Assembly (NCBI GenBank): GCA_012728655.1
Contig: JAAYEQ010000033.1
Coordinates: 1-37,363, forward strand
DNA length: 37,363 bases
Origin: Syntrophomonadaceae bacterium
Lineage (GTDB): Bacteria; Bacillota; Syntrophomonadia; Syntrophomonadales; DTU052
Direction of reading: 5' to 3'
Shown here: positions 1 through 37,363 of the stretch, piece by piece
How positions within the stretch are numbered: position 1 is the first letter of the stretch
Layout of the letters: each line of letters opens with the position of its first letter
Position numbers and translations under genes: made by a program
Notes under the pieces: generated by a model
Told to the model about the DNA's origin: nothing
The model's database searches: none
The model's input: only the letters and a program-made list of their open reading frames with translations

Positions 1-19
1 AAAACAGGTCGAAAGTTTA

Positions 20-48
20 TTGACAGGGGTATTCCACTTTGCTAATAT
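20..48 (+). promoter_or_regulatory. Sigma-A promoter of the purine operon
   Basis: A perfect -35 hexamer TTGACA (20-25) is followed after 17 bases by TAATAT (43-48), a good -10. Transcription would start near 51-56, so the riboswitch leader is transcribed ahead of purE. Seen directly; use in the cell is inferred. Confidence 0.75.
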
Positions 49-49
49 C

Positions 50-210
50 AGGGCAGAAACCTGAATAAGCGAAAGTGTGCCTAGGGTTCCGTGCTTCAAG
101 CAGACTGGTCCAAGTGGCACAGGCGCTCAACAAGGGCGCTACACCGGTGGGAAAAAAGCCCGGGCGGGGAGGTTTCGCGAGCATGAGCGAACCTGTCAGC
201 CCGGGCCAAT
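50..210 (+). ncRNA. ykkC-family riboswitch leader, probably PRPP-sensing
   Basis: The leader carries hallmark ykkC-motif blocks: CTAGGGTTCCG (81-91), ACTGGTCCAAG (104-114) and GGTGGGAAAAAAGCCCGGGC (146-165). The ykkC superfamily includes guanidine-I, ppGpp and PRPP riboswitches. A position just before a de novo purine operon is typical of the PRPP subtype, so that subtype is inferred from context. Downstream lies the likely expression platform: GCCCGGGC at 158-165 can pair with the same self-complementary octamer at 199-206, enclosing a hairpin formed by 170-178 and 187-194. The stretch after it is only AT-rich (AATAATTTATT) before the purE ribosome binding site, so control could be by a weak terminator or by translation. 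Aptamer edges are approximate. A small hairpin TCAGG/CCTGA (48-52/60-64) lies at the 5' edge and may be only partly transcribed. Confidence 0.8.
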
Positions 211-230
211 AATTTATTAGGAGTGGTATT

Positions 231-758
231 GTGGCTGAGGTTGCAATTTTAATGGGAAGCGATTCCGATCTGGCGGTTATGAAGGATGCTGCCAAAGTCT
301 TGGACGAGTTCCAGGTGGAGTATGAGGTGGCGATACTATCAGCCCACCGCCTGCCGGCGGAAACCGTCGAATTTGCACTTCGAGCTGAAGAAAGGGGTCT
401 CAAAGTCATAATCGCCGGGGCGGGGGGAGCGGCCCACCTGGCGGGGGTAATTGCCGCCAATACCACCATCCCGGTGATCGGGGTGCCGATCATGACCCCG
501 CCGCTGGGAGGGGTAGACGCTCTCTATTCAACCGTCCAGATGCCCCGGGGGGTGCCGGTGGCTACGGTGGGAATCAACTCGGCCGCCAACGCCAGCATTC
601 TTGCTTTGCGGATACTGGCTCTGGGCAATCCGGTGCTGGCACAAAAGATTAAGGATTACCGCCAGAAGATGGCCGATGAGGTGCGCAAGAAAGGCATGCG
701 CTTGGCGGATCTGGGGATAGAGGGCTATATACTGCAGAAGGGCGGTAACAAGAAATGA
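231..758 (+). CDS. purE: N5-carboxyaminoimidazole ribonucleotide mutase PurE
   Basis: PurE moves the carboxyl group of N5-CAIR to carbon 4 to give CAIR in de novo purine synthesis. The 175-residue protein has the family opening VAILMGSDSDL and the class I segment AGAGGAAHL near residues 63-71. Class I enzymes use the PurK product N5-CAIR, whereas class II enzymes use AIR and CO2 directly. Translation starts at GTG 231, 7 bases after AGGAG. It is the first gene behind the riboswitch leader and its stop overlaps the purB start as ATGA. No purK lies in the window, so it must be elsewhere or be replaced. Identification is firm. Confidence 0.95.
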   Translation: MAEVAILMGSDSDLAVMKDAAKVLDEFQVEYEVAILSAHRLPAETVEFALRAEERGLKVIIAGAGGAAHLAGVIAANTTIPVIGVPIMTPPLGGVDALYSTVQMPRGVPVATVGINSAANASILALRILALGNPVLAQKIKDYRQKMADEVRKKGMRLADLGIEGYILQKGGNKK

Positions 759-2047
759 TTGACAGGTACACCCTTCCTGAGATGGGGCGGGTCTGGTCGG
801 AACAGACCAAACTGGCCAACTGGTTGAAGATTGAGATCCTGGTCTGCGAGGCCTGGGCGCAGTTGGGAGCCATACCGGTGGCGGCCTTGGAGAACATACG
901 GAACAAGGCGGGCTTTGACATAAACCGGATCAAAGAGATCGAAGCCGAGACCAGACATGATGTTATAGCGTTTCTTACCAATGTGGCGGAGAACGTCGGA
1001 GAGGATTCCAAATACATTCACATGGGACTTACCTCATCCGACATACTGGATACGGGCCTGGCTTTACAGCTTCGCGACTCCTGCGACCTGATAATCAAAC
1101 GCCTTCATGATTTGATGGAAGTGTTGGCCGCTCGGGCCCGAGAACACAAGTATACCCTGATGATTGGGCGTACTCATGGAGTACATGCGGAGCCGGTGAC
1201 CTTCGGTTTGAAGCTGGCCGGATGGTACACGGAGATTGAACGCCATCTCGAGCGGATGACCCGCGCCCGGGAAACGGTATCCTACGGCAAGATCTCCGGA
1301 GCCGTGGGAACCATGGCCAACGTGGACCCGGCGGTGGAGGTATATGTCTGTGAGCGGTTGGGTTTAAAACCGTGCAAGGTATCGACCCAGATAATTCAGC
1401 GGGACCGCCATGCCGAGTACTTAACAGCCCTGGCCCTGGTGGCCGGCTCCCTTGAGAAGATGGCCACCGAAATCAGGAACCTGCAGAGGACCGAGATCAG
1501 GGAGGTGGAAGAACCTTTCCACTCGGGACAGAAAGGCTCCTCGGCCATGCCGCACAAGCGCAACCCGATGATGAGTGAACGGGTAACCGGATTGTCACGG
1601 ATTATCCGCAGCAACGCCCTGGTGGGGCTGGAAAACATGGCCCTGTGGCATGAACGCGACCTGACTCATTCCTCAACTGAAAGGGTGATTCTCCCCGACA
1701 GTTCCATCCTGCTAGATTACATCCTGGATCGGTTTACCCGGATCATGGAAAGATTGGTTGTCAATCAGGACAACATGAGGTCGAACCTGGAAGCGACCCT
1801 GGGGTTGGTCTTTTCCCAGCGGGTTCTGCTGGCCCTGATCGATAAAGGCTTCCTGCGCGAAGATGCTTACCGCCTGGTCCAGGAGGTGGCCATGGATTCC
1901 TGGCAGCGCCGGATCCCCTTCAAGGAACTCCTGCTTAAGGACGAGCGGATAATGGCAGCCCTGTCGGCAGAGGAACTTGAAAGTTTGTTTGATTATTCCT
2001 ACCACCTCAAGCACGTGGATTATATATTTGCCCGTTGCGGCCTTTGA
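755..2047 (+). CDS. purB: Adenylosuccinate lyase PurB
   Basis: PurB releases fumarate twice in purine synthesis: SAICAR to AICAR and adenylosuccinate to AMP. The 430-residue protein belongs to the fumarase/aspartase superfamily and shows the signature loop GSSAMPHKRNP near residues 260-270, which carries the catalytic serine. The motif TSSDILDTG near residues 93-101 and the histidine in GRTHGVHAEP are also typical. Length matches the Bacillus-type enzyme. The ATG at 755 overlaps the purE stop by four bases, suggesting translational coupling. Confident assignment. Confidence 0.97.
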   Translation: MIDRYTLPEMGRVWSEQTKLANWLKIEILVCEAWAQLGAIPVAALENIRNKAGFDINRIKEIEAETRHDVIAFLTNVAENVGEDSKYIHMGLTSSDILDTGLALQLRDSCDLIIKRLHDLMEVLAARAREHKYTLMIGRTHGVHAEPVTFGLKLAGWYTEIERHLERMTRARETVSYGKISGAVGTMANVDPAVEVYVCERLGLKPCKVSTQIIQRDRHAEYLTALALVAGSLEKMATEIRNLQRTEIREVEEPFHSGQKGSSAMPHKRNPMMSERVTGLSRIIRSNALVGLENMALWHERDLTHSSTERVILPDSSILLDYILDRFTRIMERLVVNQDNMRSNLEATLGLVFSQRVLLALIDKGFLREDAYRLVQEVAMDSWQRRIPFKELLLKDERIMAALSAEELESLFDYSYHLKHVDYIFARCGL

Positions 2048-2060
2048 TTTGGAGGTCAAA

Positions 2061-2768
2061 ATGAAGAGAGATTTTCTTTATGAAGGGAAAGCCAAGAGGG
2101 TATACACCTCCGCTCAACCGGGATTGCTGGTGGTTGAATATAAGGATGATGCCACCGCTTTTGACGGTGCCAAGCGCGGGACTATCGAGAGCAAGGGGAT
2201 AGTCAACAACCGGATTTCGGCTCTCTTATTCCAATACCTGGAAGCCGAGGGGGTGGCCACACATTTTGAAAGGCTCATTGATGAACGCCATATGCTGGTC
2301 AAACAGGTGGAGATCGTACCGGTGGAGGTGGTGGTACGGAACACCGTAGCCGGCAGCCTGTCCCAGCGTCTCGGCCTGGAGGAGGGCACCCCGCTTCCCG
2401 GGGCGGTGGTGGAATTTTACTACAAGAACGATGAACTGCACGATCCGATGGTAAATGAAGACCATATCCGGGTATTGAACCTGGCCACTCCTGAAGAGTT
2501 GGAGGTCATGAAGGAGACTGCTCTCCGGGTCAACCGGTTGCTGGTCCCGCTTTTTGCCCGGGCAGGTATTGACATCATCGATTTCAAGCTTGAGTTTGGA
2601 CGGTACCAGGGGCGGATAATCCTGGCCGATGAGATATCTCCTGACACCTGCCGACTCTGGGATTCCAATACCGGGGTCAAGCTGGATAAGGACCGGTTCC
2701 GACGCGATCTGGGCGGGGAACCGGAGGCCTACCAGGAGGTTCTGAGGCGGCTGGAAGGAGTGATATGA
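2061..2768 (+). CDS. purC: SAICAR synthetase PurC
   Basis: PurC joins CAIR and aspartate with ATP to make SAICAR. The 235-residue product begins MKRDFLYEGKAKRVY, as in Bacillus PurC, and contains the SAICAR synthetase signatures LPGAVVEFYYKND and IDIIDFKLEFGR. The open frame extends upstream into purB, but ATG 2061 has a strong GGAGG (2051-2055) at proper spacing and gives the usual N-terminus. Its stop abuts the purS start. Confident. Confidence 0.97.
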   Translation: MKRDFLYEGKAKRVYTSAQPGLLVVEYKDDATAFDGAKRGTIESKGIVNNRISALLFQYLEAEGVATHFERLIDERHMLVKQVEIVPVEVVVRNTVAGSLSQRLGLEEGTPLPGAVVEFYYKNDELHDPMVNEDHIRVLNLATPEELEVMKETALRVNRLLVPLFARAGIDIIDFKLEFGRYQGRIILADEISPDTCRLWDSNTGVKLDKDRFRRDLGGEPEAYQEVLRRLEGVI

Positions 2769-3020
2769 GTGTTTCTGGGCAAGGTATACGTTACCCTGAA
2801 AAAGTCGGTGCTTGATCCCCAGGGGGACACGGTCCGCAAGAGCCTGCACACCCTGGGTTACACTCAGGTAACCGATGTCCGCATAGGAAAGTACATCGAG
2901 GTTGGACTTGACAGCCCGACCCCGGAAGATGCCAGGCGGGAACTGGATGAGATGTGCGCCAGACTTCTGGCCAACCCGGTTATTGAGGAATACCGCCTGG
3001 AGATTGTAAAGGATGAGTAA
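2769..3020 (+). CDS. purS: FGAM synthetase subunit PurS
   Basis: PurS is the small structural subunit that bridges PurQ and PurL and lets ammonia pass between them in Gram-positive and archaeal formylglycinamidine ribonucleotide synthetase. The 83-residue protein has the typical core [14 protein letters not shown], then a segment equivalent to SLHTLGY and a C-terminal NPVIEEY. It starts at GTG 2769 directly after the purC stop; an ATG at 2765 is in another frame and does not give PurS. Its gene is followed by purQ and purL, its partners. Confidence 0.93.
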
Positions 3021-3022
3021 AA

Positions 3023-3724
3023 ATGAGATTTGGGATAGTGGTATTTCCAGGATCCAACTGTGATGCCGACTGCTACCATGTTATCGACCAGGTTCTGGGG
3101 CAGCCGGTAGAGTACATCTGGCACCAGGAGAAAAGTGTCCGGGGTTTTGATGCCCTGATCATACCCGGAGGCTTTTCTTACGGGGATTACCTGCGTACAG
3201 GAGCTATCGCCCGTTTTTCTCCGGTTATGCAGGAGGTTATCGAGTTCGCCCACCGAGGAGGGTTGGTTATCGGGATATGCAACGGTTTTCAGATACTGCT
3301 CGAGGCCGGCCTGTTACCGGGAGCCATGCTGAGGAATGACAGCCTCCAGTTTCGGTGCGGTCCGGTGAATCTCAGAGTAAAAACCAGGGACTCGGCTTTT
3401 ACCCGATGCTTTGAGCCGGATGAGGTGATAACCCTGCCCATTGCCCATGGGGAGGGCAATTATTATTGCGATGACGAGACCTTGAAAGAGTTGATTGAGT
3501 TTGATCAGATAGCATTAACCTACTGCGACGAGCGGGGGGAGGAAACCCCTCTTTCCAACCCTAACGGCTCTACAGCCAATATTGCCGGGATCCTGAACCG
3601 CGGGCGCAATGTGCTGGGAATGATGCCGCATCCGGAGAGGATGGCGGAAAAACTGCTGGGCGGAGAGGACGGCCTTCGGGTTTTTGCCTCCATGCTCCGC
3701 TGCTTTGAGGAGGGATGCAGTTGA
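3023..3724 (+). CDS. purQ: FGAM synthetase glutaminase subunit PurQ
   Basis: PurQ is a class I (triad) glutamine amidotransferase that supplies ammonia to PurL. The 233-residue protein has the nucleophile elbow GICNGFQ with Cys86, the [11 protein letters not shown] loop, and the histidine/glutamate pair in MMPHPERM near the C-terminus. The start ATG lies 2 bases after the purS stop. Its end overlaps the purL start. Confident from motifs and context. Confidence 0.96.
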
Positions 3725-5931
3725 ACGCCGGAAAACCGTGGCAGGAAATGGGCCTGACTGATGACGAGTACCGACAGATAGTTGAGATCATGGGTCGCGA
3801 ACCGAACCGGGTGGAACTGGGCATGTTTGCGGTCATGTGGTCGGAACACTGCGGGTACAAGAGTTCACGTCCCCTGCTCAAATACTTTCCGACCAGCGGC
3901 CCCCGGGTTCTTCAGGGACCGGGGGAAAACGCCGGCATAGTAGATATCGGGGATGGGCAGGCCCTGGTGTTCAAGATCGAGAGCCACAACCATCCTTCGG
4001 CGATTGAGCCCTATCAGGGAGCGGCCACCGGAGTCGGGGGGATTGTAAGGGACATATTTACCATGGGGGCTCGGCCCATAGCCCTGTTGAATTCTCTGCG
4101 GTTCGGTCCCCTGGATGATGACTGGAACCGATACCTATTTTCAAAGGTAGTTGCAGGGATCGGAGACTACGGCAACTGCCTGGGAATACCCACCGTAGCC
4201 GGGGAGGTGTATTTCCACCCCAGCTATAAAGACAACCCGCTGGTTAACGCCATGTGCGTGGGTCTGGTTGCGACCGACGAGATTGCGCGGGCGGTGGCGG
4301 GTGAGGTCGGCAGGCCGCTGCTGCTGGTGGGAGCCAGGACCGGCCGGGACGGCATCCACGGCGCAACCTTCGCTTCCGAGGAACTGTCGGCGGAATCCGA
4401 GACCCGCAGGCCTGCGGTTCAGGTGGGGGATCCCTTTATGGAGAAACTGCTCCTGGAGGCCTGTCTGGAACTGATTAAAGAGGATCTGGCGGCCGGGATG
4501 CAGGACCTGGGAGCTGCCGGCCTGACCAGCTCGGTGGCCGAAAGCGCCAGCAGAGGCGGGCGCGGCGCGGTAATCGATGTGCTGAAAGTGCCGCGGCGGG
4601 AGGCGGGTATGACGCCTTACGAGGTGATGTTGTCCGAATCCCAGGAACGCATGCTGGTGGTTCCCCGGGAAGGGGCTGTAAAGCGCATCCAGGAGATCTT
4701 TGAAAAATGGGGGCTTGAGGCCGCTGTCATCGGTCATATTACTGATGACGGAATCCTGCGGGTCATGGAGGGAGAAGAGATTGCGGGCGAGGTTCCGGTA
4801 AAAGCCCTGACCGATTTGTGCCCGGTTTATCACCGGGAGAGCAGTCAGCCGGATTATATAGCCGAGAAAAAGAATTTTGACCTGAGTTCGATTGCGGAGG
4901 CCGGGGATTACAACCGGATTCTGCGAGAACTGCTGGGGATTCATTCTCTGTCCAGCAAGGAATGGGTTTACCGGCAGTATGATTACCAGGTCCAGACCAA
5001 TACGGTTCTGGTGCCGGGTGATGCTGATGCGGCGGTGCTGAGGATTAAGGGGACCACCAAGGGGGTGGCTGTTACAGTGGACTGTAACAGCCGTTACTGC
5101 TACCTGGATCCCTATCAGGGAGGGATGATGGCAGTATGCGAAGCCGCCCGGAACCTGGCCTGCACGGGAGCCAGACCCCTGGCTGTTACCAACTGTCTTA
5201 ACTTTGGGAATCCGGAGAAGCCCGGGGTTTACTGGCAGATGGAACAGGCCATCAAGGGCATGGCTGAAGCAGCCCGGGTTCTCAACACACCGATAGTCAG
5301 CGGCAATGTCAGCCTTTACAACGAGACCCGCGGGGGAGAAGCCGTACTGCCCACCCCGGTGGTGGGTATGGTAGGGCTGCTGCCTGACGTAACGCGGCGG
5401 GTGGACATGGCCTTAAAGAACGAGGGCGATGTTTTGATTCTCCTGGGGGAAAACCGCGACGGCATAGGGGGGAGCGAGTACCTGGCTCTGGTGCACGGGG
5501 TGGAAGCCGGTACCCTGCCGGAGATTGACCCTGCGCAGGAGTCAAGGCTTATTGAACTGCTGCTGACCCTTGCTGAAAGGGGCAAGCTCAAGTCGTGTCA
5601 TGATATATCGGAGGGCGGCTTGGCCTTCTGCCTGGCGGAGTCGTGTATTACGGGCGGAATAGGAGCTGTTGTCGATATAACCGGCCTGCGTGGGAGGCTG
5701 GACGGGTTACTCTTTGGAGAAGGGCCTTCCCGGGCTGTGGCCAGCGTCAGCCGGTCGGACGTGGATACTGTACTGGAGATGGCTGAAAAAGGGCAGGTCC
5801 CGGCGGTTGTTATCGGACGGGTTGAGGGGAAGAGGCTGCGGTTGGTTTATGGCGGCCGAACCCTGATTGATCAGGATGTTAATGAGTTATCAGCTATATG
5901 GCGGGGAGCGATAACATGGGCAATGAGTTAG
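3721..5931 (+). CDS. purL: FGAM synthetase catalytic subunit PurL
   Basis: PurL uses ATP and ammonia from PurQ to convert FGAR to FGAM. This is the small, roughly 736-residue PurL that needs PurS and PurQ, not the 1300-residue E. coli fusion. It shows the AIR-synthase-like nucleotide motif [19 protein letters not shown] near residues 95-113, the [11 protein letters not shown] region, and a second AIRS-type half with SGNVSLYNE and [10 protein letters not shown]. An ATG at 3715 lies directly against the AGGAGGG (3708-3714) and is too close to use it; TTG 3721 is 6 bases away and makes a TTGA overlap with the purQ stop, so I prefer TTG. Confidence 0.95.
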
Positions 5932-7355
5932 AAAAACACTGGCGAGATGAATGCGGGGTTTTTGGAATTTACCTGCGGGATCCGACTGCACCCAACGAGG
6001 CGGCCCGCGATACGTATTTCGGGCTGTACGCCCTGCAGCACCGGGGGCAGGAGAGCGCGGGGATTGCGGTTGCCAGCGGGGACAGAATAGTCCTGCACAA
6101 GGCAATGGGATTGGTTTCGGAGGTATTCTCTCCCGAAGTGCTGGATGGCTTAACCGGCAATGTGGCGGTCGGGCATGTACGCTATTCTACTACCGGGTCC
6201 AGCCATCCGGTCAATGCACAGCCCCTGGTTTTCCGGTATCTGAAAGGGATGGTTGCCCTGGCCCACAATGGCAATCTGGTAAACGCCGGTGAACTGTACC
6301 TCCGACTGGCAAACCTGGGTTCTGTTTTTCAGACCACCACTGACAGCGAGGTTATTGTCAACCTCCTGGCCCGCTATGCCCAGGACAGCCTGGAGGATGC
6401 CCTGGCCAAAAGCATGATTGATATCAAAGGCGCATATGCCCTGGTGATCATGACCGAAAACAAACTGATCGGAATGCGCGACCCTCTGGGGATAAGGCCC
6501 TTATGCCTGGGGAGAAGGGGAGACAGCTTCATCCTCGCCTCCGAATCCTGCGCGTTCTACACCATTGGTGCCGAGTTTGTTCGTGATGTGGAGCCGGGCG
6601 AGATTGTAGTAATTGATGAAAACGGACTCCGGTCCATTCACCCCTTAGGCTCCGAAGAAGTTGCCCACTGTATATTTGAGTATGTATACCTGGCCAGGCC
6701 GGACAGCGTGATTGACGGCATCAATGTCAACCGCTTTCGGCGAGCCATGGGGCGCCAACTGGCCCGGGAGATGAAAGTGGAAGCCGACATCGTTATCGCG
6801 GTGCCGGACTCCGGAACCACTGCGGCTTTGGGGTTCGCCGAAGAGTCTGGGATCAGGTTTGAGGAAGGACTTATCAAGAACCGGTATATTGGCCGCACCT
6901 TTATCCAGCCCACCCAGAAGATGCGCGATCTGGGGGTAAGGCTTAAACTCAATCCGGTGGAAGAAGCGGTAAAGGGCAAGCGGGTGATTATGGTGGATGA
7001 CTCTATCGTAAGGGGAACCACCAGCAAGCAAATCGTGAGGATGCTCCGCGACGCGGGAGCGGTGGAGGTTCACATGGCGGTGGCCTCACCGCCTACTCAG
7101 TATTCTTGTTTTTATGGGATTGACACCTCGGCTCGGGAGGAACTGATTGCTGCTAAAATGGATGTGGGAGGTATACGGGAATTCATCGGCGCCGACAGCC
7201 TGTACTACCTCTCCGAGGAGGGGATGTTTGCCGCGGCCGGCCGCATCAAGGGCAATTTCTGTGCGGCGTGTTTTAACGGGCGCTATCCGATACCGATTCC
7301 CCAAACAGGCAGAATCGACAAGGATAACTTTGAGCGGACGGGAGGAGGATGCTAG
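5916..7355 (+). CDS. purF: Amidophosphoribosyltransferase PurF (Fe-S type)
   Basis: PurF commits PRPP to purine synthesis by forming phosphoribosylamine from glutamine. With ATG 5916 (GGGGAG about 8 bases upstream) the protein has 479 residues and a short propeptide ending at Glu12, so that cleavage exposes the nucleophile Cys13 in CGVFGI. An in-frame ATG at 5898 has no ribosome binding site. The PRPP loop [12 protein letters not shown] is present. Cysteines in AHCIFEY, YSCFYG and the C-terminal CAAC match the four [4Fe-4S] ligands of the Bacillus-type oxygen-sensitive enzyme. The gene overlaps the end of purL by 16 bases and abuts purM. Confidence 0.95.
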
Positions 7356-8390
7356 ATGAGCGGGGGCCTGGATTACCGGCAGGCGGGAGTGGATATTGAT
7401 GAAGCGGAGCGGGCGGTTGACCTGATATCCTCCCTGGTAAAGTCAACCCGAAGGCCGGGAGTCCTATCGGATATCGGCGGTTTCGCAGGTTTCTTCCGCC
7501 TGGATACCGAGCGCTATCCCCGCCCGGTATTGATATCGGGGACTGACGGCGTGGGAACCAAGCTCAAGGTTGCCCAGATGACCGGGATCCATGATACGGT
7601 GGGCATAGACCTGGTGGCGATGTGCGTAAACGATATCCTGGTCAGCGGGGCCGAGCCCCTGTTTTTCCTGGACTACCTGGCGGTAGGCAAGCTGGTGCCG
7701 GAGCGGGTACAGGAGATCGTAAAGGGAGTGGTCGAAGGCTGCAGGCAGGCGAACTGTGCCCTGATCGGAGGAGAAACTGCGGAAATGCCCGGTTTTTACC
7801 GGGAGGACGAGTATGATATGGCAGGCTTTGCGGTGGGGGTGGCCAATGAGGACCGGATAATAACGGGAGCGGGAGCAGCCGTCAGTGATGTCATAATCGG
7901 GCTTAAGTCCTCGGGGCTGCATTCCAACGGTTTTTCACTGGCCCGCAAGATCCTGTTTGATCGGACCGGATACAAGCCGGATCAATACCTGGATGCCCTC
8001 GGCAAAACCGTGGGGGAGGAGCTTTTGACTCCAACCCGCATTTACGTGCGGAGCATCCTGGAGGTCCTAAGGCTTGTCGATGTTAAAGCCATGGCCCACA
8101 TAACCGGAGGCGGCATCCCCGGAAACCTGAAGCGGGTTCTGCCTGCGGGACTGGAGGCCCGCATTGCGAGTTCAGCCTGGACCCCGCCGCCGGTATTCGA
8201 GCTGCTGGCGGAACTGGGACAGGTGGAGCGGGAAGAGATGTTCCGAACTTTTAATATGGGAATAGGCTTTATAATGGTAGTTAAGCCGGTAGAAGCGGAA
8301 ACCGCTTTATCGGTTTTGAGAAGGATGGGCGAATCCCCGGTGGTTCTCGGGGAGATACTCCGGGGGGAAAGAGGAGTCGTAATCGAGTAG
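7356..8390 (+). CDS. purM: AIR synthetase PurM
   Basis: PurM closes the imidazole ring, converting FGAM and ATP to AIR. The 344-residue protein contains the typical SGTDGVGTKLKVA, DLVAMCVNDILV and ALIGGETAEMPGFY blocks and the C-terminal HITGGGIPGNL. ATG 7356 follows the purF stop directly. Length and motifs match the family well. Confidence 0.97.
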   Translation: MSGGLDYRQAGVDIDEAERAVDLISSLVKSTRRPGVLSDIGGFAGFFRLDTERYPRPVLISGTDGVGTKLKVAQMTGIHDTVGIDLVAMCVNDILVSGAEPLFFLDYLAVGKLVPERVQEIVKGVVEGCRQANCALIGGETAEMPGFYREDEYDMAGFAVGVANEDRIITGAGAAVSDVIIGLKSSGLHSNGFSLARKILFDRTGYKPDQYLDALGKTVGEELLTPTRIYVRSILEVLRLVDVKAMAHITGGGIPGNLKRVLPAGLEARIASSAWTPPPVFELLAELGQVEREEMFRTFNMGIGFIMVVKPVEAETALSVLRRMGESPVVLGEILRGERGVVIE

Positions 8391-8417
8391 AATTGGGGCG
8401 AAGGAGCATCGGACGCA

Positions 8418-9053
8418 ATGTTAAGGATAATGCCGCAGCCGGTATCGAGGTTGAAGCTGGCGGTGCTGGCCTCGGGAAGAGGTTCAAATTTTGAGGCCCT
8501 GCAAAGGGAGATTGAAGAAAACGCGCTGCCTGCAGTTATCCAGGTGGTAATCTCTGATCGAGAACAGGCTCCGGTTCTGGAAAAGGCGCGCCGGCTGGGA
8601 ATTCCAGCCCTCTACATAAACCCCGGCCAATTTGCCGACCGGCAGCAATATGAGCAGGAGTTGGTCAGGGTTTGTGAGGCTTACGAGGTTGAGCTGGTGG
8701 TTTTGGCCGGATATATGCGCATCCTGGGGGAGACCTTTATCCGGTCCTATCTTTGGAGGATAATAAATATACACCCCGCCTTGCTGCCGTCCTTCCCGGG
8801 ACTTAACGCCCAGCGGCAGGCGGTGGAGTACGGCGTGCGCTTCAGCGGGTGTACGGTTCATTTTGTCGACCAGGGGGTTGATACGGGACCAATAATACTC
8901 CAGGCAGTTGTTCCCGTTTACCCCGACGATGATGAGGAGTCCCTGTCCCAGAGGATCCTCAAGGAGGAGCATCGATTGCTCCCCCAGGCGGTCAGGCTGA
9001 TCGCGGAAGGACGCCTGGAACTCAATGGACGGAAGGTGAACATACTACCATAG
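8418..9053 (+). CDS. purN: GAR transformylase PurN
   Basis: PurN transfers the formyl group of 10-formyl-tetrahydrofolate to GAR. The protein (211 residues from ATG 8418, which has AAGGAG at 8401-8406) has the phosphate loop ASGRGSNFEAL, the catalytic-region block HPALLPSFPG, and GCTVHFVDQGVDTGPII carrying the conserved histidine and aspartate. A second in-frame ATG at 8430 is possible. The folate-dependent enzyme, not the formate-dependent PurT, is encoded. Confidence 0.95.
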   Translation: MLRIMPQPVSRLKLAVLASGRGSNFEALQREIEENALPAVIQVVISDREQAPVLEKARRLGIPALYINPGQFADRQQYEQELVRVCEAYEVELVVLAGYMRILGETFIRSYLWRIINIHPALLPSFPGLNAQRQAVEYGVRFSGCTVHFVDQGVDTGPIILQAVVPVYPDDDEESLSQRILKEEHRLLPQAVRLIAEGRLELNGRKVNILP

Positions 9054-9064
9054 GAGGTTGACCC

Positions 9065-10588
9065 ATGAGCAAGAGAGCCCTGATTAGCGTTTCCAACAAG
9101 GATGGTGTGGTAGAGTTTGCACAGGGTTTGGAGGCCCTGGGATGGGAGATGATTTCCACCGGGGGCACCTACGATACCTTAAAACAATCGGGGGTTAAGG
9201 TGACCAAAGTCTCGGATGTCACCGGCTTTCCGGAAATCTTGGATGGAAGGGTTAAGACTCTGCATCCCGGCATTCACGGAGGAATACTGGCCCGCCGTAT
9301 ACCCGAGCATTTGCAGCAACTGGAAGAGCACGGAATCAAACCCATTGATATGGTGGTCGTTAACCTCTACCCCTTCCGGGAAACCATCCAGAAACCCGGA
9401 GTCTCTTTGGACGAGGCTATCGAAAACATAGATATCGGCGGTCCCACCATGATCCGGTCCGCAGCCAAGAACTATCAGGATGTTATCGTGGTGGTCGATC
9501 CCCGGGAATATCCAGCTATTCTTGATGAATTGAAGGCCCGGGGAGACGTCAGCGCCGAGACGCGTTTAAGGCTGGCCAAACAGGCCTTTGCCCATACCGG
9601 TTTTTATGATGCCATGATTGCACAGTACCTGGGCGGTTTAATGGGAGAGAAGTTCCCCGAGGTCCTGCTCTGGGGAGGCGAGAAGATACAGGAGATGCGG
9701 TATGGTGAGAACCCTCACCAGTCGGCGGCTTTCTACCGCCACGCCCTGGCAGTGGGGGGACTGCCTCTGGCCAGGCAGTTAAACGGCAAAGAGCTTTCAT
9801 ATAACAATGTAATGGATGCCGAGGCCGCCTATGCTCTGGCTATGGAATTCGAGAGTCCCGCCTGTGTGATAATCAAGCACACCAACCCCTGCGGGGTTGC
9901 TGTCGCCAAGGAACTATCCGAAGCCTACCGCCGGGCTTTCAATGCCGATCCGGTTTCCGCTTTTGGCGGCATCATCGCCTTCAATCGCACAGTTGACGTG
10001 GAAACCGCCAAACTGGCGGCCGAGCCCTTTATGGAGGTCATAATCGCTCCCGGTTATGAGGCCGCGGCGCTTTCCATCCTGTGTGCCAAGAAGAACCTGC
10101 GGTTGTTGGAATTGCCGATGGACAGGCCGGGCGGAATGCAGATGAAGAGCGTGGTCGGGGGTATGCTGGTGCAGGAACTGGATACCATCCCCTTCGATAC
10201 CAAGGAACTCAAGGTGGTAACCGAGAGGAAACCTTCACCGGCGGAGTTGGCGGAACTGGCCTTTGCCTGGAAAGTGGTCAAACATGTGAAATCCAATGCC
10301 ATCGTGGTTACCAAGGATAACACCACCCTGGGAATCGGAGCCGGTCAGATGAATCGCGTCGGTGCGGCCCGAATTGCGCTGGAACAGGCCGGAGAAAGGA
10401 GTAAGGGAGCGGTACTGGCTTCCGATGCTTTCTTCCCCTTTAAGGATACGGTCGAATTGGCTGCCGAGTATGGCATAACGGCCATCATTCAACCGGGCGG
10501 ATCCGTTCGCGACCAGGAGAGTATCGACGAATGCAACCGGAGGGGTATCGCCATGGTCTTTACCGGGGTCCGTCATTTCAGGCACTAA
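9065..10588 (+). CDS. purH: Bifunctional AICAR transformylase / IMP cyclohydrolase PurH
   Basis: PurH carries out the last two steps to IMP: formylation of AICAR and ring closure. The 507-residue length fits the two-domain enzyme. The N-terminal MGS-like cyclohydrolase domain starts [16 protein letters not shown] and includes STGGTYDTL and DGRVKTLHP. The C-terminal transformylase domain has the conserved [13 protein letters not shown], with a lysine-histidine pair used in catalysis, and [15 protein letters not shown] lies 8 bases before ATG 9065. Confidence 0.97.
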
Positions 10589-10703
10589 CCGAACTAGGCC
10601 GGTATTTAAGCTATTAACGGGTAATGTTGGGACCGGGGGGCGGTAGTGGATGTGGAAACAGCCTTTATAACCCCTTGTTTCCCTGGACAGGAGGTAAGAC
10701 GAC

Positions 10704-11972
10704 ATGGGTAAAAATGTGCTGGTCATTGGACAGGGCGCCCGGGAACATACTATGGTCTGGAAGCTCAAACAGAGCAAGGGAGTGGACCAGGTTTTCGCAG
10801 TGCCGGGGAATGCGGGCATCGCCCAGTTGGCGGAATGCTTTGCCGTCAAACCCGAAATCGGAAACCTGCTGGATCTGATAGATCGGAAGCAGATAGACCT
10901 TACGGTAGTAGGGCCCGAAGCTCCGCTGATGGAAGGGATAGTCGATGAGTTTGAGGCCAGGGGGCTGAAGATTTTCGGTCCCCGTCGGGATGCCGCCCTT
11001 CTCGAAGGCAGCAAGGTCTTTACCAAGAACCTCTTGAAAAAATACAGTATCCCCACCGCCGATTTCCGTTCGTTTTCGGATATAGATGAAGCCCGTGACT
11101 ATCTGCGGAAAAGAGGCACCCCGATTGTGGTTAAAGCAGACGGCTTGGCCGCCGGCAAGGGGGTAGTGGTAGCCGCCGATAAGGAGACCGCCTTTCAGGC
11201 CCTGGACACCATCATGCGGGACCGCGCCTTCGGTGATGCAGGCCGGGAAGTGGTGATCGAGGAATGCTTGCAAGGTGAGGAGGTAAGCGTTTTCGCTCTC
11301 TGTGACGGGAAAACCGTGGTGCCCATGGTAGCGGCCCAGGACCACAAACGGGTTTTTGACGGTGACCAGGGACCCAACACGGGAGGAATGGGGGCGTACA
11401 GCCCTCCGCCTTTCTATACCCCGGAACTGCACCGGCGGGTAATGACGGAAATTATGGAACCGGTGGTTAAGGCGATGGCGGCCGAGGGCCGTCCTTACAA
11501 AGGGGTTCTTTATGCCGGTTTGATGCTGACCGCCGATGGTCCCAAGGTGTTGGAGTTCAACGTCCGTTTGGGGGACCCGGAAGCCCAGGTGATCCTGCCT
11601 TTGATGGAGACCGATTACCTGACGGTCCTGGAGGCGGTCATTGATGAAAAACTCGACAGTACTCCTATCTCTTTTCATTCCCGGGCCGGTGTATGCGTGG
11701 TTCTGGCTTCTGCCGGTTACCCCGGCAAATATGAAACCGGACATGTGATTACCGGGCTGGAAGATGTTTCGCCGGATATTCTGGTGTTTCATGCCGGGAC
11801 CAGGAGGCAGGGTTCCCGGTTGGTCACTGACGGGGGCAGGGTTCTGAGTGTGGTCGGAACCGGAGATACTGTTGCCGAGGCGATTCACCGGGTTTACCGG
11901 GAAATACCCCGCATACGTTTTGAGGGGATGCACTACCGCAGGGATATCGGGGCGCGGGCCTTGAACAGGTAG
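10704..11972 (+). CDS. purD: GAR synthetase PurD
   Basis: PurD is the ATP-grasp ligase joining phosphoribosylamine and glycine. The 422-residue protein begins with the family opening KNVLVIGQGAREHTMVWKL and contains VKADGLAAGKGVVVA and the metal-binding end of the ATP-grasp domain, KVLEFNVRLGDPEAQ. A 115-base gap separates it from purH and shows no clear terminator or promoter; GGAGGT lies before ATG 10704. It is the last canonical purine gene here. Confidence 0.97.
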   Translation: MGKNVLVIGQGAREHTMVWKLKQSKGVDQVFAVPGNAGIAQLAECFAVKPEIGNLLDLIDRKQIDLTVVGPEAPLMEGIVDEFEARGLKIFGPRRDAALLEGSKVFTKNLLKKYSIPTADFRSFSDIDEARDYLRKRGTPIVVKADGLAAGKGVVVAADKETAFQALDTIMRDRAFGDAGREVVIEECLQGEEVSVFALCDGKTVVPMVAAQDHKRVFDGDQGPNTGGMGAYSPPPFYTPELHRRVMTEIMEPVVKAMAAEGRPYKGVLYAGLMLTADGPKVLEFNVRLGDPEAQVILPLMETDYLTVLEAVIDEKLDSTPISFHSRAGVCVVLASAGYPGKYETGHVITGLEDVSPDILVFHAGTRRQGSRLVTDGGRVLSVVGTGDTVAEAIHRVYREIPRIRFEGMHYRRDIGARALNR

Positions 11973-11987
11973 AAGTGAGGAGATTTG

Positions 11988-12563
11988 ATGGAGCCGGGTG
12001 CAAGAGGAAAGAACCCACGAAAAGCCCCCAATTACTTTTTGAGACGGTTGCTGGTGGTCATTATCCTTTTGGGAATTGTGGCGCTCTTTTTCTATGGTCC
12101 GACCCGGGAATTTGTTAAGACCACGGTTTTGCTGGGCATGCCGGCGTTGGTCGTTTGGAGCTACCGTCGCCGGTTTATCAGGTTTTCCTGGACCTGGTGG
12201 GTTTCCACCATTATATTGTTGACTCTCATCGCCGGCTATGTGTTTATGCTGCTGGGGCTGCCCGAGAGGATAGCGGTTAAGAGCATTGAACGGGAGGCCG
12301 GGATATACCTGGTTCAGGGCAAGTACGACCAGGCAATTGAAAAGTACCGGGAACTGGAAAGATATGATCGCAAGGACCGGATGGAGCGCAAGATAGCCGA
12401 GGTTGAAAGACAGAAAGCGTACCATGCCGCTTACCAGCAGGCCAGGCAGATGGTGATAGATGGCAACTACACCGAAGCCCGCCGCATCCTGGGAGAGATT
12501 CCCTTTGACGCCATAGTTTATCCTCAGGTCCAGGAATTGTTGCGGGATTTGGAAAAGGACTGA
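11988..12563 (+). CDS. Small membrane protein with cytosolic helical-repeat tail
   Basis: I do not recognise a named family. The 191-residue protein starts with a basic segment, then has about three hydrophobic stretches: LLVVIILLGIVALFF near residues 19-34, VLLGMPALVVW near 44-55, and VSTIILLTLIAGYVFMLLGL near 69-89. The remaining roughly 100 residues are charged and helical and resemble tetratricopeptide repeats, as in AGIYLVQGKYDQAIEKYRELE followed by ARQMVIDGNYTEARRIL. This suggests a membrane-anchored scaffold. GAGGAG precedes ATG 11988, 15 bases after purD, so it is probably co-transcribed. Function is unknown. Confidence 0.7.
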   Translation: MEPGARGKNPRKAPNYFLRRLLVVIILLGIVALFFYGPTREFVKTTVLLGMPALVVWSYRRRFIRFSWTWWVSTIILLTLIAGYVFMLLGLPERIAVKSIEREAGIYLVQGKYDQAIEKYRELERYDRKDRMERKIAEVERQKAYHAAYQQARQMVIDGNYTEARRILGEIPFDAIVYPQVQELLRDLEKD

Positions 12564-12568
12564 TTGCT

Positions 12569-13231
12569 GTGGTTGACTTGCAGACGATTAAGAATGATCC
12601 GGTTATCAGACAGCATATGGAGATGGCCAATCAGTTCATGGGCTGTATCGGAGCCATCGAACACAATATTGCCCATGCAGATCTGGTGGCCTCTTTAAGC
12701 TATGATATAATATACTCTCTAGGTTATTCCAGACGGGAAGCGGAAGTGGCGGCCATTGCCGGTTATCTTCATGATATCGGCAACCTGGTGAATCGTTATC
12801 GTCACGGCACCTGGGGTGCCATTATGGTTTTCGAGTACCTGCTGGATTTGGGGATGGACCCGGAGGAGATAGCCACCATTATGGGCGCTATCGCCAATCA
12901 CGAGGAACACGCCGGGGGTTATGCGGTTAACAGCGTATGCGCGGCCGTGATCCTGGCTGATAAATCGGATGTTAATTGTTCACGGGTGCGCAAGCTGGAT
13001 GAAAGCAGCTTTACCGCCCGCGATCGGGTGAACTACGCTGCCAGGGAATCAATCCTCTCCATTGATGCCGTCAAGCGCTCAATAGCCATGAGGCTGACGA
13101 TTGATACCAGTATCTGCAGTGTCATGGACTACTTTGAGATCTTTCTGACCAAGATGTTGATGTGCAAACGGGCGGCCGAGTTTCTGGGCTGCCGGTTCGA
13201 ATTGACCATCAATGATGTGAAGCTATTGTAA
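12569..13231 (+). CDS. HD-domain phosphohydrolase of unknown substrate
   Basis: The 220-residue protein has the metal-binding pattern of HD hydrolases: His32, the His68-Asp69 pair in YLHDIGN, histidines 111 and 114 in NHEEHAGG, and Asp131 in ILADKSD. HD proteins hydrolyse phosphate esters such as nucleotides or cyclic dinucleotides; the substrate cannot be read from sequence. The gene starts at GTG 12569, 5 bases after the membrane protein, with only a weak ribosome binding site, so translation may be coupled. A nucleotide-related role would suit the purine operon context, but that is inference. Confidence 0.75.
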   Translation: MVDLQTIKNDPVIRQHMEMANQFMGCIGAIEHNIAHADLVASLSYDIIYSLGYSRREAEVAAIAGYLHDIGNLVNRYRHGTWGAIMVFEYLLDLGMDPEEIATIMGAIANHEEHAGGYAVNSVCAAVILADKSDVNCSRVRKLDESSFTARDRVNYAARESILSIDAVKRSIAMRLTIDTSICSVMDYFEIFLTKMLMCKRAAEFLGCRFELTINDVKLL

Positions 13232-13242
13232 GGGGGGATAAC

Positions 13243-13545
13243 GTGTCCGGTCAGGACCCAGGCGCAAACAGCACGAAACTACTGGCCAAGGCCTTCTCAG
13301 TCCTGCGGAATGAAGAGGAGTACTGTCAGTTTTTGGGGGATCTTTTTACTGCGGGGGAACTGGAGATTTTGGCACAACGTTTGATAGTTGCCAACATGCT
13401 TGATGAATGTGATACCTATACGCGGATTGCCGAAAGCACAGGAGCCAGCACGGCCACCATCAGCCGGGTGAAACGGTTTCTAACCGGCGGTTATGGGGGG
13501 TATCGGCTGGTTCTGGACCGGCTCAGAGAAAAGGGTGACCTGTGA
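13243..13545 (+). CDS. yerC: YerC/TrpR-family DNA-binding regulator
   Basis: This 100-residue protein matches the YerC/YecD subfamily of TrpR-like repressors. The central part LTAGELEILAQR-like segment is followed by a helix-turn-helix, with recognition helix around GASTATISRVKRFL (residues 64-77). Members of this family in Firmicutes have been proposed as histidine-biosynthesis regulators (HisR). Here the gene sits directly before hisZ, overlapping it, and 1.2 kb before a palindrome in the hisG promoter, which fits that role. It starts at GTG 13243 with AAGGGGGG upstream. Function in histidine control is inferred. Confidence 0.82.
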   Translation: MSGQDPGANSTKLLAKAFSVLRNEEEYCQFLGDLFTAGELEILAQRLIVANMLDECDTYTRIAESTGASTATISRVKRFLTGGYGGYRLVLDRLREKGDL

Positions 13546-14678
13546 TGAAAAACTGGGAGATTGTAAAAGGGGCCAAGGATTTCCTGCCCCTGGAGGCGGC
13601 GATGAAACGGGCCTTTGAGAACCGGGCCGTGGAAACCTTTACCCGCTGGGGATACCGGGAGGTAATCACTCCTACTTTTGAGTACCTGGAGGTAATCGAA
13701 GCCGGTGCCGGACAGGGGATCAGGGACGAATTGTTTCTCCTGCAGGACCAGGACGGGCGCCTTCTGGCGTTAAGACCGGAAATGACCATCCCCATCGCAC
13801 GTATTGTGTCGACCAGGTTTCGTGACTTTGAAGGTGTATTGCGGCTGTTCTATAATGCCAATATTTTCCGCCACGCTCAGCCGCAGATGGGACGTTACCA
13901 GGAGTTTTATCAACTGGGGGTTGAGCTGATCGGGGCTTCGGGAGCCATGGCTGATGCCGAGGTTATCGCCCTGGCCGCCGAGGTTTTGAAGCAGGAAGGG
14001 CTGGAGTACAAGATCAGCCTGAATCATATCGGCATATTCAATAATCTGCTGCAGCACAGCGGGCTTAACGAGTCAACCCGCAACGGTATAAAACAACTGG
14101 TTCTGAAAAAGGATCTGGTAGGACTAAAGAAAATGCTGTCCGGACTTCCCATGGCACCGGAACTGCGGGAAGTAATGCTGGAGATGCCCCTGGTTTACGG
14201 CACACCTCAGGTCTTGAACCGGCTGGAGGCGGTAAAAGAGATACCCGGTGTCCAGGAAGCCATAAACGAGCTCATTGAGGTCTACGATCACCTGGCCGCT
14301 TATAATATTCAGGATGACGTGGTTATTGATCTGGGTATACTGCGGGGTTTTGATTACTATACCGGCATCATTTTTGAGGGGTATTCTCCGCAGTTGGGCT
14401 ACCCGCTATTGGGAGGCGGTCGTTATGATAACCTGCTCGCCAAATTCGGCCCGCCCCGGGTTGCCACCGGGTTTGCCGTCGGCATCGAAAGGGTCCTGTT
14501 GGCTTTGAAGGGCCGCAATTGCACGCCTCGTGAGGTTTACGAGGTATCGGGGAACGATGCCGCGGCGGTGCTGGCCAAAGCCCGGGAACTGCGGGAGCAG
14601 GGTTTGATTGTAACCGTTGATTTACTGAACCGGGGCGGTGACGGCGAGGTGGTTGTGAAGCGCCGCGCCCAGCGCTAA
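13545..14678 (+). CDS. hisZ: ATP phosphoribosyltransferase regulatory subunit HisZ
   Basis: HisZ is a catalytically inactive histidyl-tRNA synthetase paralogue that forms a complex with short HisG and gives it histidine feedback. The 377-residue protein has the class II synthetase core: GAKDFLPLEA at the start, LRPEMTIPIARI, GRYQEFYQLGVE, and the late motifs LGILRGFDYYTGIIFEGY and LLGGGRYDNLL. It lacks the C-terminal anticodon-binding domain of a true HisRS. ATG 13545 shares bases with the yerC stop (a GTG at 13542 is the alternative). The short HisG that follows supports the call. Confidence 0.93.
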   Translation: MKNWEIVKGAKDFLPLEAAMKRAFENRAVETFTRWGYREVITPTFEYLEVIEAGAGQGIRDELFLLQDQDGRLLALRPEMTIPIARIVSTRFRDFEGVLRLFYNANIFRHAQPQMGRYQEFYQLGVELIGASGAMADAEVIALAAEVLKQEGLEYKISLNHIGIFNNLLQHSGLNESTRNGIKQLVLKKDLVGLKKMLSGLPMAPELREVMLEMPLVYGTPQVLNRLEAVKEIPGVQEAINELIEVYDHLAAYNIQDDVVIDLGILRGFDYYTGIIFEGYSPQLGYPLLGGGRYDNLLAKFGPPRVATGFAVGIERVLLALKGRNCTPREVYEVSGNDAAAVLAKARELREQGLIVTVDLLNRGGDGEVVVKRRAQR

Positions 14679-14681
14679 GGA

Positions 14682-14710
14682 TTGACAGGTGAAAGGGCGG
14701 GTGCTAAACT
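14682..14710 (+). promoter_or_regulatory. Promoter of the hisG-hisIE operon
   Basis: TTGACA (14682-14687), a 17-base spacer, and TAAACT (14705-14710) preceded by TGC make a convincing sigma-A promoter with an extended -10. A second -10-like TATAAT at 14718-14723 has no good -35. It lies in the 72-base gap between hisZ and hisG. Confidence 0.7.
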
Positions 14711-14723
14711 TCTTGAGTATAAT

Positions 14724-14741
14724 ACTTTAATCTGTTAAAGT
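14724..14741 (+). promoter_or_regulatory. Palindromic operator candidate before hisG
   Basis: ACTTTAATCTGTTAAAGT is a perfect inverted repeat with 7-base arms and a 4-base centre. It lies just downstream of the promoter, at or after the expected transcription start and 9 bases before the hisG ATG, ideal for repression. The upstream YerC/TrpR-family regulator is the obvious candidate binder, by inference only. Confidence 0.5.
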
Positions 14742-14750
14742 GAGGCAACC

Positions 14751-15410
14751 ATGAATCCCGAACAACTGACGATAGCCCTACCCAAAGGAAAACTTCTGGA
14801 GCCTGCTCTTAAGCTGCTTTTCGATCTCGATCTTCCTATTGACGGGGTAAACGACAAGAGCCGAAGACTGGTTTTTGATTTCCCGGACTCCAAAGTGCAG
14901 TATATTGTATGCCGACCGACTGATGTACCCACCTATGTTGAACACGGCGCGGCGGATCTGGGTATTGTGGGCAAGGATATAATCATGGACCAGGATAAGG
15001 ATGTCTACGAGATGGCGGACCTGGGGTTCGGCTACTGCCGTTTTGTGCTGGCGGTACCGGAGGAGAAGGCTGATCGGCCGTTGACCGATTTCAACTACCA
15101 GCGGGTGGCAACCAAGTTCCCCCGGGTAGCGGAGGCGTTCTTCCGTGAGCTGGGATTGCAGGTGGAGGTCATCAAGCTGCACGGCAACATTGAACTGGCA
15201 CCGCGGGTTGGCCTGGCCGAGATGATCGTGGACATTGTATCCACCGGCAAGACCCTGAAAGAAAATTTCCTGGCTGAAAAAGCCAGCATCGCCGAGTGCA
15301 CGGCCCGGGTGGTGGTAAACCGGGTCAGCTACCGCACCAAGTACCGGGTAATTGAGCCCATGATAAGAAGGATTAATGAAATTGTTAACGATGGGAGTGG
15401 GAGAGAATGA
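14751..15410 (+). CDS. hisG: ATP phosphoribosyltransferase HisG (short form)
   Basis: HisG condenses ATP and PRPP in the first step of histidine synthesis. At 219 residues it is the short form that lacks the C-terminal ACT-like regulatory domain and needs HisZ, which is encoded just upstream. Typical blocks are TIALPKGKLLEPAL at the start, ADLGIVGKDIIMD, and the PRPP-binding region AEMIVDIVSTGKTLKENFL near residues 159-177. Its stop overlaps the hisD start by four bases (ATGA). Confidence 0.96.
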   Translation: MNPEQLTIALPKGKLLEPALKLLFDLDLPIDGVNDKSRRLVFDFPDSKVQYIVCRPTDVPTYVEHGAADLGIVGKDIIMDQDKDVYEMADLGFGYCRFVLAVPEEKADRPLTDFNYQRVATKFPRVAEAFFRELGLQVEVIKLHGNIELAPRVGLAEMIVDIVSTGKTLKENFLAEKASIAECTARVVVNRVSYRTKYRVIEPMIRRINEIVNDGSGRE

Positions 15411-16687
15411 TCAGGAGACTGACCGGAAGCGGCCGGGAACTGGATGATTTTCTGACCAAAGTGAATGAGGACCTGCAGGAGCTGACCCGCAAGGTGGCGG
15501 AGATTGGCGAAGAGGTCCGACAGCGGGGAGATCAAGCCCTGCTGGAATACACCCGAAGATTTGACGGTGCTGTCCTGGCCGAGGACCAAATGGCGGTTCA
15601 GCCCTGGGAGGTAGAAGAAGCGTATAACCAGGTTGATGAGGCCTTTATTGAAGCACTCAACGTGGCCATCGACAATATAGAAGACTTCCATTGTAAACAG
15701 CTCAAACCCGGCTGGATGGAACCGGACGAGTTCGGCAACATACTGGGTCAGATCCACCGCCCCCTGAACCGGGTTGGGATCTATGTCCCCGGAGGCACGG
15801 CAGCCTATCCTTCATCGGTGCTGATGAATGCCATTCCGGCCATTGTCGCCGGGGTTCAGGAGATTGCCATGGTCACCCCTCCGGATGCCGGCGGCAAGGT
15901 GAACCCGTATACCCTGGTAGCGGCAGCCGAACTGGGTCTGGATGAGATATATAAGGTCGGCGGAGCGCAGGCGATATTTGCCCTGGCTTATGGAACCGGA
16001 TTGATAAAGCCGGTGGACAAGATTACCGGCCCCGGCAACATTTACGTGACCTTGGCGAAAAAGATGGTATACGGTGAGGTTGACATAGATATGCTGGCCG
16101 GGCCCAGCGAGATCCTGATCGTGGCCGATGAAACCGCCGATCCTGCCTATGTGGCGGCGGATCTGATGTCGCAGGCCGAGCATGATGTTCGGGCTCGCTC
16201 CATACTGATAACCAACTGTTCCGAGTTGCCCGATCAGGTGGAAGCGGAGATAGAAAGGCAGTTGGCCGGCCTGTCGCGTCGCGAGATTATCCGCGAGGCC
16301 CTGGCAGAGAACGGCGCGTTCATCATGGTATCCAATCTGGAAGAAGCATTTGCTATTGCCAACCGGGTGGCTCCCGAGCACCTGGAGGTTATGGTGAAGG
16401 AACCGATGAGTTGGTTGGGGGCCATCAGGAATGCCGGATCCATCTTCCTCGGGCAGTACAGCCCGGAGCCGGTGGGTGATTACCTGGCCGGACCAAACCA
16501 TATCCTGCCCACCGGGGGTACAGCCCGGTTCTATTCCCCGGTGACCGTGGATACATTCATAAAGAAATCAAGCGTAATTTATTACAGCCAGGCCGGTTTT
16601 GACAGATACCGGGGAGATATAATAAAACTGGCGGAGGTAGAAGGTTTGACCGCCCATGCCAACTCGATAAAAGTGCGAAGGAGGTAA
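15407..16687 (+). CDS. hisD: Histidinol dehydrogenase HisD
   Basis: HisD oxidises histidinol to histidine in two NAD-dependent steps. The 426-residue protein shows the conserved blocks GIYVPGGTAAYPSSVLM, KITGPGNIYVTLAKK, DMLAGPSEILIVAD, SQAEHDVRA with the zinc-binding Gln-His, and AGPNHILPTGGTARF. Length matches the family. The start ATG 15407 overlaps hisG. Confident. Confidence 0.97.
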   Translation: MIRRLTGSGRELDDFLTKVNEDLQELTRKVAEIGEEVRQRGDQALLEYTRRFDGAVLAEDQMAVQPWEVEEAYNQVDEAFIEALNVAIDNIEDFHCKQLKPGWMEPDEFGNILGQIHRPLNRVGIYVPGGTAAYPSSVLMNAIPAIVAGVQEIAMVTPPDAGGKVNPYTLVAAAELGLDEIYKVGGAQAIFALAYGTGLIKPVDKITGPGNIYVTLAKKMVYGEVDIDMLAGPSEILIVADETADPAYVAADLMSQAEHDVRARSILITNCSELPDQVEAEIERQLAGLSRREIIREALAENGAFIMVSNLEEAFAIANRVAPEHLEVMVKEPMSWLGAIRNAGSIFLGQYSPEPVGDYLAGPNHILPTGGTARFYSPVTVDTFIKKSSVIYYSQAGFDRYRGDIIKLAEVEGLTAHANSIKVRRR

Positions 16688-16695
16688 TTGGGCTC

Positions 16696-17292
16696 ATGAC
16701 TAAAGAAATCAGGTCGGCGGAGGTCCACCGTAAAACCAATGAAACCGAGATCTTTTTAAACCTGGAACTGGATGGCACTGGGAACCACCAGATCGATATC
16801 GAAGTGCCTTTCCTCGGCCATATGCTGGCTCTTTTCGCGGTTCACAGCCTGTCCAATCTCCGGGTCTGGGCTCGGGGGGACCTTCAGGTTGATGATCACC
16901 ATACCGTAGAGGATATCGGCATATGTCTGGGCCAGGCCATCAAGGAGTGTCTGGGAGACAAGAAGGGGGTAAAGCGTTACGGGAGCGCCTTGATTCCCAT
17001 GGATGAGGCCCTGGCACAGGTGGTGGTGGATCTTTCCGGTCGCTCCTATCTGGATTTCAACGTAACCATGCCCGCGGCGACGGTAGGAGGTTTCGCCACC
17101 GAACTGGTGGAAGAGTTCTTCCGGGCTCTGGTCAACAACTCCGGCATGACGGTTCATATAGACCTTATAAAGGGGAAAAACACCCACCATGTAATTGAAG
17201 CCATTTTCAAGTCCTTTGCCCGCGCACTGGGTGAGGCGGTTACCTTTGAACCCCGGGTGGAAGGTATCTGGTCCAGCAAAGGCCGCTTGTAA
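16696..17292 (+). CDS. hisB: Imidazoleglycerol-phosphate dehydratase HisB
   Basis: HisB dehydrates imidazoleglycerol phosphate to imidazole-acetol phosphate. The 198-residue protein is the monofunctional dehydratase without an E. coli-like phosphatase domain. It contains the manganese-binding histidine clusters DDHHTVEDIGICLGQA near residues 66-81 and KNTHHVIEAIFKSFARAL near 157-174. AAGGAGG lies before ATG 16696. As the phosphatase domain is absent, histidinol-phosphatase must come from another gene. Confidence 0.96.
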   Translation: MTKEIRSAEVHRKTNETEIFLNLELDGTGNHQIDIEVPFLGHMLALFAVHSLSNLRVWARGDLQVDDHHTVEDIGICLGQAIKECLGDKKGVKRYGSALIPMDEALAQVVVDLSGRSYLDFNVTMPAATVGGFATELVEEFFRALVNNSGMTVHIDLIKGKNTHHVIEAIFKSFARALGEAVTFEPRVEGIWSSKGRL

Positions 17293-17324
17293 TCCGGGAG
17301 GAATGAAAGCTGTAAACCGGGGGT

Positions 17325-17936
17325 ATGGCAGTGATTGCAATAATAGATTACGGGATGGGAAACCTCCGCAGTGTTCAGAAAGGATTGGAAACCGCAGGCA
17401 TAAAAGCATTTATTACCGGCAATCCCGCCGAGGTGGCGGCTGCGCCCGGGGTTATCCTGCCGGGAGTGGGAGCCTTTGAGGATGCGATAATGAACTTGAG
17501 AAATACCGGGATGGTGGAAGCAGTGCAGGAGGTGGTCCGCCGGAAGCGACCGTTGCTGGGCATCTGCCTGGGAATGCAACTGTTGTTTACCGAGAGCGAG
17601 GAGAACGGCCGGCACCGGGGACTGGATCTCATCCCGGGGCGGGTGGTGAGATTTCCCGCGGCCAATAAAATTCCCCATATGGGCTGGAATCAGGTCCGTC
17701 TGGAGGGGGACAGCCCGCTGTTTTCCGGTGTGGCCGATAAATCATACTTCTATTTTGTTCATTCCTATTACTGTGACCCCGGGGAACCGGTGACCATAGG
17801 AACCTGCAGCTACGGGCTTGATTTTGCCTGTGCAGTTCAAAAAGGAAACCTTTTGGGGTGCCAGTTTCACCCCGAGAAGTCAAGCAGCCTCGGCCTGCAG
17901 ATCCTCAGGAATTTCGGAAACTTGTGCCAGGAATAG
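17325..17936 (+). CDS. hisH: Imidazole glycerol phosphate synthase glutaminase subunit HisH
   Basis: HisH is a triad glutamine amidotransferase that feeds ammonia through HisF. The 203-residue protein begins IAIIDYGMGNLRSV, has the oxyanion-strand block PGVGAFEDA, the nucleophile Cys81 in GICLGMQLLF, and the His-Glu pair in GCQFHPEKS. ATG 17325 follows hisB by 32 bases. A 212-base gap then separates it from hisA. Partner HisF is encoded further on. Confidence 0.96.
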   Translation: MAVIAIIDYGMGNLRSVQKGLETAGIKAFITGNPAEVAAAPGVILPGVGAFEDAIMNLRNTGMVEAVQEVVRRKRPLLGICLGMQLLFTESEENGRHRGLDLIPGRVVRFPAANKIPHMGWNQVRLEGDSPLFSGVADKSYFYFVHSYYCDPGEPVTIGTCSYGLDFACAVQKGNLLGCQFHPEKSSSLGLQILRNFGNLCQE

Positions 17937-18148
17937 AACGGCTTTATTCCAACGGGAACGACGGATGAGCATGCCGATAAAACTGATTTATATGATGGGT
18001 ACACCCTTTGGTTAACATAATAACAATTGACAGTTATGCGCAATGGTATTTTTGATACTGCCGACGTTTATGAGGGTCGGGTGCGCCGGCAGTTGAAACC
18101 GTAGATTAACGCCGGGAAGGTATAAAGTGGAGCAGAGGAGATTTTTAA

Positions 18149-18871
18149 ATGCTGATATTTCCAGCGGTTGATATAAAAGACGGATACTGTGTTCGGCTCA
18201 AACAGGGCCGGAAGGAAGAGATGACCATCTACAGCCCGGACCCGGTGAACGTGGCCCGGCAGTGGGAGCGGCAGGGGGCGGAGTGGCTGCACGTGGTGGA
18301 CCTGGACGGCGCCTTCTCCGGCGTACCCCGCAACCGGGAGATCATCAGGGAGATGGTTCGAACTCTTTCCATTCCCATCCAGTTGGGGGGAGGGATCCGC
18401 AACCCCGAGGCGGCGCGGGAATACCTGGAACTGGGAGTGTCCCGGATAATCATCGGCACCGGCGCTCTTGGCGACCGTGGTTTACTGAGGGGTCTGCTGG
18501 AGGAGTTCGGCCCGGAAAAAGTAATCGTAGGGATTGATGCCCGGGATGGCATGGTGGCCATAAGGGGCTGGGAGGATGTTACCACGGTGGGAGCTCTTGA
18601 TCTGGCCTTCCAGATGAAGGACCTGGGAGTCATCCGCATCGTGTACACCGACATCGTCCGGGACGGAGTTTTACAGGGACCGAATATACCGGCCATAAGG
18701 AATATGGCCGCAAGCACGGGACTGGCGGTTATTGCCTCCGGCGGGGTCTCAACCCCGGAGGATATTGCCGGATTGCGGGAAATTCCGGGTGTGGAGGGGG
18801 CCATCGTGGGCAAGGCTTTGTATGAAGGCAGGATCACCCTGACTGAAGCCCTCCAAGCAGCCCGTAACTGA
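18149..18871 (+). CDS. hisA: ProFAR isomerase HisA
   Basis: HisA is a (beta-alpha)8 barrel that isomerises ProFAR to PRFAR. The 240-residue protein starts MLIFPAVDIKDGYCVRL with catalytic Asp8 and has the second half-barrel signature IASGGVSTPEDI near residues 193-204, plus phosphate-binding glycine loops. AGAGGAG precedes ATG 18149. The 212-base gap upstream contains a perfect TTGACA (18027-18032) but no -10 at good spacing (TATTTT at 14 and GATACT at 21 bases), so a separate promoter is only possible. Confidence 0.96.
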   Translation: MLIFPAVDIKDGYCVRLKQGRKEEMTIYSPDPVNVARQWERQGAEWLHVVDLDGAFSGVPRNREIIREMVRTLSIPIQLGGGIRNPEAAREYLELGVSRIIIGTGALGDRGLLRGLLEEFGPEKVIVGIDARDGMVAIRGWEDVTTVGALDLAFQMKDLGVIRIVYTDIVRDGVLQGPNIPAIRNMAASTGLAVIASGGVSTPEDIAGLREIPGVEGAIVGKALYEGRITLTEALQAARN

Positions 18872-18883
18872 GGAGAGGAGAAT

Positions 18884-19642
18884 ATGCTGGCCAAGAGGAT
18901 AATTCCCTGCCTGGATGTCAATGCCGGGCGGGTGGTTAAGGGCACCAATTTTGTTGACCTGCGGGACGCGGGAGATCCTGTGGTATTGGCGGCTTTCTAT
19001 GACCATGAAGGCGCCGATGAACTGGTGTTCCTGGACATAACCGCTTCCGCCGAGGAGCGTTCTATTATATATGATGTGGTCCGCCGCACTGCGGAACAGG
19101 TTTTTATCCCCTTTACCGTTGGGGGAGGTATACGGAGCATCGAGGATATCCGCAACCTGCTGAAAGCCGGGGCGGATAAGGTTTCTCTCAATACCGCGGC
19201 GGTTAAAAACCCCTCCCTGATTACCGATAGCGCTCGCAGATTCGGAAGCCAGTGTATAGTGGTGGCCATTGATGCCCGCCGACAGGGAGAAGGAAAGTGG
19301 GAAGTGGTCATTAACGGCGGCCGTACCCCTACCGGACTGGATGCGGTGGAGTGGAGCAAAAAGGTGGAGGGGCTGGGCGCTGGAGAGATTCTGCTGACGA
19401 GTATGGATAAGGACGGAACCAAGGACGGGTATGATATAGATTTGACCCGGGCCGTCAGTGAATCGGTCAGGATACCGGTTATTGCATCCGGGGGAGCCGG
19501 GACCCTGGAACACCTCTACCAGGCGATTGCTGAAGGAGCCGCGGATGCCGTTCTGGCAGCTTCGATTTTTCATTACCGGGAGTATACCATAAGGGAAGCC
19601 AAAAGATATCTTAAGGACCGGGGGGTGCCGGTAAGGTTATGA
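18884..19642 (+). CDS. hisF: Imidazole glycerol phosphate synthase cyclase subunit HisF
   Basis: HisF uses ammonia from HisH to turn PRFAR into imidazole glycerol phosphate and AICAR, which returns to the PurH step of the neighbouring purine pathway. The 252-residue barrel begins [19 protein letters not shown] with catalytic Asp11 and contains [27 protein letters not shown] with the second catalytic aspartate, and [22 protein letters not shown] lies before ATG 18884. The stop overlaps hisIE by four bases. Confidence 0.97.
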
Positions 19643-20289
19643 CAGCAGCCATTGATGAATTGAAGTTTACCGAGGGACTCATACCGGCTATTATCCAGGA
19701 TGCGGTCAGTAAAGAAGTCTTGATGATGGCCTACATGAACCGGGAGGCCCTGGAACGCACCCTGGCGACCGGGGAGACCTGGTTTTATTCGCGCAGCCGC
19801 GGCCAGCTCTGGCACAAAGGAGAGACCTCCGGTCACGTGCAAAAGGTGGTAGAAATCCGCTATGACTGCGATAATGATACCCTCCTGGTGCTGGTGGAGG
19901 CAGCCGGACCGGCATGCCACACCGGACACAATACCTGCTTTTACCGTAACCTGCAGGGGGAGGAAACGGAGCCCCTGCTCTTTGAACCCGATGAGGTATA
20001 TGGAGCCGGATCGGGCATGATCTTGAATGAGCTGCAGGAGGTAATCCGGAGTCGCTACGAAGAAAGGCCGGAAGGCTCTTATACCGCCTACCTCTTCAAC
20101 CAGGGGATTGACAAGATCCTGAAAAAAGTCGGCGAGGAAAGCGCCGAGGTAATTATTGCCGCCAAAAACTCGGACAAGGGAGAACTTGTTTACGAGATAT
20201 CGGACCTGATTTATCACCTGATGGTGCTGATGACCGAAAAAAATATAAGCCTGGCAGATGTATTCAAGGAACTTCGGGGGCGGAGGTAG
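19639..20289 (+). CDS. hisI: Bifunctional PR-AMP cyclohydrolase / PR-ATP pyrophosphatase HisIE
   Basis: This 216-residue fusion carries out steps two and three of histidine synthesis. The N-terminal HisI domain (about residues 1-115) includes [20 protein letters not shown] and the zinc/magnesium block [11 protein letters not shown] with CHTGHNTCF. The C-terminal HisE domain (about 125-216) has the MazG-like [23 protein letters not shown] 19639 overlaps the hisF stop as ATGA. It is the last his gene here; hisC and a histidinol-phosphatase are absent. Confidence 0.97.
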
Positions 20290-20387
20290 AATACTACAAA
20301 TTATAATAACGCAAACAGGAAAGTTGGATCCGGGACCTTAACCGTGCTGTGCCCAATGAACGGATGAACTGTCCTGGGAGGTACTTT

Positions 20388-21311
20388 ATGGCCGTAAAAA
20401 CCGGATTTACGGGAACTCCTGCCTTACCCTCCATCGACTTTGACGAATGTTCCGGATGTGGATTATGTGCCCGAGTATGCAAGAGCGAAACCCTCACCAT
20501 GGCAGAAGGACAGGTGCGGGTAAACCGTGATTCGGTGCTGGGATGCATTGGCTGCGGTCAGTGCATGATGGTTTGCCCTGTTGGGTGCCTGACAGTTGAG
20601 GGGAGGGATATCTCGCCCCGGGATCTTTTCAGTGTTCCCGGTAAAGACGGGCGGGCTACCCCCGAACAGTTGGAGGCATTGCTTTTTTCCCGGCGCAGCA
20701 TCAGGGAGTATGATGAAAGGGAAATCAGTCGGGAGACTATAGATAAAATCGTAAACATGGCTTCCTCCGCTCCTATGGGAATTCCTCCTTCTGATGTGGA
20801 AATCCTGATTTTTAGCGGCAGGGAAAAGGTTCAGGCCTTTGCCGATGATGTGATACAGTCTGTTATAAAGAGCAGGAGGTATATCAATCGCTTCACACTT
20901 CCTTTAATGCGCCCTTTTATTGGCAGGGAAGCTTGTGATTTTATGCAGAGCTTTGTCATCCCTGCGTTTGAATTGATTCCCCGATTGCGTAAACAGGGGA
21001 TCGATTGGCTTTTCTATAATGCACCGCTGGCTATGCTCTTTCATAGCTCGCCTTACGCCGATCCTCAGGACTCCGTGGTTGCTGCAACTTATGCCATGAT
21101 TGCCGGGCATTCGCTCGGGCTGGGCAGTTGCATGATAGGATTGGTATGTCCAGTTATAAAATATGATCGGAAGTTAAAAATGAAGTGGGGCATCCCCCTC
21201 AGGAATCAGTTTGGGATCGTAGTTATCTTTGGTTATCCTGACGTTGAGTATCAATGGGCCATCCGCCGCCGTTTCCGGAACGTGGTCTTTGCCGGGGAAA
21301 CGGATTGTTAA
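20388..21311 (+). CDS. Ferredoxin-nitroreductase fusion protein
   Basis: The 307-residue protein joins two [4Fe-4S] ferredoxin motifs (CSGCGLCARVC near residues 22-32 and CIGCGQCMMVC near 51-61) to a nitroreductase-type FMN domain beginning with FSRRSIREY near residues 98-106. Such fusions pass electrons from ferredoxin or Fe-S donors to flavin; the substrate is unknown. An upstream in-frame ATG at 20349 exists, but ATG 20388 has GGGAGG at proper spacing and gives a natural N-terminus. It stands alone between hisIE and pcrA. A nitroreductase in name only: nitro compounds need not be the substrate. Confidence 0.85.
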   Translation: MAVKTGFTGTPALPSIDFDECSGCGLCARVCKSETLTMAEGQVRVNRDSVLGCIGCGQCMMVCPVGCLTVEGRDISPRDLFSVPGKDGRATPEQLEALLFSRRSIREYDEREISRETIDKIVNMASSAPMGIPPSDVEILIFSGREKVQAFADDVIQSVIKSRRYINRFTLPLMRPFIGREACDFMQSFVIPAFELIPRLRKQGIDWLFYNAPLAMLFHSSPYADPQDSVVAATYAMIAGHSLGLGSCMIGLVCPVIKYDRKLKMKWGIPLRNQFGIVVIFGYPDVEYQWAIRRRFRNVVFAGETDC

Positions 21312-21480
21312 AACCAGGGTGACCATCGTTGACAGCAAAGGGGTCAGGGTTACAGAAAGCGACGGGCCGGTACAGGCTTTTGATTCCCGGATTTGGCCGG
21401 GTTTGCCGGGCGGTGCGAATACATAATGTTTTAACGTAATTTTAGTAATGATAATCAGATAACATCTAGGGGAGACTGCT

Positions 21481-23604
21481 ATGAACATTCTTGAAAACTT
21501 GAACGGGCCCCAGATTGAGGCGGTGACCCACCGCGAGGGACCCTGCTTGGTTCTGGCTGGAGCCGGAAGCGGAAAGACCAGAGTATTGACCAGGCGGGTG
21601 GCTTACCTGGTTGAGCAGGGGGTATCCCCTCACCAGATCATGGCCATAACCTTTACCAATAAGGCGGCCCAGGAGATGAAGGAACGGGTCATGGAACTGG
21701 TGCCCAGTTTCAACGGACAATGGATCCGGACTTTTCACTCCGCCTCTTTCCAGATCCTGCGCATGGAAATCGAGAAACTGGGGTTCCGCAATGGGTTCAC
21801 CATCCTGGATGAATCCGAGCAGAAGGCGGTCATTAAGGAATGCCTGCGCGATCTGCGGCGGCATGATACCAGGCCCGAGCTGATATCGTATTTAATCAAG
21901 CAGGCCAAGAACAGCCTGAGTGAGCCGGAGCAGTTCTTTGCCGGGATCAGGGCGGCTCCGCATCACCGCGATTTATACACCAAGATTTTCCGCTTGTACA
22001 GCAGCCGCCTGCGGGAGTTGAACGCCCTTGATTTTGAGGATTTGATCGGGCTGACAGTAAAGCTGTTCCGGGAATACCCGGCGGTTCTGCGTTCCTATCA
22101 GGAAAGATTTCCTTACATTATGGTCGATGAGTACCAGGACACCAATTATGCCCAGTTTGTATGGACCAAACTCCTTGCCGGGGAAAACGGCAACGTGTTT
22201 GTGGTCGGGGATCCTGACCAGTCCATTTACAGCTGGCGGGGTGCCGAGCCCTATAATATAGAAAGGTTTATCGATACTTACCCGCAGGCCAAAGTGATCA
22301 AGCTGGAAAAGAACTACCGCTCCACCCGGTACATCCTGGAGGCTGCCAACGCCGTCATCCATAACAACACCGGACGTATGAAGAAGGAGCTTTACACCGA
22401 TAATCCCCAGGGAGAGAAGCTGCTGCAGTTCGGTGCGGCCAGTCACCAGCAGGAGGCGGAGTTTATCGCCCATTATATTCGGCAACTGGTCAAAGAGGGG
22501 GGATACCGGTATCAGGATATTGCCATCTTTTACCGGGTTCACGCCCAATCAAGGACCATTGAGGAGGCCCTGAACCGCTATTTCATTCCCTACCGAATTG
22601 TGGGGGCCAAAAAGTTCTACCAGCGCAAGGAGATCAAGGATATCCTCGCTTACCTGAGGCTGGTTGTAAATCCTTCCGACCGGATGAGCTTCAGGAGAGC
22701 CATCAACACGCCCCGCCGCGGGATTGGGGAAGTGACCATCAAGAAGCTGGAGGACCTGAGTACCGCCACTATGAAACCCATTGTGGTGACCCTGGGAAAT
22801 ATCAAGGACGTGAAAGGATTTTCCTCCAAAATTAAGAATGCCCTGCAGGAGTTTTACGGAATGATAACCTACCTGCAAGAGCTTCGGTCCCGGGTTTCCC
22901 TGGCCCAACTGCTGGAAGAAACCCTTAATCTCAGCGGCTATATTGAGGATCTCAGGGTGAACGATGATCTGGACGCGGAGGAGAGGATAGAAAACCTGCA
23001 GGAGCTGAAATCCCTGATGGTAGAGTTCGAAAGGGAAGGGCAGCAGGATCTGGCCGACTTCCTGACCGAGGTGGCTCTCCTGCAGGAATCTGATGATATT
23101 GACTATTCGGATGCGGTCACGATGATGACCCTGCATGGAGCCAAAGGCCTGGAATTTCCGGTAGTGTTCATGACCGGCATGGAGGAAGGCATTTTCCCTT
23201 CCTACCGGGCTGAGACCCATGAGGAGATTGAAGAGGAGCGCCGGCTCTGTTACGTGGGAATAACCAGAGCCCGGGAGAGGCTTATTTTCAGCCGGGCAGT
23301 AAAACGGATCATGAACGGGATCGATCGCTCCAACATGCCCAGCCGGTTCCTGAAAGAGATACCCGGCGAATTATTTGTTCCCTTTATCCAACAGGGAGGC
23401 AAAATCAACCTGGTTCCATCGAAGGTGGATGGCCGGGTGAGCAACCTCCGAGAAGGTGATTTGGTACAGCACCAGAAATTCGGACGTGGTTTGGTAACCA
23501 AGGTTATGGCGGATGATATCGCCGTGGTGGACTTTGGGGAGTCAGGGATAAAGACGCTCAACACTTACATGGCCCCCATGGTTAAACTGGTCCAGGAGGT
23601 TTAG
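21481..23604 (+). CDS. pcrA: ATP-dependent DNA helicase PcrA
   Basis: PcrA is a 3'-5' superfamily 1 helicase used in repair and plasmid replication. The 707-residue protein has motif I GAGSGKTRVLT near residues 27-37, motif Ia TFTNKAAQEM, Walker B in VDEYQDTN, motif III GDPDQSIYSWRGA, motif V LHGAKGLEFPVVF and motif VI CYVGITRARERL. The C-terminal REGDLVQHQKFGRGLVTKV segment is the PcrA/UvrD Tudor-like tail that contacts RNA polymerase. GGGGAG precedes ATG 21481. The order pcrA-ligA-gatC is common in Firmicutes. Confidence 0.96.
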   Translation: MNILENLNGPQIEAVTHREGPCLVLAGAGSGKTRVLTRRVAYLVEQGVSPHQIMAITFTNKAAQEMKERVMELVPSFNGQWIRTFHSASFQILRMEIEKLGFRNGFTILDESEQKAVIKECLRDLRRHDTRPELISYLIKQAKNSLSEPEQFFAGIRAAPHHRDLYTKIFRLYSSRLRELNALDFEDLIGLTVKLFREYPAVLRSYQERFPYIMVDEYQDTNYAQFVWTKLLAGENGNVFVVGDPDQSIYSWRGAEPYNIERFIDTYPQAKVIKLEKNYRSTRYILEAANAVIHNNTGRMKKELYTDNPQGEKLLQFGAASHQQEAEFIAHYIRQLVKEGGYRYQDIAIFYRVHAQSRTIEEALNRYFIPYRIVGAKKFYQRKEIKDILAYLRLVVNPSDRMSFRRAINTPRRGIGEVTIKKLEDLSTATMKPIVVTLGNIKDVKGFSSKIKNALQEFYGMITYLQELRSRVSLAQLLEETLNLSGYIEDLRVNDDLDAEERIENLQELKSLMVEFEREGQQDLADFLTEVALLQESDDIDYSDAVTMMTLHGAKGLEFPVVFMTGMEEGIFPSYRAETHEEIEEERRLCYVGITRARERLIFSRAVKRIMNGIDRSNMPSRFLKEIPGELFVPFIQQGGKINLVPSKVDGRVSNLREGDLVQHQKFGRGLVTKVMADDIAVVDFGESGIKTLNTYMAPMVKLVQEV

Positions 23605-25596
<1,992 letters not shown>

Positions 25597-25673
25597 GCTG
25601 CGCCCATTGCATGACCTGCGATGAATATCCTTTCGCCGTATCATATCACATTGTGGAATCCAATTTCATTTTC

Positions 25674-25682
25674 TGTTATAAT
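25674..25682 (+). promoter_or_regulatory. Extended -10 promoter of gatCAB copy 1
   Basis: TGTTATAAT is a consensus extended -10 (TGn plus TATAAT at 25677-25682). There is no well-placed -35; TTGTGG at 25651-25656 is 20 bases away. It lies in the 122-base gap between ligA and gatC and gives the first gat operon its own transcription start. Confidence 0.6.
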
Positions 25683-25718
25683 ACAGGGCACCAGGGCTTA
25701 AGACAGGAGGGATATGCT

Positions 25719-26003
25719 TTGGCCTTGACCATTGAGGAAGTGGAACACGTAGCCCGTTTGGCCCGGTTAAACCTTCCTGCTGAAGAAAAAAATATGTATG
25801 CCCAGCAGCTCAGTTCGATTCTCGATTTTTTTACGATACTCAACCGCCTTCCCACCGACGGAGTTGAGCCGTTGGCCCACGTCCTTCCGCTTTTCAACGT
25901 GATGCGAGCAGACGAGACCGGACCGTCGCTCCCCCGGGATGAGGCGATGGCCAATGCCCCTCTCGCCGAGGACGGGCAGTTTAAGGTACCGAAGATAGTT
26001 TAA
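25719..26003 (+). CDS. gatC: Aminoacyl-tRNA amidotransferase subunit C, copy 1
   Basis: GatC is a small stabilising subunit that wraps around the GatA-GatB interface. TTG 25719, with AGGAGG 8 bases before, gives 94 residues starting with TIEEVEHVARLARL, the normal N-terminus. The reading frame is open further upstream to 25611, but that extension passes through the promoter and has no homology to the family. It has the conserved EPLAHVLPLFNVMRADE segment and the C-terminal FKVPKIV. The TTG start has an exact counterpart in copy 2. Confidence 0.93.
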   Translation: MALTIEEVEHVARLARLNLPAEEKNMYAQQLSSILDFFTILNRLPTDGVEPLAHVLPLFNVMRADETGPSLPRDEAMANAPLAEDGQFKVPKIV

Positions 26004-26018
26004 TTGAGGAGGATATCA

Positions 26019-27470
26019 TTGGAGCTTTACCAATACACGGTTCAGGAAATCGGAGAAATGTTGGCACGGCGGGAAGTTACGGCCAGTGAAGTCCTGGCGG
26101 CTTCAGCCGAGCGTATCGGCCGGGTAGAGAGCAGGATCCATGCGTTTATAACCCTTACCCTGGAAGAGGCCGAGAAGACGGCAAAAGAACTGGATGCACG
26201 GGATGAGATCGGCGGACTCGCGGGGATCCCCTGCGGGATCAAGGATAACCTCTGTACCCGGGGAGTCAGGACCACCTGTGCATCGGAGATGCTGGAAGAC
26301 TTCGTCCCGCCCTATGATGCCACGGCGGTTAAAAAGCTTAAAGCCGCCGGAGCGGTGATGGTCGGCAAATTGAATATGGATGAGTTCGCCATGGGCTCCT
26401 CTACTGAGAACTCCGGTTTTTTCCCTACCCACAATCCCTGGGACCTGACCCGGGTTCCGGGAGGTTCCTCAGGCGGAGCCGCCGCAGCGGTAGCGGCCGG
26501 AGAGGTCTTCTATGCGCTGGCATCGGACACCGGCGGATCGATAAGACAGCCGGCTTCCTTCTGCGGGGTGGTGGGGATGAAGCCTACCTATGGACGGGTG
26601 TCAAGATTTGGTCTGGTGGCCTTCGCCTCCTCCCTGGACCAGGTCGGTCCGATAACCAGAACGGTAACCGACTGCGCTCTGGTCATGAACGCCATCTGCG
26701 GACACGACCATCTGGATTCCACCAGCCTGAAGGTTCCGGTGCCTGATTATACCAAGGATCTACAGGAAGGGATTAAAGGCTTAAAGATAGGTTTTCCCCG
26801 GGAGTACTTCCAGGAAGGGGTGGACCGGGGAGTCAGAGATACCATAATGAAGGCTCTCCTCAAGTTTGAAGAACTGGGAGCGGTGGTGGAAGAGACCAGC
26901 CTGCCCCACAGCGAGTATGCCCTTCCGACATATTACATCATTGCTCCATCGGAAGCCAGCTCCAACCTGGCTCGCTTCGACGGGGTAAGATACGGTTACC
27001 GTGACGGGAACGCCCGGGATACGGTAGAGATGTTCAGCAGCACCCGGGCGCGGGGGTTTGGCCCCGAGGTTATACGCCGGGTGATGCTGGGTACCTATGC
27101 CTTGAGTTCCGGGTACTATGACGCCTACTACCTGAAGGCCTTGAAGGTGCGGCGGCTAATCAAGGAAGACTTCGACCGGGCGTTTGAACGGTACGATATT
27201 CTGGCTTCTCCCACCACTACATCCACCGCCTTCCGCATTGGGGAGAAGGCTCAGGATCCTCTGACTATGTATATGTCGGATATGCTGACCATACCGGTCA
27301 ACCTGGCAGGGATTCCCTCCATTTCGATTCCCGGAGGTTTCATTGACAATCTGCCGGTGGGGCTGCAGCTTATGGGCCCTCCGCTGTCGGAAGCGACTCT
27401 TCTCAAGGCGGCCTACGCCTTCGAGCAGGCCACTGATTACCATCTGCGCACACCCGTACTGGAGGTGTAG
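26019..27470 (+). CDS. gatA: Glutamyl/aspartyl-tRNA amidotransferase subunit A, copy 1
   Basis: GatA hydrolyses glutamine and passes ammonia to GatB. The 483-residue protein belongs to the amidase-signature family and keeps the whole Ser-cisSer-Lys triad: Lys75 in GIKDN, Ser150 in PGGSSGG and Ser174 in [10 protein letters not shown]. These equal Lys79, Ser154 and Ser178 of Staphylococcus aureus GatA. The Arg354 equivalent of the glutamine-binding Arg358 is also present (VIRRVMLGT), as is the DPLTMY loop. TTG 26019 has GAGGAGG upstream. This copy should be an active glutaminase. Confidence 0.96.
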
Positions 27471-27473
27471 ATC

Positions 27474-28922
27474 ATGACCGATAAATATGAAGCGGTAATA
27501 GGGCTGGAAGTGCATGTTGAACTCAAGACCAAATCCAAAGCCTTTTGCCACTGTGCCACCTCCTTCGGGGCTGAACCCAACACCCATGTATGTCCGATTT
27601 GCCTGGGAATGCCCGGGGTGCTGCCGGTTCTGAACCGGCAGATGGTGGAATATGCACTGATGACCGCTCTGGCCCTGAACTGCCGGATTGCCGATTACTG
27701 CAAGTTTGACCGCAAAAATTACTTCTATCCCGACCTGCCCAAGAACTATCAAATTTCCCAGTACGACCTGCCGATAGCCAGAAGCGGCAGCCTGGTGATA
27801 GAAACCAAGAACGGACAAAGAGCCATAGGGATTAACCGGGTACATATGGAAGAGGATGCCGGGAAACTGGTTCACAAGGGCAACATAATAACCACCCCCT
27901 ATTCCCTGGTGGATCTGAACCGGGCGGGCACTCCGCTGCTGGAGATTGTATCCGAGCCTGATTTGAGGTCCCCCGGGGAAGCCAGGGTATATATGGAGCA
28001 ACTCCGTTTGATTCTTCTCTATCTGGGGGTATCGGACTGCAAGATGGAGGAGGGTTCCCTGCGCTGTGATGCCAATATATCCGTAAGACCGCAGGGACAG
28101 CAGCAGTTGGGAACCAAGACGGAGATCAAGAACCTTAATTCCTTCCGGTCCCTGGAGCGGGCCCTTGATTACGAGATAACACGGCAGATTGAAGCCCTGG
28201 CGCAAGGCGAGCGTATAATTCAGGAGACCAGGACCTGGGACGAAGACCGACAGGTCACCATGAGTATGCGCTCCAAAGAAGAAGCCCATGATTACCGTTA
28301 CTTCCCGGATCCGGACCTGCCTCCCTTGCGCATTGACCGGGACTGGGTGGAGAGGGTGCGCCGGAGTCTCCCCGAACTCCCGGAGCAGGCGCGCCGCCGT
28401 CTGTCCGAGGAATACAACCTGAGTCGGTATGATGCCCTCTTGCTCACCGCATCCAAGGATATCCTGGATTTCTTCGATGATTGTGTTGCTCGGTACCCCA
28501 AACCCAAAGTGGTTGCCAACTGGATCACGGGCGACCTGGCCCGGCTTTTAAATCAGAGCAAGCTGGAGATCGGGGATTGCAGGGTAACACCGGCATTGCT
28601 GGTCGGGCTCTTAAAACTTCTGGATGAAGGAACTATAAGCGGGAAAATCGCCAAAGCGGTTTTGGAGGAGATGTTCACCACCGGTGAGGCCCCGGACAAG
28701 ATCGTAAAAGACCGGAGGCTGATACAGATCTCGGATGAATCGGCTGTAAAAGCAATAGTGGATGAGGTCATTGCCGGAAATCCGAAGGTAGTGGAAGACT
28801 TTAGGAACGGCAAGGACAAAGCCCTCGGGTTCCTGGTGGGTCAGGTGATGAAAGCCAGCAAGGGTAAGGCCAACCCGGAACTGGTCAACCGGCTCCTGAG
28901 GGAAGAACTGTCCCGCAGGTAG
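27474..28922 (+). CDS. gatB: Glutamyl/aspartyl-tRNA amidotransferase subunit B, copy 1
   Basis: GatB binds the misacylated tRNA, phosphorylates its Glu or Asp side chain and transfers ammonia. The 482-residue protein begins [15 protein letters not shown] with the metal-binding His14 and has HMEEDAGK and EIVSEPD acidic motifs of the kinase site. Four cysteines (25, 27, 40, 43) form the zinc knuckle seen in many GatB proteins. The C-terminal YqeY-like tail ends [24 protein letters not shown] 27474 is 3 bases after the gatA stop. Confidence 0.96.
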
Positions 28923-29331
28923 CAAAGCCTCTAGCCGCTCGGCGATGAAGAAGAGCAACAAGCGGGGGCGAAAAACCTCGATGGAGGATTTTGAACGCTG
29001 CTGGTCCAATTCATAATTGCCAGATGCTTGACGGGCGAAAAGCCACGATGCAGAATTATGGACTCGAACAGAGCTCACAGGTTTCGCCTCCGATGTTATA
29101 AATACGCTTAAAGAGGATTGTTGGCCCCGACCGAGGGCGCTATCCCGGACCGGCCCCACCGGCCTTCCTACCTCCTTGCATAAATATTAATCACCAAGAG
29201 CAGACATTCCCCTCTTTACCTACCCCTATCGCGGTACCGCTTGTTGACTTTTCCACAAGATTTATAGCGGGGGACTCGGCCTTTCTGATATAATACTGTG
29301 CATGAAGATTCGGGATAGGGAGGAAAGGCCG
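28923..29331. other. Intergenic region between the two gatCAB operons
   Basis: These 409 bases hold the copy 2 promoter near the 3' end. The rest shows no convincing gene, tRNA or terminator. A 182-codon frame on the minus strand (28611-29159) runs across it, but it is mostly antisense to gatB copy 1 and has no recognisable features. The small hairpin GGCGAAAAGCC (around 29034-29044) and the AT-rich ATAAATATTAAT are the only local structure I noted. It may be the scar of the tandem duplication. Confidence 0.5.
29286..29294 (+). promoter_or_regulatory. Extended -10 promoter of gatCAB copy 2
   Basis: TGATATAAT is a consensus extended -10 (TATAAT at 29289-29294) without a -35 at normal spacing; TTGACT at 29244-29249 is too far away. 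The same type of element precedes copy 1, so the second operon can be transcribed by itself. Confidence 0.6.
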
Positions 29332-29616
29332 TTGGCTTTAACTGAAAAGGATGTTGAACGCCTGTCCGTTTTGGCTCGGATAAGCCTTACCGAGGAAGAG
29401 AAGAAAGCATTTGCCCGGCAGATGAGTTCGATCCTGGATTCTGCTGCCGTGCTCGATGAGCTGTCAACCGACCGGATAGAGCCGCTCATCTATGTCCTTT
29501 CCAAATACAACGTGATGCGGGATGATAAGGTGCGTCCCTCCCTCGCCAATGATGAAGCTCTGGCCAATGCCCCTCTTAAAGAGGATGCGATGTTCAAGGT
29601 GCCGAGATTAATATAA
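29332..29616 (+). CDS. gatC: Amidotransferase subunit C paralogue, copy 2
   Basis: A second GatC of 94 residues, starting at TTG 29332 with AGGGAGG 8 bases before, exactly as in copy 1. An ATG at 29302 is in frame but would fall right at the expected transcription start. The protein is clearly homologous to copy 1 (ALTEKDVERLSVLARISL), but the usual HVLP segment reads YVLS here, changing a conserved histidine and proline near residue 65. The C-terminal FKVPRLI is kept. It is probably a partner for the divergent GatA that follows. Confidence 0.88.
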   Translation: MALTEKDVERLSVLARISLTEEEKKAFARQMSSILDSAAVLDELSTDRIEPLIYVLSKYNVMRDDKVRPSLANDEALANAPLKEDAMFKVPRLI

Positions 29617-29629
29617 GGAGGAACCCCTG

Positions 29630-31066
29630 GTGAATCTCTACCACTTAACCGTTCATAAAGCAGCAGAGATGTTGAACCGGCGGGAGATTAAAGCGCAGGA
29701 AGTGCTGGAAGCCGTCTCCCGGCGTATTGACCTGGTTGAAAACAAGATCAAAGCCTTCATTACTCTTACCCTGGATCAGGCGGAGAAAAAGGCAAAGGAG
29801 CTTGACGACCGCCATGAATTCACTGGTCTGGGGGGAATCCCTTATGGTGTGCAGGACAACCTCTGTACCCTGGGAGTAACGACCACCTGTGCTTCGAAGA
29901 TGCTGGAAGGCTTTATTCCCCCGTACGATGCCACGGCGGTGGGCAGGCTGAAAGCGGCGGGGGCCGTAATGGTGGGCAAGCTGAACATGGATGAGTTCGG
30001 CATGGGGCACTTTACAGAAACCTCCTGTTTTCATCCCACTAATAATCCCTGGGATCTCACCCGGGTTGCGGGCGGTTCTTCCGGGGGAGCGGCCGCAGCG
30101 GTGGCGGCCGGGGAAGTGTATTATGCCCTGGCTTCGGATACCGGCGGCAGCCTGAGACAGTCCGCGGCTTACTGCGGGGTGGTGGGGATGAGACCCACCT
30201 ACGGGCGGGTTTCCCGTTACGGCCTGGTGGCCGTGGCTTCATCCATGGATCAGGTGGGGCCGGTGACCAGGAACGTTACCGACTGCGCTCTGGTGCTGAA
30301 CCTTATCTGCGGTTACGATGGTCTTGATTCCAACAGCCTGGAGGCGGAGGTGCCCGATTACCGCGGTTACCTGGAAACCAACCTCAAGGGGATGAGGATC
30401 GGGTTCCCCCGGGAGTATTTTGAGAACTATGTTGATGAATCCGTTAGAGATGCGGTGAAAAAAGCCCTGTTAAAGTACGAAGAACTGGGGGCGGTGGTGG
30501 AAGAAACCGGACTTCCTCACAGCAAGTATGCCCTTCCCGTATTCCGGCTGCTGGCATCAGCGGAAGCCAGCTCCAACATGGCCCGCTTTGACGGGGTGAG
30601 GTACGGTTATCGGGACGAAGAGGCACAGGACATAGCGGAGATGATGAGCAATTCCCGCGGTCGGGGCTTCGGACCTGAGGTGAAGCGCAACATCCTGCTG
30701 GGGACCTATGTCCTGAGCAAGGAGCAGTATGACACTTACTATTTACGGGCAATGAAGGTACGGCGTCTGATCAAGGAAGACTTTGACCGGGCGTTTGAGA
30801 AATACGATCTTTTGGTGGCGCCGACTACGGCCACGGTTGCTTTTCCCCGCGGCGAAAGGAATGAAGACCTGTCAGACCTGCTCACCATACCGGCCAGCCT
30901 GGCCGGTATCCCGGCCATGTCCATTCCCGGGGGGATGGTGGACGGTCTGCCGGTGGGATTGCAGCTCATGGGCCCGAGGCTGGCGGAAGGAACCCTGCTT
31001 AAAGCGGCCTATGCTTTTGAACAGGCTGCGGATTACCATTTGCGCACACCCGTACTGGAGGTATAG
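29630..31066 (+). CDS. gatA: Divergent GatA paralogue lacking glutaminase residues, copy 2
   Basis: This 478-residue protein aligns with copy 1 along its length and is in frame throughout, but the glutaminase site is altered. The triad lysine is Gln75 (codon CAG at 29852-29854; GVQDN instead of GIKDN). The Arg equal to S. aureus Arg358, which holds the glutamine carboxylate, is Asn354. The GS of the GGSTETS motif is His127-Phe128. PGGSSGG reads AGGSSGG and GGSIRQPA reads GGSLRQSA. The DPLTMY loop is deleted. Ser150 and Ser174 remain. Known amidase-signature enzymes need the lysine, so it should be inactive or very weak as a glutaminase. It may scaffold GatB or bind another ligand. GTG 29630 has AAGGAGG upstream. 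Confidence 0.9.
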   Translation: MNLYHLTVHKAAEMLNRREIKAQEVLEAVSRRIDLVENKIKAFITLTLDQAEKKAKELDDRHEFTGLGGIPYGVQDNLCTLGVTTTCASKMLEGFIPPYDATAVGRLKAAGAVMVGKLNMDEFGMGHFTETSCFHPTNNPWDLTRVAGGSSGGAAAAVAAGEVYYALASDTGGSLRQSAAYCGVVGMRPTYGRVSRYGLVAVASSMDQVGPVTRNVTDCALVLNLICGYDGLDSNSLEAEVPDYRGYLETNLKGMRIGFPREYFENYVDESVRDAVKKALLKYEELGAVVEETGLPHSKYALPVFRLLASAEASSNMARFDGVRYGYRDEEAQDIAEMMSNSRGRGFGPEVKRNILLGTYVLSKEQYDTYYLRAMKVRRLIKEDFDRAFEKYDLLVAPTTATVAFPRGERNEDLSDLLTIPASLAGIPAMSIPGGMVDGLPVGLQLMGPRLAEGTLLKAAYAFEQAADYHLRTPVLEV

Positions 31067-31069
31067 ATC

Positions 31070-32518
31070 ATGACTGAAAAATACGAAGCGGTAATAGGCT
31101 TGGAAGTGCATGTGGAACTGAAAACCAACACCAAAGCCTTTTGCGGCTGCGGGCTTTCCTTTGGAGCTCTGCCCAACAGCCATGTGTGTCCCGGCTGCCT
31201 GGGGATGCCCGGTGCCATACCGGTTTTAAACCGTGAACTGGTGGAATTCGCGATAAAAACCGGTTTGGCCTTGAACTGCAAAATTGCCGAGTTCTGCAGG
31301 TTTGACCGCAAGAACTATTTCTACCCGGATCTCCCGGCGAACTACCAGATATCGCAGCTCGATCTGCCTATTGCCAGTGCGGGGTACCTGGAGATTGAAA
31401 GCGAAGGGGTAAAGAAGAAGATCGGCATCAACCGGGTGCATATGGAAGAGGATGCAGGAAAGCTGGTGCATCAAGGCAGCATAATGACGACCCCCTATTC
31501 CCTGGTGGATCTGAACCGAGCGGGAACGCCGCTATTGGAAATCGTATCCGAACCCGATATCAGGTCTCCGCGGGAGGCCAGTATGTATATGGAAAAACTG
31601 CGTTCGATCCTTTTGTTCCTGAGAGTTTCCGACTGCAAAATGGAAGAGGGATCCCTGCGCTGTGATGCCAACGTATCGGTGAGACCGCGGGGCCAGGAAA
31701 GATTGGGAACCAGGACCGAAATTAAGAACCTGAATTCCTTCCGCTCGCTGGAGCGGGCTCTGGAGTACGAAATCAAGCGGCATATCGAGCTCCTGGAGGA
31801 AGGCGGAGAGTTGGTTCAGGAAACCCGCACCTGGGACGAGGACCGGCAGGTTACCTTGAGCATGCGCTCCAAGGAAGAAGCCCAGGATTACCGGTATTTC
31901 CCGGACCCGAACCTGCCTCCGGTCATAATTGACCCGGAATGGGTGGAAAGGGTGCGCAAGACCCTGCCGGAACTTCCGGATCAGGCCCGCGAGCGCTTGA
32001 TGAGCGAGTATAACCTGTCATCGTATGACGCCAACCTCCTTACCATGTCCAAGGATGTCCTGGACTTCTTTGATGCCTGTGTCGCCGAGTATAATGAGCC
32101 CAAGTTGATAGCCAACTGGGTGATGGGAGAACTGACCCGACTGCTCAACCAGAACAACATGGAGATCAAGGATTGCCGGGTTACTCCTTCATCCCTGGCG
32201 GCAATGCTCAAGCTGATGGAACAGGGAACTATTAGCGGTAAAATCGCGAAAGTGGTGTTTGAAGAGATGTTCAACACCGGTGATGCACCGGAGAAGATCG
32301 TCAAAGACCGGGGGCTGGTGCAGATCTCGGATGAATCGGCCATCAAAGCCATAGTGGACGAAGTCATTGCTGCAAATCCCAAGGTGGTGGAAGACTTCAA
32401 GGCCGGCAAGGAGAAGGCCCTCGGGTTCCTGGTGGGTCAGGTGATGAAGGCCAGCAAGGGCAAAGCCAACCCGGAAATAGTAAACCGGCTCTTGCGGGAG
32501 GAACTGTCTCGCCCCTAA
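31070..32518 (+). CDS. gatB: Amidotransferase subunit B paralogue, copy 2
   Basis: A second GatB of the same 482-residue length. The kinase motifs are intact (His14 in [24 protein letters not shown]), as are zinc cysteines 25, 27, 40 and 43 and the tRNA-binding tail. The last 30 residues are nearly identical to copy 1. One notable change is Leu34 for the very conserved Glu of FGAEPN. The transferase half therefore looks functional although its GatA partner is not, so the complex would need free ammonia or another donor. ATG 31070 follows gatA copy 2 by 3 bases. Confidence 0.92.
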
Positions 32519-32793
32519 TTCTTTTCCCCTTGAATCAATCAGGGATTTCCTGGTCGTGCCGACACCTTCAAATCCCTGCGGTTTCCGAAAATGGGAGAAC
32601 TCTTATAAAAGCTTTTGAACCGGAGCGGAGTTTGGCCGCTGCTGTGCGAAGCGGTTAATTAATGATATAATTCAAAAATCAGTACCGGCATGATTTTTAT
32701 TTATGATTATGGAATTATTAACCATTAGGGTGGTTTTGTCATAATATACTGAAAATGTCGGGTTATGCCAGCGAGGGAAAGGAGTGAAATCGA
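32519..32793. promoter_or_regulatory. Intergenic region with promoter for the citrate branch operon
   Basis: These 275 bases separate gatB copy 2 from the condensing-enzyme gene. Besides the inverted repeat, they hold a consensus extended -10, TGATATAAT at 32663-32671, and a second -10-like TATACT at 32745-32750. A short hairpin AACCA/TGGTT lies at 32720-32735. The leader after 32671 would be about 115 bases, long enough for regulation, but I recognise no riboswitch. Confidence 0.45.
32540..32578. repeat. Inverted repeat after gatCAB copy 2
   Basis: CAGGGATTT (32540-32548) is followed by its exact complement AAATCCCTG (32570-32578), and inside it GGTCG and CGACACC can pair with a bulge. The hairpin sits 22 bases after the gatB stop, where a terminator is expected, but no T-run follows. 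Confidence 0.45.
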
Positions 32794-33966
32794 GTGCCGA
32801 TCGCTTCTACTGGAAAGGAATGGTTCTTGGAGGAGGGGGCCAAGGTCTATATTGTTGACACCACTTTGCGCGACGGGGAGCAGACAGCCGGAGTGGTTTT
32901 TTCCAATGAGGAAAAGATTCAAATCGCCAGGTACCTTGATGAGCTGGGGGTTGATCAGATCGAGGCCGGGATTCCGGTGATGGGCGGCGACGAGAAGAAG
33001 TGCATCCGCGAGATTGTGGATCTGGGTCTGAAAGCGAGTATCATGGCCTGGAATCGCGCGGTAATCAATGATATCAAAGAATCCATTGAGTGCGGTGTTG
33101 ATGCGGTTGCCATATCCATCTCGGCTTCGGATATTCATATAGAGTATAAGCTGCAGACCACCAGGGAAGATGTCCTTAAACGCATGGCGGATGCGGTTAA
33201 GTTTGCCAAGGACAAGGGGCTGTATGTATCGGTTAATGCCGAGGATGCTTCCCGGGCTCATATGGATTTTTTGGTCGAGTTTGCATTAACTGCCAAACAC
33301 TGCGGAGCCGATCGTCTCCGTTTCTGCGATACCGTGGGTATTCTTGACCCTCTAACGACTTACCGCAAGATCACCACCCTGGTTGATTCCGTGGGGCTGG
33401 ATATAGAGATGCACACCCACAATGATTTCGGGCTGGCAACCGCCAACTCCCTGGCCGGGGTTTATGCGGGTGCCCGCTATGTGGGGGTAACCATTAACGG
33501 CCTGGGAGAAAGAGCCGGAAACGCCTCCCTGCAGGAAGTTGTTATGGGAATGAAACACCTTATGGGGCTGGATTTGAAATTTAAGACCGAGATGTTCCGT
33601 GAGGTGGCGGAGTATGTGGCCAAGGCTTCGGGAAGAACCCTGTCTCCGGCCCATCCCATCGTGGGAACCAACATTTTTGCCCATGAGTCCGGAATCCACG
33701 GGGACGGGGTGCTCAAGAACCCTATGAACTACGAAGCCTTTTCGCCCCAGGAAGTGGGGCTGGAACGCCAGATCGTTATCGGCAAGCATTCGGGAACCAA
33801 CGCGTTAAAAGCCAAGTTTATCGAGTATGAGATAGAACTTACCGACGAACAGGCCAAGGAACTGCTGCCGTTGGTCAGAGCCAAGGCGATTGAGCTGAAA
33901 AGGCCGTTGTTTGATAAAGAACTGGCGGCATTGTATGAAAACTACGTGAAGGGGAGAGAAAAGTAA
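32794..33966 (+). CDS. Re-citrate synthase / homocitrate synthase family enzyme
   Basis: This 390-residue protein is a DRE-TIM condensing enzyme of the NifV/homocitrate synthase branch. It has VDTTLRDGEQTAG (residues 21-33), the metal-binding histidines 207 and 209 in HTHND, and the NGLGERAGNASL signature. It lacks the leucine-binding C-terminal domain of LeuA. The family includes homocitrate synthases and the Re-citrate synthases of anaerobes. Followed here by an aconitase-family pair and an isocitrate dehydrogenase, it is most likely a Re-citrate synthase making citrate from acetyl-CoA and oxaloacetate; homocitrate synthase cannot be excluded. GTG 32794 has AAAGGAG 9 bases before. Confidence 0.8.
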   Translation: MPIASTGKEWFLEEGAKVYIVDTTLRDGEQTAGVVFSNEEKIQIARYLDELGVDQIEAGIPVMGGDEKKCIREIVDLGLKASIMAWNRAVINDIKESIECGVDAVAISISASDIHIEYKLQTTREDVLKRMADAVKFAKDKGLYVSVNAEDASRAHMDFLVEFALTAKHCGADRLRFCDTVGILDPLTTYRKITTLVDSVGLDIEMHTHNDFGLATANSLAGVYAGARYVGVTINGLGERAGNASLQEVVMGMKHLMGLDLKFKTEMFREVAEYVAKASGRTLSPAHPIVGTNIFAHESGIHGDGVLKNPMNYEAFSPQEVGLERQIVIGKHSGTNALKAKFIEYEIELTDEQAKELLPLVRAKAIELKRPLFDKELAALYENYVKGREK

Positions 33967-33967
33967 A

Positions 33968-35224
33968 TTGGGCAAGACAATTGCTGAAAAAATACTGTCG
34001 ATGAAGTCGGGTGTTGATGCCCGGGCCAATGATATTGTGATAGCCGATCTTGATTTTGTGATGGGGCAGGACGGAACCTCCCCTCTGGCCATACAGGCCT
34101 TTATCGAGATGGGAGGCCTTCGGGTTTTCGACCCCCGGCGGGTGGCCATGGTCATTGACCACAGCGCTCCCAGCCCCCTGGAAGGGGTTTCCGCTCTCCA
34201 CAAGAAGATGCGCGATTTCGCAGACCGCTATGATGTAATGCTTTACGATATCGGAGAAGGGGTCTGTCACCAACTGGTTCCGGAAAAAGGGCATGTGGCT
34301 CCCGGAACCCTGGTTATCGGGGCAGACAGCCATACCTGTACCTATGGCGCACTGAACGCCTTTGCTACCGGGGTCGGTTCCACCGATCTGGCGGCAGGGA
34401 TGATTTCCGGGAAGCTGTGGTTCAAGGTTCCCGAAACCATTAAGTTTGTGCTCCACGGAGAGCTGCCCCCGGGAGTGTTTTCCAAAGACCTCATACTTTA
34501 TCTGATCGGGGATGTTACCGCCGATGGCGCGACTTACATGGCGGCCGAATACGTGGGAGAAGCCATCAAGGCCCTGTCCATGGAGGCTCGTTTTACCATC
34601 AGCAATATGGCCATCGAGATGGGGGCCAAGGTGGGATTGATGGAGGCAGACGAGAAGACGGAAGCCTGGGTCAGAGAGCATTCTTCCCTCCCCTATAAGC
34701 CGGTATTTGCCGATCCCGATGCGGTTTATGCCGAGGTAAGGGAGTATGATGTCAGCAAACTGGAACCTCAGGTGGCAAAGCCTCATACCGTTGACAATGT
34801 TTCCCCTATCGGAGAGGTGGCCGGCATTGAGGTTCAGCAGTGTGTGATCGGCACCTGCACCAACGGAAGGCTGGAAGACCTTCGTATTGCCGCCAAAATC
34901 CTGGAGGGGAAAAAGATTCATCCCCGCACCAGGTTGATCGTAGCCCCCGCCTCCCGCCAGGTTTTTCTGGATGCCATTCGGGAAGGGATTATCAGCACCC
35001 TGGTGGAAGCGGGAGCAGCCATCGTCACCCCGGGCTGCGGTCCCTGTGTGGGAACTCACAACGGGGTGCCGTCGGACGGGGAAAACGTGATTGCCACCTC
35101 CAACCGGAATTTCAAGGGCCGCATGGGTAATAACAAGGCCTTCATCTACCTGGGGTCACCGGCCACGGTGGCAGCTTCGGCGATAGCCGGTAAGATCAGC
35201 GACCCCAGAGAATACTGGAGGTAG
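33968..35224 (+). CDS. Aconitase-family hydratase large subunit (LeuC-like)
   Basis: The 418-residue protein is of the LeuC/homoaconitase type, with [4Fe-4S] ligands Cys297 in GTCTNG and Cys357 and Cys360 in GCGPC. The GADSHTCTYGAL and GVGSTDLA motifs are present. Such two-subunit enzymes isomerise isopropylmalate, homocitrate, citrate or dimethylmalate. With a condensing enzyme before and an isocitrate dehydrogenase after, citrate to isocitrate is the likely reaction, by inference. It starts at TTG 33968, 1 base after the previous stop, with GGGGAG upstream. Confidence 0.85.
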   Translation: MGKTIAEKILSMKSGVDARANDIVIADLDFVMGQDGTSPLAIQAFIEMGGLRVFDPRRVAMVIDHSAPSPLEGVSALHKKMRDFADRYDVMLYDIGEGVCHQLVPEKGHVAPGTLVIGADSHTCTYGALNAFATGVGSTDLAAGMISGKLWFKVPETIKFVLHGELPPGVFSKDLILYLIGDVTADGATYMAAEYVGEAIKALSMEARFTISNMAIEMGAKVGLMEADEKTEAWVREHSSLPYKPVFADPDAVYAEVREYDVSKLEPQVAKPHTVDNVSPIGEVAGIEVQQCVIGTCTNGRLEDLRIAAKILEGKKIHPRTRLIVAPASRQVFLDAIREGIISTLVEAGAAIVTPGCGPCVGTHNGVPSDGENVIATSNRNFKGRMGNNKAFIYLGSPATVAASAIAGKISDPREYWR

Positions 35225-35234
35225 GTGAATATCA

Positions 35235-35735
35235 ATGAATTTAAGAGGTAAGGCTCACAAATTCGGCGACGACGTAAACACGGATTATATCATCTCGGGG
35301 CGATATAAGTTCAAAACCCTGGACATGAAGGAACTGGCCAAACATGTCATGGAAGACCTGGACCCCGAGTTTTATTCCAAGCTCAATAAGGGTGACTTCA
35401 TTGTGGCCGGCAAAAATTTTGGCTGCGGTTCCTCCCGGGAGCAGGCACCCCTGGCGATAATCCATGCCGATATCAGCGCGGTTATTGCCAAGTCCTTCGC
35501 CAGGATTTTTTACCGCAATGCCATCAATACCGGTTTGCCGCTCCTGGAGTGCGATACGGATTTGATTAATCCGGGAGATGAATTGGAGGTTGACCTGGGC
35601 AAGGGAATAGTACGGAACCTGACCCAGAATACGGATATACAAGTAAAACCGCTGCCGCCGTTCATGTTGAAGATACTGTCCGACGGCGGTCTGGTTGAGC
35701 ACTTCAAGAAGCATGGGACATTCAATTTGGAGTAA
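35235..35735 (+). CDS. Aconitase-family hydratase small subunit (LeuD-like)
   Basis: This 166-residue protein is the swivel subunit paired with the LeuC-like protein. It has [15 protein letters not shown] at the start and the family motif [14 protein letters not shown] near residues 58-71. The substrate-selecting loop after DVNTD reads YKFKT (residues 24-28). In characterised archaeal relatives this position is YLRT in homoaconitase and YLVY-like in isopropylmalate isomerase, so neither pattern fits. The gene is 10 bases after the large subunit. Confidence 0.87.
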
Positions 35736-35755
35736 ACAGGTTGTAAAACCAGGGT

Positions 35756-35781
35756 GAAGCGGGGGGCTCTCCCCATGCTTC
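35756..35781 (+). other. Hairpin between the hydratase small subunit and icd
   Basis: GAAGC and GCTTC flank a GGGG/CCCC core in a 26-base stretch within the 78-base gap. There is no T-run after it. It could stabilise RNA ends or tune expression of icd; no proof. Confidence 0.3.
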
Positions 35782-35813
35782 CGACATAATAAGCAAGCTG
35801 GAGGTTCTGAAAC

Positions 35814-37091
35814 TTGGCGACAACAATGCATGGACAGAGAATACAGATTGAAAACAATCAACTCCAGGTTCCCGACCACCCGATTATTCCTTTTATTGAG
35901 GGCGACGGCACCGGACCGGATATTTGGGCGGCGGCTTCCCGAGTTTTGGATGCTGCCGTGGCCAAGGCTTACGGAGGCCGAAGATCAATCGTCTGGAAGG
36001 AGGTCCTGGCCGGGGAAAAGGCCTTTAAGCAGACCGGCCATTGGCTGCCGGATGAGACCCTGGAAACGATTCGGCATTACCTGGTAGCCATTAAGGGCCC
36101 GCTTACCACTCCGGTGGGCGGCGGTATCCGTTCCCTCAATGTGGCCCTGCGGCAGGAGCTGGACCTGTACGCATGCGTCCGCCCGGTTCGCTGGTTCAAA
36201 GGGGTTCCTTCCCCGGTGAAAAGGCCGTGGGACACAGATATGGTTATATTCAGGGAGAATACCGAGGATATCTATGCCGGCATCGAATACCCCAAGGGAT
36301 CCGAAGAGGCTAAAAAGCTTTTGCGATTCCTGCAGGAAGAGATGAAGGTTAACAAGATCAGATTTCCCGAAACCTCCGGCCTCGGCATCAAGCCGGTTTC
36401 CGAAGAAGGTTCCAAGCGGCTGGTGCGGGCCGCCATACGGTACGCCATCAAGGAAGGGCGAAAGAGCGTAACCCTGGTTCATAAAGGCAATATCATGAAG
36501 TTCACCGAAGGAGCCTTCAAACAGTGGGGCTATGAGGTGGCGGAAGAGGAATTCGGCGACAAAGTTTTCACCTGGAACCAGTACGATCTCATCAAGGAAG
36601 AAAAGGGTGAAGAGGCTGCCAATCAGGCCCAGAGCAAGGCCGAAGCCGAGGGCAGGATCATCGTCAAGGATGTTATTGCCGATATCTTCCTGCAGCAGAT
36701 ATTGACCCGGCCGCGGGAATTCTCGGTGGTGGCAACCATGAATCTGAACGGGGACTATATCTCCGACGCCCTGGCGGCTCAGGTAGGAGGCATAGGCATC
36801 GCTCCGGGGGCCAACATCAATTACGAAACCGGTCACGCCATTTTTGAGGCCACTCACGGCACCGCTCCCAAATACGCCGGGCTGGACAAGGTAAATCCCT
36901 CCTCGGTGATACTCTCGGGGGAGATGATGCTCCGCTATCTGGGATGGGATGAAGCCGCTTCCCTGATAATAGCAGCCTTGGAAAGGACTATCGACCAAAA
37001 GATTGTGACCTATGACTTCGCCCGCCTGATGGAAGGCGCCACCGAGGTAAAGTGCTCGCAGTTCGCGGATGAACTGATTAAAAACATGTGA
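35814..37091 (+). CDS. icd: NADP-dependent isocitrate dehydrogenase
   Basis: The enzyme oxidises isocitrate to 2-oxoglutarate and CO2, with NADPH. The 425-residue protein is of the E. coli type. The substrate loop [13 protein letters not shown] has Ser107, Asn109 and Arg113, equal to E. coli Ser113, Asn115 and Arg119, which bind isocitrate. The cofactor site reads [12 protein letters not shown] and TYDFARL, keeping the lysine, tyrosines, valine and arginine that select NADP over NAD. TTG 35814 has GGAGG about 8 bases before; ATG 35826 would be 20 bases away. It ends the four-gene block and is followed by a terminator. Confidence 0.94.
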
Positions 37092-37133
37092 CATTCATAC
37101 GGTCCGGCAGCAGCAACCATAATGGAACTTAAA

Positions 37134-37172
37134 GGGGAGTTGGGGATAATGCCCGGCTCCCCTGTATTTTTT
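37134..37172 (+). terminator. Rho-independent terminator after icd
   Basis: GGGGAG (37134-37139) pairs with CTCCCC (37157-37162), with inner GGG/CCC pairing, followed by TGTATTTTTT. It lies 43 bases after the icd stop and is the clearest terminator in the window. Confidence 0.85.
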
Positions 37173-37278
37173 CCCGACCATCCCTCAAGTAACCGCAGGA
37201 TGATTTCTGTGCATCCACGTAAAGGAGTTTCAGGCACTGTAAAGTTTAAGTAGGTAAAAAGGGGTCAAGAAGAGAAAT

Positions 37279-37340
37279 GAGACCTCAACGAGGATGTTCC
37301 GAAGAACGTCCAACTCCCGCGCAAAGGAGGATGAGGTCTC
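37279..37340 (+). other. Structured leader before the truncated last gene
   Basis: GAGACCTCA (37279-37287) and TGAGGTCTC (37332-37340) are perfect 9-base complements. Inside lies GATGTTCCGAAGAACGTC, which forms a stem with a CGAA loop. The outer stem would sequester the area between AGGAGG (37325-37330) and the GTG start. It could be an RNA leader or the end of an insertion element. Confidence 0.4.
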
Positions 37341-37363
37341 GTGTTTAAGATTCAACAATTGGT
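37341..37363 (+). CDS. Start of an unidentified gene cut by the window edge
   Basis: GTG 37341 follows AGGAGG by 10 bases and opens a frame reading MFKIQQL before the sequence ends. An ATG at 37331 touches the AGGAGG and stops after five codons. Too little is present to name a product; a transposase is possible given the inverted repeats but not shown. Confidence 0.35.

Follow-up and report, generated by a model that had tools for sequence, protein, structure and literature searches.

A tandem gatCAB operon with a predicted glutaminase-dead GatA and its possible use of free ammonia

We analyse a contig of 37,363 nucleotides (here called the window) in which two gatCAB operons stand in tandem, and find that the GatA of the second operon has, judging by its residues, lost the canonical glutaminase site, a conclusion that is well supported, and that its gene remains under purifying selection. 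GatCAB is the textbook example of an enzyme in which glutamine hydrolysis is coupled through a tunnel to amidation. The reading that we favour, with a probability of roughly 0.45, is that the second complex (GatCAB2) works as an amidotransferase with no glutaminase, taking up free ammonia to amidate Asp-tRNA-Asn. If this is true, natural glutaminase-less GatCABs would mean that the coupling is dispensable and that tRNA charging can be tied to free ammonia, and complexes with a dead GatA would be ready-made variants for tunnel studies.

The window is contig 55 of a genome (G000) of 2.31 Mb in 79 contigs that is 96% complete; the database name of a genus-mate is Syntrophothermus sp. DTU052 (Bacillota). 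The two operons, each with the order gatC-gatA-gatB, span 25611-28922 and 29302-32518 and are flanked as a pair by ligA and a gene for a nifV-type homocitrate synthase. Their genes are as follows:

25611..26003, plus strand: gatC1, an open frame with its conserved core from about residue 36 (TIGR00135, above cut-off)
26004..27470, plus strand: gatA1, with the K-S-S triad, R358 and D425 all intact (TIGR00132, 644.6 bits; residue table)
27474..28922, plus strand: gatB1 (GatB families; dN/dS 0.163 over three species)
29302..29616, plus strand: gatC2, an open frame (TIGR00135, 75.8 bits, cut-off 47.1)
29630..31066, plus strand: gatA2, predicted to be glutaminase-dead (TIGR00132, 564.2 bits, cut-off 481.1; lesions; dN/dS 0.184)
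31070..32518, plus strand: gatB2, with paired-Cys and other GatB motifs intact (motif alignment; dN/dS 0.099)

All six proteins pass the curated cut-offs of their Gat families. Between the two operons the identity is 70% for GatA, 77% for GatB and 53% for GatC.

Two elements ahead of the second operon are visible in the upstream alignment:

29289..29294, plus strand: TATAAT, the probable extended -10 box of the second operon, TGATATAAT (upstream alignment)
29317..29327, plus strand: Shine-Dalgarno-like AGGGAGGAAAG, 5' of the TTG at 29332 (sequence and conservation)

All four species of the genus share both, and the remaining spacer around the -10 box has diverged; similar boxes also precede gatC1 and the gatC of the sister genus. 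The promoter claim is based on this conservation. A scan with the sigma-70 consensus lists no strong promoter ahead of gatC2 and misses the box because no good -35 box lies ahead of it. The likely start of gatC2 is TTG 29332 rather than ATG 29302. In one genus-mate (G003, locus L074, about 8505-11300) an 873-codon open frame lies on the opposite strand between the gat operons, an arrangement that differs in G000 and G001.

Now we consider the active site of GatA2, numbered by alignment to S. aureus GatA (2DF4), in which Gln75 corresponds to Lys79, Ser150 to Ser154, Ser174 to Ser178, Phe305 to Tyr309, Asn354 to Arg358 and Asp416 to Asp425:

29852..29854, plus strand: Gln75, codon CAG, in place of the catalytic Lys79 (alignment, codon read)
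30074..30082, plus strand: Gly149-Ser150-Ser151 of GGSSGG; Ser150 is the cis-serine Ser154, retained (alignment)
30149..30151, plus strand: Ser174, the nucleophile Ser178, retained (alignment)
30542..30547, plus strand: Phe305-Arg306, in place of Tyr309-Tyr310 (alignment)
30689..30691, plus strand: Asn354, codon AAC, in place of the glutamine-binding Arg358 (alignment, codon read)
30854..30883, plus strand: ERNEDLSDLL, where the five-residue loop PLTMY is deleted relative to copy 1 (alignment)

The Ser-cisSer-Lys triad is thus incomplete through K79Q, with both serines present. A first-pass annotation of this DNA had proposed, from the letters of the window, that the second GatA cannot be a normal glutaminase, and most of what it described is borne out: the coordinates and codons of Gln75 and Asn354 are exact, serines 150 and 174 align to Ser154 and Ser178, the changes from Pro to Ala before GGSSGG and from Pro to Ser after GGSLRQ are both real, and the PLTMY stretch of the DPLTMY loop is absent. 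Its mention of His127-Phe128 holds for the window and does not extend to the relatives, since sister species have GS or CC there and the site is also variable among intact GatAs. An AlphaFold model of GatA2 built from a four-sequence alignment was too poor for inspection of the pocket (mean pLDDT 42) and was set aside.

In the copy-2 GatAs of two further species (G001 and G003) we find Q79, S182, F309, R310, N358 and the loop deletion exactly as in the window, and at position 151 either A or S; having the lesions in three species rules out an assembly error or a strain-specific change as their source. In the glutamine-binding pair, R358N is found in all three species and Asp425 is kept in G000 (as Asp416) and G003, with Gly in G001. 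G002, which branches first within the copy-2 clade, shares the loop deletion and has F309 and Gly425, but it retains Lys79 and Arg358. The loss was therefore stepwise: loop and pocket changed first, and the catalytic residues followed. In the sister genus (G004) the single gat copy is intact and groups with the copy-2 clade in the tree, and the duplication may therefore predate the genus. Because the changes are common to three species and the frames are under purifying selection (see below), the loss of normal glutaminase function is well supported by sequence; changes confined to this assembly or neutral evolution of copy 2, which the first-pass annotation had named as grounds against its proposal, are not what we observe. 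Absence of the activity itself is what the residues lead us to infer. It is scarcely credible that GatA2 is still a weak glutaminase: the window's copy does retain both serines and Asp425, but other residues stand in place of the catalytic Lys, Arg358 and Tyr309, and the loop beside Asp425 is deleted.

How widespread is such a GatA? We searched 85,000 species with the K-to-Q motif LxGIPx[GA][VIM]QDN and obtained six stretches, of which four lie in gatCAB operons: two belong to genus-mates and two to a separate lineage (L020, L023). At E<=1e-10 the other two (L021, L025) match none of GatA, GatB and GatC, and we discounted them as chance occurrences of QDN in amidases. In the family of L020 and L023 a single GatA was found in each of six genomes; four of the triads read QAC, QAC, EAC and QGC, and the remaining two GatAs, each 374 codons long and without about the first 75 residues, read E-T-R. 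In the wider order, five genomes combine an intact copy with a dead EAS or EFS copy, a sixth has an EFS copy only, and a seventh has an intact copy and an ALA copy; this triad survey counts G074, a fragment that ends early and in which the Lys position is absent. The L020/L023 family and the EAS and EFS copies belong to a second order of Clostridia. In total, the only GatA found is dead in G005, G006, G067-G070 and G077, and dead GatAs persist throughout the whole family. We built a GatA tree without the active-site columns and a GatB tree alongside it, and about four independent changes are needed on the former and five on the latter, with well-supported branches forcing at least two and at least three, respectively. 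Neither tree joins the window's loss to any of the others.

To see where the dead GatAs have changed, we define 104 conserved columns from 45 intact GatAs, with six active-site residues chosen beforehand from the literature. In the copy-2 clade, 8 of the 104 columns are consistently changed and three of these eight are among the six active-site residues (Fisher p = 0.005); the QAC clade has ten changed columns, five of them in the active-site set (p = 2e-5). Five of copy 2's eight (columns 79, 128, 151, 182 and 432) are changed in the EAS/EFS clade as well (p = 3e-5). Release from a constraint that only the glutaminase imposes could be the cause of these common changes. The same parallel changes might instead suggest a reshaped pocket that serves another nitrogen donor or nucleophile, or a new small-molecule activity, and the nucleophile Ser178 is indeed kept in GatA2 and the EAS/EFS clade, with Cys there in the QAC clade. 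This alternative is nevertheless very improbable in our view, as simple loss of the glutaminase would release the same columns and we find no genomic link to another pathway.

Quantitative inspection of evolutionary rates bears on whether the second operon is being kept. We calculated dN/dS pairwise among G000, G001 and G003 (Nei-Gojobori, trimmed codon alignments, 500 bootstraps) and obtained 0.089 for A1, 0.184 for A2, 0.163 for B1, 0.099 for B2, 0.155 for C1 and 0.140 for C2. All values are far below 1: GatA2 is under purifying selection, and GatB2 more strongly so. The frames are open in every copy, with no frameshift or stop. A slow decay, in which GatCAB is dispensable given GlnRS and AsnRS and GatA2 is on its way out, would fit the presence of both synthetases in all seven genomes tested for both (G000-G006), the dN/dS of A2 at about twice that of A1, and the stepwise loss with Lys79 and Arg358 still in G002. 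We regard it as quite improbable, however, given the open frames, the purifying selection on A2, B2 and C2, the conserved promoter and the persistence of dead GatAs over an entire family.

The same numbers contain a reciprocal pattern, with A1 and B2 tight and A2 and B1 relaxed (A2 exceeds A1 in over 99% of bootstraps and B1 exceeds B2 in 99%). This raises the question of whether the subunits mix, GatA1 with GatB2 as the main glutamine-dependent enzyme and GatA2 and GatB1 as less-used halves; if GatA1 and GatB2 were the main pair, loss of the GatA2 site would leave the cell with a working GatCAB. At 70-77% identity, the GatA and GatB paralogues might be exchanged in this way. The ratio of protein rates A/B is also suggestive: intact operons spread over 0.67 to 1.78 (median near 1), and in the window's genus copy 1 lies apart from them with an unusually low 0.46-0.59. 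Mixing leaves unexplained, however, both the genomes whose sole GatA is dead and the concentration of changes, subsequently fixed, in glutaminase columns, and we consider it unlikely.

The other half of the enzyme appears to be kept. In most dead operons the protein rate ratio A/B is 1.3-2.7 (1.18 in G069/G070), with GatB evolving the more slowly. In alignments covering the window, its genus, the order and the second lineage, the GatB motifs GLE.H, EEDAGK and E(I/V) and the Cys motifs are retained beside dead GatAs, and GatB2 has the metal-site and ATP-site residues (as named in PMC4027206) and the Cys motifs. These motifs weigh against a purely binding role, in which GatA2 is only a scaffold or regulator and GatCAB2 holds mischarged tRNA or AspRS in a transamidosome-like assembly, or clears mischarged tRNA, with no amidation; they are kept in all GatB copies inspected, beyond what binding alone would need. 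Such a role would agree with the off-site columns that dead GatAs keep (58 of the 104 in all long ones), with aspS directly 5' of the gat operon in two genomes and with the lack of an evident need for amidation in G005 and G006, but it is distinctly unlikely on balance.

We return to ammonia-dependent amidation and ask what the tRNA and asparagine pathways of these genomes would allow. Searches above cut-off find no AsnB in G000, G001 and G003 and no AsnA in the window's genus (genomes 90-99% complete); AsnB is present in G002 and G004, AsnA in G005, G006, G067 and G068, and neither was found in G069 and G070. GlnRS is present in G067-G070 as well, in G069 as two pieces. The AspRS of the genus matches the P. 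aeruginosa Asp/Asn enzyme in its His and Gly residues at the sites compared, and that of G005 and G006 has Leu there, as in E. coli and T. thermophilus; we take His/Gly and Leu at these sites to be determinants of non-discriminating and discriminating specificity, respectively. The tRNA-Asn of the window's genome carries U1-A72, the amidotransferase identity pair (PMC9976931, PMC4206432).

In the proposed mechanism, GatCAB2 would have lost its glutaminase half and kept its kinase/transamidase half. GatA2 would not hydrolyse glutamine and would stay as the structural partner of GatB2 and as the mouth of the ammonia tunnel. A non-discriminating-type AspRS would supply Asp-tRNA-Asn in this genus, GatB2 would phosphorylate the Asp side chain (or, less likely, Glu on tRNA-Gln) and would amidate the activated Asp using free ammonia of the cytoplasm, not ammonia derived from glutamine, and the product would be a de novo source of asparagine for species that have neither AsnA nor AsnB. 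That the complex forms, uses free ammonia and has Asp-tRNA-Asn as its main substrate is what we infer from this context. There is precedent in yeast GatFAB, where NH4Cl bypasses the glutaminase and a truncation disturbing the GatA site leads to more NH4Cl-driven amidation (PMC4027206).

The clearest analogy is with G069 and G070, which have the operon aspS-gatC-short gatA-gatB and a His-type AspRS. With no AsnA or AsnB found and a short GatA, amidation of Asp-tRNA-Asn would need another nitrogen source there, so that in these genomes, where no glutaminase-competent GatA was found either, ammonia-dependent amidation is the simplest route to asparagine unless the organisms are auxotrophs. This analogy, together with the constrained GatB2 and the missing AsnA and AsnB, is why we read GatCAB2 as the ammonia-using partner of a glutamine-using GatCAB1. 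Ammonium is high in anaerobic digesters, the source that the assembly names of several relatives presumably indicate. Three points temper the reading: ammonia use is not forced in the window's genome because copy 2 directly follows an intact gatCAB1, GlnRS and AsnRS make GatCAB non-essential for charging, and the link between AsnB loss and a dead GatA2 covers just three related species. The first-pass annotation had argued for a selected new role; retention of the old amidation step with a changed nitrogen donor, a scaffold role or A1/B2 hybrids would fit as well, and of its suggestions ammonia-dependent amidation is the best supported. The synthetase and asparagine pathways and the parallel losses in another order are evidence beyond what that annotation had before it. 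In G005 and G006 the discriminating-type AspRS and the presence of AsnA make Asp-tRNA-Asn an unlikely substrate; these genomes appear to have no need for amidation, so the substrate may differ between lineages. Similar losses arising separately in other anaerobes suggest enzymes that run on free ammonia. Extended in this way, the proposal is tentative and falls short of even odds: several lineages of anaerobic Clostridia would independently have made GatCAB glutaminase-free and ammonia-driven, in some as the only copy found and in G069 and G070 as the sole evident route to asparagine, with GatA a pseudoenzyme at the tunnel mouth that can shrink by a quarter.

GatCAB2 is a variant of a known enzyme. 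It resembles the canonical complexes (S. aureus 2DF4, A. aeolicus 3H0L, P. aeruginosa 4WJ3) in gene order, protein families, GatB motifs and most conserved GatA columns, and differs in a GatA that has lost the lysine of the triad, the arginine that binds glutamine, Tyr309 and the active-site loop. B. bacteriovorus makes asparagine on tRNA with GlnRS, AsnRS, GatCAB, a single AspRS and neither AsnA nor AsnB (PMC4206432). The window's genome shares this set, including a single bacterial AspRS and a U1-A72 tRNA-Asn, but has two gatCAB copies, one apparently without a working glutaminase site. The NAD synthetase family, with glutamine- and ammonia-dependent members (PMC3376133), likewise contains an amidating synthetase able to dispense with its glutaminase partner; there the glutaminase is a nitrilase-like domain, whereas GatCAB2 keeps the dead subunit in its operon. 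AsnA, the ammonia-dependent asparagine synthetase, would also use free ammonia to form this amide, but by an unrelated mechanism acting on free Asp. In the open-access literature that we searched, which takes in few subscription papers, we found no previous description of a natural GatCAB with a dead glutaminase.

Several minor observations accompany the survey. In G075b (L191, 3174-4610), counted among the intact copies, the alignment is gapped across the Ser178 segment, and both GatAs of G075 are broken if this gap is no assembly error. Three GatAs with an intact triad (G084, G085 and G086, on L187, L189 and L188) have Ser for the otherwise conserved Glu126. The second GatA copies G079b (L198) and G017b (L116) keep the triad and have Asp425 changed to Gly or Tyr309-Tyr310 changed to Phe-Leu; they are perhaps early stages of the same path of glutaminase loss. 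In G094, an extra gatB without a gatA or gatC partner (L175, 1351-2784) lies just 5' of an intact gatCAB and groups in the tree with the gatBs of G091-G094.

In the window itself, the nifV-type homocitrate synthase gene 3' of gatB2 begins a row (32794-37091) that continues with large and small subunits resembling aconitase/isopropylmalate dehydratase and an NADP isocitrate dehydrogenase. At the other end, positions 70-168 match the Rfam family Guanidine-I (RF00442, 69.8 bits, cut-off 63) directly 5' of a purE-led purine-synthesis cluster; by its position, this element may be a ykkC-type variant sensing a purine precursor such as PRPP.
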